A DNA stretch of 64,000 nucleotides from Balneolaceae bacterium (GCA_017795005.1 CP051242.1:806001-870000), one strand, 5' to 3'. Shown: positions 1-64,000, counted from the first letter of the stretch. Numbers and translations are program-made. Notes: generated by a model from the sequence alone, not told the origin.

Positions 1-1
1 A

Positions 2-2218
2 TATACCTTAGCAATAGTAGATGAAGGTTTGCTGGATTTAACAAACTTCAAGACTCCACAGCCACATGATATATTTTATGCCAGAGAGGCATTGGGCGTT
101 AAAACCTGGGATATGTTTGAGTTTGTAACTAGTGCTTTCTCAGGGAATATTTCTCGAATTCTATCAGTAGGTGGAGATGGTTCGGAGCAGGCTCTGGATC
201 CCTTGAACGAAGCAAACAGATTCAAACCCATGGTTCGTTTCGAAGGACCATATTACCTGAAACCCGGAGCGACTAATCAGCACAGAATTTCGATTCCAAA
301 TTATGTGGGCTCGGTAAGAACAATGGTGATTGCAGGGCATAATGGAGCATATGGACAAACAGAACAAACAACTCCCGTTAGAAAACCGGTTATGGTTCTG
401 GCAACTTTACCTAGAGTATTGGGGCCGTCAGAAACTGTTCAAATGCCCGTTAGCATTTTTGCTATGAAAAAGAGTGTCAAAAAAGTAGACGTTCGATTAG
501 AAGCTAGTGATATTTTTGAAATTCAGGGAAATGCACTTACTACGGTAGATTTTGAAGAACCGGGCGATCAGTTGATAAACTTTAAGCTCAAAACGAAATC
601 AGAAATTGGGGTAGGAAAGGTTCGTGTTGAAGTTCAAAGTAGAGATGAAACCGCCTATCATGAAATTGAGATTGCAGTTAGAAATCCGAATACACCATTC
701 GTAGATATAAAAAGTAAAGTTTTGGAGGAAGGAGAAAATTGGGAAGTTATTTTTGATCCTCAGGGAATGATTGGTACTAATTCTGCTGTGTTAGAAGTAT
801 CAAGAATTCCTCCGATTGATTTTGGCCGAAGACTGGATTACCTGCTTAGATATCCACATGGTTGTATCGAACAAACCACTTCTTCGGCATTTCCACAGTT
901 ATTTATCTCGAAGGTGATGGATATTACAGATGCTCAACAACTTCGGATCGAGGACAATATTGAAGCGGCAATTACCAGACTAAGCCGGTTCCTAACATCA
1001 AGTGGTGGACTTAGTTACTGGCCGGGTTACGAAACGGCAAATACATGGGCTACAAGTTATGCCTATCATTTTTTACTCGAAGCAGAAAAGCTTGGTTATT
1101 ACGTTCCATCCAATTTGATGAATAGTATTAACCGGTTTCAAAGATCCTATGCCCGAAACGGGACTAAAACGGAATACCGAAGATCAGACCTTACTCAGGC
1201 TTATCGACTTTATACACTAGCTTTAGCTAATACACCTGAACTTGGAGCTATGAATCGGTTTCGTGAACGTGCAGATATAACGGTTCAGGCAAAATGGAGA
1301 TTAGCTGCAGCTTATGTTTTGGCGGGTCAGCCAGAAGCAGCAAATGATATTATTTCCGGAGCCTCTGTGAATATACCCGAATACACTGAGTTTTCCGGAA
1401 ATTTCGGTTCTGCTTTAAGAGATCAGGCAATGATTTTGGAAACAGTAGCATTACTTAATCGCAGGGAAGAAGCTGCGATAATAGCGAGAGAGATATCATT
1501 AGAGTTAAGCTCAAAAAGATGGTTAAGTACTCAAACAACGGCTTATTCTTTAATCGCTATTTCCAAGTTTCTTGATCAATTTAATCCAGCCGGTGAAATG
1601 GCGGCTTCTTTTACTTTGAATGAAGAAAGAGATGGGGCAATCAGAACATCGGCTTTTTTGAGCCAAGTTCCGCTAAATATGGATGAATATTCTGATAATC
1701 AACTTGTGCTAGAGAACAGATCAGAAGGAACATTATTTGCTCGGTTAATATTAGAGGGTACCCCTTTAATTGGGGATAATGTTTCATCATCTAACAGTCT
1801 TGTTCAGAAAGTTCGCTTTATAGACCTGGAAGGAGATGAAATTAACCCAAATGAAATAGAGCAAGGAACAGATTTTGTTGCAGAAGTATTAGTCAGAAAT
1901 CCCGGACTGAGAGGAAATTATGAGGAAATGGCTCTAACGCAAATTTTCCCTTCAGGTTGGGAAATCAGGAATACTAGAATGGATGGGGAGTCTTTTAGCG
2001 AGCCTACCTCAAGTTTTGATTATCAGGATATCCGTGACGATCGGGTACATACTTATTTTGATTTGAGAAGCAATACAACGAAGGTTTATCGAATTCAATT
2101 GAATGCTAGTTATTTAGGTGAGTTTTATTTACCAGCAACGAATACGGAAGCAATGTATGATGAAACCGTAGGTGCGAGAACCAAGGGAATGTGGGTTAAG
2201 GTAATTGCACCAGAGTAA
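2..2218 (+). CDS. alpha-2-macroglobulin family protein, C-terminal part (5' truncated by window)
   Basis: The frame is already open at base 2 (reading YTLAIVDEGLLDLT), so this is the 3' part of a larger gene and not a short protein starting internally. Bacterial alpha-2-macroglobulins are periplasmic protease traps, usually well over 1,500 residues. The opening segment matches the conserved VDEGLLDLT...FY block of this family. The thioester motif GCIEQ, preceded by YPH, is visible with its Cys codon at 863-865, so the covalent trapping bond should be intact. It is followed by the alpha-helical thioester domain (repeated helices, about bases 900-1600) and a C-terminal receptor-binding-like domain. 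The stop lies 27 bp before pbpC, the same pairing as E. coli yfhM-pbpC. Family assignment is secure; the missing N-terminus prevents judging whether it is a lipoprotein. Confidence 0.9.
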   Translation, partial: YTLAIVDEGLLDLTNFKTPQPHDIFYAREALGVKTWDMFEFVTSAFSGNISRILSVGGDGSEQALDPLNEANRFKPMVRFEGPYYLKPGATNQHRISIPNYVGSVRTMVIAGHNGAYGQTEQTTPVRKPVMVLATLPRVLGPSETVQMPVSIFAMKKSVKKVDVRLEASDIFEIQGNALTTVDFEEPGDQLINFKLKTKSEIGVGKVRVEVQSRDETAYHEIEIAVRNPNTPFVDIKSKVLEEGENWEVIFDPQGMIGTNSAVLEVSRIPPIDFGRRLDYLLRYPHGCIEQTTSSAFPQLFISKVMDITDAQQLRIEDNIEAAITRLSRFLTSSGGLSYWPGYETANTWATSYAYHFLLEAEKLGYYVPSNLMNSINRFQRSYARNGTKTEYRRSDLTQAYRLYTLALANTPELGAMNRFRERADITVQAKWRLAAAYVLAGQPEAANDIISGASVNIPEYTEFSGNFGSALRDQAMILETVALLNRREEAAIIAREISLELSSKRWLSTQTTAYSLIAISKFLDQFNPAGEMAASFTLNEERDGAIRTSAFLSQVPLNMDEYSDNQLVLENRSEGTLFARLILEGTPLIGDNVSSSNSLVQKVRFIDLEGDEINPNEIEQGTDFVAEVLVRNPGLRGNYEEMALTQIFPSGWEIRNTRMDGESFSEPTSSFDYQDIRDDRVHTYFDLRSNTTKVYRIQLNASYLGEFYLPATNTEAMYDETVGARTKGMWVKVIAPE

Positions 2219-2245
2219 AGAACCTCGAACATTGAGCAAGGAAGT

Positions 2246-4603
2246 ATGAATATTTCAATCGAAAATAAACAAAGAAAGAAGTCCCCGCTTCAGAGGGGAT
2301 TTCGAGGTGTGTTGTTTTCATTAGTAATGATTCTTCTCTTAGCCTACTACTACTCTTTACCATCTCCATTATTTAATGCAAGCTACAGTACGGTATTAGA
2401 AAGCAAAAACGGAAACTTACTCGGAGCTAAAATAGCTGATGATGGTCAATGGAGATTTCCTGTTTCGAAAGAAGTTCCGGAAAAATTTAAAACCTCAATT
2501 ATAGAATTTGAGGATAATAACTTTTACCGACATCCGGGAGTCGACCCTATTGCTGTTGGAAGAGCTGTTATTCAAAATTATGAAGCAGGTGAAATTGTAA
2601 GTGGGGCCAGTACGCTTTCCATGCAAGTGATAAGACTTTCCAAAAAGAACCCTGAAAGAACGGTTTGGGAAAAACTTAAGGAAATGGTTCAGGCTACCCG
2701 GCTGGAGTTTTCATATTCTAAAGAAGAGATTATGAGTTTATATGCTGCTCATGCTCCATTTGGAGGGAATGTGGTTGGCTTGGAGGCCGCTTCATGGAGA
2801 TATTTCGGGAGAAGCCCTGATAAACTTTCCTGGGCAGAATCAGCTATGTTATCGGTGCTTCCGAACAGCCCGGCGCTAATCCACCCCGGAAGAAATAGAG
2901 AAGCGTTGAAATCAAAAAGAGATCGTTTGCTAGAGCGACTTTATCAGAAAGGGAAAATTGACTCACTAACATTTGAATTGGCTTTGTTGGAAAAACTACC
3001 CTCGAAACCTCTCCCACTTCCGAATGATGCACCACATTATTTGGCAGGTTTTTATAGTGGCTCAGAAGCAGGTAAAAAAATCGAATCTAAAATAGATCAG
3101 CAATTGCAAAAGAGGGTAAACAGAGCGGTGGAATATCATTGGGAACAGCTCTCAGCTAATGGAATTCATAATGCAGGTGTTGTAGTGCTGAATGTTAAAA
3201 CCCAAAGCATTGAAGCCTATATTGGGAATACAAAATCCGGAAAAGAACATAATGACCAAGTTAATGTTAATATTGCTCCAAGAAGTACCGGAAGTATTTT
3301 AAAACCTTTTTTATATATGCTGAAATTGAATGAGGGTGAGCTGCTTCCAAATTCGTTGGTACCGGATGTACCTTCCCGATTTTCGGATTATTCTCCAAAA
3401 AATTTCACACGAACATATTCTGGTTCTGTACCGGCATCTGAAGCCTTAGCTCGTTCTTTAAATGTTCCAGCAGTGTATATGCTTCAGGATTATGGGGTAC
3501 CAAAGTTCCATCACTATTTAAAAGAGTTTGGATTATCCACCATCAATAAAGCGCCAGAGCATTATGGGCTTACACTTATACTTGGTGGAGCAGAAGGCAC
3601 ACTACTGGATATTACTTCCGCATATGCTTCTTTTGCTTACCAGCTAAACAGATATGATGCACGTGTTCCAGAATCGGATGTATTCAGCGTTATTGATTTT
3701 GAAAATGGAAAAATAGCCGAAAAGGAAATTGAAATAAGTAGCGGAGCGATTTGGAGTACATTTGAAGCAATGACAGAAGTAAACCGACCGGAAGGAGAAA
3801 ATTTCTGGCGCAGATTCGAAGGTTCAAGGAAAGTGGCATGGAAAACGGGAACAAGTTATGGGTACAGAGATGCCTGGGCGATTGGGATCACTCCTGAGTA
3901 CGTAGTTGGAGTTTGGGTTGGAAATGCCGATGGAGAAGGAAGACCAAACCTTACTGGAATTAAAACCGCTGCTCCGGTACTTTTTGATGTTTTTAATTCT
4001 TTACCTACTACCAGCTGGTTTAAAGAACCACTCTACGAAACAAAAAAAATAAGTGTATGCAAGATTAGTGGCTTTCGAGCTGGTCAGTATTGTGATCGTC
4101 TTGATACTCTTTCAGTTCCTGAATCTGGTTTGCAGTCGTCTGTTTGCCCATTTCATAAAAAGGTTCATGTAAACAAAGAAGAATCATACAGAGTAAATAG
4201 TGGGTGTATTGCAGTAAGTGATATTAAATCTAAAAATTGGTTTGTATTACCCGCTGATGAGGAATGGTATTACAGAAAAACACACACTGAGTATAAAGTA
4301 CTTCCTCCTTTAGCAGAAGGGTGCGAGGAATCACTAGCTTCTATGAAATTAATGTATCCCTTTCAGAAATCTAGTATTTATGTACCTGTAGAATTAGATG
4401 GGAAAACTGGGAAAACAATATTTGAAGTTGCACATCGGAATCCTGAGACTAGAGTTTACTGGCATTTAGACGATCAGTTTTTGGGAGAAACCAGTCATTT
4501 TCATCAATTGTCTTTATCTCCGAAGCCAGGAAAACATACCCTCACGCTAATCGACGAATTTGGAGAAAGATTGGAGCATAAATTCCAGATTATCAGTAAT
4601 TGA
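2246..4603 (+). CDS. pbpC: penicillin-binding protein 1C (glycosyltransferase/transpeptidase)
   Basis: Bifunctional peptidoglycan synthase of 785 residues anchored by one N-terminal membrane helix (about residues 21-40). The glycosyltransferase domain shows the motif EDNNFYRHPGVD with catalytic Glu89, then GASTLSMQVIR. The transpeptidase domain has SILK (Ser350 to Lys353), SLN (404-406) and KTG (533-535), so all active-site motifs are present. The last ~90 residues (from about 700) match the BiPBP_C domain specific to PBP1C. A Cys-rich linker (about 600-660) precedes it. It follows the alpha-2-macroglobulin gene by 27 bp, and in this family the two act together in repairing and protecting the cell wall after protease breach. 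An AAGGAAG ribosome site precedes the ATG. Oddity: residues 13-22 (SPLQRGFRGV) appear to be translated from a small dispersed palindrome. Confidence 0.93.
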   Translation: MNISIENKQRKKSPLQRGFRGVLFSLVMILLLAYYYSLPSPLFNASYSTVLESKNGNLLGAKIADDGQWRFPVSKEVPEKFKTSIIEFEDNNFYRHPGVDPIAVGRAVIQNYEAGEIVSGASTLSMQVIRLSKKNPERTVWEKLKEMVQATRLEFSYSKEEIMSLYAAHAPFGGNVVGLEAASWRYFGRSPDKLSWAESAMLSVLPNSPALIHPGRNREALKSKRDRLLERLYQKGKIDSLTFELALLEKLPSKPLPLPNDAPHYLAGFYSGSEAGKKIESKIDQQLQKRVNRAVEYHWEQLSANGIHNAGVVVLNVKTQSIEAYIGNTKSGKEHNDQVNVNIAPRSTGSILKPFLYMLKLNEGELLPNSLVPDVPSRFSDYSPKNFTRTYSGSVPASEALARSLNVPAVYMLQDYGVPKFHHYLKEFGLSTINKAPEHYGLTLILGGAEGTLLDITSAYASFAYQLNRYDARVPESDVFSVIDFENGKIAEKEIEISSGAIWSTFEAMTEVNRPEGENFWRRFEGSRKVAWKTGTSYGYRDAWAIGITPEYVVGVWVGNADGEGRPNLTGIKTAAPVLFDVFNSLPTTSWFKEPLYETKKISVCKISGFRAGQYCDRLDTLSVPESGLQSSVCPFHKKVHVNKEESYRVNSGCIAVSDIKSKNWFVLPADEEWYYRKTHTEYKVLPPLAEGCEESLASMKLMYPFQKSSIYVPVELDGKTGKTIFEVAHRNPETRVYWHLDDQFLGETSHFHQLSLSPKPGKHTLTLIDEFGERLEHKFQIISN
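2279..2303. repeat. small dispersed palindrome inside the pbpC N-terminus
   Basis: TCCCC (2282-2286) pairs with GGGGA (2295-2299) across a short loop, and the translation SPLQRGFRG is a peptide often seen where a short palindromic repeat has landed in frame in FCB-type and other genomes. It sits in the poorly conserved cytoplasmic tail ahead of the membrane helix. That the same palindrome is dispersed elsewhere in this genome is inference from remembered examples; only one copy was noticed in this window. Confidence 0.4.
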
Positions 4604-4845
4604 TAGTTCTGTAAACAGGAATATTAAATTTAATTTTGTGGATAAGTTTGGTAATCTGAAATGTAAAAAAGCCTAAAATAGGATATTAAGGAGTATTTAA
4701 CCTGTTTTTCTTTAAAATCAAGGGTGTTAGAATTATGTAGTTTTTTGAATAATAATGTGGAAAACTTAAAAAATTTCCGCATACTTGGGGTTCACTAAAA
4801 AAAAAATATCTACAAAACAGGCTATAAATAACACTCTACAGGGGT

Positions 4846-6681
4846 TTGAATATGGTTGAGATAACTAAAAAATGGCTGCTCACCATTTTGGTTGCTATCT
4901 ACGGAGTAGTCGCATATGGACAAACTCTGCCCGGACAATCGGTTTCTCCCGATCTCCAGGAAGAGGCTACTAAATATGAACAGTACTATGAAGTAGTGTT
5001 AGACAATGCATTATCTGATTACTATAAATCTGGTACTTACATTGTTGATGTTAAAGCAACGTTAGAGCGTGTTCTGGTTCCCAGGGGGTATGAGGTTGTT
5101 GAAGGTGAAGAACCTATAAAACTGGAAAACCTGCCCGGCTTACCTTTTATTCCTCCGAACCTGAGAACAAGTACTCAGCCTCAAAGAGATAGCTTGAAAG
5201 CTTCTGGTTTTGACACCCGGTTCAGACTTACCCGCCTCAATATTAAAGTATTAGTAGATACTTCTTACAGTGATGAAGATGTAGAATTTGTTGAAGAAGC
5301 TGCAGCTTTAATTTCCAATGCTGACCGCTTTAGGGGAGATATTATCTCTGTAGAGAAGAAAGTTTTTCCTAGAAGCGCCAGAGCAATAGAACAGGATGCT
5401 AAAACACCCCCGACTGCAAGAAAGGAAGACCCACAAGTTGAACAGATTATACCTCAGCAACCAGCTCAACAAGAAGCGGAGAAAAATATGTTTTTAGGAA
5501 TTGATTGGAATAATCCACAACACCTGATGTACGTAATTGCAGGACTGGCTGCTTTATTTTTGATAGCTTTGTTATTTGCGTTTTTAAGAAAGCCAAAGAA
5601 AGAGGAAACGCCACCGTATCCTTATCCAATGTTTGAAGGAATGATGAATCAAGGTGGACAAGAATCTGCAAAAAAAGAAGACAGTGGCCCTGATGCTAAA
5701 ACGCTCGCTTTATTCGAAGAAGACAAAACATACCTAACTAACACATGTATTAGTACACCTAAAGTAGTGGCAGATTTGGTTCACCAATGGATTGCAAGTG
5801 ATGAGGAACAAGGTGTAATCAGAGCCGTAAGAAGTTTTGTTAGTGTAGACGAAAAACTACTCAACGTATTGGAGCCTCATCTTGAAGCTGAGACCTACGA
5901 AACAATTCGTTTCGGGATTGCAAATACTGATCCGATTCCTCTGGATGAACGAATTGAAGAAGCACGTTCTTTCCGTAGAAGTATCCAGCAAATAAAAGCT
6001 TCTAAAAGTTCACCGGATTCAGGATCTAATTTATTCGATTTTATTTATCAGCTTACCGATCAGCAACTACTGCATCTAATGAAAGAGGAGTCTGACGAGA
6101 TGGTAGCAATACTTTTGGCACAGGTAGCAGGTGAAAGAGCGGGAGTAATTCTTCAGAAAATGGATGATCAAAAACGTATATCCATTCTTCTTAAAATGGG
6201 TAAAATTAATAACATTCCTATTTCTGTTTACAAAAAAGTAGCAGCGCATTTCTCAAATAAAGCATTGTCTGTATCTGACATGAAATATGTTGCAGCTGAT
6301 GGAGTTGATACTATACTTACTACCATCGAGACTTTACCTCTTTCTGAGCAGGATAATTATGTAAGATCTATTGCAGAACAAGACCTGAATCTTGCTAAGA
6401 AAATCAGGAAATTCTTTATTGGGTTTGATGACCTTCCAAAGGTTAAGGATGAATTTGTACAATCTGCCCTGGAAGAAATTCCAACGGAGACTATCATACT
6501 TGCACTTCGTACAGCACCTGCCGCAGTAAGGGAAAAAGTATTGAGGGTTCGACCTAAGCGTGAACAGCAATTGATTTTATCAGAAATTGACAATCCTTCT
6601 GAAGCTCCGGCAAGAGAAATTGAAGATGCCCAAAAAGCGATGTTATACGCCGTTAGAAGAAAAATGAAAACTGAGGCCTGA
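4846..6681 (+). CDS. FliF-FliG fusion-like rotor protein
   Basis: 611 residues that read as a flagellar MS-ring protein and C-ring switch protein joined in one chain. Residues 1-25 form a signal peptide or anchor; 45-176 resemble the third ring-building motif of FliF, ending in the typical RGDIISVEKKVFP; 227-247 is a membrane helix; 290-320 resemble the FliF cytoplasmic tail that binds FliG (STPKVVADLVHQWI, compare NPE.VA.LIR.WL). From about 395 the FliG middle domain follows (LFDFIYQLTDQQLLHLM, then EMVAILLAQVAGERAGVIL, with EESD where FliG has EHPQ). Residues 490-611 match FliG-C (LAKKIRKFFIGFDDLPKVKD...ALEEI, ending REIEDAQKAMLYAVRRKM). FliF ring motifs 1 and 2 are absent. It leads a cluster with MotA/MotB-like genes, spacing to the next gene 4 bp. 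The similarity was read by eye; the fusion itself is one unbroken frame. Confidence 0.78.
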   Translation: MNMVEITKKWLLTILVAIYGVVAYGQTLPGQSVSPDLQEEATKYEQYYEVVLDNALSDYYKSGTYIVDVKATLERVLVPRGYEVVEGEEPIKLENLPGLPFIPPNLRTSTQPQRDSLKASGFDTRFRLTRLNIKVLVDTSYSDEDVEFVEEAAALISNADRFRGDIISVEKKVFPRSARAIEQDAKTPPTARKEDPQVEQIIPQQPAQQEAEKNMFLGIDWNNPQHLMYVIAGLAALFLIALLFAFLRKPKKEETPPYPYPMFEGMMNQGGQESAKKEDSGPDAKTLALFEEDKTYLTNTCISTPKVVADLVHQWIASDEEQGVIRAVRSFVSVDEKLLNVLEPHLEAETYETIRFGIANTDPIPLDERIEEARSFRRSIQQIKASKSSPDSGSNLFDFIYQLTDQQLLHLMKEESDEMVAILLAQVAGERAGVILQKMDDQKRISILLKMGKINNIPISVYKKVAAHFSNKALSVSDMKYVAADGVDTILTTIETLPLSEQDNYVRSIAEQDLNLAKKIRKFFIGFDDLPKVKDEFVQSALEEIPTETIILALRTAPAAVREKVLRVRPKREQQLILSEIDNPSEAPAREIEDAQKAMLYAVRRKMKTEA

Positions 6682-6685
6682 ACAT

Positions 6686-7789
6686 ATGAAGAGGGTAGCC
6701 TTAGTTATATTAAGCTGCATACTAAGCATTAGTGCATTCCAAAATTCTGCAGCCCAGGATTATGAGTCTGGTGATCCATACATGATGGAACAGATTGTTA
6801 ATCAAATGAGCGAAGAACTAAATGATATACCTGTTAATATTCGGCGTATTGCTGTTTATAAAATAAATTATAGCTCGTTCAGGTTTACAACAGAAGAAAT
6901 CGAATATATAAGAGCGGAAGTCGAATATGCATTTCGTCAATATGCAGGGTTAACAATTTTATCGCCTCCGGAACTGGAGCCCAACGATAAAATGAAAATA
7001 GTTGGAAGCGATAGCAGTCTTCAAATTCTGAATGTCAGAGGGCGTTCACTTGCAGATATTTCTCCAGAACTTCTGGCAGAAATTACGAGCAAATATGGAG
7101 TACAAGGACTTGTAGAACTAAGTGTCCAACGCAGGATGCCTGAAGGTCTTGTTTTGGCAATAAGAATGATGAACCCTGTTTCTAGAGAAGTAGTTTGGAC
7201 TAAAAGTTTTATTGCCAATGAAAAGCAACCCGAAGTAGTAGTTGATAAAGGCAAAACTTCAGTATTAAAATTCGGAGTAGGAAGTAGAACAGGTGATAAT
7301 ATTTTTTTCCCGGATAGTGTAATTACGCAAGATAGTACAGTCATTTTTGGAGATAGTACGGCTAACGATGTAATTGTAGATTTACATGCCACTTTCACCT
7401 ACAGACAACCTCTCAATGAAGCAAACAGTGCATATATTGGTTTTACTGGTGGAATGCATGTATTAAGAGCTCGAAATGCTCAGGAGTACAGCATGACTTT
7501 ACTGGAATTCGGAGTTTCCTATTACCAGGCGATAACCCCTGAAAAAACAGATTTAGACCTTTACCGGGTCATGCTTTTTGTGAATGGGAATGTTCAATTC
7601 CCACTTGGAAAACCCACTGGAGAAATGTTTTCAGTAATGCCGGGCTTGGTACTTAATCTAAGTGAAAATCTGGGGCTTTCATTTTATAGTAGCATAACTC
7701 TTTCAGGTGAAACGCTCACATTAGAAAATAACAGACAAGTAACCTATAACAAGATTGGATATGGAGTACAAGGTGTTATTCGATTCTAG
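6686..7789 (+). CDS. FlgO/CsgG-like periplasmic protein with C-terminal beta-barrel-like region
   Basis: 367 residues with a clear signal peptide (about 1-23, ending NSAAQ). Residues 35-175 have the look of a FlgO/CsgG-type alpha/beta domain: an amphipathic helix with RRIAVYKIN, then LAEITSKYGVQGLVELSVQ and RMMNPVSREVVWTKSF, as in proteins that ring the outer-membrane end of flagella or curli pores. The C-terminal half (about 235-367) consists of alternating polar/hydrophobic strands ending in VIRF, a plausible outer-membrane barrel. It starts 4 bp after the FliF-FliG gene and overlaps the following lipoprotein start, so it belongs to the same operon. The inferred role is an envelope partner of the motor. 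The family call is tentative; an unrelated periplasmic protein with a barrel is possible. Confidence 0.5.
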   Translation: MKRVALVILSCILSISAFQNSAAQDYESGDPYMMEQIVNQMSEELNDIPVNIRRIAVYKINYSSFRFTTEEIEYIRAEVEYAFRQYAGLTILSPPELEPNDKMKIVGSDSSLQILNVRGRSLADISPELLAEITSKYGVQGLVELSVQRRMPEGLVLAIRMMNPVSREVVWTKSFIANEKQPEVVVDKGKTSVLKFGVGSRTGDNIFFPDSVITQDSTVIFGDSTANDVIVDLHATFTYRQPLNEANSAYIGFTGGMHVLRARNAQEYSMTLLEFGVSYYQAITPEKTDLDLYRVMLFVNGNVQFPLGKPTGEMFSVMPGLVLNLSENLGLSFYSSITLSGETLTLENNRQVTYNKIGYGVQGVIRF

Positions 7790-8378
7790 ATTGATAGGTA
7801 ATTTCTTTATTGCAACTTTGTTGTTAATAATTGGATGTAAATCTTCAGAAAATTTACCTGCAGATTCCTCTCAGAATCAACCACAAACAAGGCAAGAGCA
7901 AGAAGCGGCTACTTCAAATATTCCACAGGAAGTTTCTGATACCGAAACTGTGACAGTAACCTATAAGAATGGCAGCTCTAATATTCAGCTTAAATTGAAT
8001 CCCTCAAGAGATCAGTTTTATATGGATTTATCAGGGATGACTCCTACTCAAAAAGATTCTATTGTTGTAAAAGATTCTACTTTGATAAAAAACAGAGCAA
8101 TTGATATTCAATCTCTTTTATCCAGCTATAGAAAAGCTCAGGATTTATTTTACTTAGGAGAGTATAGGCAGGCTCTTGAAGAAGTAGATAAAACAATTGA
8201 GATTCAGGAAACAGCAGATGCATATGCACTAAAGGGAACGATCTTTTTTATGCTTGAAAATATAACTGCAGCACAAGCAAACTGGACCCGCGCAGTACAA
8301 ATGGATCCTAATATTCCGGTGCCAAGTATTCCTGAACTTGAAACCTTAATTGATGAAATACGGGGGGGAGACAACTAG
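7773..8378 (+). CDS. lipoprotein with TPR-like repeats
   Basis: The best start is GTG at 7773, six bases after GGAG and inside the end of the preceding gene; a TTG at 7791 is the alternative, and an upstream TTG at 7755 lacks support. The GTG start gives a compact lipoprotein signal (LIGNFFIATLLLIIGC) with the modified Cys in the LIIGC lipobox, followed by a low-complexity Gln/Ser/Thr linker. The C-terminal ~90 residues (YRKAQDLFYLGEYRQALEEV, then ADAYALKGTIFFMLENITAA) look like two or three TPR helices, a protein-protein interaction module. It is translationally coupled to its neighbours (17 bp overlap upstream, 1 bp gap to the MotA-like gene). The likely place is the outer or inner membrane lipid layer, as an assembly or docking factor of the motor complex; that role is inference. 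Confidence 0.65.
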   Translation: MLFDSRLIGNFFIATLLLIIGCKSSENLPADSSQNQPQTRQEQEAATSNIPQEVSDTETVTVTYKNGSSNIQLKLNPSRDQFYMDLSGMTPTQKDSIVVKDSTLIKNRAIDIQSLLSSYRKAQDLFYLGEYRQALEEVDKTIEIQETADAYALKGTIFFMLENITAAQANWTRAVQMDPNIPVPSIPELETLIDEIRGGDN

Positions 8379-8379
8379 T

Positions 8380-9198
8380 ATGAGGCTTTCATTAACAAAT
8401 TTATTAGGGGTACTATTTAGTATAGGAGTTTTGGTTTTTGGGATAACCGAGATTACCGGGGTTACAAATGTTCTAAATTCTATTCCAGCTTTATCAGCAT
8501 ATACATTTTTAAATCTACCAAGTTTATTTATTGTACTTGGAGGTGTATTAAACGCTGTATTTATTACTTATCAGCCCAGATATGTTGGAAAAGCTTTTGG
8601 TAGTATCTTTCTGATCTTCAGTCAATCCAAAAGCTCTGCAAAAACACTTTCTCAGGATCTGGAGAATATTCTTGAATGGAACGATCAAATTAAGAATGAC
8701 AGAGTAAATGCATTATCCAAACTGGAAGGTGAATACTCTACTGAAGTTTCCGGATATTTATTTTCTTTATTGAGTACTAATTACACTACTGAAGATATCC
8801 AGGATTTTGGCTCTAATCATGTGGAAGAGCAGTATTTCCGAAAGCTTGTTGTTGTAGATGTATTACGTGCAATGGGGGGAGCAGCTCCATCATTCGGTAT
8901 GTTTGGGACACTCTTCGGATTGATTGTAATGCTCGGGCAGCTTGAGAACCCTTCCGGTATGGGACCGGGTTTGGCTGCAGCATTGATTACAACGCTTTAT
9001 GGTATTTCCCTGGCACGCTTCATCTTTTATCCTGTTGCTGAAAAACTTAAAAATATAGCCCAACTCAATAAATTCAGAGAATATTTTATCCTAGAAGGAA
9101 TTTTGATGATTAATGAGAAGAAATCTTCATTCTATATTCAGGATAAATTGAGTACCTACCTGCAAAGAGATTTCAAAAAGAATAAGGATGACGAATAA
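8380..9198 (+). CDS. MotA-like stator protein
   Basis: 272 residues from ATG 8380, which follows the strong ribosome site GGGGGGGAG at a 9-base spacing; an in-frame TTG/ATG further upstream is not needed. Four membrane helices are seen at about 5-24, 42-63, 165-188 and 196-218, with a cytoplasmic loop between helices 2 and 3 carrying many charged residues. The helix 3-4 block APSFGMFGTLFGLIVML, then NPSGMGPGLAAALITTLYG and PVAEKL is the MotA/PomA signature, including the Pro (170) that lines the ion channel. TolQ/ExbB were considered but lack this exact block. It is followed 12 bp later by the MotB-like gene, giving a complete ion-driven stator pair. Partner of the FliF-FliG fusion by context. 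Confidence 0.85.
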   Translation: MRLSLTNLLGVLFSIGVLVFGITEITGVTNVLNSIPALSAYTFLNLPSLFIVLGGVLNAVFITYQPRYVGKAFGSIFLIFSQSKSSAKTLSQDLENILEWNDQIKNDRVNALSKLEGEYSTEVSGYLFSLLSTNYTTEDIQDFGSNHVEEQYFRKLVVVDVLRAMGGAAPSFGMFGTLFGLIVMLGQLENPSGMGPGLAAALITTLYGISLARFIFYPVAEKLKNIAQLNKFREYFILEGILMINEKKSSFYIQDKLSTYLQRDFKKNKDDE

Positions 9199-9210
9199 AC
9201 GCTAGTTCTT

Positions 9211-9903
9211 ATGCTTTCACGGAAAAATGTAACAACGCTTAGAGACCAGGAAGAGCATTTCGAAGATCAGGAATGGCTACTTACCTACAGTGATATGATT
9301 ACTCTTCTGCTGGCCTTTTTTGCGATGCTGATTGCGGTATCATATGTGGATTTAAACCTGTGGGAGCAAATGAAGCAGGGGCTCCGTTCGGAAATCAATA
9401 AAGAAGAAAACGTAAGAACTCCTCTTGCTGAAGTGAAGCAAGATTTGGATTCTTTGCTGGTTGTAGAAAAGCAACAAGGTCTTGTAGATATCACACTCGA
9501 CAGAGATGGTATCAAGCTATTTTTTAATAGTAGTTCATTTTATGGCTCAGGAGAAGCAGATCTATTACCAACTGGGGAACAAATAATTGACAAAGTAACC
9601 CAGGCAATGAACGCCTTAGACTTCTATAAATTCAATGTAGATGTGGAAGGTCATACAGATAATGTGCCTATCAGTACACCTGTATTTCCTTCAAACTGGG
9701 AATTATCAGTTGCGAGAGCATCCGGCGTAGTAAAGTATTTTATTGAAGAGGGAATTGAAGGGGAACGTCTTAAGGCTTCAGGTTATGCTGATACAAAACC
9801 AGTAGTTCCACATCAGAATGAGCAAGGAAGAGATATAGTTGAGAACAGAGCCCTTAATAGAAGGATTGTAGTCCGAATTTATTACCAGCTTAGTAATTTT
9901 TAA
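9211..9903 (+). CDS. MotB-like stator protein with OmpA-type peptidoglycan-binding domain
   Basis: 230 residues. A single N-terminal membrane helix (about 25-46) starts with LTYSDMITLLLAFF; Asp28 aligns with the ion-carrying Asp of MotB/PomB. A short plug/linker region follows (50-95), then an OmpA/MotB peptidoglycan-binding domain with GHTDN (147-151), NWELSVARA (162-170) and NRRIV (216-220). Length is shorter than E. coli MotB (about 300), mainly in the linker. In a MotA5B2 stator the Asp passes ions through the membrane and the C-terminal domain anchors the unit in the wall. It lies 12 bp after the MotA-like gene and 9 bp before the VOC-family gene. A TolR/ExbD identity is excluded by the complete OmpA-like domain. 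Confidence 0.88.
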   Translation: MLSRKNVTTLRDQEEHFEDQEWLLTYSDMITLLLAFFAMLIAVSYVDLNLWEQMKQGLRSEINKEENVRTPLAEVKQDLDSLLVVEKQQGLVDITLDRDGIKLFFNSSSFYGSGEADLLPTGEQIIDKVTQAMNALDFYKFNVDVEGHTDNVPISTPVFPSNWELSVARASGVVKYFIEEGIEGERLKASGYADTKPVVPHQNEQGRDIVENRALNRRIVVRIYYQLSNF

Positions 9904-9912
9904 AAGTCCATA

Positions 9913-10275
9913 ATGGAGAAAAAACTGTCACATTTTGCAGTACAGTTTCCCGTTCAAGACCCAGTGGAAGCAGGGAAGTGGTATGAAAATAAGTTAGGAT
10001 TTTCCATTGAATTTGAATGGGGTGACCCTGTCGATTATCTGGTTACCCAAAGAGAAAATGCAGTTTCAATTCATTTTATCCGAACTGAAGTCAAGGATGT
10101 TGAACCTAGAACGATCTATATATTTTGTTATGATGTAGATGCTGTTTATGAAGAGCTATCTTCAAATGAGAATATGGAGTTAACTGCTCCATTCAATCAT
10201 GAGTATGGAATGAGAGACTTCGAAGTTAGAGATCCATATGGAAACCTGATTGTGTTTGGGATGGGCATTCAGTGA
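9913..10275 (+). CDS. VOC (glyoxalase/bleomycin-resistance fold) family protein
   Basis: 120 residues with the paired beta-alpha-beta-beta-beta layout of the vicinal-oxygen-chelate superfamily: the opening KKLSHFAVQFPVQDPVEAGK, WYENKLGFSIEFEWGD, and the closing MRDFEVRDPYGNLIVFG. The last part (DPYGNLIVF) is the usual C-terminal VOC signature with a possible metal ligand Glu/His arrangement. Substrate unknown. It lies 9 bp after the MotB-like gene and 53 bp before the repeat protein on the same strand, so it is probably transcribed with the motor cluster, but nothing in the sequence ties it to motility. It may be a passenger gene. Confidence 0.8.
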   Translation: MEKKLSHFAVQFPVQDPVEAGKWYENKLGFSIEFEWGDPVDYLVTQRENAVSIHFIRTEVKDVEPRTIYIFCYDVDAVYEELSSNENMELTAPFNHEYGMRDFEVRDPYGNLIVFGMGIQ

Positions 10276-10328
10276 TGTAACTTTTTCAGGTTAAACAGGT
10301 ATTAGCCACACTGAATGCATTCAAAATT

Positions 10329-11537
10329 ATGAGTAAACAACAATTTAGAACTCCCAAAGAGGGTTTTGATCTGGACGATTACATTGATGAAAAATCACAG
10401 TCAGAACCGGATTTAGTGAGTGAGATAAATACGGAAAAGCCCAAACCGAGATTTTTCCAGTTTACTGCCTTTACAATACTACTTTTTCTGGCAGTAATGA
10501 TGTTTATGAATCCCTTTCCTCAGGTAAATACTTTTATTTCTGACTTTATCTCATCAACATTCGCTCAAAATGAGGAACCAGCTTCACTAACTGGAGAAGC
10601 TACAGTTGCAGATTTTCCGGTTACGGGTTCTTTTCTGGATTATGTAAGTCAGCTTAGGTCTATTGATGTTTCTGAAGATATTTCTGTAAATGGAGCTGAA
10701 GCGCTGTATGATGCAAATGTTCCCATTCAATTTGTACAGCGTTTGGATGAACTCGATCTGTTCGATGAACTTTCATCTGCCGGGTTATTAGCCTTATATC
10801 GATCCGAAATCCCTGATCAATATTATAAAGCTATCTCGGATGCAGATGTATTTGATGATCTTTCCTTTAATTCTGTACTAGCACTTTTTAATGCGAATGT
10901 ACCGGAGTCCTTTTATTCAGGCTTAGCTCAGGGAGACTTATTTGATGACCTGTCAGGAAATGGAGCACTCGCAATCTATAATGAAAATATACCTCTAAGT
11001 TATATTCAGGCTTTAGGGGAATCGGACCTGTTTGACACGATGTCCGGAACCGGAATACTTAGTTTATATCGGGCAGATATCCCACTGGAATATATGTTAG
11101 GTATGGCTGAGACAGATATTTTTGATGATATGACTGCAAGTGGAATGCTTGCACTATATAATCGGGAGATTTCTGTTTCATATATGCAACAACTTGCGGA
11201 TACAGATTTATTCGATTCAATGTCAGGATCAGGTGCTGTGGCAATCTTTAATGAAAGTATTCCTCTGGAGTACATTCAGGATTTAGCCAGCGCCGATTTG
11301 TTTGATGAAACGTCTCCAAGTGGAATCCTCTCTTTGTACAGGCAGAATGTATCGGTTGAATATATACAAGCAATGGGAGCGTCTGGAGTATTTGATGAGA
11401 TGTCCGCATCACAAGTACTAAGGTTGGTGAATGAAGATATACCGATAGAATTCTATGCTCAGCTTGGTAATTTGGGATTAGAAGATCTTAGCCCAAATGA
11501 TGTAATTCAGTTGTATGAGAAGGATTCTCAAGAGTAA
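10329..11537 (+). CDS. single-pass membrane protein with about nine 30-residue tandem repeats
   Basis: 402 residues: an acidic cytoplasmic N-terminus, one membrane helix at about 42-60, and an exported region made almost wholly of 30-residue repeats (about 113-395). Each repeat has the form FD(D/E)(L/M)S..G.LALY...IPLEY.Q.L...DL, predicted as two short helices joined by a turn, so the whole may form a superhelical rod or binding scaffold. At the DNA level the period is 90 bp but copies are diverged, so they are old. No known family was recognised; a loose resemblance to the helical repeats of some M56 peptidase tails was noted. Same strand and 53 bp after the VOC gene, it is the last large gene of the motor cluster. 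A structural or peptidoglycan/outer-membrane contact role is speculation. Confidence 0.85.
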   Translation: MSKQQFRTPKEGFDLDDYIDEKSQSEPDLVSEINTEKPKPRFFQFTAFTILLFLAVMMFMNPFPQVNTFISDFISSTFAQNEEPASLTGEATVADFPVTGSFLDYVSQLRSIDVSEDISVNGAEALYDANVPIQFVQRLDELDLFDELSSAGLLALYRSEIPDQYYKAISDADVFDDLSFNSVLALFNANVPESFYSGLAQGDLFDDLSGNGALAIYNENIPLSYIQALGESDLFDTMSGTGILSLYRADIPLEYMLGMAETDIFDDMTASGMLALYNREISVSYMQQLADTDLFDSMSGSGAVAIFNESIPLEYIQDLASADLFDETSPSGILSLYRQNVSVEYIQAMGASGVFDEMSASQVLRLVNEDIPIEFYAQLGNLGLEDLSPNDVIQLYEKDSQE

Positions 11538-11601
11538 TTTTCCCGAATGGGAATGTTTATTTCAATAAAAAGGTGATATAGCTGTACTAACAGATACAAA
11601 T

Positions 11602-11751
11602 ATGGACAACTCAGTTCAACATATACTACTACAACTGGAATTACTTCTTAAAGAGTATCCTGAGGCGAAGTATTACATTCAGGATCATATCCGGAGGATG
11701 ATCAGTGATGTTCTGAATTCGGAAGATTTAATTCAGGAGCTGCAGCAATAA
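11602..11751 (+). CDS. possible 49-residue small protein
   Basis: ATG at 11602 opens a 49-codon frame rich in Leu, Glu and Gln (VQHILLQLELLLKEYPEAKY and a helical, acidic tail), which would form an amphipathic helical hairpin. It lies between the repeat protein and the YwaF-like gene in otherwise non-coding DNA. No clear ribosome site precedes it (AAGGTGAT is about 30 bases away), so it may not be translated. No homology recognised. Confidence 0.35.
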   Translation: MDNSVQHILLQLELLLKEYPEAKYYIQDHIRRMISDVLNSEDLIQELQQ

Positions 11752-11808
11752 TTGCTCTTTTATTTAAAGCTGGTTTTTCAGTTCTTTTGATGAAACAGCC
11801 TTACCTCG

Positions 11809-12534
11809 TTGAATTCTTTTTTCGGGACAAATAACCTATTCAGCTCCTATTCATCGGAGCATTTTATCCTTCTATTTGGATTCCTTGCCTTTGCTATTGG
11901 AATAATCAGATATCTGAAAGGCTACTCAGAAGACTATCAAAGAAAAGTATTGCTGATAATTGCAATCATCCTGTCTGTTTCCCAGCTCTCCAAAATTCCA
12001 TTAAATCTCTATACCAACACTTTTGACATCACAAAAGATATTCCCTTACATATGTGTAATTTTCTGCCTTTTGTAATGGTAGTTGTTTATGCTATAAAAA
12101 GCAGAGCGATTTGGGCTACGGTTTTTTTCTGGATCATATTGGGAGTTTCTCAAGCCAACTTTACTCCATCAGTTCAATATTCGCTGTTCCAGTATGATGC
12201 TATCCGATACTGGATGGTTCATATGGGGTTAGTATTATTGGCTTTTTATCCGGCAATATCCTGGAAATGGGAGTTGGAGCTTAAAGATGTAGTCAGGACG
12301 ATTATCTGGCTAAACATAGCTGCTCTTATCATTTATGGATTGAATCTGCTGCTAAACAGTAATTATTTATACGTAATGGGAAAACCACCCGGAACCACCT
12401 TCTTTAGCATTTTGCCGGAATGGCCAACGTACATTCTGGTTTTGGAAGTAATAATTATCGTCTGGTCATTGATGGTGCTGGGTATTTTTAAACTGATAAG
12501 AAAAGTACCACAAACAAAAAAAGCCCCCCGGTAG
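11809..12534 (+). CDS. YwaF/TMEM164-like integral membrane protein
   Basis: About 241 residues with six to seven membrane helices. The pattern SSEHFILLFGFLAF at the start and PLHMCNFLPFVMVVV in the middle match the TIGR02206 (YwaF) family, related to eukaryotic TMEM164, for which a lipid acyltransferase activity has been reported; bacterial function is unproven. The start is the only acceptable one after an in-frame TGA at 11791: TTG at 11809, without a good ribosome site. The last codons (KKAPR) and the stop are read from the terminator of a displaced tRNA-Arg fragment, so the natural C-terminus may have been replaced when DNA was inserted here. The charged tail after the last helix is not expected to matter for folding. 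Confidence 0.75.
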   Translation: MNSFFGTNNLFSSYSSEHFILLFGFLAFAIGIIRYLKGYSEDYQRKVLLIIAIILSVSQLSKIPLNLYTNTFDITKDIPLHMCNFLPFVMVVVYAIKSRAIWATVFFWIILGVSQANFTPSVQYSLFQYDAIRYWMVHMGLVLLAFYPAISWKWELELKDVVRTIIWLNIAALIIYGLNLLLNSNYLYVMGKPPGTTFFSILPEWPTYILVLEVIIIVWSLMVLGIFKLIRKVPQTKKAPR

Positions 12535-12605
12535 TGAAAATCCGAGAGGCTTATTATTTAGGTGTACACCCGAGAAGATTCGAACTTCTAACCGCCTGAT
12601 TGGTA
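12517..12605 (-). repeat. displaced tRNA-Arg 3' fragment plus its terminator (copy 1)
   Basis: Read on the minus strand, this is the 3' half of a tRNA-Arg (anticodon arm remnant, T arm with stem AGAAG/CTTCT, acceptor 3' strand) followed by a rho-independent terminator (stem AGCCTCTCGG pairing with CCGGGGGGCT, then a T run). It matches 37508-37596 at all but three of 89 positions. It lacks the 5' half, so it is not a functional tRNA. It is interpreted as an attachment-site relic of an integration event. Confidence 0.85.
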
Positions 12606-12664
12606 ATGGCATCAATTGAGAAAGGAATATTAATCCAAGCCTTGTTAGTTCAAGTTATAACCGA

Positions 12665-14998
12665 TTAAGCTTTCTCAAATAGTTCTGAAAAAATGTTTAC
12701 TGTTTCAATAGCGGCTTTATTGGGGTTAAGGGCGGTATCGGATATACCGGATACTACTCTTGATATGTCGTGATCAACGGCTCCCGGGTTACTCCATGTT
12801 GCTTCCGAAGCAGCGGTTAAATAGGCAGAGTAATTATGATGCCCGGAACCCGGCCTTTCACCAATGATGTGGATGACGCCTCTCGATTGAACAGAGATAC
12901 TTTCCGGGGAGCTGAATAAAACTTCCCCACATTGATATCCGGCACGTACTCTTCCGCTTGTGATTAATATCCGGTCCTTGGAAACATTAAACCCTTTTTT
13001 ATTCAGTGAATCCTCAAGCTTATTCAAATAAGGAATCAAATGGCCTTCATCCATAAGAGCACGGGCATTTAATCCGTCAGAAATTATAATTTGAACATCC
13101 GGGATGTCTTGTTTCCAGTTTCTTTTAAGCCTTTCAAGTTCTTCAATTGCTCCGGATGTTAGCTTTTCTCCGGATGCGGGATGATAGACATAATCTATGC
13201 GGTCTTCAGAACGGGTTTTAATCCCGACTTTATTTGTTACTGAAGCTATGAAGGCAGGTGACATCTCCGTCCAGATACTTACTTTGGCATCTTCATAAAG
13301 TTCATGCACTTTCGTTTCTAAAGACTCCGGCAAGTCCCAGATATTTTGCCCATAACCTTCTGCAATAAAGACTCCTCTTTGTGTGATCTCATCAATGGTT
13401 TTTCTTCCTTCTGTATAAATTTCTGATTGGGTCCGTTGATCTCCTTTGGCTTTTCTGAATTGATAGTATACCCAAATTGGGTCCCCAAAATGCTCAGTAG
13501 GTTGGTTATCCTGATCGATGATTTTAAGTTTCTTGAAGAAGCCCCACATCGCATCATTGACCTTATACCCGAATTTCTCCCTGACTTTAACATGGTTATT
13601 GAAAGCAGTAGTAAGGTAGCTCAGCATCGGATCATTTTTTGTAGGAAGAGCCATTAAGTACGCCGGATTTGCAGGCATGATTTGGTCGATGCACCAATCC
13701 AAATCATCCAGAGTTACATCCATGTGCAATGTGGAGCAAATATCCAGCCCGATTGTTAAGCCATGAAGTTTTCCCATTACCGTATCCTCGATGCAGGTTC
13801 TGACGAGTTGCTCTCTGGTGTTAAATACCTCAGGACCTATAAAACCTGCTACATCGTTCAAATGTACCCAAGGCATATCCTGTTCATTCTTTCCTTCCGC
13901 CATTTTGAGCTTTAGTGCTCGTGCAAAGCCATATTTTCTGGATTCGTGAAGCACCATATCAAAACCCTCGCCGTGACCATTAGTAAAATCCGCACCTTGT
14001 CCCGTTTCAAAATACATGCCATATTTTCCGTTGCGCTGTTCAGCGTACCCGAACATTTTTTCGAGGGTAACATCAAATGTTTGATTTGCCTTTACTGTGC
14101 CGGCAATGCTTTGAAACCACATTCCTGTTGTTCCCGGTTGAAAACTTTCTACTTCAGCCTGGATATCAATATGTGAAAGAACACAATTGGGAATTACATC
14201 TTGTAACCCAAAAGTAACAATGACATCGTGCAATACCGCTTCGATAGCTGCAACAGATTCAGGTTCACTGGATACAGGATTTGTACCCAACACTAAATCC
14301 CCAACCGCATACGACCAGCCACAGAATACCTGCCAGAGAATGTCATCGGTATTATCGGTGGGCGAGTTGGGTTGAATACGGGCACTCATATAGCCTTTGC
14401 TTCCTATGTTGCTGCCCGGAAGAGGATTAAATACTTTTTGACCCACCTGTATTAATTCATCATTACTCATCAGTTTAACCAGGCAGCCGATAATGTCGCT
14501 GGATAACCCGGGCATAATGTTCTTGATTTCACTTTCGGGTTGTTCGAGCACGAAGGCTTTAAGTTCCCCCATGGTCATATCCTGAACCTGCCCATATACC
14601 TTGCTATCGGTTGTAAACTTAATCAGCTCATACAATTCATCTTCAAACACAGATCTGTTTTCCAGATCCTTAATTTTCGTATTTGACAGAAGCACCCTTG
14701 CCTGCTCTCTTGATGTATCATCTGAAGCCGCAATGCCTAAGGTATCATCTCCTTCTTTATAAGGATTGGCAGAGCCGAGGATTTGACAGTATAACTGAAT
14801 ATCAAAATCACCGTTAGTCCGCTTTATAAATCCAAAAATATCTTCTCCGGGTGCCGGGTCCAGATTATTTAGTGAATTCTTAACGGACTTAAATGAAAAA
14901 GAACTGAGAAAGGATTTACCAGTTATTAAAGCAGTACTTATTAAGCCCAAGCTTTTAAGAAAATATTTTCGGTTTATCTGCTCCATAATAGAAAGCAT
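12665..14998 (-). CDS. fused ethanolamine ammonia-lyase (EutB-EutC) with Tat-like leader
   Basis: 777 residues joining both subunits of the adenosylcobalamin-dependent enzyme that splits ethanolamine into acetaldehyde and ammonia. After a leader, residues ~45-520 match EutB (LGIAASDDTSREQARVLLSN, GLTIGLDICSTLHMDV, LDDLDWCIDQIMPANPAYLM); residues ~545-777 match EutC (IIISDGLNARALMDEGHLIP, HIIGERPGSGHHNYSAY, GISDTALNPNKAA). In E. coli these are separate proteins of about 453 and 295 residues. The N-terminus INRKYFLKSLGLISTALITG resembles a Tat signal with Arg-Lys in place of Arg-Arg, which would place a B12 enzyme in the periplasm; this is unusual. The start may be ATG 14998 or ATG 14986. No eutA reactivase, microcompartment genes or cobalamin riboswitch are seen nearby; the gene stands alone beside the tRNA fragment. 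Confidence 0.9.
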   Translation of the reverse strand: MLSIMEQINRKYFLKSLGLISTALITGKSFLSSFSFKSVKNSLNNLDPAPGEDIFGFIKRTNGDFDIQLYCQILGSANPYKEGDDTLGIAASDDTSREQARVLLSNTKIKDLENRSVFEDELYELIKFTTDSKVYGQVQDMTMGELKAFVLEQPESEIKNIMPGLSSDIIGCLVKLMSNDELIQVGQKVFNPLPGSNIGSKGYMSARIQPNSPTDNTDDILWQVFCGWSYAVGDLVLGTNPVSSEPESVAAIEAVLHDVIVTFGLQDVIPNCVLSHIDIQAEVESFQPGTTGMWFQSIAGTVKANQTFDVTLEKMFGYAEQRNGKYGMYFETGQGADFTNGHGEGFDMVLHESRKYGFARALKLKMAEGKNEQDMPWVHLNDVAGFIGPEVFNTREQLVRTCIEDTVMGKLHGLTIGLDICSTLHMDVTLDDLDWCIDQIMPANPAYLMALPTKNDPMLSYLTTAFNNHVKVREKFGYKVNDAMWGFFKKLKIIDQDNQPTEHFGDPIWVYYQFRKAKGDQRTQSEIYTEGRKTIDEITQRGVFIAEGYGQNIWDLPESLETKVHELYEDAKVSIWTEMSPAFIASVTNKVGIKTRSEDRIDYVYHPASGEKLTSGAIEELERLKRNWKQDIPDVQIIISDGLNARALMDEGHLIPYLNKLEDSLNKKGFNVSKDRILITSGRVRAGYQCGEVLFSSPESISVQSRGVIHIIGERPGSGHHNYSAYLTAASEATWSNPGAVDHDISRVVSGISDTALNPNKAAIETVNIFSELFEKA

Positions 14999-15324
14999 TA
15001 TTTTGGATGAAATAAGTTAGTACCGAAACAGTAAGTCATAGTTAAAAAGCTCTGTATAACTCTTGTAATAGTAATGAATTAACAGCCTCAGGATATAAAC
15101 TTAACTTTAAGATAATTGATAATTAGGGATTAATTAATTGAAAACAGTTCTTCGATTTGAACTTATTGTTCATTTGTTTGTAGAAAATCCTCTTTTCTCT
15201 TCCCTACAGCTTTAATGCATGGCTTTCTAGCTAACTTAATTAATTAAAATAATTTCCTGAGTAGTATAATTGGCTTTAAAATAGAAGCAAAATGAGCTGG
15301 CGATCAAACTTTTAACGAATACAA
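14999..15324. other. AT-rich divergent intergenic region, no gene seen
   Basis: 326 bp between the eutBC fusion (leftward) and the CxxC mini-protein (rightward). It must hold both promoters. No riboswitch, tRNA or convincing hairpin was recognised, only runs such as TTAATTAATT. Confidence 0.6.
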
Positions 15325-15582
15325 ATGATACCCCCTATTAAAGATTTACGGGTAAGAAAAGTAGTTAAAACTGACGAAGAGAGATGCGAAAGCTGTAGTG
15401 CAAAGGAAGGAGAAGAGCATCCGATAGAAGGTCTGAAAGTCAGGCTTAGGAGACAAAATAATATACCCGAAGGCAAAAAACTCTGTCAGATATGCTTAAT
15501 ACTCGAATCGAATGAATCTGAAGAAAATAAAAATAACAAATTAATTCGCCTGATAAAGAACTTCGGAAGTTTTAAAGTCTAA
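15325..15582 (+). CDS. small CxxC zinc-ribbon-like protein
   Basis: 85 residues, basic, with two CxxC pairs (CESC at about 21-24 and CQIC at about 54-57) spaced as in a small treble-clef or zinc ribbon. The first pair sits in ERCESCSAKEGEEHP, strikingly like CDFCGAEEGKPR in the mini-protein at 27227-27454, so the two are probably paralogues. It lies 19 bp before an exported lipoprotein gene and may be co-transcribed with it. No signal peptide. Function unknown; nucleic-acid binding or a regulatory role is possible. Confidence 0.65.
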   Translation: MIPPIKDLRVRKVVKTDEERCESCSAKEGEEHPIEGLKVRLRRQNNIPEGKKLCQICLILESNESEENKNNKLIRLIKNFGSFKV

Positions 15583-15601
15583 ATAATATGGTAAGTGTGT
15601 T

Positions 15602-16954
15602 ATGAATAAAGTACAAAACTCAAAATTTGAAATTATTCTGATTGTAGTTGCTGCTATTATGTCAAGTTGTGCTGGCGAAAATTTATCAGTTAACGAACCC
15701 GAAAAGAGGGTTTTGGGTAATAACCCGAATAATCTGGAAATAAGAGAGGATGTAGTTTCACCTCAAAATAGTTATTCCATACAAACGGGAGATGTATTCG
15801 CTGTTTGGTGGGATCCTGCATATAACGAAATTGCCCAAGATGCGCCAGTTGTGTTGGATTTATTAACGGATGTACGAAAAGATGCAACAGAAAACCTGGG
15901 ATTTGGGCCTCTTTATAGTGAAAGAGACGGCTATTTTACCAATATATATATTCATGTGCCGGGGGAGGACCTCTTTCCCGATTATTTTGGGAATGGAGTA
16001 GGTTTTTCGGAAGAAGAGGTTCCTTACCTAAGTATGCCCTATGGTTCACATGATGATCGTATAAATGTATTTCATGAAGGTTTTCATATTATGCAGAGTT
16101 CTACCGAATATTTAGTTGTTGATGAGGATATTGATGCCGTTTGGATCATTGAAGCTTCAGCAGAATGGTACCAAGCTTCCAGAAATGCCGACAACCCCAG
16201 GGCTTTTATTGTAGCTGGTTCTGTATATGCAAATCCTCACTTTGCACTTTGGCACCTGTCCGAAACAGGAAGACCGGAAGACCCGACAGACAACGATTGG
16301 TTATATGGAGTTCGACAATATGGTACCAGCGTATTCTTGTATTACCTCTCCAATGTAAAATCGGTAAACAGGTCTGTTATTTCCGGTGTGTATAGCACGG
16401 ACGCTACCATAACAGCTCAGGAATATATCTATAATCAGGTTGGAGGAGATACTCTACGGTCCCATTTTGCCGATTGGGCGGTTGAAACGGCAGTAGGATT
16501 TGATTATCTGACAGAGGAGCAGGTAGAGATAACGATGGAGGAACTTAACTTCTTTGCAACTCAGGATGAAATAAAAGCTAACTCATTAGTGATTTCAGAT
16601 TCTGAAGCAAATGGTACCTTCTGTCCTCCGGTAGAACTGGCTCCACGTAGCTGGGCATACAGCTCATTTCTTATCAACAATACGGCAGCAGCAGATTATT
16701 CATTTAAAATAAGAGGAGATAAAAAAGGTTCTGACGGGGCGTTTTCACATTTCGAAGCTCGGGTAGCAATCAAAAATTCATTGAATGAAATCCGATATTT
16801 GGACATTAACATGACGGATGCTGTTACCGGAGAACGTTCATTTTCAGTAAATGACGATGATGTAGAAATCTATCTGGTAGTATCCTCTGTTCCTGAGAGT
16901 TTTAGCGGAAACCAATTTTTTGGGTATGCGGTGGATATTACCAGAAACTTATAG
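15602..16954 (+). CDS. lipoprotein with zinc-metallopeptidase motif
   Basis: 450 residues. The N-terminus IILIVVAAIMSSC gives a lipoprotein signal with Cys23 as lipid anchor. HEGFH at 158-162 fits HExxH, and a Glu in IIEASAEWY (Glu184 or Glu188), about 25 residues on, suits the third zinc ligand of gluzincin-type peptidases. The C-terminal part (about 340-450) is beta-rich and resembles a carbohydrate-binding or pre-peptidase-like jelly roll (ARVAIKNSLNEIRYLDI). The call as a cell-surface or periplasmic peptidase is by motif only; no specific family was recognised. It follows the CxxC mini-protein by 19 bp and its stop codon abuts the stop of the convergent sensor gene with no space for a terminator. 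Confidence 0.7.
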   Translation: MNKVQNSKFEIILIVVAAIMSSCAGENLSVNEPEKRVLGNNPNNLEIREDVVSPQNSYSIQTGDVFAVWWDPAYNEIAQDAPVVLDLLTDVRKDATENLGFGPLYSERDGYFTNIYIHVPGEDLFPDYFGNGVGFSEEEVPYLSMPYGSHDDRINVFHEGFHIMQSSTEYLVVDEDIDAVWIIEASAEWYQASRNADNPRAFIVAGSVYANPHFALWHLSETGRPEDPTDNDWLYGVRQYGTSVFLYYLSNVKSVNRSVISGVYSTDATITAQEYIYNQVGGDTLRSHFADWAVETAVGFDYLTEEQVEITMEELNFFATQDEIKANSLVISDSEANGTFCPPVELAPRSWAYSSFLINNTAAADYSFKIRGDKKGSDGAFSHFEARVAIKNSLNEIRYLDINMTDAVTGERSFSVNDDDVEIYLVVSSVPESFSGNQFFGYAVDITRNL

Positions 16955-19900
16955 TTAACCATTTACAGAATTAGTTCTTACAAATTCCGAAGGTGATTTT
17001 TTAAAATAATCTTTAAAAGATTTACTGAAATAAGACAAGCTTTTGAAGCCACAGGCATAAGCAATCTCAGAGATGTTTCCTTCATCATTCATTAACAGTT
17101 GAGCAGCTTTTTCCAGTCGGAATTTATTTACGAGCTGTTGCGTGTTAATCCCCATTTTCTCGTTAATGGTACGATACAGAACAGACCGGCTCATAAACAT
17201 TTTTTCCTGGATCAGGCTGACCGATAAATCCTGATTCGAATATTCTTCCTCCAACACTTCGTATATCTTTTGAGTAAATGGATCCAGCTTTTTAATATCA
17301 GGATTAAGGAAAGAGGATTCTGATTTCTCCTCTTTGGAAATCCGCTCTCTCAGCCCATGACGAATACACAACAGGTTTTTGACAATCGCCCTCAGTTCTT
17401 TCGCGTCAAACGGTTTTGTAAGAAAGAAGTCGGCTCCTTCTTCAATACTGGAAATACGGGTGTCTTTATCCGTTTTAGCTGTTAAGAACACAAATGGAAT
17501 GGCAACAGTTATCGGATTTTCTTTCAGTTTTTTATTTAACTCCATTCCATCCATTTCGGGCATCATCATATCGGCTACAATAAGATCTGGTGGTGAGGCA
17601 TTGATCTTATCAAGTGCTTCTTTCCCATTTTTGGCTTCCACAATCTGGTATTCATCCCCAAGTATAGAAGAAATATAGAACCTCATATCCGCATGGTCAT
17701 CAACAATAAGCACCGTTGTTTTGTCATGCGAGAAATTTACCGGAAGCGTTGGCTCCTGATTTTCAATCAGGATATCTTCAATAAATAGTTCCGGTTGATC
17801 TGCGCTTTCAACCGCTGCTTTGGAACAAACCCCATTGTAACCATCTTTTATAAAATGATCATGCCCTTTCAAAAGCGTGATATAAAAAGTGGTTCCTGAT
17901 CCTTCTTGCGATTCTACCTGTATGCTGCCATGATGCAATTCCACCATTTCTTTCGCTATCGATAATCCAATTCCGAATCCACTTGCTGTGGCATTTTCTG
18001 TGCGGTAAAAACGATTAAATACCTTATGCACTTCTTCTGGCTTAATACCAATGCCGGTGTCACTTATTTTAATGGACAACTCTCTATCCGTTTCATCCAG
18101 GCTGATGGTAATTTGACCACCCTCTGGAGTAAATTTGATTGCATTGGCTATAATGTTTCCAATTACTTTCTCAATCTTCTCCGGATCGATACAGATTTTA
18201 TTCGTTAATGCTGAGGAGGTTACAGAAAGACCTATTCGCTTGTGTTCAAATGCCTCAGTGAAAAGGGCGACCGTCTTTCTTAGAAAAGGAATGAGTAGAA
18301 TAGGTTCGGGCTTAATGGGAACATTTTTACTTTCAAGCTTGGATATATCCAGAAGCTGATCTACAAGCTTGAGCAGACGCTTGCTATTCCTAAGCATCAT
18401 TTCTTTCTGTCTTTTCCCGTTTTCGGTATTCAGATCCACTTCTTCGTTAACCAGTTGCTCCAATGGTCCCATAATTAAGGTAAGTGGCGTTCGAAGTTCG
18501 TGGGTGATGTCAGTGAAGAACCGTGATTTTACCTCGTCCAACTCCAGTAATTGTTGAGCTTGCTGTTCAGTTTTTTCTTTTTCTTCTTCCAGTTCTTTGG
18601 TACGATTGGCAACTTCCTCTTTAAGTACCTGTTCCCTTTTTTTAAAGTATCGGTTTCTAAGCTGGAGAATACCTAATAAAAGAGAAGCAACAAGCAACAT
18701 CATAAGAAAATAAAATGCACTGGTCTCGTAGAAGAATGGCTGAACAACAACCGTTAATGAAGCGCCCTCTGTATTCCAGATGCCTTCATTGTTTGAACCC
18801 TGCACTCTGAAGGTATACGTCCCTGAAGCCAGATTTGTATAATAGGCTGTTCGGCGGGTTCCTACCGTTCTCCACTCTTTATCATAGCCTTCAAGAATGT
18901 ACCGGTACTGGTTTTCATGAGCATCGGTAAAACTCAATGAAGCATAGCTGATTTCAATATCCCGCTCACCCCGCTCTAACTGAATTTCATCTTCAAAGAT
19001 GGGAAAGTTACGCTCTGAAAGATTAATACTCTGGATATCTACTGGGGGGATAAATGTATTTCCCACGATGCTATCTGGGTGAAAAGATACAACGCCGTCT
19101 TGAGTTGGAAACCATATAAATCCATCGTAGGCTATAAATCCGGCAGGGTATACACCGCCATTCCCTTCCCGGTTCAAAAGCCCGTCATGTTCGGTATACC
19201 CGTGCGAATAAACTGTTTCAATTTCTTTCTTGTGAAAAGCATTTAACTCACTTCGGCTTACCCTAAAAATCCCCCGGTTGCTGTTTATCCAGAAGCGTTG
19301 CTGATCATCTTCCAGAATAATATGCACCGAATTATCGAACAAGCCGTCGTTGGTTTGATAATTGGTGATAGTGGTTAAATCAGGAACTTCATTGTTCAAC
19401 TCAATCCGGTCAATGCCTTTGCTTTCATATCCAACCCAAAGTACGTCCCCGGATTCCTCTTGTGTTATATGAAGTGCGCGTACGGTATTACTGGATAAAC
19501 CATCTGGGGTAGTGTAGTTGTGATACTTGGTACCGTCAAACCGAATAATTCCATGCCCGGTGGTAGCAAACCATAGTTGTCCGGAGGAGGTTTCCAGCAT
19601 ACTTCTAACTGCGGTAAAAGGAACATTTTTATTCCCGCTTATCTGTTCCCATTCACCGTTTTCCTGCATATATAAACCTCCTGCAGGATAGGGATTACTT
19701 CCCAACCAAAGTCGATTTTTTGAATCACGGAAGATGCTGAAAATGGGTTCTTTGGATAAATTCTCCGGTGCATCATAAGGTTTCACAACTTTGGTCTTTT
19801 TATCAAGAAACTGGAGCCCTTTACCAATCGTGGTAACTAACAGTGTTCCATCTTCAGTTTCACCAAATGACTGTAAATATCCGTCATTTATTTTTTGATT

Positions 19901-21100
19901 AAGTATATATCCCGCCTCTACCTTTCCGTCTTCAATTTTTGCAATTCCTTGCCCGAAAGTACCAACCCAAATGGTAGAATCCCGGCTTTGAAAAAGAGGA
20001 TATACAGCTCTTCCGGGTAATCCTTCATCTATGCTATAGGTTTTGAAAAGTTTGGGGCTGATCTTTAACAAACCATTCAAGAAGGTGCCTATCCAAATAT
20101 TACCTTCGCGGTCCCGTTCAAAGTCGAGTATGCTTATGTCCGGGTTTTCAAGAACCTTATCATTATTAATGACTACAGTATTTTTCGAAAGAACCCGTGG
20201 TGCGCTATAATTTGTCTTGCTTTCAACAAAAGTGTAAGGGCTTAGTTCTCCATCGGCTACTTCGAAATATCCTTTGTCAGCATCTTCCAGAAATACCTCT
20301 GAATCAGAAATAACCACAAGTCCTATTACTTTCAGGTTTTCTGAACTAAATAAGGTATCAAGCTTTTCATCTTTAAAACGATACAATCCATGAAAAGAGC
20401 CTATCCAGAATGTATTATTATGTAAGCCAAAGACATATTCCCATCCCGGTTCCCTTGAAAGTATCTGCGTTAACGCGCCATTCCTAACTCTGTACAAGCC
20501 AAAATCTTCCTCAGAGGTAAACCAGATTTCGCTCTCAGAAACATGTAAAATATTCAGTACCTGAAAGTTAACCAGCTCAGGGAGCGCTCTTTCAAGAGAA
20601 CCATCACGATAGATATACATTCCCGTGTCTCCTCCAACCCAAACATCTCCGTTGCTGTCTTTATAAAACTTCGAGCCGCGACCATTCCCAGAGATACTGA
20701 TATCCAAACTTAACAGATGAGTAATAGCGCCATCTTTTAAACGTGAGATGTGAACACCCTGCGTTTTGATAAGAATACTGCCATCAGCTGCTTCCTCGAT
20801 AAAATGAATCCGGTTACTTTTCAGTCCCCCATAATCAGCAGAACTGTAGAGTTTAAAGTCAATGCCATCAAACCGAACCAGTCCATCGTGAGTAGCAAGC
20901 CAAAGGTATCCGTCACTGGATTGCATAATATCCTGGACGGAATTAACCGGCAGCCCGTCTTCAATCGTCCAGTGATCGAGGAGATACTTCCCGGACAAGT
21001 TGGTATTACCTGGAAGAGAAGATTGGGCAACTCCTTCTAAAGAGATGAAGGCATGAAGCATGAATAAAACTGCAATATTTGCAACAAGCGTTGTTCTCAT
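16955..21100 (-). CDS. hybrid two-component system protein (periplasmic propellers, kinase, receiver, AraC output)
   Basis: 1381 residues carrying a full signalling chain. Signal peptide (1-25); two seven-bladed-type propellers of Reg_prop repeats (about 35-690, e.g. SSDGYLWLATHDGLVRFDG); a Y_Y_Y domain (about 700-785); a membrane helix (about 790-812); a histidine kinase with DITHELRTPLTL (His867) and ATP-binding boxes (DTGIGIKPEE, GFGIGLSIAKEMV); a receiver with phospho-acceptor Asp1177 in VADMMMPEMDG; and an AraC-type DNA-binding domain ending IAYACGFKSLSYFSKSFK. Proteins of this class in FCB bacteria sense glycan fragments and switch on polysaccharide-use loci. No SusC/SusD genes are close by; the divergent gene encodes a pseudo-receiver followed by secreted proteins, which are plausible targets. 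Confidence 0.95.
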   Translation of the reverse strand: MRTTLVANIAVLFMLHAFISLEGVAQSSLPGNTNLSGKYLLDHWTIEDGLPVNSVQDIMQSSDGYLWLATHDGLVRFDGIDFKLYSSADYGGLKSNRIHFIEEAADGSILIKTQGVHISRLKDGAITHLLSLDISISGNGRGSKFYKDSNGDVWVGGDTGMYIYRDGSLERALPELVNFQVLNILHVSESEIWFTSEEDFGLYRVRNGALTQILSREPGWEYVFGLHNNTFWIGSFHGLYRFKDEKLDTLFSSENLKVIGLVVISDSEVFLEDADKGYFEVADGELSPYTFVESKTNYSAPRVLSKNTVVINNDKVLENPDISILDFERDREGNIWIGTFLNGLLKISPKLFKTYSIDEGLPGRAVYPLFQSRDSTIWVGTFGQGIAKIEDGKVEAGYILNQKINDGYLQSFGETEDGTLLVTTIGKGLQFLDKKTKVVKPYDAPENLSKEPIFSIFRDSKNRLWLGSNPYPAGGLYMQENGEWEQISGNKNVPFTAVRSMLETSSGQLWFATTGHGIIRFDGTKYHNYTTPDGLSSNTVRALHITQEESGDVLWVGYESKGIDRIELNNEVPDLTTITNYQTNDGLFDNSVHIILEDDQQRFWINSNRGIFRVSRSELNAFHKKEIETVYSHGYTEHDGLLNREGNGGVYPAGFIAYDGFIWFPTQDGVVSFHPDSIVGNTFIPPVDIQSINLSERNFPIFEDEIQLERGERDIEISYASLSFTDAHENQYRYILEGYDKEWRTVGTRRTAYYTNLASGTYTFRVQGSNNEGIWNTEGASLTVVVQPFFYETSAFYFLMMLLVASLLLGILQLRNRYFKKREQVLKEEVANRTKELEEEKEKTEQQAQQLLELDEVKSRFFTDITHELRTPLTLIMGPLEQLVNEEVDLNTENGKRQKEMMLRNSKRLLKLVDQLLDISKLESKNVPIKPEPILLIPFLRKTVALFTEAFEHKRIGLSVTSSALTNKICIDPEKIEKVIGNIIANAIKFTPEGGQITISLDETDRELSIKISDTGIGIKPEEVHKVFNRFYRTENATASGFGIGLSIAKEMVELHHGSIQVESQEGSGTTFYITLLKGHDHFIKDGYNGVCSKAAVESADQPELFIEDILIENQEPTLPVNFSHDKTTVLIVDDHADMRFYISSILGDEYQIVEAKNGKEALDKINASPPDLIVADMMMPEMDGMELNKKLKENPITVAIPFVFLTAKTDKDTRISSIEEGADFFLTKPFDAKELRAIVKNLLCIRHGLRERISKEEKSESSFLNPDIKKLDPFTQKIYEVLEEEYSNQDLSVSLIQEKMFMSRSVLYRTINEKMGINTQQLVNKFRLEKAAQLLMNDEGNISEIAYACGFKSLSYFSKSFKDYFKKSPSEFVRTNSVNG

Positions 21101-21392
21101 AATGCCAGAAAATGAACCTTAATAATAACTAACCCAGTTTAAATCAATCCGGAATTCAAAAACCTGAACCGGATCAGATAAAAATTTTATGTCCTCTGTT
21201 TCGAAATCACCCAGAATTACACCTAATCTAAATTTTGGGAGCAATAAACACAAACCACTGGGCAAAAGGATAAAGCCTGAGAGCAATAAGCTAAAACATT
21301 CAGAGAACCATCGATAACCGCCCTTCTGCATTGTAAATATTTTATCGAAACAAAATTGAAGGAAGGTAAATCATTTAGTGTAGTTCAAAAAA

Positions 21393-21830
21393 ATGATGAA
21401 AGGGTTAACAAAGAAAGGGCTGGTATACGTCGTGGATAATCACCGTGTGTACCGCGACATAATTAAAATGACACTTGAGCAAGAGGGCTATTCAGTACGC
21501 CTGTTTGAGGATGGGAATCAAGCTCTTAAAGCCATGAGCCTGAACAAAGCCATCCAAATTAATGTCCCGGACCTCATCATTACAGAAATGGAGATGAGAG
21601 GCGTGGACGGGCTAAACCTGTTCGATGCCGTGAACTCCTCTCCCGATACATCCGATCATATTCCCTTCATTTTTTTGAACAACTGCTCAAAGCAACGATC
21701 CGAAGCTGCTGCACAGGCAAAACGGGGATACCCGGTGCTTAACAAACGCACCCTTCTGCATCCGCTGGCAGAAATGACCGATACCATGTTATCTGAATCT
21801 TGCAAACCATCAAAACAAGCTGACTCATGA
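21393..21830 (+). CDS. degenerate response-regulator receiver protein (pseudo-receiver)
   Basis: 145 residues with the receiver fold: VYVVDNHRVYRDIIKMTLEQ at the start, PDLIITEMEMRGVDGLNL in the middle and a Lys (NKRT) near the end. Two signature positions are altered: the acidic pair is Asp15-Asn16 instead of Asp-Asp, and the phospho-acceptor position is Glu65 in place of Asp. Glu often mimics the phosphorylated state, so this receiver may be locked active or respond to another input. There is no output domain. Its stop overlaps the next ATG (ATGA), so it is translationally coupled to the secreted GLUG protein, and it is divergent from the hybrid sensor. Confidence 0.75.
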   Translation: MMKGLTKKGLVYVVDNHRVYRDIIKMTLEQEGYSVRLFEDGNQALKAMSLNKAIQINVPDLIITEMEMRGVDGLNLFDAVNSSPDTSDHIPFIFLNNCSKQRSEAAAQAKRGYPVLNKRTLLHPLAEMTDTMLSESCKPSKQADS

Positions 21831-24301
21831 ACTCAACCAAACTAAACCTACGTATTATGGTACTGGCGGTAGTAGCTTTTACCGCTGTAAACTCCCTTTC
21901 CCTGCAGGCACAGCAATTTGCCGGGGGTTCAGGTACCGAAAACGATCCCTACCAGGTGGCTACTGCCGTACATCTGGATAGTGTCCGGCATTTCCGTCAC
22001 TCCTTTTTTATTCAAACGGCGGACATTGATCTGAATGTGGCTCCCTTCAATACCGGGGAGGGCTGGCCTCCCCTCTTTCCTGATGAACAGGTCGAGTTTA
22101 CAGGAACGTACGATGGCAACGGGTACATCATTTCCAACCTGTACATTAATAGTACGAATATTGGACGTAGTCATGGACTATTCTCACGAATTAAGAGTTT
22201 GTCAGATCAAGGAGTTATAATTCAAACAGGAACTCTTAAAAACATCACGCTGCTCAATCCTTCCGTAACCGCTCCAAATAATGCAGGAGGATTAATAGGA
22301 AACCCGGACGATGCGATAGTTATAAATTGCCGGGTGATTGGAGGATCCGTAACTGCAACCGGAAACAATTTCGTCGCCGGAACAGCGGGTGCACTAGCAG
22401 GACGTTTTGAAGGACAGATATCAGGCAGTTATTCCATTGGGGTTACAGTAACCGCTTCTGATCCCGCAAATCGAGGCTCTGCTAATGCCGGAGGCCTGGC
22501 GGGAAGTTTTGATGGATACATTATCAATTCATATGCTATCAACACCGTGAATGGAGAATATGCCGGAGGCCTGATGGGGTTTGATCAAAGCAATGGCATT
22601 CCTTTTATAAACAATTATTCCGCCAGTGTGGTGACGGGTTCGCTAACCACCGGCGGGCTAATAGGAGCTGCTTTAGGCACACCTTCAATCACCGCTTCCT
22701 ATTACAACAGTGATTCCACAACGTCTTCTAACAGCTATGGGGAGGGGCTTACTACCACCGAAATGCGCCAGCGTGCCAGTTTTACCGACTGGGATTTATC
22801 GGATACCTGGTTTATTGACGAAGGAGCAGGCTTTCCCGGTCTGCTGGAACAAAAAGGAAACTATATTCACATTACCGGGGACGAAGGCTGGCGCATGCTT
22901 ACTTCACCCTTGCAATCGAAATCCATCGGCACGTTGCTCAGCCCGCTGTGGACCCAGGGCTTTACCGGGGCAGATACAACAGGGGGAGCTTCCAACCTGT
23001 ACTTCTGGAACGAAGCCACCCGTTCATGGTCAGCACCCTCCGACACTACCGCTGTTCCTGCCGTCGGCACCGGTTTCCTTATGTATGTGTACAGCGACGA
23101 CAATGCCGACGGCACTCCGGAAGGTTTCCCGAAACGGCTCAGCCAGTCCGGTACGGTCTATTCCGGGCAGCAAACCCTCAATCTTTCCTATACTAATTCA
23201 GGAACCGCAACCAACGATGGCTGGAACCTGATAGGTAACCCGTATCCCACCAGCGTGAATTGGAGCGCCAGTCAGGGATGGGCACGCGACAGCCTGGACC
23301 TGACCTTTTATGTGTGGAGTGATTCCGCTAGTAACGGAAACGGTGCTTACCTCACCTGGAATACCATGGGTATCGGAACTAAAGGAAACGGTAAAATTGC
23401 CCCGTGGCAGGGTTTCTGGGTAAAAGCCAATGGATCCACCCCGCAGATCGTGTTTTCCGACACGGTGCGCAATGCGGGAGGCGTACTGCTTAAACAAGCT
23501 CCGGTGGTTATTCCCCAACTCAACTTCGAAGTGTCGGGTAGCGGAGGTTCCTCCAAAACCGTCGTGATGTTCCACAAGGATGCAACCCCCGGAAAAGACG
23601 CTTTTGATGCTTACAAGCTGCAATCCTTAAACAAAGATGACTATCTGCTTCTGGGAACAAGCATAAACGGCGGGCAGGTGATGGATATCCAGGCGCTTCC
23701 ATTCAGTGAAACATTAATGGAGCTGGATCTGGTGCTGGAAGGCTCTGACATGAACGGGGAGTTCACACTAAGCTGGAACTCAAAAGATTTCCCCGAAGAA
23801 TGGAACGCCGAGCTGACAGACACCCAAACCAGGGAAATCTACCCGCTAGCCGGGGCAGGAAGCCACCGTTTCTCGATGCAACAGGCAAAAGCTGCTTCTA
23901 AAAAATCACAGGAAAAAGAGCAACTGCTACCTGCAAGTCCGGTGCGATTGTTAACCAAAGCAAAAAACGCTCCGAACCGTTTTATGATACGCATGAAGAC
24001 GGCAACTTCCGGGGAGCCTGATCCAGGTCTGCCTACCAATCTTGAACTCTTTCAAAACTATCCGAACCCCTTCAATCCGGTCACAACTATAACCTACAAC
24101 CTACCCGACCTAAGCCGTGTCCGGTTGGAGGTGTTCGATATGCTTGGAAGAAACGTAGCTACTCTGGTCGAGAGTGAACAGCAACAAGCCGGCCGGTACC
24201 AGGTGTCTTTTGACGCCTCCCGGCTGGCTTCCGGCATGTACATGTACCGATTGCAGGCGGGTAATGCCGTCTTCACAAAAAAATTAACACTAATTAAATA
24301 G
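21827..24301 (+). CDS. secreted GLUG-repeat protein with T9SS sorting domain
   Basis: 824 residues: signal peptide (about 1-28), a right-handed beta-helix-like region with GLUG motifs (about 100-300; AGGLAGSFDGYIINSYA, YAGGLMGFDQ, TGGLIGAALG), a middle region of beta-sandwich character (about 340-560, repeated WRMLTSPLQ and WNLIGNPYPT, which occur in related form in the next T9SS gene), and a C-terminal sorting domain from about 737 (LELFQNYPNPFNPVTTI, then LEVFDMLGRNVATLVE). It should be exported by Sec and then moved to the surface by the type IX system. The GLUG part suggests adhesion. The gene, mainly after 22.8 kb, is richer in G+C than its neighbours. Confidence 0.88.
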   Translation: MNSTKLNLRIMVLAVVAFTAVNSLSLQAQQFAGGSGTENDPYQVATAVHLDSVRHFRHSFFIQTADIDLNVAPFNTGEGWPPLFPDEQVEFTGTYDGNGYIISNLYINSTNIGRSHGLFSRIKSLSDQGVIIQTGTLKNITLLNPSVTAPNNAGGLIGNPDDAIVINCRVIGGSVTATGNNFVAGTAGALAGRFEGQISGSYSIGVTVTASDPANRGSANAGGLAGSFDGYIINSYAINTVNGEYAGGLMGFDQSNGIPFINNYSASVVTGSLTTGGLIGAALGTPSITASYYNSDSTTSSNSYGEGLTTTEMRQRASFTDWDLSDTWFIDEGAGFPGLLEQKGNYIHITGDEGWRMLTSPLQSKSIGTLLSPLWTQGFTGADTTGGASNLYFWNEATRSWSAPSDTTAVPAVGTGFLMYVYSDDNADGTPEGFPKRLSQSGTVYSGQQTLNLSYTNSGTATNDGWNLIGNPYPTSVNWSASQGWARDSLDLTFYVWSDSASNGNGAYLTWNTMGIGTKGNGKIAPWQGFWVKANGSTPQIVFSDTVRNAGGVLLKQAPVVIPQLNFEVSGSGGSSKTVVMFHKDATPGKDAFDAYKLQSLNKDDYLLLGTSINGGQVMDIQALPFSETLMELDLVLEGSDMNGEFTLSWNSKDFPEEWNAELTDTQTREIYPLAGAGSHRFSMQQAKAASKKSQEKEQLLPASPVRLLTKAKNAPNRFMIRMKTATSGEPDPGLPTNLELFQNYPNPFNPVTTITYNLPDLSRVRLEVFDMLGRNVATLVESEQQQAGRYQVSFDASRLASGMYMYRLQAGNAVFTKKLTLIK

Positions 24302-24341
24302 AAATGAGTTTTGAGCCATGAGGAATCAGGGAAAACGTACG

Positions 24342-24399
24342 CTGGTAACGATGCTCCGCGTCGTTACCAGGTTCGATCCAACGCAGAGCATTGGATCGA
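24342..24399. repeat. two adjacent perfect hairpins with complementary loops
   Basis: Hairpin 1: 10-bp stem CTGGTAACGA/TCGTTACCAG (24342-24351 with 24361-24370) and loop TGCTCCGCG. Hairpin 2: 9-bp stem TCGATCCAA/TTGGATCGA (24373-24381 with 24391-24399) and loop CGCAGAGCA. The loops are complementary at 8 of 9 positions, so a kissing interaction is possible. Elements with ATGCTCCGCGTCG and ACGCAGAGC cores are widely dispersed in many bacterial genomes (general knowledge). Confidence 0.8.
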
Positions 24400-24407
24400 G
24401 GGTAAAT

Positions 24408-24517
24408 GGTCATTGCGAGAAAGCCTGCGAAGTGCGAACGAAACAATCTCACGAAAGAGTCCTGGAATATGGGATTGCTTGGTCTCCCTTACAGTGGTTG
24501 GATTCCTTGCAAAGACC
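24408..24517. repeat. 110-bp imperfect palindromic intergenic element
   Basis: The ends GGTCATTGCGAG (24408-24419) and CTTGCAAAGACC (24506-24517) pair at 10 of 12 positions; an inner pair ACGAAACAATC / GATTGCTTGGT (24438-24448, 24473-24483) matches at 9 of 11. This is the architecture of the common GTCATTGCGAG...CTCGCAATGAC type of dispersed repeat. Open frames across it carry no protein-like sequence. Confidence 0.7.
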
Positions 24518-24644
24518 GACTCACATATCATTCATTACCCTTCACAACTCAAAACTATATACAACCCTAAATACCCTTTCACGCTGGTTGGGATGATCTC
24601 CCGGTCAGCTTTTTGATCCTCAACAAAATCAAATCAAAATAATT

Positions 24645-24827
24645 ATGAAATCACTACTTCTCTTACTTACTCTCACTTTCATAGCTATTGCTACTACGGC
24701 AGTTATGGCACAACCCGGACTTCCAGGAGCGCCTGACCAAGCACCCATTGACGGCGGCCTCGGACTGCTTGCAGCAGCAGGCGGGGCGTATGCGTTAAAA
24801 AAGCTCCGGGATAAAAACAAAGAATGA
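24645..24827 (+). CDS. PID-CTERM mini-protein
   Basis: 60 residues: an N-terminal signal peptide (MKSLLLLLTLTFIAIATTAV, ending AQ), a short Pro/Gly linker, the PIDGG motif, a hydrophobic stretch (LGLLAAAGGAYALKKL) and a basic tail. This is the PID-CTERM layout found as tiny secreted proteins in FCB bacteria, in which nearly all of the mature chain is the sorting tag. A sorting/processing enzyme is expected elsewhere in the genome. It sits between two T9SS cargo genes, 37 bp before the second. A frameshifted second copy follows at 26848. Confidence 0.8.
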   Translation: MKSLLLLLTLTFIAIATTAVMAQPGLPGAPDQAPIDGGLGLLAAAGGAYALKKLRDKNKE

Positions 24828-24863
24828 TGAACTCATACTCTTAGCAAACATAGCTGACATAAG

Positions 24864-26756
24864 ATGTCTATGTATAGGCAAGGATTATTAGGATGCGTAC
24901 TTTTGCTGGTTGCTACAAGTTTAGCACCGCAGGTTGCCTGTGGGCAAGGTAGCCAACAGGTTGTGCTGCAAATAAAAAATGAAACATTTACCGATCAGAC
25001 CTTCTTTTTTTTCTCTGAGCAAGGGAAAACAGGGTCTGATCCATTTGATGCATTTAAGCTTCCCAGCCTCGCTTCCGCTTATACCGAACTATACAGTCAG
25101 GATACCGGAGGGAACCATTATTCCATCAATGCTTTGCCCAAAGACTTACAGGAAATTTTGGAAATTCCGGTTTTTATCCGTTCCACGGTTGCCGATACCT
25201 TTACGGTATGGGTGACAAAGCTTGAGAATATTCAGCCAAACTGGACTCTCTCTCTTGTAAACCTGAGCACCAACGATACCCTGTCTCTTGAGAATACATC
25301 ATCGGTTGAAGTGATTCATTCCGGGAACTTTGAGTCGGGTATACTAACGGTTCAGCACTTTATACTAATTATTAATCCGGGAATCGTAACCCAGCAAGTT
25401 TCCATTCCGGGAACATCCGGTAAAGATGGCTGGCGCTTTTTGGGAAGTTCTTATTCTAATCGTTCTTATGGGGAGTTGCTGGATTTAGTATGGACTCAAG
25501 GTGCTTCAGGTTCTAATGAACCTTCCTCCGCACCTAATATATTTACATGGAATGAGTCTGGTCAAACATTCGAAAGCGTTACTGATTTAAATGTCGTTCC
25601 AGCGTTGGGAGATGGTTTTATCAGTTACATATATGAAGATGACAATCCTTTAACTCCCGGAGTTGATGGAGGCTGGCCAAAATCTCTTCATACTTCGGGG
25701 ATAGCCGGGTTTGGAACAGTGCAATTGCCTGTAACTTACACTCCAGGCGCCGATGCTTCTTTAAACGGCTTTAACCTGGTGGCTAATCCCTACCCTTTTC
25801 CAATAGATTGGAACGCGCCTTCCGGGTGGGTTAAAACCAATATACAGGATGCGATTTGGATTTGGGATCCGAATGAAAATAGTGGTAGTGGAGACTATTT
25901 GGAGCATATTTCAGGAATTGGGGATGCTATAAATGTAATTGCACCGCATCAGGCTTTTTGGGTAAGGGCTAATAATGAAAACCCAGAGCTTACAGTAAAT
26001 GAATCAGTTAAGTCAAAGGGAGCAAGTCTGCTAAAGAAGCAGAACCAAATTCCCGCTTTAGCATTTAAGGTGAAATCTGAGAGCTTTGGCTTTGAAGATA
26101 CACATTACCTTTCGTTTAGGGAGCATGGCAGTATTTCTCATGATGACCACGATATGACCAAACTTTCGCCAGTTTCACAGGATTATCTGAATCTTTATTC
26201 GCTAAGTGGACAAGAAAAGCTAGCAGTTAATAACCTTCCAATTGATTTTAGTTGGTTGGAGATACCAATTCAAGTCAATCATTCTTTTTCAGGAGAGTTC
26301 ACCCTTTCTTGGGAAAGTATTCACCCACTTCCAGAAAACACACATATTAGACTTTTCGATGATAAGTACGAACTTTACACCGATGAGGGGAGCTATACTT
26401 TTCAATCTGATTCGGCAGAAATTCATGATTTTACACTCATTCTTGAAAAAGAAGTTGCTACCTCATCAGAGACTGTAAAAAATTTCCTAACCGAATTAGA
26501 ACTTTTTCAAAACTATCCGAACCCCTTCAACCCGGTCACAACTATAACCTACAAGCTACCCGAGCTAAGCCGTATCCGGTTGGAGGTGTTCGACATGCTC
26601 GGGAGAAAAGTTGCCACACTAGTTGAAAGTCAACAGCAAAAAGCCGGACGGTATACCGTGAACTTTGATGCCACGCAATTGTCCTCCGGGATGTACATCT
26701 ACCGGTTGGTTGGAGGCAATAAAACCATCACTAAAAAACTCACACTAATAAAATAG
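24864..26756 (+). CDS. secreted protein with T9SS sorting domain
   Basis: 630 residues with a signal peptide (about 1-28, VATSLAPQVACG) and two related beta-sandwich modules: FFFSEQGKTGSDPFDAFKLP (about 50) and HYLSFREHGSISHDDHDMTK (about 415) begin equivalent domains, each later reading INALPKDLQEILEIPVF or VNNLPIDFSWLEIPIQV. A middle region (about 185-370) has WRFLGSSYSNRSYGELLDL and FNLVANPYPFPIDW, matching the same region of the upstream GLUG protein. The sorting domain begins at about 545 and is nearly identical at DNA level to that of the upstream protein. No catalytic residues recognised; a surface-exposed structural or binding protein is likely. The two genes look like relatives by duplication and domain shuffling. 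Confidence 0.88.
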   Translation: MSMYRQGLLGCVLLLVATSLAPQVACGQGSQQVVLQIKNETFTDQTFFFFSEQGKTGSDPFDAFKLPSLASAYTELYSQDTGGNHYSINALPKDLQEILEIPVFIRSTVADTFTVWVTKLENIQPNWTLSLVNLSTNDTLSLENTSSVEVIHSGNFESGILTVQHFILIINPGIVTQQVSIPGTSGKDGWRFLGSSYSNRSYGELLDLVWTQGASGSNEPSSAPNIFTWNESGQTFESVTDLNVVPALGDGFISYIYEDDNPLTPGVDGGWPKSLHTSGIAGFGTVQLPVTYTPGADASLNGFNLVANPYPFPIDWNAPSGWVKTNIQDAIWIWDPNENSGSGDYLEHISGIGDAINVIAPHQAFWVRANNENPELTVNESVKSKGASLLKKQNQIPALAFKVKSESFGFEDTHYLSFREHGSISHDDHDMTKLSPVSQDYLNLYSLSGQEKLAVNNLPIDFSWLEIPIQVNHSFSGEFTLSWESIHPLPENTHIRLFDDKYELYTDEGSYTFQSDSAEIHDFTLILEKEVATSSETVKNFLTELELFQNYPNPFNPVTTITYKLPELSRIRLEVFDMLGRKVATLVESQQQKAGRYTVNFDATQLSSGMYIYRLVGGNKTITKKLTLIK

Positions 26757-26769
26757 GACAAAGGAACAG

Positions 26770-26812
26770 GGAGAAAGGAGCAAGGTTGTACCAACCACTC
26801 GCTCCTTTCTCC
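26770..26812. repeat. 12-bp perfect hairpin after T9SS gene
   Basis: GGAGAAAGGAGC (26770-26781) pairs perfectly with GCTCCTTTCTCC (26801-26812), loop 19 bases. No T run follows, so this is more a repetitive palindrome or mRNA-stabilising hairpin than a classic terminator, although it could end the upstream transcript. Confidence 0.6.
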
Positions 26813-26847
26813 ATTGTACTTGTTCCTTCCTCCAAATCAAAATAATT

Positions 26848-27047
26848 ATGAAAACTCTACTTCTACCCTTATTCACTTTCATCATCCTATTAATAGCAAC
26901 ATCCGTTGTCCTTGCCCAACCCGGTCTTCCGTCTGTGCGCCTTCACAAGCCCTCATCAATGGCGGTTTAGGGCTGCTTGCAGCGGCAGGTGGGCCGTATG
27001 CTTTAAAAAAGCTTAAAGACCGAAAAAACAGCCGGACCTTTAACTAA
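26848..27047 (+). pseudogene. frameshifted PID-CTERM mini-gene
   Basis: ATG at 26848 follows the same upstream sequence (TCAAAATAATT) as the intact copy and encodes the signal peptide and AQPGLPS; the frame then runs into a stop after SSMAV. The sorting part (LINGGLGLLAAAGGPYALKK) continues in another frame to 27047. Comparison with 24645-24827 shows two extra bases between CTTCC and the CA..GC segment (around 26925-26950), so an indel broke this copy. It also has ASN for ASP in the PIDGG motif. Confidence 0.75.
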
Positions 27048-27226
27048 CAAAACTGATACAAGTTCCCTTATAAATAAGAAGACTTGTACTTATTACTCTT
27101 TTTTTAAATCCTAAAAATTTACAGTGAACGGATTTTTAAAGTTATAGAGCACTGAGTGCAAACCTTATATGACATAGATACTTAAACTTCTGAAAGTATA
27201 ACCCAAACCGAAAAGAGAGGAGTACG

Positions 27227-27454
27227 TTGAACGAAATAAATATTGAGGAAGGAATTTATACCGATACACAAGAACAGTCGAATAAAAAGTGCGACTTCTG
27301 CGGAGCTGAAGAAGGCAAACCGCGGATGGTTGGAAACTATATCGTTAAGCTGTCGGAAGTGCCGGTATACGGAGAAATTAAAAATGCTTGCCAAAGCTGT
27401 TGCAGAAAGCATTGGGATTTGAGGAGTAAGTATTTAATTAAAAACAAAATATGA
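27227..27454 (+). CDS. small CxxC zinc-ribbon-like protein, paralogue
   Basis: 75 residues from TTG 27227, about four bases after the strong ribosome site GAGAGGAG. Two Cys pairs (CDFC at about 23-26, CQSC plus an extra Cys at about 61-65) suit zinc binding. CDFCGAEEGKPR parallels CESCSAKEGEEHP of the protein at 15325-15582, and both lie just ahead of a gene for an exported protein. Cytoplasmic, function unknown. Confidence 0.65.
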   Translation: MNEINIEEGIYTDTQEQSNKKCDFCGAEEGKPRMVGNYIVKLSEVPVYGEIKNACQSCCRKHWDLRSKYLIKNKI

Positions 27455-27528
27455 TCGTGGATCTGTCAATGTAATCATAATGTAATCACAACTAACCAAA
27501 CTGTTAATGAACTTCACAAAGGAGTTAT

Positions 27529-30486
27529 ATGATGAAGTACATACTTGTTTATTCTTTTTTTGCTCTATCTTTTATAACCAATTTTCCGGCTCAGGCACAA
27601 TCCATGCAGCATGTGTTGGATTTGGTACCGTTAAACCAAGCCACTCATACCGCAACAACGAGTGGCGACTGGGAAAGTTCTTCCACTTGGGGAGGTAGTC
27701 TACCCGGAGAGAATGGCAGAGTGGTTATCCCATCGGGGATCACCGTAACTATTAATTCCGAGTTAGCTGCCGAATTCGAATGGATTCGTATAGACAATAA
27801 TGGAAAGCTGGCTTTTAACCCTTCAGTAACTACGCTTCTAAAGGTAGAGACTATCGTTTCAAACATGAGCGGGGAATTTGAGATAGGGACATCTACTTCG
27901 CCCATTGCCTCAGATCAAACAGCCACCGTTATTTTCTCCGGACAGCAGCAAGCCATTGACTTTGGTAGCAATGATCCCGGTTACCTTAAACGTGGTGCCA
28001 TCCTGATGGGAAAAACCATTATCCATGGGGAAGAGAAGTCTTCGTGGCATGCACTTACTTCCGTTCCCGAAGTGGAGGCAACCTCGGTAGTTCTTTCAGC
28101 AACTCCTACCAACTGGAAGGTAGGCGACAGGATCGTAATTACAGGTACAGACCCGGATAATTTTACCACCGAAGAGGTGCGGACTATTTCAGGTATTGAT
28201 GGAGCAACGGTAAGTTTTGCAGAGTCGCTGGTTAATCAACGCCCTGTTCCGCCAGGTGCAAGTGACCTGAAAGTGCACATTGCTAATTTATCCAGAAATA
28301 TTTTATTCACGTCAGAATATACTACTGTACCTGGTGAAGGCAACAGAGGTTATCGGGGTCATGTAATGATCATGCATTCTCCGAATGCCGATATCCGGTA
28401 TGCCCAGTTTAAGCAATTGGGAAGAACGAATAAGCAAATACTGGTGGACGACTGGTTTTTTCCAGATGATCTGCCTTATGAAAAAGGTGATGGATTTAAT
28501 GTTCGCGGGAGATACTCGGTGCATTTCCACCGGGGAGGGGTTACTCCAAACTCTACTCCGGCGGTATTCCGGGGGAATGCGGTTGAAGACGATCCGGGTT
28601 GGGGTATTGTGAACCATTCCAGTAATGTAGACATCATTGATAATGTAACTTACAACATTGTCGGAGGGGCGTATCAGACTGAGGCAGGAGACGAAATTGG
28701 ATCTTTTGTAAACAACATTGCCATACGAACGGTAAACCCTGATTATCCCATGCAAAACCCAAATACCGCAGCACCCGATGTTAAGGAAATATCTCAGGAT
28801 TTTGCTTTCCAGGGGGATGCTTTTTGGGTGCATGGCGGAGGGGTAAATTTGGAAGGGAATGTGGCGTCGGGTTCGAGTGGTCATGCCTTTATTTACTGGC
28901 CGGAAGGTCTCATCGAGGTAATGATTGGTCAAAATACGTTCCAAGCTGCTAATATCCCTAATGGCAATTTACTGGAAGAAGCAAACATCGGTACACACTG
29001 GGTTCCGGTTAAGAAGTTTGTCAATAATACCGGGTATTCTTCAACCAAAGGGTTTACTACTTTTTATCTGCATACAAACTTTTTTGTTGATGAAGAATCC
29101 ATACCGATAGAGTTTCTGAATACCGTTCAAACTACAATTGAGGATTTGACGATCTGGAACATCCGGGAAAGAGGGATAGATATGAACTACACAGACAGGA
29201 TCAGCTTTAAAAATCTGAGAATTCATGGAGATAAAGAACCAAACCGAATCGGTATAGACGCGAATCACTTCAGGATTAACTTCAAGGGAGCGTACCTGTT
29301 TGAAAACCCTGTCATCACGGGTTTTGAAATTGGAGTGGATGTGCCTACCCAGGGAGAAGTTTGGTTCAAAGGGGGGAGCTTTGACAATAAGATCGATTTC
29401 AGAATTGAAACCCCTCAATCCAAACCCAGATATCTGAAGTTTGATGAGATTTCTTTTGCTGGCAATGTGTATTCAGAAGAACAGAACACAAAGTTCCAAT
29501 TAATAGATGACCTTGGAGATTTGGAGGGGCATGTCCAGGATGGAGTAAATAAAGAAGAATCCGGTGCCGCATCCAAACATCCGATTTTCTTTGCCATGCC
29601 GGATATAATTATACTGAACTATGGAGATTACGCTAACGAAAGAGTGTACTTTGATCGCCAGCTGGCAGATGATATCCCTGTTCCTACTTCTCTTTCATTT
29701 ACGGATTTTGGTGAAACGGTAACCATTCCTGAACAGTATATAGGCAAAACCAACCAGCAGTTGTTAAATCAGTATAATCTTACATTTGGAGGGGCAATTA
29801 TGCCCTTGGATGCACGAGCAGTACCGGAGATAATTGGAGGTAAAATTTCAACATCTGCTCCTACTATAAGTTCTAATGGAATGTTTGCTCCTCCTTGTAC
29901 ATACAGTCCTTTGTGGTTTGATTTTGAAGAATGTTGGGAGGGCTTTGATCAGAATGAGACTTCTGCTTTAACTGTAACATCCACATCAGGTGGAACTGTA
30001 ACCGTAGAACCTTCCAATACAAACTATAAATACGGGCAAATCGTAAAAGTGAGGGCCATTCCGGATGAAGGAAAAGAATTTAAGCAATGGAGCGGTCCTA
30101 CAAACAGCAACAACCCGACTACTTATATCGAAGTAACTCCTGATTATAATTCAAATGGTATGCTTATAGCAAATTTTGGTGATGCAACCATTGTGAGTAC
30201 AGAAGAGCCAAAACCAGATTTTGAATTCAGACTCGAGCAAAATTATCCGAACCCCTTCAATCCGGTCACTACAATAAACTACCAAGTACCCGATCAAAGT
30301 AGTGTTCGGTTGGAGGTGTTCGATATGTTAGGGAGAAAGGTAGCGACACTGGTTAATAAATCAATAAGTGTTCCCGGAGAATATTCTGCTCGATTCGACG
30401 CTTCCGGTTTAGCGACAGGAATCTATATATACCAGCTCGAAACACATCAAGGCATAATTGTAAAGAAAATGATGCTTATAAAATAA
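27529..30486 (+). CDS. secreted G8-domain/beta-helix protein with T9SS sorting domain
   Basis: 985 residues. Signal peptide (about 1-25, ending AQA); a G8 domain (about 45-170: WESSSTWGGSLPGENGRVVI, then ITVTINSEL, IRIDNNGKLAF, GEFEIGTSTSPI); a long parallel beta-helix (about 200-720) containing YSVHFHRGGVTPNSTPAVFR, similar to the HFHRCG region of human TMEM2/CEMIP-type proteins, which bind or cleave hyaluronan; an InlB-type repeat (about 815-885, TVEPSNTNYKYGQIVKVRAI); and a sorting domain from about 897. ATG 27529 or 27532 after AAAGGAG. Polysaccharide binding or cleavage at the cell surface is inferred from the domain pair. Confidence 0.85.
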   Translation: MMKYILVYSFFALSFITNFPAQAQSMQHVLDLVPLNQATHTATTSGDWESSSTWGGSLPGENGRVVIPSGITVTINSELAAEFEWIRIDNNGKLAFNPSVTTLLKVETIVSNMSGEFEIGTSTSPIASDQTATVIFSGQQQAIDFGSNDPGYLKRGAILMGKTIIHGEEKSSWHALTSVPEVEATSVVLSATPTNWKVGDRIVITGTDPDNFTTEEVRTISGIDGATVSFAESLVNQRPVPPGASDLKVHIANLSRNILFTSEYTTVPGEGNRGYRGHVMIMHSPNADIRYAQFKQLGRTNKQILVDDWFFPDDLPYEKGDGFNVRGRYSVHFHRGGVTPNSTPAVFRGNAVEDDPGWGIVNHSSNVDIIDNVTYNIVGGAYQTEAGDEIGSFVNNIAIRTVNPDYPMQNPNTAAPDVKEISQDFAFQGDAFWVHGGGVNLEGNVASGSSGHAFIYWPEGLIEVMIGQNTFQAANIPNGNLLEEANIGTHWVPVKKFVNNTGYSSTKGFTTFYLHTNFFVDEESIPIEFLNTVQTTIEDLTIWNIRERGIDMNYTDRISFKNLRIHGDKEPNRIGIDANHFRINFKGAYLFENPVITGFEIGVDVPTQGEVWFKGGSFDNKIDFRIETPQSKPRYLKFDEISFAGNVYSEEQNTKFQLIDDLGDLEGHVQDGVNKEESGAASKHPIFFAMPDIIILNYGDYANERVYFDRQLADDIPVPTSLSFTDFGETVTIPEQYIGKTNQQLLNQYNLTFGGAIMPLDARAVPEIIGGKISTSAPTISSNGMFAPPCTYSPLWFDFEECWEGFDQNETSALTVTSTSGGTVTVEPSNTNYKYGQIVKVRAIPDEGKEFKQWSGPTNSNNPTTYIEVTPDYNSNGMLIANFGDATIVSTEEPKPDFEFRLEQNYPNPFNPVTTINYQVPDQSSVRLEVFDMLGRKVATLVNKSISVPGEYSARFDASGLATGIYIYQLETHQGIIVKKMMLIK

Positions 30487-30755
30487 ATACCTAAGCAAAA
30501 AAAGATGGTTAAGGGATGATCCTGACTAAATACCATAGTCATCATGTACCCTATCACATGCTTCTGGGGATGATTTCCCCGGAAGTTTTTATACTTCTTG
30601 ATCCGTCTTTATCAGGCATTCCAAATAAGATTCGTTTAGGAATGAAGATTTTTTTAGCTTCGAAATCAGAAAAGAATTTTTTGGATCTAATTACCCCTTC
30701 AAATACGGAGGTAGTCAATTTGGTGTAAGATAACAGTAGGAGGCAGGTTGAAAAC

Positions 30756-31271
30756 TTAAAGTAACTTTCCAACTTTTTTGCAGAACCATGAGAACCGAAG
30801 CATCAGTAAAATGGTCACAATATCCAGGATAACCATAATTCCTATTCCAACGGGTTCTAAACTTATTCGGCTTAAAATAGGCTCGAAAGCTTGGTCTATC
30901 ATTTCCATAAAAAGCCCAGTCATTAGTATATAGGCGCCATATCGTTCAAAAAGCTCGGTTAATTTCTCTCCGGTCTTGGCAGCATCTTTTGATAGTCTAT
31001 TCAGCAGTACATGTCGTTCTTCAAGAAGAACACCATAAGCAACAATGATTAAAGCAATATCTTCTTCTAGTTCAAGTGCCGAACTCATGAGATTATTTGA
31101 AGTAAACACCTTAAGAAATTCAACTATGTGTTCATATCCGGTTAGAACGGACATGATAATTACGAGAACATTCCAAACCTGTATATATCTGACATCAGTA
31201 AAAATTGTAATTACAAACGTGCGCAATGTGTTCATTTCACTAGAATCTGAATTATTACTCTGACCAACCAA
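30756..31271 (-). CDS. small integral membrane protein, unknown
   Basis: 171 residues from TTG 31271 or 159 from ATG 31235. Four hydrophobic stretches (VWNVLVIIMSVLTGY, DIALIIVAYGVLL, GAYILMTGLFMEMI, IGIMVILDIVTILLML) suggest a four-helix inner-membrane protein with a charged cytoplasmic loop. No family recognised. It is the last gene of a leftward group with the FG-GAP and repeat proteins, but a ~20-bp gap only separates it from the stop of neither: it lies upstream of 31291-32880 in transcription terms only if read through from that gene. Confidence 0.55.
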   Translation of the reverse strand: MVGQSNNSDSSEMNTLRTFVITIFTDVRYIQVWNVLVIIMSVLTGYEHIVEFLKVFTSNNLMSSALELEEDIALIIVAYGVLLEERHVLLNRLSKDAAKTGEKLTELFERYGAYILMTGLFMEMIDQAFEPILSRISLEPVGIGIMVILDIVTILLMLRFSWFCKKVGKLL

Positions 31272-31290
31272 AAAATATTATAGTCCAATT

Positions 31291-32880
31291 CTACTTAACC
31301 AAAAGCATGCTTTTGTAGCTGCTAAAATTGTTTACTTCCAATTGGTAAAAATAAATGCCTGACGCAAATCCCGAAGCATCAAAAACGGCCTGATAAACTC
31401 CTGCATTTTTCAGTTCATCAACTAAGGTAGTAACCTTTCTACCCAACACATTGTAAATTGTCAATCGAACATTACCTGGTTCTTTAATCTGATATTTAAT
31501 AGTTGTGACCGGATTGAAGGGGTTCGGATAGTTTTCTTCAAGTTTATACTCAGTCACACTTTGCTGTTCTCCCTCATTTGAAACCATTGGGTAGTTGTAG
31601 AAATAAACAGCTCCTGCATTTTCTTTTCCATTTACTGTTTCATATGGAGCAGATATTATTAGATCAGGGAAGAAAGAACTTATTGAAGTACCGAAATAGC
31701 CAAAAGGAGCTTCATTTTCACTTGAAAATGAATTTAGGATTGATGCATTCTCACTAAGTTTATAATTATATACATGTCCTATATGATAAGCATTATTTGT
31801 ATTGGTTCTGGATGCAGAAACGAACAATTCACCATAAAGGAAAGTGATATCTGTACCAAAGTGATCTCTGTTGGAGCTGTTTTTTTCTTCTAAGTGATTC
31901 ATCGTACCAACCCCATTAGAAAGATCTTCAAAATAATAAACAGAACCAGTTTGTCCGTTTTCATTAATAGTTCCCGGGGCGCCAATGAACAATTTGGCAT
32001 TTACTAAGTTTGAACAAGATGAACCAGAACTTTTAGTTATATCATTTACTGAATTATTGCAGCCAAAAGAAACACTATATCCAAAGAGATCGGCGGAAGA
32101 ACCGGTAAGCTCAAATATTTCTTCGGTCTGATTCCATTCCCCATTTAGTTTTGAGTATGTATAGACTGCTCCTGAGCGATCATTAGCACCGGTAGCATTA
32201 TAGGCACCAATCGCAACAATGGTTTCATCGTTAGTCGTTAATACATCAATGGTATGGCCAAAGTAATCGTGGGCTTCTCCATGTTCGGCAAATAATTTGG
32301 CTGTTTGTTGCCAACCTGAGTTTAAATACTCGAAAATGTATGCAGCACCGGATTTGGGTTCATTACCAGAGGCATTAAATGCGCCAACAACGATTGTATT
32401 TCCTGATATGGCAACTGAATGACCAAAACGGTCTCCGGCTTTTGCATCTAAGGCAACTAGTTTAGCTGTTTGTACCCATGCGGTGTCCTGAAAGGTGAAT
32501 ACATACACAGATCCGGAGAACAATCCTGATTCTGTATTCAGCATAGCTCCGAAAACGGCTGTATTGCCATGTATATCAGCGCTTATACCAAAGTTTGAAA
32601 GAGGAGTGGCATCATCAGGCAGTGCTTCCTGATCGATTACCCAGCCAGACTCCGTTTTTCGATAAAAGGTAGCGCCTCCTACGTTCAACACACCTTCTAC
32701 ATCTCTTTGAGGGGAAGTTGCAATTGCCCAATTGCCCGACATAGCTGTGGCATATCCATGAAGAGCATGCTCAACAGGTGTTGGTACTTCAGCAGGAAAA
32801 GAGACAACCCCCTGACCATTGGCATTATTAGCAAAGGAGGCAAAGATCAGGAAAAGAAAATAGGTGCTTAAATATTTCAT
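31291..32880 (-). CDS. secreted FG-GAP beta-propeller protein with T9SS sorting domain
   Basis: 529 residues: signal peptide (about 1-22, ending NANG), seven FG-GAP-like blades (e.g. GDRFGHSVAISGNTIVVGAF, ADLFGYSVSFG, DHFGTDITFLYGELFVSA), each with the usual FG start and a VGAF/IGAP end, and a C-terminal sorting domain (EENYPNPFNPVTTIKYQI, YNVLGRKVTTLVDEL). Integrin-like propellers of this kind bind other surface molecules or calcium. Its ATG shares one base with the stop of the preceding 1500-residue gene (TAATG), so the two are translationally coupled. Confidence 0.88.
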   Translation of the reverse strand: MKYLSTYFLFLIFASFANNANGQGVVSFPAEVPTPVEHALHGYATAMSGNWAIATSPQRDVEGVLNVGGATFYRKTESGWVIDQEALPDDATPLSNFGISADIHGNTAVFGAMLNTESGLFSGSVYVFTFQDTAWVQTAKLVALDAKAGDRFGHSVAISGNTIVVGAFNASGNEPKSGAAYIFEYLNSGWQQTAKLFAEHGEAHDYFGHTIDVLTTNDETIVAIGAYNATGANDRSGAVYTYSKLNGEWNQTEEIFELTGSSADLFGYSVSFGCNNSVNDITKSSGSSCSNLVNAKLFIGAPGTINENGQTGSVYYFEDLSNGVGTMNHLEEKNSSNRDHFGTDITFLYGELFVSASRTNTNNAYHIGHVYNYKLSENASILNSFSSENEAPFGYFGTSISSFFPDLIISAPYETVNGKENAGAVYFYNYPMVSNEGEQQSVTEYKLEENYPNPFNPVTTIKYQIKEPGNVRLTIYNVLGRKVTTLVDELKNAGVYQAVFDASGFASGIYFYQLEVNNFSSYKSMLLVK

Positions 32881-35800
32881 TATTCTGCCTCTGTATAAGA
32901 TTCAATGTCAAGGTTAAGCTCAAGTGGTGTACCGTCAAAGTTGAAAATTCTCGACGAAAACCGGTCAGTACCTCCAACCAGCCTGTATCCTTCAGGAAGT
33001 ACAATTCGAATTTCATAATTTTCTTTGGGGATTAATCCACTAATTGAAAAATAACCGGAAGGATTAGTAATACCGAAGAGTTCCAGGCCTCCGGTTGATT
33101 CTACATCAAAACTGCCGTCTACATCCTCATCCACAAATATACGCAGCCCCCCTTCAAGAGAATCAGCTCCGGTTGGGAAATTAAGGTGCCCAAAAATATC
33201 CGGTTGATATACGAATGCTTCCGATGAGTCAGATACAATGGGTGGGTTTACTTTATCGTCGATTACTGTGAAAAAGTAGAGCGTATCTTTTCTTTCTATG
33301 AAATCCGGAATAAAGTTAAAGTTCTCTTTTCCATATCCTTCATTATTAAAGTTGGAAGCAGGTACGTGTTCCAGAAGCTTGGTATCGTTATTTATACCTA
33401 CCCCTGCAACATAAAAGGAAATATAAGTGGAGTCTGGTAATGAGGACCAATAATCTGAGGATAAATTGAAGCGGTTGGTTCCGCTTTCTTCAACCTCTAT
33501 AGAGGATTCAGGCTCTTGCCACATGGTAAAAAATTGAACTGAGTCTATGGCAGCGGTATCTCCATGGAAGGAAAGTACCAACTGATAACGGCCATTAAGT
33601 AAACTCGCTTCTTTAATTTCCTCATCGCTGTTAGCGGTGGGGGTTGTAAAGATAAAACTGGTAGTCGAATCGCCGACAATCAAATCCATGTTTTCTTCAA
33701 ATCCAAAAGTGGGAACGGTGGTACTGTCATTTTCCGAAACAATAATCGCTTTTGTGAGCTCATATACACCTTCTGGTCCGATTACTGATACTATGGCCGA
33801 ATCAACAGGTTCTGCCCAGTCGATATGTATCAGCATGGAATTAGGCGCAGGTTCTTCCACGTAAAAGGTATGTACTATATTCGTATTCGGTAACGAATTT
33901 GTGTTTGCCTGAATAGAGACCTTGCCAACTTCACTTAGAATAGTGCTCCGGATTCCATTTATCTTACGTTTTCCAATTAGTCTTACTTTTCGGCTGCCAA
34001 ATTCGTATTTGGCACCAATATAGTGTACGTGTCTGTGCCTGTGCCGTCTTCCTCCTCCTATGCTGTAACTTGCCCAGGCTGCTCCATAACTTCCGTTCAC
34101 ATCGTATTTATTGTACCGGATAGCTCCGTCCACACTTCCAAAATGTTTCCCGCCGATAAACGGAATCCATCGGGGAACAATAAACTGTACGCCTAACAGA
34201 GCATCGAAATGCCCGGTATTGTCGAGGTAAGCTACCGCATCAGCTTCGATCAATGGGTCGCCCGGAATCTTCACATCGGCTTGTATTTTTACATATTGGC
34301 CAAACTGTGCGTATAAGTTGATGTCTCCGTATCCCAGAATATTACCCCAGGAATCTGGTCCGGTACGATAAGCGCCAACATTGACGACCGCATCAAAACT
34401 CAAAGAATATGGAGTAATAGTAACTTGATCTGTCATTTCTAGAAAAGTGGCCTGCTGACCCGCCAGACTGAATCCACCTCCATAAATGGTTTCCAGTTTA
34501 CCTGAGACTTCCAGATAAGAAGGGTAAGCCAGATTAGTTACCGAGGCTTCTAATAACGCGATCTGAACTCCTTCAAATACTTCTATGGCTTCAGCAAGGT
34601 TGTCGGCACGATAGGTGATATCAATCGAATTAAGTTTAGCTGGATTACCCACGAATTTGAGCCTTGCATCAATCTCAGTGCCGGTTGGCAATATCACATC
34701 TACATCTGATTCAACGATTCCATTGGCGTCGAACTCCAGCTCAAAATTCTTCAGGTCTATAGTGCCTAGGTTGGCATGCTGGATATCAATCTTTAAGTCT
34801 TCGATTTTAAATCTTGGTTCTGCTCCTGAAACATCAATTTCAAGTCCTTCTTGGCCATTACTTCCAAGTGTCACAGCGAGGGTAAATATTTCAGTAAGCT
34901 CGATTTCACCACGTACCTGAAATATGTTATTCGAATAATGGATATCTAAGTCTTTGGCCTGAACTTCGAAATTGCCAAATTTTAAATCTGTATTCACATC
35001 TACTTCAAAAGAAAGAAGACTTCCGTTTCTTACCACAATACCAGGGTTAGTGAATGTACCGAAGTCAGTATCAATGTTTTCATTTTCGATGCTTAGGTCT
35101 GCATCCCCATAGATATGATAGTCAGTTCCACCGTTCCAATCTGCCCCCAGATTGTTTGTTTTGATCTTTAATCCGTTCAGAGAAAACTCCGAAGTTACTC
35201 CAATATTAACATGTTGGATAGAATTATTCAGATATATCAGACCCGGATTAGTAGCATCGCCCATATTTGCAGTGAGTACATCATTCCCAATTTTAAAAGT
35301 AAGATCACCATACATTTCGAAGTGATTGCTACCTTCATCATATTCGAAAGTGAGATTGGTAGGAGTGACGGAAAGGCTTTTTATAGTGAAATCTGCCGTA
35401 AGGCCGAAGTTCACATGGGTAATACTTCCGTTTTTATATACGATACCTGGGTTGCTGTTATCTCCAAGATTCGCATTTATTTCTTCTCCATCAAATTTAA
35501 CGGCTACGGTGCCATACATTTCGAAATGATCGCTGCCCTGATCATACTCAAACGTAAAAGATTGTGGGGAAACGGTAATCCCTTTTACAGAAAAATCAGC
35601 GGTAACACCAAAGTTGATATGTGTGATTGCTCCGCTTTTGTACACCATTCCCGGATTATCATCTGTACCGAAGCTCGCACTGGCTTCTTCGCCATTAAAT
35701 TTCACAGTAAGGTCACCATAAAACTCATACTGAGTATTGCCAGAATCATACTCCAGGGTAAGATTAGTTGGGGAGATAGTAATTCCCTTCATTGTGAAAT

Positions 35801-37361
35801 CAGCGGTAATACCGGAGTTGAGATGAGTTAAGGCACCGCCATCCACAATGATTCCGGGGTTTGATGCATCTCCAAAAGACAACGCAACGCCGTTTCCGTC
35901 AACCGTGGTTGATGCAGCTCCATACATTTCAAAATAATCGTTACCAGAATCATAAATAAACGTAAGTGCATCGGTAGTAAAGGAGAGTCCTTTCAAGTCT
36001 ATATTTCCAGTAACAGAAATATCAAAATTTGTAAGGTTGCCATTCTGAATTACAAATCCGGGATTAGTATCATCCCCTAGCGTTCCATTTACTGTATTTC
36101 CATCCAGAGTTAATGAAATATTACCATCTGCTTCATATTGATTGTCGGCACTTGAGTACACCAAAGTAAGATTGTCCGGTGAAATGGCTAATCCATCAAC
36201 AGAAAAGTCGGTAGTGAGTGACATATTAAGAGCAGTGATTGTCCCGGATTCGATTACCAAACCGGGAGTGCTGTCGTCACCAAGCCCCACACTGGCGGTA
36301 TGTCCACTGAATGAAATCGAAGCCGCGCCAAACATTTCAAAATGGCTGCTTCCAGCATCCCATTGAAAACTGAGGATTTCGGGAGTTACAGAAAGGTTTT
36401 TAAGTAAAAAGGTTCCGGACAACCCAAAATTGATACTTGTAATAATCTCTGCGTTGAATATAATACCCGGGTTATCTGCATCACCCAGAGAAGCGTCAAT
36501 TTCTTCTCCGTCAAACTTAACCGAAACGTCCCCAAAAAATTCGTAATAGTCTTCAACTAAATCATATTGAAAGGTAAGATCACTTGGTGAAACGGTGATT
36601 CCCTTCATCGTGAAATCAGCAGTAACCCCAAAGTTGATATGGGTAAGTGTACCTGAGTTAAGGATCAGGCCTGGGTTGTCTTCATCTCCCAAACTGATAG
36701 AGATTTGATTCCCATCCACGGTGGTTGTTGCGGAGCCATACATTTCATACCGGCTTTCCCCGGAATCATAAGAAAAAGTAAGCGCATCCGGTGCAACCGA
36801 TATGTTCTTTAAATTGAAATTACCAGTCACAGTCATTATAACTGAGGTTACAATTCCATTATTAATAGAGATTCCTGGAAATGCTGAGTCCTGTCCGATT
36901 TGAACAGTCGCTGTGTTACCATCTATAGTTACAGTAGCACCACCATATATTCCGAAATCTGTTCCTCCTAACCATTCAAAGCCCAGACTATCAGGTTCAA
37001 TCGTTAAGGAGCGCATTTGAAATGTACTGGAAGCATTGAATACAACAGATTGTAGAGTTTTGTTGGTAACAATGAAGTCTACTTCTGCATCGATACTTTC
37101 TCCATCGAAGGTGATAGTGGTATTTCCATCAATTTCAAATGTTTCTGTTTCTTCAGTATAGCTGATTGTTAATGAGCCTGTAGCTACATTAATTCCAAAA
37201 ACAGTAAATGGGTTTGATATGGCTACCGAATAATCTCCTCCGGTAGTGTCAAAATCTATTCCAGTTATCCCATCAATGGTAAAAGATTGGGAATATGCTT
37301 TTGCAGAGAATAGAAATACTAATAATACTCCTACGGTAACACTAGCAATTGATTGCTTCAT
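32880..37361 (-). CDS. giant exported protein with eleven or so 68-residue repeats
   Basis: The true start is probably ATG 37361 (MKQSIASVTV), giving 1493 residues with a clean signal peptide (VGVLLVFLFSAKAYS); an in-frame start 42 bp upstream would spoil it. Residues ~95-850 hold ten to eleven tandem 68-residue repeats of the form DFTMKGITVSP..LTFEYD..., FEMYGD.TVKFDGEE, LGD..NPGIV..G.ITH. Each repeat is a set of beta strands, so a long beta-solenoid or fibre is likely. A second region (~880-1100) contains a His/Arg-rich stretch (GGGRRHRHRHVHY) and resembles bacterial beta-rich surface proteins; an SdrD-B-like domain (LRIFVDEDVDGSFD) lies near the end. No T9SS domain is present, but the coupled FG-GAP gene has one. 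Function unknown. Confidence 0.85.
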   Translation of the reverse strand: MKQSIASVTVGVLLVFLFSAKAYSQSFTIDGITGIDFDTTGGDYSVAISNPFTVFGINVATGSLTISYTEETETFEIDGNTTITFDGESIDAEVDFIVTNKTLQSVVFNASSTFQMRSLTIEPDSLGFEWLGGTDFGIYGGATVTIDGNTATVQIGQDSAFPGISINNGIVTSVIMTVTGNFNLKNISVAPDALTFSYDSGESRYEMYGSATTTVDGNQISISLGDEDNPGLILNSGTLTHINFGVTADFTMKGITVSPSDLTFQYDLVEDYYEFFGDVSVKFDGEEIDASLGDADNPGIIFNAEIITSINFGLSGTFLLKNLSVTPEILSFQWDAGSSHFEMFGAASISFSGHTASVGLGDDSTPGLVIESGTITALNMSLTTDFSVDGLAISPDNLTLVYSSADNQYEADGNISLTLDGNTVNGTLGDDTNPGFVIQNGNLTNFDISVTGNIDLKGLSFTTDALTFIYDSGNDYFEMYGAASTTVDGNGVALSFGDASNPGIIVDGGALTHLNSGITADFTMKGITISPTNLTLEYDSGNTQYEFYGDLTVKFNGEEASASFGTDDNPGMVYKSGAITHINFGVTADFSVKGITVSPQSFTFEYDQGSDHFEMYGTVAVKFDGEEINANLGDNSNPGIVYKNGSITHVNFGLTADFTIKSLSVTPTNLTFEYDEGSNHFEMYGDLTFKIGNDVLTANMGDATNPGLIYLNNSIQHVNIGVTSEFSLNGLKIKTNNLGADWNGGTDYHIYGDADLSIENENIDTDFGTFTNPGIVVRNGSLLSFEVDVNTDLKFGNFEVQAKDLDIHYSNNIFQVRGEIELTEIFTLAVTLGSNGQEGLEIDVSGAEPRFKIEDLKIDIQHANLGTIDLKNFELEFDANGIVESDVDVILPTGTEIDARLKFVGNPAKLNSIDITYRADNLAEAIEVFEGVQIALLEASVTNLAYPSYLEVSGKLETIYGGGFSLAGQQATFLEMTDQVTITPYSLSFDAVVNVGAYRTGPDSWGNILGYGDINLYAQFGQYVKIQADVKIPGDPLIEADAVAYLDNTGHFDALLGVQFIVPRWIPFIGGKHFGSVDGAIRYNKYDVNGSYGAAWASYSIGGGRRHRHRHVHYIGAKYEFGSRKVRLIGKRKINGIRSTILSEVGKVSIQANTNSLPNTNIVHTFYVEEPAPNSMLIHIDWAEPVDSAIVSVIGPEGVYELTKAIIVSENDSTTVPTFGFEENMDLIVGDSTTSFIFTTPTANSDEEIKEASLLNGRYQLVLSFHGDTAAIDSVQFFTMWQEPESSIEVEESGTNRFNLSSDYWSSLPDSTYISFYVAGVGINNDTKLLEHVPASNFNNEGYGKENFNFIPDFIERKDTLYFFTVIDDKVNPPIVSDSSEAFVYQPDIFGHLNFPTGADSLEGGLRIFVDEDVDGSFDVESTGGLELFGITNPSGYFSISGLIPKENYEIRIVLPEGYRLVGGTDRFSSRIFNFDGTPLELNLDIESYTEAE

Positions 37362-37507
37362 AGGATATGAGTCAATTTTCGGTTGGTAGATGTTAAAAAT
37401 CAAACATAGTGTTACCGTTAGAAAATAATTTGTACTGAGTGCTCAGATTTTATAACAGATTGATCAATTTATTAAGAAAGTAAAAAATGCGAGAATGGTT
37501 GCTCCAT

Positions 37508-37596
37508 AAAAAAGCCCCCCGGTAGTGAAAATCCGAGAGGCTTATTATGTAGGTGTACACCCGAGAAGATTCGAACTTCTAACCGCCTGATTCGTA
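37508..37596 (-). repeat. displaced tRNA-Arg 3' fragment plus terminator (copy 2, attachment site)
   Basis: Matches 12517-12605 at 86 of 89 positions: terminator hairpin at 37513-37543, then the tRNA 3' half reading GTACACCCGAGAAGATTCG on the plus strand and stopping after CCTGATTCGTAGT in the anticodon loop. From there the sequence differs from the intact tRNA at 51214-51287. It is the junction left when an element entered the tRNA gene. Confidence 0.88.
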
Positions 37597-37732
37597 GTTA
37601 AGTAGTTTCAGTTTTGCATAGCGTTCACTCTTGTAACATAATGTTCAGTAAACATAAAAAAATCAACATTTAACGTTGATTTTTTGTTACATATTGATTG
37701 GATTTGTTCCCTGTTATTTAGTAATATTTTGA

Positions 37733-37747
37733 CCCAATATTGCCCCA
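37733..37747. promoter_or_regulatory. candidate integrase arm site, left
   Basis: CCCAATATTGCCCCA, repeated exactly at 51132-51146 in the same orientation near the other end of the element. Short direct repeats close to both attachment sites are typical of tyrosine-integrase arm-binding sites. It lies just upstream of the integrase start at 37759, so it could also let the integrase repress its own gene. Confidence 0.45.
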
Positions 37748-37758
37748 ATTTGAATATT

Positions 37759-38964
37759 ATGAAAACAGGAAGCACGATTACAGATAAAGTATTAAGGGCT
37801 TTAAAACCCGAAGAAGCTCACTTCGAAGTCAGTGATGATAAAGTATCTGGGTTGTCTTTTAGAGTTCATCCATCTGGTAAGAAGAACTTCTTTGTACGTT
37901 ATGTGGCGAATGGAAGAAGGAGGCGTTTTACCCTTAAACCTGATTATCCAGCTCTTACTTTATCGGAAGCTAGGGAAAGAGCCAGGGAGATTCTCGTTAA
38001 TGTGAGTAGAGGAGAAGATCCTCAAGCTGAAAAGGCGGCAGAGAGAAAAGCAGAAAACTTTGGGGATTTAGTAGCGAGGTATAAAAAGATTCACCTACCA
38101 ACTTTAAAACAGAAGACCCAAGAATTATACTTATTAGCGATTGACAAATACCTTCTAAAAGAATTTGCTCATTTGAAGCCGGAGGATATTAAGCGTAAAG
38201 ACATAATCTCAGTATTAGATGAAATAGCTTATGATAGAGAGGCTCCAACTATGTCAAATAGAGTGAAGGCAGTTTTATCTTCCATCCTAAGTTTTGGAGT
38301 AGATAAAGGGTTATTAGAATACAACCAAGCAATGACTATAAAGCCAGTTAAGAAGGAAAAGCCAAGAGAGCGAATTCTTACAGAGGAAGAAATTAGAAAG
38401 GTTTGGAATGCCACTACGGAAGAAGGTCCCATAATAAAGAGTCTGTTTCGGTTGCTTTTGATTTTAGGACAAAGAAGCGGCGAAACAAAAAGAATGAAGT
38501 GGAGTCAATTAAGAAACGAAGTTTGGGAAATATCATCAGAAGAGACGAAAGCAGGAAGAGTTCATATTGTACCATTGCCTGAATTAGCCATTACAGAATT
38601 GAGATTTCTTAAGGAGCATACTGGAGAAAGCGACTATGTTTTTGAGACACCTTCTAGCAGAAAAGAAGGGCATATTGAAAGTATTCATAAAGCCTTAAAG
38701 AGGATAAAAGAAACCAGTGGTGTGAACTTTAGAGTACACGATTTGAGAAGAACTTTTGCGTCAGGTTTAGCAAAATTAGGAGTAAATAGAACAGTAATTG
38801 GAAAGGTTCTAAATCATAAATCCTTAGCAGGTGATTTTGGGGTAACAGCTATTTATGACAGGTATAGTTATTTAGAAGAAAAGAGAGAGGCGATTGATAA
38901 ATGGGCTGAATATTTAAATCAGTTAGTAAATAATACTGATTTGCTAGTATATAAGAGTACCTAA
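37759..38964 (+). CDS. P4-type tyrosine recombinase/integrase
   Basis: 401 residues from ATG 37759, the start that gives the usual N-terminus of this family (ITDKVLRALKPEEAHFEVSD). An N-terminal DUF4102 domain (LSFRVHPSGKKNFFVRY, ALTLSEARERA), a core-binding SAM-like domain and a catalytic domain are present. The catalytic residues visible are Arg239 (ILGQRSGE), His327 and Arg330 (HDLRRTF), His353 (VLNHKS) and Tyr366/Tyr369 (IYDRYSY); the set is complete, so it should be active. It lies beside the left attachment site with the arm-like repeat upstream. Such integrases use tRNA anticodon or T loops, as here. Confidence 0.95.
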   Translation: MKTGSTITDKVLRALKPEEAHFEVSDDKVSGLSFRVHPSGKKNFFVRYVANGRRRRFTLKPDYPALTLSEARERAREILVNVSRGEDPQAEKAAERKAENFGDLVARYKKIHLPTLKQKTQELYLLAIDKYLLKEFAHLKPEDIKRKDIISVLDEIAYDREAPTMSNRVKAVLSSILSFGVDKGLLEYNQAMTIKPVKKEKPRERILTEEEIRKVWNATTEEGPIIKSLFRLLLILGQRSGETKRMKWSQLRNEVWEISSEETKAGRVHIVPLPELAITELRFLKEHTGESDYVFETPSSRKEGHIESIHKALKRIKETSGVNFRVHDLRRTFASGLAKLGVNRTVIGKVLNHKSLAGDFGVTAIYDRYSYLEEKREAIDKWAEYLNQLVNNTDLLVYKST

Positions 38965-39055
38965 TTATACGTAATTATCTATCATTTATTGACTTAAATA
39001 AAAAACATTGTTTCTTTGCATTACCCTTTCTAAAATATTTTGTATTAAGGAGATA

Positions 39056-39077
39056 TAAGGCTAGAACTATAGCCTTA
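39056..39077. terminator. hairpin after integrase
   Basis: TAAGGCTA/TAGCCTTA, an 8-bp perfect stem with a six-base loop followed by AAATAAAAAAAG. The T run is weak on the plus strand, so termination may be partial. Confidence 0.45.
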
Positions 39078-39110
39078 AATAAAAAAAGTAACCAAAGAAA
39101 TGAGGGAATC

Positions 39111-39659
39111 ATGTCAATTGAAGACATTACCGCACTATCTACATTGTTAGTTGCTATTGGGCTTGCATCAGAAAGATTAGTTACGATAGTTAAAACATTC
39201 CTTCCTGAGCATTTAGCGAAAGAAAGAAAGTCTGATAAAGAAGTGGTTGATCCTGTAGAAGATAGAATGCGTAGGATTGGTGTTTTGTTGATAGCGTACT
39301 TAGCTGCTTGGATTACTACATCCTTTTTAGCTTCTGGAGGATTTGATCCTTTCGGAGAAATTGTTTTTGGATCTGAAAATAGTACATCTATACCAGTATT
39401 CCTGATTGCATTCCTTTCAATGGGAGGCTCAGCTTTTTGGAGTAATATTATAGGGTATACTAGTGCAATAAAGGATATCAGAAAACAACAGAAAGAGATT
39501 CAGGAACGAGAAAATTATGACTTAAAGGAAGAAAAAAAGATCTCAGCACTTTCTGGAGGAAAGACAATAAAGGAAAGACTTGGAATCCAAGCGGATCTAA
39601 CAAGTCTGATCAACCAACAACCGAGCTTTAAGGGAAAACTTAAGGGAAGGATTGTATAA
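39111..39659 (+). CDS. membrane protein of unknown function (envelope operon gene 1)
   Basis: 182 residues. Three membrane segments: LSTLLVAIGLASERLVTIV (about 8-26), RRIGVLLIAYLAAWITTSFL (about 58-78) and IPVFLIAFLSMGGSAFW (about 95-115). A basic, charged C-terminus (KDIRKQQKEIQERENYDLKE) is probably cytoplasmic and helical. No family recognised. First of five tightly packed genes; the next ATG overlaps its stop (TAATG). Confidence 0.75.
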   Translation: MSIEDITALSTLLVAIGLASERLVTIVKTFLPEHLAKERKSDKEVVDPVEDRMRRIGVLLIAYLAAWITTSFLASGGFDPFGEIVFGSENSTSIPVFLIAFLSMGGSAFWSNIIGYTSAIKDIRKQQKEIQERENYDLKEEKKISALSGGKTIKERLGIQADLTSLINQQPSFKGKLKGRIV

Positions 39660-40054
39660 TGAATATCAAGTCAATAAAAGTATCAGAAGAAGCAGAATCA
39701 GTAATTTTAAAAATTGAGGCTAAGCAGTTTCCTCAAAGTATAGCAGGCATAGTATGGCGTTATAAAGTCGATCAAAACCCAGATGGGGTTGCTGGGGAGT
39801 TTTCAACCCAAATTTCAGATATACCTATAGGTTCTTCCAATGAAATTAAAGGAAAATATTTTCTTATAGAAGGAGCAGTACTGCACCAAAATGATAATCC
39901 CCCTACACCGTATCAAGTATTAGTAACAATAAAACAAAAAGTTAAAGGAGATGGGGAAAATATTGTTTCAGAAGAAATACCAGAAAATGGAGGTTCGGGT
40001 AAGGTTGGTACCGCTAATGTCCCGTTCTTTTATAGATTTAAAGTTGAGGTGTAA
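39659..40054 (+). CDS. hypothetical protein (envelope operon gene 2)
   Basis: 131 residues, beta-rich, no signal peptide or membrane helix. The strands and the motif GGSGKVGTANVPFFYRFKVE suggest a single beta-sandwich. It is coupled to the preceding gene by a one-base overlap. The next gene begins one base after its stop. No homologue recognised. Confidence 0.65.
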   Translation: MNIKSIKVSEEAESVILKIEAKQFPQSIAGIVWRYKVDQNPDGVAGEFSTQISDIPIGSSNEIKGKYFLIEGAVLHQNDNPPTPYQVLVTIKQKVKGDGENIVSEEIPENGGSGKVGTANVPFFYRFKVEV

Positions 40055-40055
40055 A

Positions 40056-41141
40056 ATGAAAAATTCTTTTTATCACATATTTAGAAATTTATGCTTGATA
40101 GTTATAATTAGTAGTCAGATAAATGTTCAAGCTCAAAATAGTGAAGAAGAAATTACTAAGTTAGTTAACTCAATCAATTTTGGTGTTCCTGCTTCTCCAG
40201 CTTTTGAATTACTTCCAGAAACACCAAGTCAAGTTACACATTTAGTAACACCAAAAGATTTCTCATCTAATGTTACTAATTTTTTTAATGGAACAAAGTT
40301 AAGGTCAGGAGTTGCATTTGATTTCCGTCCTGGAGCCTATTTGGTTGGCTCACTTGATGAATACAGTGAAAACAAATTCAAACAAATTCTATGGCGCTCG
40401 GTTATTTCACTAGGAACAGTAGCTGTTTCAGAGGACTCCGATGATGCATTTGTAAGTGCTGGTTTACGATTATCAATTATCGATAATGGGGACCCTAGGG
40501 GGGATAAAGGATATATACAGCGTCTCGAACATGATTATAATTCTGCTATTAGAAGTTATGGTGCCCCACCTTTAGGATTAACTACCGAGCAAATGGAACA
40601 TTATATATCAGGAAGAAGTGTAGCGGCAGGAAAAACTATAAAAAATGTTAGGGATGAGTTTACTGCAAATAATTGGAATGCTTTTAAGGTCGATGCTGGA
40701 TTAGCTTATATGTTAAGATCGAAAAGTAGTGATGTTAATAAAGATAGTTTGAATTATGATCGATGGGGAATGTGGATGGCTACAGGGGTTCCGATAGGTA
40801 AAAGGATACAAATAACTGCTGCAGGTAAACTATCTTGGGTTTCAGCAGATAGTCTGGATCAGGAGACCAATCGGAGGTTATTTGGGATCAGGGGAAAATA
40901 TTTAGTATCAGAGAATATCGGGGTTTCAGTTGAAGGAGCAAGAACTTGGTCATACTATAATGAGATGGATGAACTAGATGAGGCTTGGAACCACATTGCT
41001 ATACTATTAGAGTTTAAGGTTCCTTTCATCGGAGGATGGTTAGGGCTTGCATATGGTGGTGATACTTCCAGAAGGGAAGACCCAGATGCAACTTTTTCCT
41101 TTAACTATTCCACATATTTAGATAGACTAATCAAGAAATAA
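40056..41141 (+). CDS. exported, outer-membrane barrel-like protein (envelope operon gene 3)
   Basis: The ATG at 40056 is chosen over an earlier in-frame start inside gene 2, since it opens with a signal peptide (LCLIVIISSQINVQAQ). 361 residues, with alternating hydrophobic strands through the C-terminal half (SGVAFDFRPGAYLVGS, GLAYMLRSK, GKRIQITAAGKLSWVS) ending TFSFNYSTYLDRL. This pattern fits an outer-membrane barrel. Function unknown; it may work with the membrane proteins coded beside it. Confidence 0.65.
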   Translation: MKNSFYHIFRNLCLIVIISSQINVQAQNSEEEITKLVNSINFGVPASPAFELLPETPSQVTHLVTPKDFSSNVTNFFNGTKLRSGVAFDFRPGAYLVGSLDEYSENKFKQILWRSVISLGTVAVSEDSDDAFVSAGLRLSIIDNGDPRGDKGYIQRLEHDYNSAIRSYGAPPLGLTTEQMEHYISGRSVAAGKTIKNVRDEFTANNWNAFKVDAGLAYMLRSKSSDVNKDSLNYDRWGMWMATGVPIGKRIQITAAGKLSWVSADSLDQETNRRLFGIRGKYLVSENIGVSVEGARTWSYYNEMDELDEAWNHIAILLEFKVPFIGGWLGLAYGGDTSRREDPDATFSFNYSTYLDRLIKK

Positions 41142-41143
41142 TT

Positions 41144-41572
41144 ATGTTTGGACTATCGATAGATGAGCTTGTATCTATATCTACTATATTATCTGGACTA
41201 ACAGCTTTATTCGCCTTAATTGTGGCTTTCATAGTATTTATTGGTGAGCGAAGAATGGGGCAAAGGCAATTAATACTACCTCTATGGGATTATTTAATTG
41301 AAGTAAATGAAATTGACATAACCAATCCAATACTAGTAGATGTCATTAAGACTGTAAATACTCTCGAACTAATTGGAATTTGCTATTTAAAGGCAATTGT
41401 AGACAAAAAAATTATTGAAAGTACTTTTATGGATCAGTTTGTACATCATTATGAGCAGATTAATAAATGTCCAGAGATGGATTTTGGAGCAGATGTAAAA
41501 AAAACGGGGAGAGAAGTTTTAAAAGAGAATCCATCAGCAATAAAGCTTTATTACAAATTTAAACAAAAATAA
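41144..41572 (+). CDS. membrane-anchored protein (envelope operon gene 4)
   Basis: 142 residues: one N-terminal membrane helix (ISTILSGLTALFALIVAFIV, about 12-31) then a cytoplasmic helical domain (LPLWDYLIEVNEIDITNP, about 45-142). The layout resembles DUF4760-type proteins, a weak identification. It begins two bases after gene 3. Confidence 0.65.
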   Translation: MFGLSIDELVSISTILSGLTALFALIVAFIVFIGERRMGQRQLILPLWDYLIEVNEIDITNPILVDVIKTVNTLELIGICYLKAIVDKKIIESTFMDQFVHHYEQINKCPEMDFGADVKKTGREVLKENPSAIKLYYKFKQK

Positions 41573-41824
41573 ATGGAAGGACTGCCTGATAAACCCACCT
41601 CGGATGATAGAAAAAAATTGAAAATCCAAATAGGAGATAAGAATAAAGAGTATGGATGGATTAATTTGGAAAATGACAGCTTACTTTCTCTTACCGATGA
41701 GGAAGGTGAAATAGAATATGAGTTTAAGTACAATAAGAATATTGGTGTATTATATGTTACTTCAGGTCCAGCAGGGAAAAAATGTATTAGATGTAATGGT
41801 TCAGGAAGAGAACCTAATAGATAG
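41573..41824 (+). CDS. small protein with CxxCxG motif (envelope operon gene 5)
   Basis: 83 residues, acidic and basic residues mixed, ending KKCIRCNGSGREPNR. CIRCNGSG resembles one half of a DnaJ-type zinc finger. No membrane segment. It begins directly after the previous stop (zero gap), so it is certainly the last gene of the coupled set. Function unknown. Confidence 0.55.
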   Translation: MEGLPDKPTSDDRKKLKIQIGDKNKEYGWINLENDSLLSLTDEEGEIEYEFKYNKNIGVLYVTSGPAGKKCIRCNGSGREPNR

Positions 41825-41884
41825 AAAAGATTTCATATTTAATCGATATTGGCTACTAAAGGATTATCGAATTCAGATTAGTAA

Positions 41885-42343
41885 GTGAGTAAATCAGAGT
41901 TCCTATACAATATAGAGCAAGAGCTAAATAATGCTGGAAAGAGAGATAAAAGAAAGAAAATTCTAAGTGATGCTATCGAATCTGCACCAAATGAAAATGA
42001 TAGGCAAGTCTTACTAATTTGGGAGATACTAGAGTATTTCCCTAAGGAAACGAGAGGGAATAAGAAGGGAAAGAAACTGGATTATCTAAGCGAGCAAATA
42101 GTAGTTGCAGAAGCATTTGAGTTGTTTAGTTCTAACCCAGAAAAGTTTTCACCTAGAAAAAAGGGTGCTTTAGTTTCTGATGAACTAGTAAATGAATTAG
42201 CTTTTCTAATCGAAGAGAAAGAAATTCAGCTATATCAGGGTATGACAATAACAGTATCTACGGTCAAGAGATTGTTACAAAAGTATAGTGAACGAACCAT
42301 CAAACATGGATATCCTGCACCATTCACGAAAAAGCCCTTATAG
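41885..42343 (+). CDS. hypothetical soluble protein
   Basis: 152 residues from GTG 41885, helix-rich and basic. It has no signal peptide. QGMTITVSTVKRLLQKYSE near the end could be a DNA-binding helix-turn-helix. It may be a mobile-element replication or regulatory gene; no family recognised. Confidence 0.5.
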   Translation: MSKSEFLYNIEQELNNAGKRDKRKKILSDAIESAPNENDRQVLLIWEILEYFPKETRGNKKGKKLDYLSEQIVVAEAFELFSSNPEKFSPRKKGALVSDELVNELAFLIEEKEIQLYQGMTITVSTVKRLLQKYSERTIKHGYPAPFTKKPL

Positions 42344-42424
42344 AGCGTCCTAATTACGATTGTTGGATTATTTTTAACTAGAATAACTTTGCTCAAGAAA
42401 CTTCAACAAACTTGAATAAAGACT

Positions 42425-42622
42425 ATGGAAGCTATAGAAGATTCACGAATCGAAATTATAAGAGTAGGAAAACTGGCAAAATTGTTAGGAGTAAGTAGGA
42501 CTACGTTATGGAGACTTGAGAAGGAAGGGAAGCTTCCTCCAAGATATGATATATCAGAAGGTGTTAGCGGATGGTTGCGTTCTGATGTAGAGGCATGGTT
42601 AAAACGATCAAAGAGGAATTAA
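42425..42622 (+). CDS. AlpA-type excisionase/regulator
   Basis: 65 residues matching the AlpA/phage transcriptional-regulator family: IIRVGKLAKLLGVSRTTLWR then EKEGKLPPRYDISEG and WLRSDVEAWLKR. This winged-helix type often controls the integrase and excision of P4-like elements. It starts the replication module two bases ahead of the next gene. Confidence 0.85.
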   Translation: MEAIEDSRIEIIRVGKLAKLLGVSRTTLWRLEKEGKLPPRYDISEGVSGWLRSDVEAWLKRSKRN

Positions 42623-42623
42623 A

Positions 42624-42884
42624 ATGTCTTACTCAAGTGAGTTTAATGAAATTCCGCCAATGCCAAGAATTCGAAATAGAGGTTATAGTTATCAGAGTAC
42701 TATTGATCTCTGGAATTTCCTTCCAAAACAATTTACTTGGCAACAGTTTTTGACGGTTTTGGAAGTTATAAATAAAAGTGAGAGTTGGGGTTATAAAAGA
42801 CTTTCGTTTTGGTTAAAAAATGGACACATATATAAAATTGAGACGGCAGTCTATTACAAAGTTTGGAGTTCAAATAATGAGTGA
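42624..42884 (+). CDS. hypothetical small protein
   Basis: 86 residues, one base after the AlpA gene and overlapping the DUF3631 gene by eight bases, so translationally coupled to both. It contains many aromatic residues (SYQSTIDLWNFLPKQFTWQ). Cytoplasmic. No family recognised. Confidence 0.55.
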   Translation: MSYSSEFNEIPPMPRIRNRGYSYQSTIDLWNFLPKQFTWQQFLTVLEVINKSESWGYKRLSFWLKNGHIYKIETAVYYKVWSSNNE

Positions 42885-44199
42885 AGAGCTTGACGAGAAA
42901 AGAAAGGTCGCTAAACGAAAGCTTATTCAGTTTTTAGAGAATAAAGAAAAAATAAATGAAGATGAGTTGGTTCCTTTACTAGCGTCAGTAAATCCAATAG
43001 ACTATGATTTGATTAGAAAACGCATAAGTGAGAAGCTTGAGATTAGAATAAAAACTCTTGATAGTGAGATCGAAAAGTTTCGTGCCGAGCAACTTATTAA
43101 AGAAGTAAAACCAAAAATAGTAGAAGAGTTAGAGCCTTGGAATGAGCATGTAGACGGTCAACAAATTGCTAATCACATCAAGAAAATGATTTTAGACAGG
43201 ATAATTCTTGATGAAGAATTAGCAACTGCAATAACCTTATGGATAATTTATACATACCTATTTGACAACTTCTTTATTTCTCCACTGCTTACTATTACTT
43301 CGCCTGAAAAGAGGTGTGGGAAAACTAGGGTTTTGACAATTATTGGAAGTCTGGTAAATCGTGTAATCTCTTCTTCAAATATTTCACCTGCTTCTATTTA
43401 TAGAGCTATTGAAGAATATAAACCTACACTTGTGATAGATGAAGGTGACACTTTTTTAACGGGTTCAACCTCAGAAGTAACTGGCATAATTAATAGTGGT
43501 TATACGAAGAGTAATGCATATGTGATAAGAAATGTATCTTCAGGAAATGATTACTTACCTACGAAGTTCAGTACATGGGCACCTAAAGCAATAGCTTATA
43601 TTGATTCAAAAAAACTTCCGAGTACAATTGAGGATAGGTCTATTGAAATTCCATTACGAAGAAAGAAAATAGGAGAAACAGTGTTACCACTCGAAAAGGA
43701 TTTTCAGAATTTGATGAAAGACAATCGAAGAAAGTTAAAAAGATGGTCTAATGAGAATGAAGAAGTTTTAAAAGTAAATATAAAGGTACCTGAAGGACTA
43801 AATGATAGGCAGGCAGATAATTGGCAACCGTTGTTAGCAATTGCTGATTGTTTAGGTTCTGACTGGAAAAGGTTAGCAGAAAAGAGTTGTTTACATATAG
43901 CAAGCTTAGCAGATCAAGAAGAACCTTCGGAGTCAATTTTACTATTGAGCGATATAAATGTAATATTTGAGAAAGCAGGCTTTCCTAAATTTTTATGGAC
44001 AAAAAATATAATCAGAGAGCTTGAGAAAATTGAAGAACATCCTTGGGATGATATGTTTCTTTCTGCAAGGAAACTTGCTCAAATGCTGAAAACATTTGGC
44101 ATTAAATCATCACAGATAAGGGAGGGAGCTACTAACAAGAGAGGATATTATTTGCATGAATTTAAAGAAACTTTTGAAAGATATATACCCCCAAAATAA
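42877..44199 (+). CDS. DUF3631-type ATPase of mobile elements
   Basis: 440 residues from ATG 42877 (MSEELDEKRK). A basic helical N-terminal part precedes an ATPase-like core with a Walker-A-like SPEKRCGKT (about 142-150) and a Walker-B-like LVIDEGD (about 185-191), then EDRSIEIPLRRKK. This matches DUF3631 proteins, which occur in phage and integrative elements as primase/helicase-like replication proteins. Function beyond that is not certain. It overlaps the preceding gene by eight bases. It supports the view that the element can replicate or excise. Confidence 0.82.
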   Translation: MSEELDEKRKVAKRKLIQFLENKEKINEDELVPLLASVNPIDYDLIRKRISEKLEIRIKTLDSEIEKFRAEQLIKEVKPKIVEELEPWNEHVDGQQIANHIKKMILDRIILDEELATAITLWIIYTYLFDNFFISPLLTITSPEKRCGKTRVLTIIGSLVNRVISSSNISPASIYRAIEEYKPTLVIDEGDTFLTGSTSEVTGIINSGYTKSNAYVIRNVSSGNDYLPTKFSTWAPKAIAYIDSKKLPSTIEDRSIEIPLRRKKIGETVLPLEKDFQNLMKDNRRKLKRWSNENEEVLKVNIKVPEGLNDRQADNWQPLLAIADCLGSDWKRLAEKSCLHIASLADQEEPSESILLLSDINVIFEKAGFPKFLWTKNIIRELEKIEEHPWDDMFLSARKLAQMLKTFGIKSSQIREGATNKRGYYLHEFKETFERYIPPK

Positions 44200-44278
44200 C
44201 CGCTACAAGTGCTACATATGCTACTTTTGAACAAAATTTCATTAAAAAAATACAAATTTGTAAAAAAATGGATTAGGG

Positions 44279-44554
44279 ATGATGGCTGGTAAATTGCGCT
44301 ATACTGAGGCTGAGTTAATAGATGCTTTTAGAGATTGTAAGAAAGCAGAAGGTAGTCAGGATGGGATTGTTCAAAGGGTTGCTCTCTATTTAGGATGTAC
44401 TAGACAGACAGTACATAATTACATAAATAGAAGCCATAAAATTTGGGAGGTTTATATGAGAGTTCGAACTAATTATGGAATTACTTGGCCTACTAAGATT
44501 GATGTAACTAAAGTTAATCTTAATCTAAGAAACGAATTGCGGCAACTTTTGTAA
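44279..44554 (+). CDS. small helix-turn-helix protein
   Basis: 91 residues. AELIDAFRDCKKAEG then VQRVALYLGCTRQTVHNYI is a Fis- or resolvase-type helix-turn-helix. Likely a regulator of the element. Its end overlaps by about 40 bp the tail of a leftward pseudogene. Confidence 0.65.
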   Translation: MMAGKLRYTEAELIDAFRDCKKAEGSQDGIVQRVALYLGCTRQTVHNYINRSHKIWEVYMRVRTNYGITWPTKIDVTKVNLNLRNELRQLL

Positions 44555-44912
44555 TTATTTTATTACCACCTTGAATTGTAATAGGTGGAGAACCAGCTAC
44601 AGGGCTAGCATGTGTAGTTGTTGGTACATATTCTTTTTGAGTAACAATTGGTATGATTGCATGAGCACCAATCTTTCTAGCTTTTTTACGTATGGATTTA
44701 AGTACTTGAGATTCATTATTGTATTGAGATCCATTTCCTTCTATAACTGCGATTACTTCATATGCTCTAGTAGGCTCCTCATATAGTAGGAGAACAGTTT
44801 CTGTTGGTTAATATTTTTTTGAAGGGTCGATAAGGTTTACGTTTGCAGAGGCACAACTCAAAAGCAAAATGCATGCTAGTATAATAAGTGAATAAGGGTG
44901 AAGTGATTTCAT
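44514..44912 (-). pseudogene. lipoprotein gene with one in-frame stop
   Basis: ATG at 44912 (preceded by AGAGAG) opens a 133-codon frame with a lipoprotein signal (LIILACILLLSC) and then TAA at codon 35 (44808-44810). After it the same frame continues in protein-like sequence (PTETVLLLYEEPTRAYEVIA, KKARKIGAHAIIPIVTQ, PPITIQGGNKI) to a stop at 44514. A single base change of CAA or similar to TAA explains it; sequencing error is the alternative. Confidence 0.7.
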
Positions 44913-44990
44913 TACTCTCTGGTTTGTATAATATAATTCGGAATATATTCCGTAGAGTAAATATAGTCAAAGCAAGTTCTTTTCTCCACT

Positions 44991-45230
44991 ATGGGAGAAG
45001 ATGAACAAATTAAAAAAGCATTTGGGAATACTCTTCGAGAATTAAGGCTCGAACAGAATATCTCACAAGAAGAACTTGCTGCTATTAGTGGGATAGATCG
45101 TTCTTATGTATCACTAATAGAACGAGGGATTAACTCTCCATCTTTAGTGATGATTTCTAATCTTTGTAGAGCTTTAAAAGTAAAACCTTCCGAACTATTT
45201 ATAAAAGTTGAACAAAATATTAAGCTTTAG
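44991..45230 (+). CDS. XRE-type regulator, likely restriction-modification controller
   Basis: 79 residues, almost entirely one helix-turn-helix (LRLEQNISQEELAAISGI, then DRSYVSLIERGINSPSL), the size and form of the C (controller) proteins of restriction-modification systems. It is tail-to-tail with the leftward gene at 45227, overlapping by four bases. It may control the leftward methylase/nuclease genes. Confidence 0.8.
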   Translation: MGEDEQIKKAFGNTLRELRLEQNISQEELAAISGIDRSYVSLIERGINSPSLVMISNLCRALKVKPSELFIKVEQNIKL

Positions 45231-45991
45231 CCTTTAGATAGTTCAAATATTTCTCTTAAACCTTCATCGAGAATAAGCACACGTCCAAAATCAAATTCAT
45301 AAGACTGTTCCAGAGTTTCCATTGAAGCGTGCAAATCAAATGATTTTTCATATTTAAAATCATCGGTTGAAATAAGTAACCAACAATCATCACATTTTTC
45401 TAGGTAGTTAGCTAGTTTATTATTCTTCCCAGTAATAATGGATTGTAAGTACTCACTACTTAAAGAGGGAACAATTCCTCCTTTGGAAGTATTGATACAT
45501 GGCTTGCTATAAAATCCATGTCTAGAAATTTTCAGAGAATTTATTTGAATTGGTAATTCATCGTTGTCAACAGCATATAAGTTAATAGCGTCTCCTTCTT
45601 CAGGTATATTCTCTTTTATAAGGTTTGTAATAAGTTTTGGAAATTCTTTTACATGCTTTCCAGTGAGTTTGAATCGTTTAGTATCAATATTTAGCCAGTG
45701 AGAATCATTAAAACTCACATATATTTCAATGGCAGGCAGATCTTCGTTATCTAAAATTTTTTGTGAAAAAATAACAATTCTTGATTTTAGAATCTCTTGC
45801 TGTTGAATGTAAATCCCATCATCTGGAGGGGGTTGATAAAGTTCAGTTATTTCAATTCCTAAAACATTGTTATTAATAGTGACTAAAAAGTCAGGTGCTT
45901 CATCAGACGTTACTTTGCTTATATCTTTTAAAGGTAGCAGATCACGAAATAAATTAAGGGTCTTTTGTTCGAATTCTTTTTGAGTTAGCAT
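45227..45991 (-). CDS. hypothetical protein, possible PD-(D/E)xK-like (defence cluster gene 4)
   Basis: 254 residues, soluble. DEAPDFLVTINNNVLGIEIT (about 30-49) has an Asp34...Glu47-x-Thr arrangement that recalls a PD-(D/E)xK nuclease core with the usual Lys missing. Last gene of a leftward defence-like set and 14 bp after the 364-residue gene. Nuclease identity is a guess. Confidence 0.5.
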   Translation of the reverse strand: MLTQKEFEQKTLNLFRDLLPLKDISKVTSDEAPDFLVTINNNVLGIEITELYQPPPDDGIYIQQQEILKSRIVIFSQKILDNEDLPAIEIYVSFNDSHWLNIDTKRFKLTGKHVKEFPKLITNLIKENIPEEGDAINLYAVDNDELPIQINSLKISRHGFYSKPCINTSKGGIVPSLSSEYLQSIITGKNNKLANYLEKCDDCWLLISTDDFKYEKSFDLHASMETLEQSYEFDFGRVLILDEGLREIFELSKG

Positions 45992-46005
45992 AAAAAAAGT
46001 ATGGG

Positions 46006-47100
46006 TTAAATTGAGAAATTTCGAACTACTTCATCATATACTTTCTTGCCGAGTACAGAGCGCTCTTCACCCAAAAGTTTTAGAAGTTTCTTTACAGATG
46101 AATATCCTTGTTTAGTTAGGATTAGATCGTTTATTGTTGAACGAATTCCTACTTTATTTTTGAGTTTATTAATTGGAGCGCCAACTGAAATACTAGGACT
46201 TAAACTCAATAGGTCAAAGCTTAAGTCAAGTTTTCCAAATTTGTCAGGATTGTATTTGTCTTCAATATATTTCTGAACGGATTTAAGAGTTTTAGTATGC
46301 TTAGAAATCTCTTTAGTGTTCTCGGTATCCAATGCCTCTTGAAACTGTTTTAGCCATATTCTCAAATCCGAAAATTGTTCACGTAATTGTAAAGCTATAT
46401 TGAATAGGTCTTCAAAATCTTTAGACTCTTCTATTATAGTGGAAATCAAAGGTGGAAGGGAAAATCTTGCTTGTATTGCTTCCGAAGAATTATAGTCAAA
46501 GTAAAGAAGCTTAGTTTGATTTGTTGAGATGAAATTTAGAGTTTCTGTAAATGCGTCTCTTTTAGCAATCGGAGATTGTTGAAAAGCATATCCACGAAGT
46601 GGATGTGGTAAATAAAATGTTTCATATACATGACCTCGTGCTAACATTCCCGATCCACCCCAAATAATTTGGGACATAAAACTATCAATAACTATCTTAT
46701 TCCTTTCCCATCCTTCTTCATTTAACCGTTGTATCTCTTTTATACTCGAAGTTGTACATAGCTGTTCAACAATAGCTTTCCGTATCTCGACTAACTTCTC
46801 TTCTTGAAAAGCATGGATTTTTATTAGTCCTTCTGATTCGATTTGTTTTAGTGAACTACTATTATCCCAGACATAAACAAATCTATCATCTGTGATAATA
46901 GTCTCTCGAAGAATTAAATTTTGTAGAAAACTGAAAAGCGCTTGAAGTTGAACAAAACCATGAGAGAGTTTTTCAAAGTGGTGAGTATCTGTCTTGTTAT
47001 CTATTACTAGTTTGCCTGTACTATCATTTGAAAGCCCTAATTGGCTCAGGTGAGAGATTTCTTGTAGAGTCCAGTTATCTAGGAGAATTTGGTTAGGCAT
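46006..47100 (-). CDS. hypothetical protein (defence cluster gene 3)
   Basis: 364 residues, no membrane segment or signal. Mostly helical, with a motif-poor C-terminal part (FGKLDLSFDLLSLSPSISVG). No known family. Located between the nuclease-like and the 254-residue genes on the same strand, so it is probably part of the same defence set. Confidence 0.65.
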   Translation of the reverse strand: MPNQILLDNWTLQEISHLSQLGLSNDSTGKLVIDNKTDTHHFEKLSHGFVQLQALFSFLQNLILRETIITDDRFVYVWDNSSSLKQIESEGLIKIHAFQEEKLVEIRKAIVEQLCTTSSIKEIQRLNEEGWERNKIVIDSFMSQIIWGGSGMLARGHVYETFYLPHPLRGYAFQQSPIAKRDAFTETLNFISTNQTKLLYFDYNSSEAIQARFSLPPLISTIIEESKDFEDLFNIALQLREQFSDLRIWLKQFQEALDTENTKEISKHTKTLKSVQKYIEDKYNPDKFGKLDLSFDLLSLSPSISVGAPINKLKNKVGIRSTINDLILTKQGYSSVKKLLKLLGEERSVLGKKVYDEVVRNFSI

Positions 47101-47165
47101 ATAAATAAAGCTTTTCCTATGCTAAGATATTAACAAACTCAGAATTGGAAAATATAGTAGCTTTT

Positions 47166-47837
47166 CTAAGCAGCTTTTATCTTACTACTAAAGTCTAACA
47201 TTAAATGATGGATAATAAGATTATTCTTATCAATATCTAGATGTTGTGATTGATAGGAGTATTCGAAGCCTTCCACTATATCACATTTGGTTAACTCTAA
47301 AACTACTTCTGCTTCAGGAAATTTATCTTTCATTAATTTAGATATGCAGTTAGCATTGCTATGTATGTCTAAATCTTGGACGATAAATCCAATCATTCCG
47401 TTTACTTTATGATAAGAGGAATAATATTGGCTCGTAAATCTACAGATGCCATTTTTGATATACTCCGCATTTAAACCAGTAGTTCCATTTACATTTACAT
47501 TATTAAGCCGTTTACATTCTATAATGTAATAAGCCTCTTGTTTTTTAAATGTATTGGGAGATATAATTTTTATATCAGTTCTTCCAACACCTTTATCCTC
47601 CTGAACCTCTCTTTCAAAATGCCAATAAATCAAACCTACTTCTTTTCTTACTAAATCATTTTTTAAATACTTCAAAAGTATTTCATCCCTTATTTTATTT
47701 TCATCATTATCAATAGAACTCTCATTTTCAATTATAATTTGATAGCATGAAATAATTTTTGAGAGTATTTCTTCAAATTCATTCTCATAAAAGAATACAG
47801 CGCCTTCAAATATTGATGCATCTAAATTATTGAACAT
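47166..47837 (-). CDS. PD-(D/E)xK nuclease-like protein
   Basis: 223 residues. GRTDIKIIS (Asp88) followed by YYIIECKRLN (Glu107, Lys109) fits the PD-(D/E)xK catalytic core of restriction enzymes. It overlaps the large methyltransferase gene by 11 bp, so the two are translationally coupled and likely cut and modify as one system. No DNA-specificity domain was identified. Confidence 0.78.
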   Translation of the reverse strand: MFNNLDASIFEGAVFFYENEFEEILSKIISCYQIIIENESSIDNDENKIRDEILLKYLKNDLVRKEVGLIYWHFEREVQEDKGVGRTDIKIISPNTFKKQEAYYIIECKRLNNVNVNGTTGLNAEYIKNGICRFTSQYYSSYHKVNGMIGFIVQDLDIHSNANCISKLMKDKFPEAEVVLELTKCDIVEGFEYSYQSQHLDIDKNNLIIHHLMLDFSSKIKAA

Positions 47838-50800
47838 GTACTGCTTTCTTTTTCCCGGAAGTCAAAATAGCATCTACAAATTCTAGTAAGTCTAGATGAG
47901 CAATTGCTTTATGCCATAGTTTTTTTTCATTAGGTTTGATAATGAAAAAGCCGTCATTTTCAAATCCCCTAATATCCTTTTGTATGAAGAGCTTATCAGT
48001 AATTCGTTCAATACCCAACTTGAATAATACTTTTAGAATAACGTCATTCTTTGATTCAATCCAATTGATACCTTCTACGTTAGAATCTAAATCAATCAAC
48101 TTAAAAAACACACATATTACATTCCTGTTATATATAATTTCTGCTGAAACTTTTTGATTAGTTCTTTTATAAACAGGGTTAAAGCGATCTAAAAAAAGAT
48201 TAACGTAGTTATTCAAGTCTTCACTTTCATAGTTTAAAGGCTTGACTATAGAATCGAAAATCGCCCCTTGTTTTATTAAGGGAATAGATATGTTTTTTGC
48301 ATAATCAATCAAATCTTTTTCAATTTCTGAAAAACCAAAATAACTTTGAATTTCATCATCGATTATTTTTTGAAACTTGAGAATCTCATTATCGAGATTC
48401 AGTTCTTCTTCAAATCCAATTTCTCTTAAGCGAACTTTTAAAATATCTTCAATTGATTTTACTGCGCTTGAAGCTAATTTACTATAAAAAAATGGGAAAC
48501 TAAATTTACTGTAGTTTTTAGCGCGTTCTCTTTCAATGCCTATTGAAGGAAATGTATTTATTGCAAAATAAGTACTAAAGTCGGAGTTATATAAACCACT
48601 AATACTTCTTAAAGTATCAGTTTGGTTAAAGTCAAAAGCTTTAATAACCCCAATTGAGTCTTTAAAAATAATCTCTCTTTCACTAACTACTGATTTAGTA
48701 GTAAATTTTTTCATGTTTAGACCTTCTCTAATCAATAATAAAGGAGGTAAATAAAGTCTTGGGTCTCTTCTTCTGTGTACAGTAGGCTTATCAAATTTAC
48801 TGATCTTATTTTCATCCAAGAAAAATGTTTTTACACCTTCAGTATCTATAAAAGGTTTTCCAATTAAGTGTTCAGCATTTTCTTTTTCATCATTACTATA
48901 TTGAACTCCTGTTCCATAAATAAATTTACTTTCATCAGAAATAACTTCTTGAATTGGTTCATAGCTAGATTTTAAGCGTTTAATAAAATTGAAATCAAGG
49001 TAGTTGCCAAAGACTAAAACTTTCCATAACCAATCAAATTTCTTTAGATCACTTTGCAATACAACTTTATAATCATTCCTTTGAATTGTGAAGATTCTGA
49101 ATAGGTTATAAAACCTACTTTGTTTAAGGGATATATGATTAACTTTGTTTTTTGAAGTATCTTTTAAAAATGCATACCTAAAGAAGAGAATACAGGCTGG
49201 TGCAGTAGCATTTATAAATACTTTTTTTCTTACAGGAGCAAGTTCAAAAATTTTATCAATGAAAAACTCTTGTAATAGATAATTTCGAAAAGAGCTGTAA
49301 GTCTTTTTATAGCCTGCATTGTAAAGTATTTGACTTCTTATTATTAAAGCTATTTTGGTTTTTGACTCCGCAAAATCACTTGTTCTTATAATAAAAGCTT
49401 CGGCAAGTTCTCCATTGTTTATTTCTACTTCATACTCTTTGTTCAAATCTTTTTCATTTTTCTTTCTAAGGGAGAGATACTTCTTGCCAAGATTTCCAAT
49501 GGCACCACCTTTCCAAGGAGGATTTCCCAAAATAAAATCAAAATCAATTCTTCTAAATACAGTATTAAAATGATGTTCTATATCGAAAAAGTCGGATACG
49601 AAAAAATTTTTATTTAATAATGGCGGGAATTTAAATGTTTCTATATCAGATGGTTTTTGATAATCAAGTAAAGTTATATAGATCGAAAATATAGCTACAT
49701 TGATTGCACTTTTATCTTTATCAACTCCAAAAATATTATTAAGTACTAGATTGCTTAGTTCGGTCTTAAATTTTTCAGGGTTTTCTTTAACTTCTTGATT
49801 GTTCTCTAAAAACTGTTCGATTATTTTCCGAAGAGTTTCGACTAAAAAAATACCGGATCCACAAGCAGGGTCTAAAACTCTACAATTAGACCCTCTGCTA
49901 TCTTTATTGAGTTTTTGTTCAACCGTTTCCGCAAGTATATATTCTACCAAAAAAAGAGGGGTATAATAAGCTCCTTGACTATTTTGATTTGCCTCGCCAA
50001 TAAATAATTCATAAATATTACTTACAAACTCAATAGGAATTATTGAAAAATCATATAGATTAAATAGTGATAGCTGTCCAGTAGATATTTCATTTCCTAA
50101 CAGCAGGTTTATAACAACAGAAAATTTTTCATTCGTGAGTGATTGAAATTCTTTCGATGTTATTTTAAATAAATCACCGTTGAACTTATTTTCTAGGTAA
50201 TAAAAAAATTGTTTAGCTAAACTTTTGTCGCTTAAAATTTGACAGAATTCTTCGTTGGTCAAACATCTTGACTCACCTAATTCCTTAAAATCTAATCTGA
50301 CATTTCTATCAATTAAATATCTTACAAATATTGCTTTTCCTAGTAAAGAATTTGCCAGATCATCCGATAATTTATCTTTACCACTGACTAGTACGTTTCG
50401 AGCTGATTGAATATTAGATAGTAACTTAAAATCGATACGATGATTTCTAACTTGATCAAATCTATACTTTTCCCATGTGGTACCTGTTACTAATTTAAAA
50501 TAATCGAAGTCAGTTAATATTTCTTCGGTTCCTAAGAGTTCTAATGCTTCTTCATTAACTACATATTTAAAGCCATTGTATATCTCTAGAGAACCGGAAT
50601 CAATAATGATCACTATTGGTGATTCATTAAAATTCCAAATTTCTTTAAGTTTTTGTTTTTTATCATTTAAATCTTGAAAAAAAAGTATAAAAGGTTTGTT
50701 GTCGAAGCAAAAAAAAGCGTCAGGCTCTATCGTTTTTCTCAATAATTTTTCTACTCTATTAGGAAAAATATTTTCCCAAGTATCTTCAGAAGTAAAATGT

Positions 50801-50856
50801 AAACCATTTTCTCTTGAAAGATTTAACTCATCAAATATTTTCTGAAGATGCCTCAA
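47827..50856 (-). CDS. type II/IIG-like N6-adenine DNA methyltransferase
   Basis: 1009 residues from TTG 50856. Motif I DPACGSG (329-335) and motif IV NPPW (445-448) identify an N6-adenine methylase of the Eco57I/N6_Mtase type; the region before the core (about 40-300) resembles the N-terminus of type IIG enzymes, where PDAFFCFDNKPFILFF looks like a nuclease strand with the catalytic E-x-K lost. A long C-terminal part (about 600-1000) should be the target-recognition domain. The nuclease gene follows in an 11-bp overlap. The 15-C tract about 200 bp upstream may alter its expression. Confidence 0.88.
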   Translation of the reverse strand: MRHLQKIFDELNLSRENGLHFTSEDTWENIFPNRVEKLLRKTIEPDAFFCFDNKPFILFFQDLNDKKQKLKEIWNFNESPIVIIIDSGSLEIYNGFKYVVNEEALELLGTEEILTDFDYFKLVTGTTWEKYRFDQVRNHRIDFKLLSNIQSARNVLVSGKDKLSDDLANSLLGKAIFVRYLIDRNVRLDFKELGESRCLTNEEFCQILSDKSLAKQFFYYLENKFNGDLFKITSKEFQSLTNEKFSVVINLLLGNEISTGQLSLFNLYDFSIIPIEFVSNIYELFIGEANQNSQGAYYTPLFLVEYILAETVEQKLNKDSRGSNCRVLDPACGSGIFLVETLRKIIEQFLENNQEVKENPEKFKTELSNLVLNNIFGVDKDKSAINVAIFSIYITLLDYQKPSDIETFKFPPLLNKNFFVSDFFDIEHHFNTVFRRIDFDFILGNPPWKGGAIGNLGKKYLSLRKKNEKDLNKEYEVEINNGELAEAFIIRTSDFAESKTKIALIIRSQILYNAGYKKTYSSFRNYLLQEFFIDKIFELAPVRKKVFINATAPACILFFRYAFLKDTSKNKVNHISLKQSRFYNLFRIFTIQRNDYKVVLQSDLKKFDWLWKVLVFGNYLDFNFIKRLKSSYEPIQEVISDESKFIYGTGVQYSNDEKENAEHLIGKPFIDTEGVKTFFLDENKISKFDKPTVHRRRDPRLYLPPLLLIREGLNMKKFTTKSVVSEREIIFKDSIGVIKAFDFNQTDTLRSISGLYNSDFSTYFAINTFPSIGIERERAKNYSKFSFPFFYSKLASSAVKSIEDILKVRLREIGFEEELNLDNEILKFQKIIDDEIQSYFGFSEIEKDLIDYAKNISIPLIKQGAIFDSIVKPLNYESEDLNNYVNLFLDRFNPVYKRTNQKVSAEIIYNRNVICVFFKLIDLDSNVEGINWIESKNDVILKVLFKLGIERITDKLFIQKDIRGFENDGFFIIKPNEKKLWHKAIAHLDLLEFVDAILTSGKKKAVHVQ

Positions 50857-51131
50857 TACCTTGCTAATTTTATTCTAGTTAGATGTACAGATTTTTAAGT
50901 TTATTGGTGCAGGATTATATGAAATATAAACTAAAAAAAGGGTATAGTTATTCAACAATTTACACATGTATTTTACATATAATTGTTGGAAAATCAAAAA
51001 TAATGTGCTTATAAGTATCAGTCTATACTGAATATCAAAATTCCCCAAATACCCCCCCCCCCCCCCTTCAAAATGCTGAGAGTTTTTTGCTAGTATCAGT
51101 CGAAATGTAGGTTTAGTACAGGCTTTACTGC
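50857..51131. other. AT-rich upstream region with 15-C tract
   Basis: No gene seen between the methylase start and the element's right arm site. The only remarkable feature is a run of 15 cytosines at 51052-51066, about 196 bp upstream of the methylase start. Homopolymers of this length slip easily and are used for phase variation. Confidence 0.75.
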
Positions 51132-51146
51132 CCCAATATTGCCCCA
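51132..51146. promoter_or_regulatory. candidate integrase arm site, right
   Basis: Exact copy of CCCAATATTGCCCCA at 37733-37747, same orientation, 68 bp from the tRNA end. The pair suggests integrase arm-binding sites at both element ends. Confidence 0.45.
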
Positions 51147-51164
51147 TTAAAAAATAAGGGTAAT

Positions 51165-51208
51165 AAAAAAGCCCATAAGAGTATAAAATATACTTCTATG
51201 AGCTTTAA
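51165..51208 (-). terminator. rho-independent terminator of tRNA-Arg
   Basis: On the minus strand, AGCTCATAGAAGTATA pairs with TATACTCTTATGGGC (a few mismatches) and is followed by a T run. It differs wholly from the terminator of the displaced fragments, as expected if this end came with the element. Confidence 0.8.
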
Positions 51209-51213
51209 ACAAG

Positions 51214-51287
51214 TACACCCGACAAGATTCGAACTTGTAACCGCCTGATTCGTAGTCAGGTACTCTATCCAGTTGAGCTACGGGTGC
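51214..51287 (-). tRNA. tRNA-Arg (ACG)
   Basis: 74 nt, cloverleaf complete: acceptor GCACCCG/CGGGTGT, anticodon stem CCTGA/TCAGG with loop CTACGAA (anticodon ACG), T arm ACAAG-TTCGAAT-CTTGT, discriminator A, no encoded CCA. It is the integration target of the element; its 3' half, from the anticodon loop on, likely came with the element because its T stem differs from that of the displaced copies. Confidence 0.95.
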
Positions 51288-51617
51288 ATGGTGTTTTTTT
51301 TGCGGATTTCTGAATTCTGTACCAGAGTAATCCACAAACAGTATGTTTATACTCAGATCGTTTTCTGAGAAGACTCCAAAGATACGAAATATTTTTTTTG
51401 ATGACCTAATGAAATATCCAACTGATTAACCTGACAGTTCTACTTTATAATTCTTGTCATATGTATGATTTTTTTGAAGACTCTTCTTTGCAAAAAAATT
51501 ACTAGCAATTTTAAGTGAAAACTGATAAATAGTGTACTTGTAACACTTAAGTAGAGCGAGATTCGAAAGATCAGGTTTAAGAAGGTAATCTTGCGGTAAA
51601 TATTTTAGAAAAAAGGA
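51288..51617. promoter_or_regulatory. araB upstream region with operator-like palindrome
   Basis: 330 bp between the tRNA (leftward) and araB (rightward). It contains AGTGT...ACACT with a 7-base spacer (51531-51547), 70 bp upstream of araB, the only inverted repeat noticed and a candidate operator for an arabinose repressor. No gene is seen. Confidence 0.35.
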
Positions 51618-53291
51618 ATGAAATACGTTATTGGAGTTGATTACGGAACAGATTCAGTACGATCCGTATTGGTTGATCCTCTAGGAAAAGAAGTAGCTTC
51701 TTCAGTTCATTTTTATAGTAGATGGAAAGATGGAAAATACAATGTTCCATCTCAAAATCAGTTTCGTCAACATCCTTTGGATTATTTGGAAGGGCTCGAA
51801 AGTACCCTTAAAGAAGTCATCATTGCCCTTCCCGAAAGTGAAAGAAAAAATATTAAAGGTATCTCTGTTGATACTACCGGTTCCACTCCTGTTGCTGTGA
51901 ATGAGCAAGGAATTCCTCTTTCGCTAACTCCTGGTTTTGAGGAAAATCCAAATGCGATGTTTGTGCTTTGGAAAGACCATACTTCCATTAAAGAAGCTAA
52001 CGAGATAAATGAACTTTCAAGAAGTTGGGGTGGACCTGACTATACAAAATACGTTGGTGGAATTTATTCTTCAGAATGGTTTTGGGCTAAAATTTTGCAC
52101 GTAATACGTGAAGATGAATTAATTCGCGATGCTGCATATAGTTGGGTGGAAGCATGTGACTGGATTCCATATGCTTTAACCGGAGAAACAGACATTCGAG
52201 AAATGAAACGTAGCCGTTGCGCTGCCGGACATAAAGCGATGTGGCACGAAGAATTTGGTGGTCTTCCGTCAGAAGAATTTCTGATTAAATTGGATCCATT
52301 GTTAGGAGGTCTAAGAGATAGATTGTATGAAGATACATTCACTTCAGATGTTGCTGCAGGAACACTTTCTGAAGATTGGGCTGAGAAATTGGGATTAACT
52401 CAGGATGTGGTAATTGGTGTTGGTGCATTCGATGCTCACATGGGTGCTGTTGGTGGAAACATAAAACCTTATCAACTTTGCCGCGTTATGGGAACTTCTA
52501 CTTGTGATATGCTCGTAGCTCCAAAAGAAGAATTCGGGGATAATCTGGTGAAGGGAATTTGTGGGCAGGTAGATGGTTCTGTAATTCCCGGAATGATGGG
52601 TCTGGAGGCAGGTCAGTCTGCGTTTGGAGATATATTTGCTTGGTTTAAGGGCATACTTATAAAGCCTTTTGAAGAAAGTATAATGGCAAGTGAAGTGCTT
52701 GATGATGCAAAAAAGCATGCATTAATTGAGGAAATTTCTGATAACATGATTGCCAGACTTTCAGAGTCAGCATCTAAATTAGAAGGAGACTCAGGAATTA
52801 CAGTGTTAGATTGGATGAATGGCCGCAGAACTCCTGATGCAAATCAGTTACTTAAAGGTGCAATCGAAGGCCTCGATCTTGGAACAGACACGCCGCGGTT
52901 ATTTAAAGCGTTGGTAGAGGCAGTATGTTTTGGTTCAAAAATGATCGTAGACCGGTTTATCGAGGAAGGAGTTAGAATTGAAAGTGTGATTGGAATGGGT
53001 GGGGTAGCGAAGAAATCTCCGTTTGTAATGCAAACTCTGGCTGATGTATTAAATATGCCAATAAAAGTATCACGGTCACTACAAACCTGTGCCTTAGGTG
53101 CAGCTGCTTTTGCTGCAACAGCATCCGGAATTTACTCTTCGGTAGATGAAGCACAAAATAACATGGCTACTGATTTCGAATTCGAGTATGAACCAAATCC
53201 TGAACAAGTTTTATTGTATAAAAAAGTTTATGATCGATATCGATCTTTTGGTGAGTTGATGGAACAAAGAATCTCAGAAAAAACAATGTAA
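51618..53291 (+). CDS. araB: ribulokinase
   Basis: 557 residues of the FGGY carbohydrate-kinase family; phosphorylates L-ribulose to L-ribulose 5-phosphate with ATP. The phosphate-binding start IGVDYGTDSVRSVLVD, the middle block VGAFDAHMGAVGGN and the ATP site IGMGGVAKKSPFVMQ are visible. Length is as expected for AraB (about 550-570). First gene of the operon araB-araD-symporter-araA. The ATG follows AAAAAAGGA. The order matches L-arabinose operons of other FCB bacteria. Confidence 0.95.
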   Translation: MKYVIGVDYGTDSVRSVLVDPLGKEVASSVHFYSRWKDGKYNVPSQNQFRQHPLDYLEGLESTLKEVIIALPESERKNIKGISVDTTGSTPVAVNEQGIPLSLTPGFEENPNAMFVLWKDHTSIKEANEINELSRSWGGPDYTKYVGGIYSSEWFWAKILHVIREDELIRDAAYSWVEACDWIPYALTGETDIREMKRSRCAAGHKAMWHEEFGGLPSEEFLIKLDPLLGGLRDRLYEDTFTSDVAAGTLSEDWAEKLGLTQDVVIGVGAFDAHMGAVGGNIKPYQLCRVMGTSTCDMLVAPKEEFGDNLVKGICGQVDGSVIPGMMGLEAGQSAFGDIFAWFKGILIKPFEESIMASEVLDDAKKHALIEEISDNMIARLSESASKLEGDSGITVLDWMNGRRTPDANQLLKGAIEGLDLGTDTPRLFKALVEAVCFGSKMIVDRFIEEGVRIESVIGMGGVAKKSPFVMQTLADVLNMPIKVSRSLQTCALGAAAFAATASGIYSSVDEAQNNMATDFEFEYEPNPEQVLLYKKVYDRYRSFGELMEQRISEKTM

Positions 53292-53296
53292 GGTTG

Positions 53297-53998
53297 ATGA
53301 TGAGTAAGTTTAGTTCACTGAAACAAGAAGTCTACGAAGCTAATATGAAGCTTCCTGAATTGGGACTTGTACTATTTACTTTTGGGAATGCAAGTGCTGT
53401 TGATCGAAGTGAAGGGGTGTTTGCAATTAAGCCCAGTGGGGTGCCTTATGAGGATTTAAAAGCTGAGGATATTGTTATTCTCGACTTTGAAAATAAAGTT
53501 GTTGAAGGGGATATGAGGCCTTCATCAGATACTAAAACTCATGCGGTTTTATATAAGCATTGGGAAAAAATCGGTGGTATTGTACATACTCATTCTACCT
53601 ATGCCACTGCCTGGGCTCAGGCTCAAAAAGATATCCCTATTATAGGAACAACTCATGCAGATCATTTGGCTTTTGATATCCCTTGTGCTCCTCCGATGAC
53701 AGACAAAATGATAGAAGGTAATTATGAGCATGAAACCGGATTTCAGATAATGAATGTGTTCGAGGATCGAAACATCTCTTATGAAGAAGTGCCCATGGTA
53801 CTTCTGGGAAATCATGCTCCATTTACCTGGGGTAAGAATGTAGATAAAGCCGTGTATCATAGTGCTGTATTAGAAGAAGTAGCTAAGATGGCTTATCTCT
53901 CGCTTCAAATAAATCCCGATGCTCCCCGATTAAAAGAAAGCCTTATAAAAAAGCACTATGACCGAAAGCATGGCGCTGATTCTTATTATGGACAATAA
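53297..53998 (+). CDS. araD: L-ribulose-5-phosphate 4-epimerase
   Basis: About 233 residues; the start is ATG 53297 or 53300, the latter six bases after AAGG. Converts L-ribulose 5-phosphate into D-xylulose 5-phosphate. The class II aldolase/epimerase zinc ligands are seen in IVHTHSTYATAWAQ and, further on, His in LLGNHAPFTWG. GNASAVDRSEGVFAIKPSGV is the usual substrate-binding start. It lies six to nine bases after araB, so it is co-transcribed. Confidence 0.95.
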   Translation: MMSKFSSLKQEVYEANMKLPELGLVLFTFGNASAVDRSEGVFAIKPSGVPYEDLKAEDIVILDFENKVVEGDMRPSSDTKTHAVLYKHWEKIGGIVHTHSTYATAWAQAQKDIPIIGTTHADHLAFDIPCAPPMTDKMIEGNYEHETGFQIMNVFEDRNISYEEVPMVLLGNHAPFTWGKNVDKAVYHSAVLEEVAKMAYLSLQINPDAPRLKESLIKKHYDRKHGADSYYGQ

Positions 53999-54018
53999 TT
54001 AACCTAATCAAAATATAA

Positions 54019-55737
54019 ATGGCAGTATTAGACTGGATCGTAATCGGGCTGTTTGCCCTTGCACTAGTAGGTATAATCCTATGGGTATTCAAACAAAAGC
54101 AAAAAAGCTCCGACGATTATTTTCTGGCTGGACGTGATGCCAGTTGGATAGCAATTGGTGCTTCCATTTTTGCCTCTAATATTGGTTCCGAGCACTTAAT
54201 TGGATTAGCTGGGGCCGGAGCTTCAAGTGGTATGGCTATGGCACACTGGGAGATGCAGGCATGGATGATCCTTATTCTGGGTTGGGTGTTTGTTCCTTTC
54301 TATAACCGAAGTATGGTTTTTACCATGCCCGAATTCTTAGAGAAGAGATACAATGCCGAATCAAGAACGATTCTTTCCATTATATCTCTCATCAGTTACG
54401 TACTTACAAAAGTAGCCGTAACGGTGTATGCAGGTGGCTTAGTTTTCAAAGAAGTATTTGGTATTGAAACCATGTGGGGAATTGATTTCTTCTGGATTTC
54501 GGCAATCGGATTGGTACTTATAACGGCAATATATACCGTGGTTGGAGGAATGAAATCAGTATTGTATACATCCGTTCTTCAGACTCCAATTCTACTATTG
54601 GGATCGCTTATAATTTTAGTTCTGGGGCTCAGAGCAGTTGGCGGATGGGATGAACTTATGGCAATCACCAGCGCTATCGAAGTGAACAGTTATGGTGATA
54701 GTATGACTAATCTAATCAGAGATAACCGCGATCCGGATTTCCCTTGGCTCGGAGTTTTGATAGGCTCTGCAGTTATTGGGTTTTGGTATTGGTGTACCGA
54801 TCAATTTATTGTTCAAAGAGTATTGTCTGGAAAAAACGAACAGGAATCGAGAAGAGGAACAATATTTGGTGCGTATCTAAAGCTTACTCCTGTATTCTTG
54901 TTTATGATTCCTGGTATGATTGCTTTTGCCATGTCTCAAAAAGGAATCACTATTAACGGAGAAGTATTTGTTCTTAATAATGCAGATGCAGCATTCCCGG
55001 CACTTGTTGCAACACTTCTACCTGCTGGTGTTAAAGGCTTGGTAGTATCCGGAATACTTGCTGCTTTAATGAGTTCACTTGCATCTCTTTTCAACTCATC
55101 GGCATCATTATTTACCATTGATTTCTACAAAAAATACCGTCCCGAAGCTTCCGAGCAAAAACTACTCACAGTCGGACGTATTGCTACCGTAGTTGTAGTA
55201 GTTTTAGGGATACTTTGGATTCCCATAATGAGAAGTATTGGAGACGTACTTTATACCTATTTGCAGGATGTTCAATCTGTACTTGCACCGGGAATAGCCG
55301 CTGCATTTTTATTGGGAATCATTTCTAAAAAACCAACTCCAAAAGGAGGTATGTGGGGTATGATAGTTGGTTTTATTATTGGAATTATGAGACTTGGTGC
55401 AAAAGTCTACTATACACAAGTCGCAGGAGCTGCCGGGTACACAGATGTTGCAAGCTGGGCTGCTGATAATGGAGTAACGAATTTCTTCTACCAGATCTTT
55501 TATGATGTAAACTGGCTTTTCTTTAGTGGTGGAATGTTAGTTGTAAGTATAGCAGTTATCATGATCGTGAGTAGATTTACAACAGCGGCACCGGATGAGC
55601 AAATTGCAGGATTGACCTATGGATCAATCAGAGAGGAAGATAAAGCAGCTTCAAGGGCAAGTTGGAATAAATGGGATATCATCCATACCTCGATCATACT
55701 TACGATCACATTGGCATTCTACGCTTACTTCTGGTAA
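54019..55737 (+). CDS. sodium/solute symporter (SSS family), likely arabinose importer
   Basis: 572 residues with about 14 membrane helices. SSDDYFLAGRDASWIAIGAS, FASNIGSEHLIGLAGAG and PTPKGGMWGMIVGF are hallmarks of the SGLT/SSS family, in which sodium drives sugar uptake. Placement between araD and araA indicates L-arabinose (or a related pentose) as substrate, by context only. Gaps of 21 and 27 bp to its neighbours support one transcript. Confidence 0.9.
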   Translation: MAVLDWIVIGLFALALVGIILWVFKQKQKSSDDYFLAGRDASWIAIGASIFASNIGSEHLIGLAGAGASSGMAMAHWEMQAWMILILGWVFVPFYNRSMVFTMPEFLEKRYNAESRTILSIISLISYVLTKVAVTVYAGGLVFKEVFGIETMWGIDFFWISAIGLVLITAIYTVVGGMKSVLYTSVLQTPILLLGSLIILVLGLRAVGGWDELMAITSAIEVNSYGDSMTNLIRDNRDPDFPWLGVLIGSAVIGFWYWCTDQFIVQRVLSGKNEQESRRGTIFGAYLKLTPVFLFMIPGMIAFAMSQKGITINGEVFVLNNADAAFPALVATLLPAGVKGLVVSGILAALMSSLASLFNSSASLFTIDFYKKYRPEASEQKLLTVGRIATVVVVVLGILWIPIMRSIGDVLYTYLQDVQSVLAPGIAAAFLLGIISKKPTPKGGMWGMIVGFIIGIMRLGAKVYYTQVAGAAGYTDVASWAADNGVTNFFYQIFYDVNWLFFSGGMLVVSIAVIMIVSRFTTAAPDEQIAGLTYGSIREEDKAASRASWNKWDIIHTSIILTITLAFYAYFW

Positions 55738-55764
55738 TAAAATCTTCATATAAAGGAATACAAA

Positions 55765-57264
55765 ATGAATAGTAATAAGGAAATCTGGTTTGTTACGGGG
55801 AGTCAACATTTATATGGAGATGAAGCTCTTAGACAAGTTGATGAGCATTCAAAAGTAGTAGTTGAAGGGTTAGATGAACAGATTAAAGCTGCTGTGACGA
55901 TAAAGTTCAAACCTGTTGTTACTACATCTGATGAAATCAGAAAAATTTGTCTGGAAGCAAATGGTAATGATAACTGTATTGGATTAATCTGCTGGATGCA
56001 CACTTTTTCTCCGGCTAAAATGTGGATTCCGGGACTCAAGTTGTTAAATAAACCTTTCGTTCATCTACACACTCAGTTCAATCGTGATATCCCATGGAAT
56101 GAAATTGATATGGATTTTATGAACCTGAACCAATCCGCTCACGGTGGAAGAGAGTTTGGTTTTATTAATGCATTAATGGGAATCGATCGAAAAGTCATCG
56201 TGGGGCACTGGCAGGATCAGGAAGTTATCAAAGATCTTGATACCTGGATTCGGGCAGCAATTGGATTCGACGAATTCCAGCATTTAAAAGTAGCCCGGTT
56301 TGGAGACAATATGAGGAATGTGGCTGTGACGGAAGGAAACAAAGTCACCGCGGAAATATTTCTGGGACTTCAGGTACATGGATTCGGAGTAGGAGATCTC
56401 GTTGAACATATAAATAATGTGGCGGATACTTCAATCTCTGAGTTGTTGGATATTTACAATTCTGAATATCGTATTTCCGAACAGGATTCAAAGTCTGATT
56501 CTTTCAAAGATTCTATCAAAGATGCTGCCCGACTCGAATTAGGAATAAAATCCTTTTTGGATGAGGGTGGATTTAAGTCTTTCACTACAACTTTCGAAGA
56601 CCTTCACGGCATGGTACAATTACCAGGTTTAGGTGTCCAGCGTCTAATGCAGCAAGGATATGGCTTTGCGGGGGAAGGAGATTGGAAAACGGCAGCATTG
56701 GTTCGAGTTGCAAAGGTTATGTCCGAAGGTTTGGAGGGCGGTACTTCTTTTATGGAAGATTATACCTACCATTTTAATCCGGGAAATATGCAGGTATTAG
56801 GAGCACATATGCTTGAAATATGTCCATCAATAGCCGGTGATAAACCTTCCCTTGAAGTTCATCCACTTGGAATTGGAGGCAAAGCAGATCCAGCTCGTCT
56901 CGTATTTAATGGTACTCCCGGACCAAGTGTTAATGCTGCTTTGATGGATATGGGAAATCGATATAGGATATTAATCAATACTGTTGATGCTGTTGAAAAT
57001 CCCGATTTACCAAAATTACCTGTTGCCCGTGTTTTATGGGAAGCCAATCCGGATTTAAAAACTGCAGCTTCAAGCTGGATAACTGCCGGTGGTGCACATC
57101 ATACTGTTTTTTCACAGGCACTAAATACTGATCATATCAGAGACCTTGCTGAAATTCTTGGGATAGAATGTTTGGTGATTGATGAAAAAACGGATATTCA
57201 TTCTTTTAAGCAGCAACTAAGAAGTAATGAAGTGTACTATGGCAATTATAGGGGTATACGTTAA
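55765..57264 (+). CDS. araA: L-arabinose isomerase
   Basis: 499 residues, the full length of AraA, converting L-arabinose to L-ribulose. The opening IWFVTGSQHLYGDEALRQV and LICWMHTFSPAKMWIPGL, and the catalytic-metal region with EDYTYHFNPGNMQVLGAHML and MLEICPSIA, match. Last gene of the operon; a terminator follows. Confidence 0.97.
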   Translation: MNSNKEIWFVTGSQHLYGDEALRQVDEHSKVVVEGLDEQIKAAVTIKFKPVVTTSDEIRKICLEANGNDNCIGLICWMHTFSPAKMWIPGLKLLNKPFVHLHTQFNRDIPWNEIDMDFMNLNQSAHGGREFGFINALMGIDRKVIVGHWQDQEVIKDLDTWIRAAIGFDEFQHLKVARFGDNMRNVAVTEGNKVTAEIFLGLQVHGFGVGDLVEHINNVADTSISELLDIYNSEYRISEQDSKSDSFKDSIKDAARLELGIKSFLDEGGFKSFTTTFEDLHGMVQLPGLGVQRLMQQGYGFAGEGDWKTAALVRVAKVMSEGLEGGTSFMEDYTYHFNPGNMQVLGAHMLEICPSIAGDKPSLEVHPLGIGGKADPARLVFNGTPGPSVNAALMDMGNRYRILINTVDAVENPDLPKLPVARVLWEANPDLKTAASSWITAGGAHHTVFSQALNTDHIRDLAEILGIECLVIDEKTDIHSFKQQLRSNEVYYGNYRGIR

Positions 57265-57288
57265 TCATTATGATATTTAATCAAGTTC

Positions 57289-57325
57289 AAAAAAAGCCCT
57301 GCATAATTTCATGCTGGGCTTTTTT
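57289..57325. terminator. bidirectional rho-independent terminator
   Basis: AAAAAGCCC-T-GCAT, loop AATTTC, ATGC-T-GGGCTTTTT: a strong stem with a T run on each strand, placed between the convergent araA and sahH genes. Confidence 0.92.
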
Positions 57326-57348
57326 AACGTCTTGAGTACTCTTACTAA

Positions 57349-58656
57349 TTAATACCGGTATTCGTCGGATTTATAAGGTCCGGTGATAGGAACCCCGATA
57401 TATTCAGCCTGATCTTCGGTTAATGTTTCTAGATCAGCGCCAATTTTAGAAAGGTGTAATCTTGCTACTTTTTCGTCCAGAGATTTTGGTAATACATGTA
57501 CTCCAACTTCAAATTCTTCAGGCCGGTTCCAAAGTGCAATTTGGGCCAGCGTTTGATTCGTAAAACTGTTACTCATCACAAAAGAAGGGTGACCGGTTGC
57601 ATTGCCCAAATTCATTAATCTTCCTTGAGAAAGAAGCACCACTTGCTTTCCAGATTTTAATGTGAAGATATCAACCTGTGGTTTGATGTTTTCTTCCTTT
57701 GAGTTTGCTTTCAGCCATGCTACATCAATTTCATTATCAAAGTGACCAATGTTACCAACAATTACTTTGTCTTTCATGCTTTCGAAATGTGTACCGGTAA
57801 CAATGTCTTTATTTCCAGTTGCTGTAACAACAATATCTGCTCTGGGGGCAGCATCATCCATGCGCTTAACTTCGAAGCCATCCATTGCTGCCTGTAATGC
57901 ACAAATTGGATCGATTTCCGTTACAATTACACGGGCACCGGCGCCTCTAAGGGAAGCAGCAGTTCCTTTGCCTACATCGCCATAGCCCGCAACAACTGCT
58001 ACTTTTCCAGCCATCATTACATCGGTAGCGCGACGAATTGCATCTACAGCGGATTCCTTACACCCATACTTGTTATCAAACTTTGACTTGGTAACCGAGT
58101 CGTTTACGTTGATTGCCGGTATCGGAAGCGTTCCTTTGCGTTCGCGTTCAATTAATCGCAACACTCCGGTTGTTGTTTCTTCAGAGATACCATTGATTCC
58201 GTCCACTAATTCAGGAAAATTATCCAATACCATATTGGTAAGATCTCCTCCATCGTCCAGAATCATATTAAGAGGTTGCCCGTCTGGAAAGAAAATAGTT
58301 TGTTCGATACACCAGTCAAATTCTTCTTCGCTCATCCCCTTCCATGCATACACCGGAATACCTGCTTCAGCAATTGCAGCGGCTGCATGATCTTGTGTTG
58401 AATAGATATTGCAGGATGACCAAGTAACTTCAGCGCCTAAATCTACAAGAGTTTCAATAAGAACGGCTGTTTGAATAGTCATATGTAAACAACCGGCAAT
58501 TCGGGCACCTTTAAGTGGTTGTTCAGCTTTATACTCTTCACGAATAGCCATTAATCCTGGCATCTCGGCTTCAGCAAGTTCTATTTCCTGTCGCCCAAAT
58601 TTAGCGAGACTAATGTCTTTAACTTTATAAGCTAATTTTTCTTCTACTTCTGGCAT
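57349..58656 (-). CDS. ahcY: adenosylhomocysteinase
   Basis: 435 residues; splits S-adenosylhomocysteine into adenosine and homocysteine, ending the activated-methyl cycle. Signature blocks [19 protein letters not shown]-like ([16 protein letters not shown]), the NAD site [12 protein letters not shown] and the C-terminal YKSDEYRY are present. It lies 12 bp after the TlpA-like gene, which is upstream in transcription. No SAH riboswitch was recognised. Confidence 0.97.
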
Positions 58657-58668
58657 ATTTAATTTAGT

Positions 58669-59208
58669 CTATGATTTTTTATTGTCTTCAATTATTGTTT
58701 TCGCCTTCAGATAATCGCCTTCAGTCCCTGCAGAACCCAGTTCAGCTTTAATCAAAAATCCTTCAGGATCGATAAATACTTTGAATGGTATACCTAATGA
58801 AATTACTTCGGCTCCTACATCATTCATGTCTAAAGAAAACTCGAAATCATACTCATTATTGGCGATAAAATCTTCAACATCTTTACGTTCATCTGCAGTG
58901 AGGGTGTTAACTGCTAATACTTCAAAATCTTCTCCATATTCAGCCATTAAAGAATCCATTGCAGGGAAGACCATGAGGCAAGGTCCACACCAGGTTTCCC
59001 AGAAATCAATCATCACTACTTTTCCTTTATAATCAGAAAGGTAAACTTCTTCTCCATCCATATTCACGAAAGAAGCTCTTTGTAAGACGGCCTCGATGCG
59101 AGCTTCTTCTTCACTAAGATGTCGTGGATTTTGAGCTTTTTGTGAACAGCCTGTTATAACAAACAGAAAAATCAAAAAGCTGAATGCAAATAGTTTTGGT
59201 GTATTCAT
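58669..59208 (-). CDS. TlpA/ResA-like thioredoxin lipoprotein
   Basis: 179 residues. Lipoprotein signal ending FVITGC (Cys at about 21). Thioredoxin fold with active site WETWCGPCLMVF and the cis-Pro region SLGIPFKVFIDPEG. In this class the protein reduces disulfides or cytochrome c apoproteins in the periplasm. It is upstream of ahcY, 12 bp apart; a functional tie between them is not apparent. Confidence 0.88.
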   Translation of the reverse strand: MNTPKLFAFSFLIFLFVITGCSQKAQNPRHLSEEEARIEAVLQRASFVNMDGEEVYLSDYKGKVVMIDFWETWCGPCLMVFPAMDSLMAEYGEDFEVLAVNTLTADERKDVEDFIANNEYDFEFSLDMNDVGAEVISLGIPFKVFIDPEGFLIKAELGSAGTEGDYLKAKTIIEDNKKS

Positions 59209-59357
59209 GTGGTAAAATAATTTTTTAAAAAGATAAGAAGAATGGTTGAGAAAAGTGTAATCAGCAATACCTAACAGGTTGATAGAGAAAATTCAGAAAA
59301 TGAATATTATTCAATATTATTGGCTGCGCTTTTTATAGATGAGCCTTATCTTTAGAT

Positions 59358-60584
59358 ATGCAAATTTCTAACGAGGCGGACACTACATTTGATTTTTTAA
59401 TTATTGGGGCAGGAATAGTTGGTTTAAGTACTGCGTACAAGCTTTCCTTAGCTTTTCCGGAAGCAAAAATCATAATTTTGGAAAAAGAAGATAAAGTAGC
59501 TGCGCATCAGACAGGAAAGAATTCAGGCGTAATTCATTCTGGAATCTATTATAAACCGGGTAGCTACAAAGCACGAAACTGCAAAGACGGTAGACATCAA
59601 CTTGTTGAGTTTTGTAATACTCATAACGTTGTAATTGATGTATGTGGGAAGGTAATTGTCGCAACGGAAGAAGAAGAACTTCCCAGGCTCGATTTCATAT
59701 ATCAAAGAGGAGTTGAAAATGAAATTGAGGGAATTAAGAAAATTGGTCCAGAAGAATTAGCTGAAATAGAACCGCATGTAAAAGGAATTGCAGCAATTAA
59801 AGTGCCTTGTGCAGGTATTGTTGACTATGCAGGAATGTGCGAAAAACTTAGAGAATTAATTGAGGCTAAAAATGGGAGTGTAGTTTTCGGTCAAAAAGTG
59901 ACTGAAATAAATGAATCTGAAAAAAGAATTACGGTAAAAACTGAAACTTCTTCTTTTAAAACAAAACACCTGATTGGTTGTGCAGGACTGTACAGTGATA
60001 AAGTTGCAGAGAGTGGGGGAGTGAAATCTCCTGTTCAAATAGTACCGTTTAAGGGAGAATATTATGAGCTTAAACCAGAAGCTGAATATCTGGTAAATCA
60101 TTTGATTTACCCATTACCTAATCCGGAGTTTCCCTTTCTTGGGGTTCATTTTACCAGGATGGCGTTAGGTGGAATTGAATGCGGTCCAAATGCGGTATTT
60201 GTTTTCAAAAGAGAAGGGTATAATAAATTCGCCATAAACTTAAAAGAAGGATTTGAAGCATTATTCTTTAAAGGGTTCAGAAAGATGGCGTCTAAACATT
60301 GGCGGATGGGGCTCGATGAATACAAGCGATCATTTTCAAAAAAGGCGTTTGTAAAAGGCCTCCAGAAATTGATTCCCGAAGTTAGAGCAGAACATTTAAA
60401 GCATTCACCAGCAGGAGTTAGGGCAATGGCGTTACTTCCAAACGGAGAAATACTGGATGATTTCTATTTTGAAGTTTCAGGCAAGCAAATTCATGTCCTG
60501 AACGCTCCAAGCCCTGCAGCTACAGCCGGACTTTCAATTGCTGATGAGATTGTGAAAAAGGTAAAGGCTGAGTTTGACCTGTAA
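59358..60584 (+). CDS. lhgO: L-2-hydroxyglutarate oxidase
   Basis: 408 residues of the DAO-type FAD oxidoreductases; oxidises L-2-hydroxyglutarate to 2-oxoglutarate. The FAD-binding IIGAGIVGLSTAYKL, the signature AAHQTGKNSGVIHSGIYYKP and the C-terminal LLPNGEILDDFYFE and NAPSPAATAGLSIA are those of LhgO. A divergent promoter region of 149 bp separates it from the TlpA gene. Confidence 0.93.
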   Translation: MQISNEADTTFDFLIIGAGIVGLSTAYKLSLAFPEAKIIILEKEDKVAAHQTGKNSGVIHSGIYYKPGSYKARNCKDGRHQLVEFCNTHNVVIDVCGKVIVATEEEELPRLDFIYQRGVENEIEGIKKIGPEELAEIEPHVKGIAAIKVPCAGIVDYAGMCEKLRELIEAKNGSVVFGQKVTEINESEKRITVKTETSSFKTKHLIGCAGLYSDKVAESGGVKSPVQIVPFKGEYYELKPEAEYLVNHLIYPLPNPEFPFLGVHFTRMALGGIECGPNAVFVFKREGYNKFAINLKEGFEALFFKGFRKMASKHWRMGLDEYKRSFSKKAFVKGLQKLIPEVRAEHLKHSPAGVRAMALLPNGEILDDFYFEVSGKQIHVLNAPSPAATAGLSIADEIVKKVKAEFDL

Positions 60585-60630
60585 CTAATAGTATACTATT
60601 TCGTTATGGGTTCTCAAATTCAGGGCATAC

Positions 60631-61197
60631 ATGGATAGTCATTCAGAGAACCTATTTAATGAGCAAGAGTTCAAAGAGCTTTACTTTAATTATTATCCGA
60701 TAATTTTTAAAGTTGCTATATATCTTCTGAAAGAAGAAAGTGAAGCTGAAGATGCAGTGCAGGAAGTATTTTTAAAAATCTGGCAAGCGCCGTCCATTCT
60801 TGATGAAGTAGAAAATGTTAAGGTCTACCTCATCACAATTACCCGAAATCTGGTTTTTGATAAACTAAAAAAACAAAAGAAAGAGAAAGAGCATATTCTT
60901 CAATTAGAAAGTTTATCTATTGTACAAGATGAAATTGACGAAAGTGCGTTCAAGGAAGCACTGGAATTGGCAGTATCTCAATTACCACCAAAATGCAGGC
61001 TCATATTTTCGCTTAGTCGGTTTGAAGGGTTATCGAATGATGAAATAGCTGAGTACCTGGAAATATCAAAACGAACAGTAGAAACGCAAATATCTTTAGC
61101 ATTAAAAGCTTTTAGGGGAGATTTGCGACCAATCTTTGAATCCTATCTCTCCGGTATAACCCTTCCTGTTCTAGCTCTCCTTCTACATCAGTTATAA
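60631..61197 (+). CDS. ECF-type RNA polymerase sigma factor (FecI-like)
   Basis: 188 residues. Region 2 (EQEFKELYFNYYPIIFKVAI, then EAEDAVQEVFLKIWQ, about 10-70) and region 4 (LSRFEGLSNDEIAEYLEISK, RTVETQISLALK, about 125-165) are complete. A hydrophobic tail follows. It stands ahead of an anti-sigma FecR gene and an STN-type TonB receptor, the standard surface-signalling arrangement of FCB bacteria, so it probably switches on the receptor operon when the receptor binds its ligand. Confidence 0.93.
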   Translation: MDSHSENLFNEQEFKELYFNYYPIIFKVAIYLLKEESEAEDAVQEVFLKIWQAPSILDEVENVKVYLITITRNLVFDKLKKQKKEKEHILQLESLSIVQDEIDESAFKEALELAVSQLPPKCRLIFSLSRFEGLSNDEIAEYLEISKRTVETQISLALKAFRGDLRPIFESYLSGITLPVLALLLHQL

Positions 61198-61264
61198 AAA
61201 AAATAAATTTTTTTACGTGTGCCTACTCGATTTACAGTCTATTAGGTAAATCAAAAAAATACAC

Positions 61265-61396
61265 ATGAAAAAATCACCCATGTCGGTATCAAAAAACTAT
61301 TGCTATTCTGAGCAAATAGATCAACTGGAAGCTTCAATAAGCCAGTCCATTTTAACAGCTGCTTGTTTAACTCTTCTTCTTCTTCTTCTGGTATGA
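61265..61396 (+). CDS. possible 43-residue leader protein before fecR-like gene
   Basis: ATG 61265 opens 43 codons with a charged start and hydrophobic end (SILTAACLTLLLLLLV). Its TGA overlaps the ATG of the FecR-like gene (ATGA), an arrangement of translational coupling, and the FecR start has no ribosome site of its own. Five CTT codons in a row (61373-61387) form a small trinucleotide repeat. It may be a coupled leader peptide or a tiny membrane protein. Confidence 0.45.
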   Translation: MKKSPMSVSKNYCYSEQIDQLEASISQSILTAACLTLLLLLLV

Positions 61397-62382
61397 GTAC
61401 AAATAGAATAATTGATCTTACTGTAAAAGAGCTTTCCTTTTCTATTACCAAACAAGAAGAACAGGAATTGGAAGCTCTTATTGGCAAAAATGATAAGAAC
61501 AGGAAAGTATATGAGGACACTAAAACAACCTGGGAAAAATCAAAAAACTATTCAATAGATATAAAAGTAGATGCAGAGGCCTCCTGGAATTCATTCAGGA
61601 AAAGACTTACTAAAGAACCTCAAACGAAAGTTTTTACTTTTTCTCTATTCTACAAAGTTGCAGCTGCTATTATTATTTCCATTGGAATCGGAATAGCGGT
61701 TTATAATCCCTGGAGTTCAAACATTTATAAAACCGGTATTGGGGAAATACTTGAGGTTGAACTACCTGATCGTTCTTTGATCACATTGAACGAAAACAGC
61801 TCATTAACCTTGAGTCAATCGTTCAATGAAGAATTCAGATCTGTAGAATTTGAAGGAGAGGCATATTTCGATATTGCGGAAAATCCTGAGAGGCCATTCA
61901 TCATCGAAAGTAAATCTTCGGAGATTCGGGTTTTAGGTACATCCTTTAATGTAGATGCGAGAAAAGATCGTGAGTATGTTGAAGTAGATGTTACAAGCGG
62001 TCGTGTTTCTTTAAGTGAGATAGGAAATACATCCAATCAGATAATTCTTACAGTTGGCATGAAAGGGAAGTTTGAACCTAAAACCAGTCAGTTAGTAAGC
62101 GTTGAATATGAAAATCAGAATTTCCAATCCTGGAGAACGGATTTGCTTGTTTTTGATGATTTGAAGATGAGTGAAGTGCTTAATGATATGGAAGAATATT
62201 TTGATATTGCCGTATCAGCAGAAAACGAAGATATACTGAATTGTACCTTTACAAGTACCTTTTCAAAACCAACAGTTGAAGAAGTTGTAGAAGTACTTTC
62301 GCTTACCCTAGATTTAGACTATCAAAAAGAAGGAAACCAATACACCTTAGTTGGTGAAGGGTGTAAAGAGATACAAAAATAA
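61393..62382 (+). CDS. FecR-type anti-sigma factor
   Basis: 329 residues from ATG 61393. A cytoplasmic N-terminus, one membrane helix at about 88-107 (YKVAAAIIISIGIGIAVYN) and a periplasmic FecR domain with LEVELPDRSLITLNENSSL, VEFEGEAYFDIAENPERPF and FRVLGTSFNV-like (IRVLGTSFNVDAR). The C-terminal DUF4974-like part (MSEVLNDMEEYFDIAVS) contacts the receptor's STN domain in related systems. Pairs with the upstream sigma factor. Confidence 0.92.
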   Translation: MSTNRIIDLTVKELSFSITKQEEQELEALIGKNDKNRKVYEDTKTTWEKSKNYSIDIKVDAEASWNSFRKRLTKEPQTKVFTFSLFYKVAAAIIISIGIGIAVYNPWSSNIYKTGIGEILEVELPDRSLITLNENSSLTLSQSFNEEFRSVEFEGEAYFDIAENPERPFIIESKSSEIRVLGTSFNVDARKDREYVEVDVTSGRVSLSEIGNTSNQIILTVGMKGKFEPKTSQLVSVEYENQNFQSWRTDLLVFDDLKMSEVLNDMEEYFDIAVSAENEDILNCTFTSTFSKPTVEEVVEVLSLTLDLDYQKEGNQYTLVGEGCKEIQK

Positions 62383-62395
62383 CAAGAGAGAGAAA

Positions 62396-64000
62396 ATGAA
62401 GAAAATAGGACTGTTTTTTTTAATAGGAATATGTGCAACAGTAACTGCCTTATCACAGGAATTTGAGTTTAGATTAAGTTTTGAAGAAGAACCTCTGGAA
62501 GAGGTTTTGAAAAGTATTGAAACAGAAACAGGATACCGCTTTTCTTATAGTAGTACAGCTATACAAACAGATATGAAGGTATCTGTTTCTTTTAAGGACT
62601 CAACAATTGAAGGAATACTGGAAAAGTTATTTCAAAGTTCGAATGTAAATTATGAAATCTTTCAACGCAGAGTGATCCTTAGAAAGAAAAGAGAAGGGCA
62701 AACAGTACGTGGTAAAATTGTTGATCGCCATACTCAAATTCCAATTATCGGTGCATCTGTGATTCTGCTTAATACCACTCCGCTAAAAGGAGATGCAACT
62801 GACCAAAATGGGTTTTTTAGAATGGAAAACGTCTTAACAGGGCGGTATACTCTACAGGTTTCATATTTAGGGTATCAAACCAAAACAATTCCCGATATTC
62901 TGGTGGGTAGTGGTCAGGAGGTAGTTTTGGAAATTGAAATAGAAGAGTCGCTTCTTCAAATGAGCGAAATTCAGATTGGTTCAGGTCGTACGTTACCTTC
63001 TGCACCTTTAAACGACATGGCTCAGGTTAGCGGTCGTTCATTCACTGTTGAAGAAACGAAAAGATTTCCGGTTAGCGTAGGAGACCCGTTACGTCTTGCA
63101 TCATCTTTTGCAGGCGTTTTAGCTACAGATGATGGAGGGAATGATATTGTTGTGAGGGGGAATTCACCTAGAGGATTATTATGGAAACTGGAAGGAGTAG
63201 AAATTCCAAGCCCGAATCATTTTTCAAGCGAAGGCACATCAACGGGTGCTATAAGTATGTTTAGTACTCAGGTAATTTCCAGATCTGACTTTTTAACAAG
63301 TGCTTTTCCGGCACAATATGGAAATGCGACTTCCGGAGTATTTGATATACAAATGCGAAGCGGAAACAATGAGAAACGAGAATCTACACTTCAAGTTGGG
63401 TTGTTGGGAGTTGATGTCGCTTCTGAAGGACCTTTTTCAAAGGAATCCAGATCTTCTTATTTATTTAATTACCGCTACTCGACTTTATCTTTGCTAGACG
63501 CTTTTGGATTACCGCTTATGGAAGAAGGAGAAAAAAATATTTTTCAGGATCTTTCCTTTAAACTAACCTTTCCAACTAATTCGGCAGGTATATTTTCGGT
63601 ATTTGGGATGGGTGGGCTAAGTTTATATGAAGAGTCGAATCCATTCGTTATAAAAAATGATGAACGCTACAATATGGGAGTCGTAGGAGTCAATAATAAA
63701 TACATCCTCGGTAGTAATACTGTTTTAATTTCTACATTATCATGGTCGGGTACAGAGGTTGGTGATAGTTACAAAATACCATTAGAAGATTCATTCTATG
63801 ATGAAGATAATTCATTCAAAAAAAACTTTTTAAGAGCGTCTGTTGAACTGAATAACAAATTGAACGTACATCACTTTTTCAGCACAGGACTAACGGCTAG
63901 CAGGTTATCCTATAAATTCAAGTCTATCGAGAAAGATCCAACAAGAGAAGACCCACTAGAGGAACTTGTCTTCTTTAACGAAGAAGGAAGCTCGGGCTCA
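62396..64000 (+). CDS. TonB-dependent receptor with STN domain (3' truncated)
   Basis: Open from ATG 62396 (after AAGAGAGAG) to the window end, 535 codons seen. Signal peptide (about 1-20); STN domain (about 25-100: LSFEEEPLEEVLKSIETETG, VSVSFKDSTIEGILEKLFQ); a carboxypeptidase-regulatory-like domain (about 103-190: VRGKIVDRHTQIPIIGASV, LKGDATDQNGFFRMENV); then a plug (GDPLRLASSFAGVLATDDGG, IVVRGNSPRGLLWKLEGVEI) and the first barrel strands. The STN domain couples ligand binding to the FecR anti-sigma factor. No SusD partner can be seen within the window; the substrate is unknown. Confidence 0.92.
   Translation, partial: MKKIGLFFLIGICATVTALSQEFEFRLSFEEEPLEEVLKSIETETGYRFSYSSTAIQTDMKVSVSFKDSTIEGILEKLFQSSNVNYEIFQRRVILRKKREGQTVRGKIVDRHTQIPIIGASVILLNTTPLKGDATDQNGFFRMENVLTGRYTLQVSYLGYQTKTIPDILVGSGQEVVLEIEIEESLLQMSEIQIGSGRTLPSAPLNDMAQVSGRSFTVEETKRFPVSVGDPLRLASSFAGVLATDDGGNDIVVRGNSPRGLLWKLEGVEIPSPNHFSSEGTSTGAISMFSTQVISRSDFLTSAFPAQYGNATSGVFDIQMRSGNNEKRESTLQVGLLGVDVASEGPFSKESRSSYLFNYRYSTLSLLDAFGLPLMEEGEKNIFQDLSFKLTFPTNSAGIFSVFGMGGLSLYEESNPFVIKNDERYNMGVVGVNNKYILGSNTVLISTLSWSGTEVGDSYKIPLEDSFYDEDNSFKKNFLRASVELNNKLNVHHFFSTGLTASRLSYKFKSIEKDPTREDPLEELVFFNEEGSSGS

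What the first reader, a model, noticed from the sequence alone, without database searches (positions are those of the whole stretch)
4846..11537. Compact rotary-machine cluster without flagellar export or filament genes
FliF-FliG fusion, MotA-like and MotB-like stator, a FlgO/CsgG-like exported protein, a TPR lipoprotein and a membrane-anchored repeat protein lie in tandem with overlaps or gaps under 60 bp. None of fliM/N, fliI/H, flhA/B, flgE or fliC is seen in the flanking DNA. This fits an ion-driven machine that spans the envelope and may drive surface gliding, an outer-membrane pore, or another rotating structure. This is the best candidate for an undescribed system in the window.
Basis: partly seen in the sequence, partly recalled or inferred. 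Interest (0 to 1): 0.92.

Follow-up and report, generated by a model that had tools for sequence, protein, structure and literature searches.

The report
Flagellar-type motor without a flagellum
A bacterium with no flagellum carries a compact five-gene set that looks like the turning part of a flagellum joined to an outer-membrane protein, and a second copy joined to a pilus-assembly system, so this may be an undescribed class of ion-driven surface machine.

Summary
At 4852-9903 lie five tightly packed genes: FliF-FliG fusion, outer-membrane FlgO/LpoB-like barrel protein, TPR lipoprotein, MotA and MotB. The glyoxalase (9913) and the repeat protein (10329-11537) are not part of the conserved unit. 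Relatives with a true flagellum keep their own FliG, and some also carry the fusion. Among 394 phylum genomes I found 31 fusion loci in 22 genomes. Every fusion scores E<=1e-144, against E>=2e-34 for all else. Every contig that reaches keeps MotA and MotB beside the fusion. Motor residues persist (MotB Asp32, MotA Pro173/Pro222, FliG Arg281) while the FliM-binding EHPQ motif is lost. The flagellar FliGs form a separate clade. The genome's second copy (16 such loci in all) is joined to a chaperone-usher-like pilus operon whose usher carries the same TPR domain. Best reading: an ion-driven rotor-stator machine that spans the envelope and moves an outer-membrane structure. Rotation and the driven object are inferred, not shown. 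I found no published description, but only open-access papers were searchable.

The parts
4852..6681 (+). FliF-FliG fusion, 609 aa (ATG 4852; an in-frame TTG lies at 4846): signal peptide, FliF ring-building motif RBM3, one transmembrane helix, FliF C-terminal tail, FliG N-M-C. FliF RBM1/RBM2 and the FliF N-terminal membrane helix are absent.
4951..5376 (+). Periplasmic FliF RBM3-like domain (residues about 34-175) with an invariant RGD
   Evidence: hhalign to E. coli FliF 395-434 E=1.6e-5; invariant R163-G164-D165 in the 611-aa numbering; order of secondary-structure elements fits a split RBM but model confidence is low
5530..5586 (+). Single transmembrane helix (residues 227-245) corresponding to FliF TM2
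   Evidence: hydropathy 2.72, helix 222-245 in model
5734..5808 (+). FliF C-terminal FliG-binding tail (residues 295-319) leading straight into FliG N
   Evidence: hhalign to E. coli FliF 528-552, 36% identity, E=5.2e-4
5809..6678 (+). FliG N, M and C domains
   Evidence: FliG C on FliG of the MotAB-FliG complex 8ucs Z=13.1, rmsd 1.9 A, 86 residues
6686..7789 (+). Exported outer-membrane protein, 367 aa: signal peptide, LpoB/TolB-N/PelC/FlgT-like periplasmic domain, C-terminal 8-strand beta-barrel ending in Phe
   Evidence: AlphaFold pLDDT 71.7; LpoB Z=10.9, PelC Z=7.9, FlgT Z=7.2, barrels OpcA Z=11.4 and NspA Z=10.6; conserved in 17 aligned loci
7755..8378 (+). TPR lipoprotein (lipobox LIIG-C; probable start ATG 7761); its TPR domain is homologous to the C-terminal domain of the usher in the sister loci
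   Evidence: window TPR to usher C-terminus E=8e-15, 37% over 81 aa
8380..9198 (+). MotA-type stator subunit (272 aa from ATG 8380)
   Evidence: PF01618 E=5.5e-18; MotP/PomA-class models E about 1e-32 over nearly the whole length; Pro173/Pro222 equivalents invariant
9211..9903 (+). MotB-type stator subunit with plug and OmpA-like peptidoglycan-binding domain
   Evidence: PF13677 E=1.5e-13, PF00691 E=6.8e-16; Asp32 equivalent in 30 of 30 homologues

Best explanation
A non-flagellar, ion-driven rotor-stator machine that spans the cell envelope. A MotA/MotB stator, anchored to peptidoglycan by the MotB OmpA domain, uses ion flow to push the FliG C domain of a ring made of FliF-FliG fusion subunits. 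The FliF RBM3 part forms a ring in the periplasm on a single membrane helix, so torque or force passes through the inner membrane without a full M-ring, C-ring (FliM/N), rod or export gate. The ring acts, with the TPR lipoprotein, on an outer-membrane partner. In the window locus (type A) this is the LpoB/FlgT-like barrel protein. In the sister locus of the same genome (type B) it is a chaperone-usher-like pilus assembly pore whose C-terminus carries the same TPR domain. The most likely job is to rotate or strain a surface structure for adhesion or surface movement. Shown: gene set, conservation, homology, retained motor residues, absence of FlhA and FliM/N. Inferred: ring assembly, ion flux, rotation, contact with the outer-membrane partner. 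Unknown: what type A moves outside the cell.
For: Whole-genome absence of FlhA and FliM/N, with controls ringing in four flagellated genomes. 31 fusion loci in 22 of 394 genomes, E<=2.3e-145, against E>=2.3e-34 for every other hit. MotA and MotB sit beside the fusion in every locus whose contig reaches, though gene order differs between types. The FlgO-like protein is in 11 of 11 type A loci, and a distant homologue is in the third arrangement (hhalign E=3.1e-7). Genomes with a real flagellum carry the fusion in addition to a normal FliG. Motor residues kept: MotB Asp32 30/30, MotA Pro173 and Pro222 29/29, FliG Arg281 as R/K in all; FliM-binding EHPQ lost. FliF tail joined to FliG N. FliG tree: all 31 flagellar FliGs, E. 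coli included, form one group (100/98) apart from all fusions. TPR lipoproteins match the usher C-terminus. Usher-like: hhalign E=4.6e-5 over 259 columns; PapD-like chaperone E=2.8e-6.
Against: No experiment shows a ring, ion flow or rotation. The FliF RBM3 part of the AlphaFold model is poor (pLDDT mostly under 50), and FliF homology rests on short profile matches. FliG Asp288 is not kept and Asp289 is Glu in types A and B. The MotA loop residues Arg90/Glu98 could not be aligned. The usher and chaperone assignments are remote: the own-genome usher is not found by PF00577. The system is patchy within its family.
Confidence: 0.75

Rival explanations
1. A force transducer rather than a rotary engine: MotAB works the FliF-FliG assembly back and forth or under tension, to energise an outer-membrane event such as secretion, pore gating or envelope tethering, much as TolQR-TolA or ExbBD-TonB do.
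For: The outer-membrane protein has a TolB-N/LpoB-like domain; a TPR lipoprotein plus an OmpA-domain protein recall CpoB/Pal. PMC12204202 describes further uncharacterised motor-driven transducers in this lineage, with a TPR gene beside the motor in some.
Against: FliG with a stator-contact domain has no role in known TolA/TonB-type systems; RBM domains form closed rings; the stator is MotA/MotP/PomA-class, not TolQ/ExbB.
Confidence: 0.15
2. The motor stands in for GldLM and powers the type IX secretion system and its surface movement.
For: The genome has a 2425-aa SprA translocon frame but no GldM by PF12081 and no GldL by TIGR03513 (no positive control).
Against: SprA is in 88 of 92 Balneolaceae, many of which lack any FliF-FliG fusion, so the fusion cannot be the general T9SS motor. 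No T9SS gene lies in the operon.
Confidence: 0.06
3. A decaying remnant of a lost flagellum, without function.
For: Relatives still have flagella; FliG parts are homologous.
Against: Intact frames, invariant motor residues and tight operon structure across genera; occurs alongside complete flagella; its FliG does not group with the flagellar FliGs of the same phylum.
Confidence: 0.02
4. A split flagellar operon whose export and filament genes lie elsewhere.
For: None beyond homology.
Against: No FlhA, no FliM/N in a 99.5% complete one-contig genome.
Confidence: 0.01
5. A phage-defence system of the Zorya kind (ZorA/ZorB stator driving an intracellular effector).
For: MotB matches ZorB models at up to E=1.1e-19.
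Against: No ZorA, C, D or E match in the core genes; MotB matches flagellar models much better (E=6e-48); partners are envelope proteins; no nuclease or helicase in the conserved unit.
Confidence: 0.01

Closest known systems
Bacterial flagellar motor (FliF-FliG rotor with MotA/MotB stator)
   Same: All four torque-generating parts: FliF RBM3 and FliG-binding tail, FliG N-M-C, MotA, MotB; key ion-channel residues kept
   Different: FliF and FliG are one protein lacking RBM1/2; no FliM/N, no FlhA; EHPQ lost; outer-membrane partner instead of rod, hook and filament; FliG outside the flagellar clade
Chlamydia FliF-FliG fusion (Bergeron 2016, PMC4768692)
   Same: A natural FliF-FliG fusion in a non-flagellated bacterium
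   Different: Chlamydia lacks the RBM3-like domain, keeps part of the SctJ-like region, carries FliG-M homology, and has FlhA and an injectisome; here RBM3 is what remains, FliG is complete, and MotA/MotB are adjacent
GldLM / type IX secretion and gliding motor of Bacteroidota
   Same: Ion-driven 5:2-type motor acting on the outer membrane in the same phylum
   Different: No FliG rotor in that system; GldL/GldM not detected here
Agl-Glt gliding machinery of Myxococcus (PMC9120999)
   Same: MotAB-like stator reused outside a flagellum, in an envelope-spanning complex
   Different: No FliG or FliF rotor described; different partners
Chaperone-usher fimbriae (FimC/FimD and relatives)
   Same: The sister (type B) loci have pilin-like subunits, a PapD-like chaperone and an usher-like barrel
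   Different: Known chaperone-usher systems have no motor genes; the usher-like protein here has a C-terminal TPR domain and is only remotely related
FlgT/FlgO/FlgP (Vibrio H-ring), LpoB, PelC
   Same: Fold of the periplasmic half of the window outer-membrane protein
   Different: Here fused to its own 8-strand barrel

Membership tests
Bacterial flagellum | Type III export gate (FlhA) | tested here: not met
   PF00771 absent from the whole genome; positive in four flagellated controls and 32 of 92 family members
Bacterial flagellum | C-ring switch FliM/FliN | tested here: not met
   PF01052 absent; controls positive
Bacterial flagellum | FliG belongs with flagellar FliG | tested here: not met
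   All 31 flagellar FliGs form one side of a branch (100/98) that excludes all fusions
Bacterial flagellum | Filament, hook and rod genes | not tested
   Not searched separately; judged from FlhA and the flanks
Flagellar-type rotor-stator motor (works like) | Ion-channel residues MotB Asp32, MotA Pro173 and Pro222 | tested here: met
   30/30 and 29/29
Flagellar-type rotor-stator motor (works like) | FliG C domain with stator-facing charges | tested here: met
   Arg281 as R/K in all; Asp289 is Glu in types A and B, Asp288 not kept; fold match to 8ucs
Flagellar-type rotor-stator motor (works like) | Ring assembly and rotation | not testable with these tools
   Needs cryo-electron microscopy or a tethering assay
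Zorya defence system | ZorA/ZorB with ZorC/D or ZorE | tested here: not met
   Only generic ZorB matches to MotB; no ZorA/C/D/E in the core genes
T9SS gliding motor (GldLM) | GldL/GldM | tested here: inconclusive
   No PF12081 and no TIGR03513, but neither search had a true gliding Bacteroidota positive control
Chaperone-usher pilus (type B sister locus only) | Usher homology | tested here: inconclusive
   hhalign to seven E. coli ushers P=69, E=4.6e-5; PF00577 in 1 of 11 members, none in own genome
Chaperone-usher pilus (type B sister locus only) | PapD-like chaperone | tested here: met
   hhalign to seven E. coli chaperones P=88, E=2.8e-6 over the N-terminal domain

The most novel reading that the evidence does not exclude
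A categorically new rotary machine: flagellar-type rotors and stators that turn outer-membrane assemblies without any type III export. One branch is wired to chaperone-usher-like pili, giving ion-driven (rotating) pili; the other, in the window, turns an LpoB/FlgT-like barrel. Its FliG lineage lies outside all flagellar FliGs sampled, which would make it a separate, possibly early, use of the motor.
Probability: 0.45. Interest if true: 0.96.

Novelty: categorically new. Interest (0 to 1): 0.88.

Why it matters
To my knowledge FliG-based rotation is known only from flagella. A free-standing FliF-FliG-MotAB machine, present with or without a flagellum, shows that the motor core can be uncoupled from the export apparatus. 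That bears on the long-standing question of how motor and secretion modules came together. If the type B loci work as drawn, pili assembled by a chaperone-usher-like route could be powered by ion flow, which no known system does. One relative in the data that is not a metagenome assembly, Balneola sp. EhC07, has both types and no FlhA, so the idea can be tested directly.

Tried and rejected
(1) Split flagellum: rejected by whole-genome searches for FlhA and FliM/N. (2) Repeat protein 10329-11537 and glyoxalase 9913-10275 as parts: rejected, not conserved in the operon. (3) Zorya: rejected. (4) General replacement of GldLM: disfavoured because SprA is nearly universal in the family while the fusion is patchy. 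(5) FlgO-type protein against PDB by sequence: nothing convincing; structure search was needed. (6) Usher and chaperone profiles against single E. coli sequences gave nothing; profiles of seven sequences each did. (7) An alignment of types A and B together could not be used for the collection scan. (8) Search beyond the phylum was not possible, because only handles inside it could be centres. (9) AlphaFold of the FliF half: low confidence, not used as evidence of fold beyond the order of elements. (10) Rfam: nothing in 4500-12000; promoter-like sites no commoner than in shuffles. (11) Paper searches for a non-flagellar FliG/FliF/MotAB cluster or a motor-linked usher found only the Chlamydia fusion.

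Full report
WHAT IS THERE. The window is bases 806001-870000 of a single-contig genome of 3,747,071 bases, 99.5% complete. Named relatives with the same operon are Balneolaceae / Rhodothermia. At 4852-9903 there are five genes on the + strand: FliF-FliG fusion, an exported barrel protein, a TPR lipoprotein, MotA and MotB, with gaps or overlaps of +4, -35, about 0 and +12 nt. A glyoxalase-family gene and a membrane-anchored 30-residue-repeat protein follow. These two are not part of the unit: in the closest relative other genes follow motB, and only one congener repeats the arrangement.

THE FUSION. FliG M and C are unmistakable (PDB profile E=5.5e-42; structure Z 13-15 to FliG). The FliF part is the C-terminal half of FliF. 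A stretch matches E. coli FliF RBM3 395-434 (E=1.6e-5) with an invariant RGD. It is followed by one strong membrane helix and a match to the last 25 residues of E. coli FliF (528-552, 36% identity, E=5.2e-4), the known FliG-binding tail, which leads straight into FliG N. So two proteins that touch in the flagellum are joined where they touch. RBM1, RBM2 and the N-terminal membrane helix of FliF are replaced by a signal peptide. The AlphaFold model is good only for the FliG part.

THE OTHER PARTS. The exported protein has a periplasmic domain of the LpoB / TolB-N / PelC / FlgT fold and a C-terminal 8-strand barrel ending in Phe. MotA matches flagellar MotP/PomA-class models over nearly its whole length, and ExbB/TolQ models only over a short core. 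MotB has plug and OmpA domains. Across loci the proton-site Asp of MotB is invariant (30/30), the two channel prolines of MotA are invariant (29/29) and FliG Arg281 is always R or K. The FliM-binding EHPQ motif of FliG is gone, which fits the absence of FliM.

NO FLAGELLUM. FlhA and FliM/N are absent from the whole genome, while controls ring. Of four PF01618 (MotA/ExbB/TolQ) genes in the genome, two are the MotAs of the two fusion loci; the other two (243 and 250 aa frames) lie elsewhere and were not classified further. In the family, 32 of 92 genomes have FlhA. Fusion carriers occur both without it (window genome, G077, G139, G026, G038, G054, G100, G143, G163, G175) and with it (G046, G089, G127, G293, G313, G360), and the latter also have an ordinary FliG.

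SPREAD AND TYPES. A profile of the fusion over 394 phylum genomes gives 31 fusion loci in 22 genomes, at E<=2.3e-145, and nothing else better than 2.3e-34. Three arrangements exist. Type A (window): fusion - FlgO-like barrel - TPR - MotA - MotB. Type B: four pilin-like genes - chaperone - usher-like barrel - fusion - TPR - MotA - MotB with SPOR repeats; 16 loci, including a second locus of the window genome at 2,604,000-2,622,000. Two of the 16, from another family of the order, differ upstream or are cut by the contig end. A third arrangement in a distant family of the phylum: FlgO-like barrel - TPR - MotA - MotB - fusion; its barrel protein is a remote homologue of the window's (hhalign E=3.1e-7). 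One genome also has a damaged type B-like copy with the FliF part but no FliG, and with a transposase gene in front of a truncated chaperone.

TYPE B IS A PILUS-LIKE OPERON. Pfam and NCBIfam barely recognise these proteins. Profile comparison with E. coli families supports a PapD-like chaperone (E=2.8e-6) and, more weakly, an usher (E=4.6e-5 over 259 columns). The TPR lipoproteins of all types match the C-terminus of these ushers. This ties type A and type B together and suggests that the TPR part is where the motor meets the outer membrane.

DESCENT. In a tree of FliG M-C domains, all flagellar FliGs (30 from the phylum plus E. coli) are one group (100/98) and the fusions lie outside it. Types A and B are sister groups (96/86), and the third arrangement is apart. 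The fusion was therefore not made recently from the flagellum of a relative. The tree is unrooted and has long branches, so it does not say which came first.

MECHANISM. Shown: composition, conservation, retained motor residues, lack of FlhA and FliM/N. Inferred: the fusion forms a ring; MotAB, fixed to peptidoglycan, drives it by ion flow; the RBM3 ring and the TPR lipoprotein pass torque to the outer-membrane barrel or usher. What the type A machine moves is unknown. By analogy with type B I expect a surface structure. Published descriptions of the family report cells as non-motile or flagellated and no gliding (PMC5167729), so any surface movement would be new. A link to type IX secretion was considered because SprA is present without detectable GldM/GldL, but SprA is nearly universal in the family and the fusion is not.

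KNOWN RELATIVES. The nearest published object is the Chlamydia FliF-FliG fusion (PMC4768692), which lacks the RBM3 domain, has only FliG-M homology, and has an injectisome context. Papers on 5:2 motors, MotAB evolution and loss of flagella that I searched for the terms describe no FliG rotor outside flagella in the passages found. The paper library is open-access only and holds no preprint collection, so an unseen description is possible.

NOVELTY CALL. The parts are known; the machine is not. I rate it categorically new at the level of the system (no known system couples a FliF-FliG rotor and MotAB to an outer-membrane barrel or usher without type III export), while its engine is plainly a relative of the flagellar motor.

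LIMITS. No experiment; a shallow alignment for the FliF half; remote usher assignment; no search outside the phylum; filament, hook and rod genes not searched one by one; names of the genome search set are withheld. The identity of Balneola sp. EhC07 with genome G163 (both types, no FlhA) rests on equal contig length (249,496) and position.

Noticed in passing
G000:C1:2604000-2622000 (L003): Second fusion locus of the same genome, in an operon of four pilin-like genes, a PapD-like chaperone and an usher-like barrel with a C-terminal TPR domain; its MotB carries SPOR repeats, which suggests septal or polar peptidoglycan.
   Followed up: yes
G000:C1:2675303-2676877 (L082/L083): Full-length SprA (2425 aa frame) without detectable GldM or GldL; SprA is in 88 of 92 family members. 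The type IX secretion motor in Balneolaceae may be divergent or different.
   Followed up: partly
L091 (G112:C1:3612000-3631900, reverse strand): Damaged chaperone-usher locus with a FliF-RBM3-type protein (343 aa) that has no FliG, a TPR/SPOR lipoprotein and no MotAB; a transposase gene precedes the truncated chaperone and the usher frame is split.
   Followed up: partly
window 10329-11537: Membrane-anchored protein of about eight 30-residue repeats (xLFDDLSxxGxLALYNxxIPxxYxxxLxxx); weak match to the defence candidate model PDC-S70 (E=1.5e-4). Found in the same place only in one congener.
   Followed up: partly
window 29-4603: Alpha-2-macroglobulin-like protein (by eye) followed by a transglycosylase/transpeptidase with a BiPBP_C domain (PBP1C type), directly upstream.
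   Followed up: no
window 11809-12534: TMEM164-family membrane protein (PF14808, E=2.6e-35), a family better known from eukaryotes.
   Followed up: no
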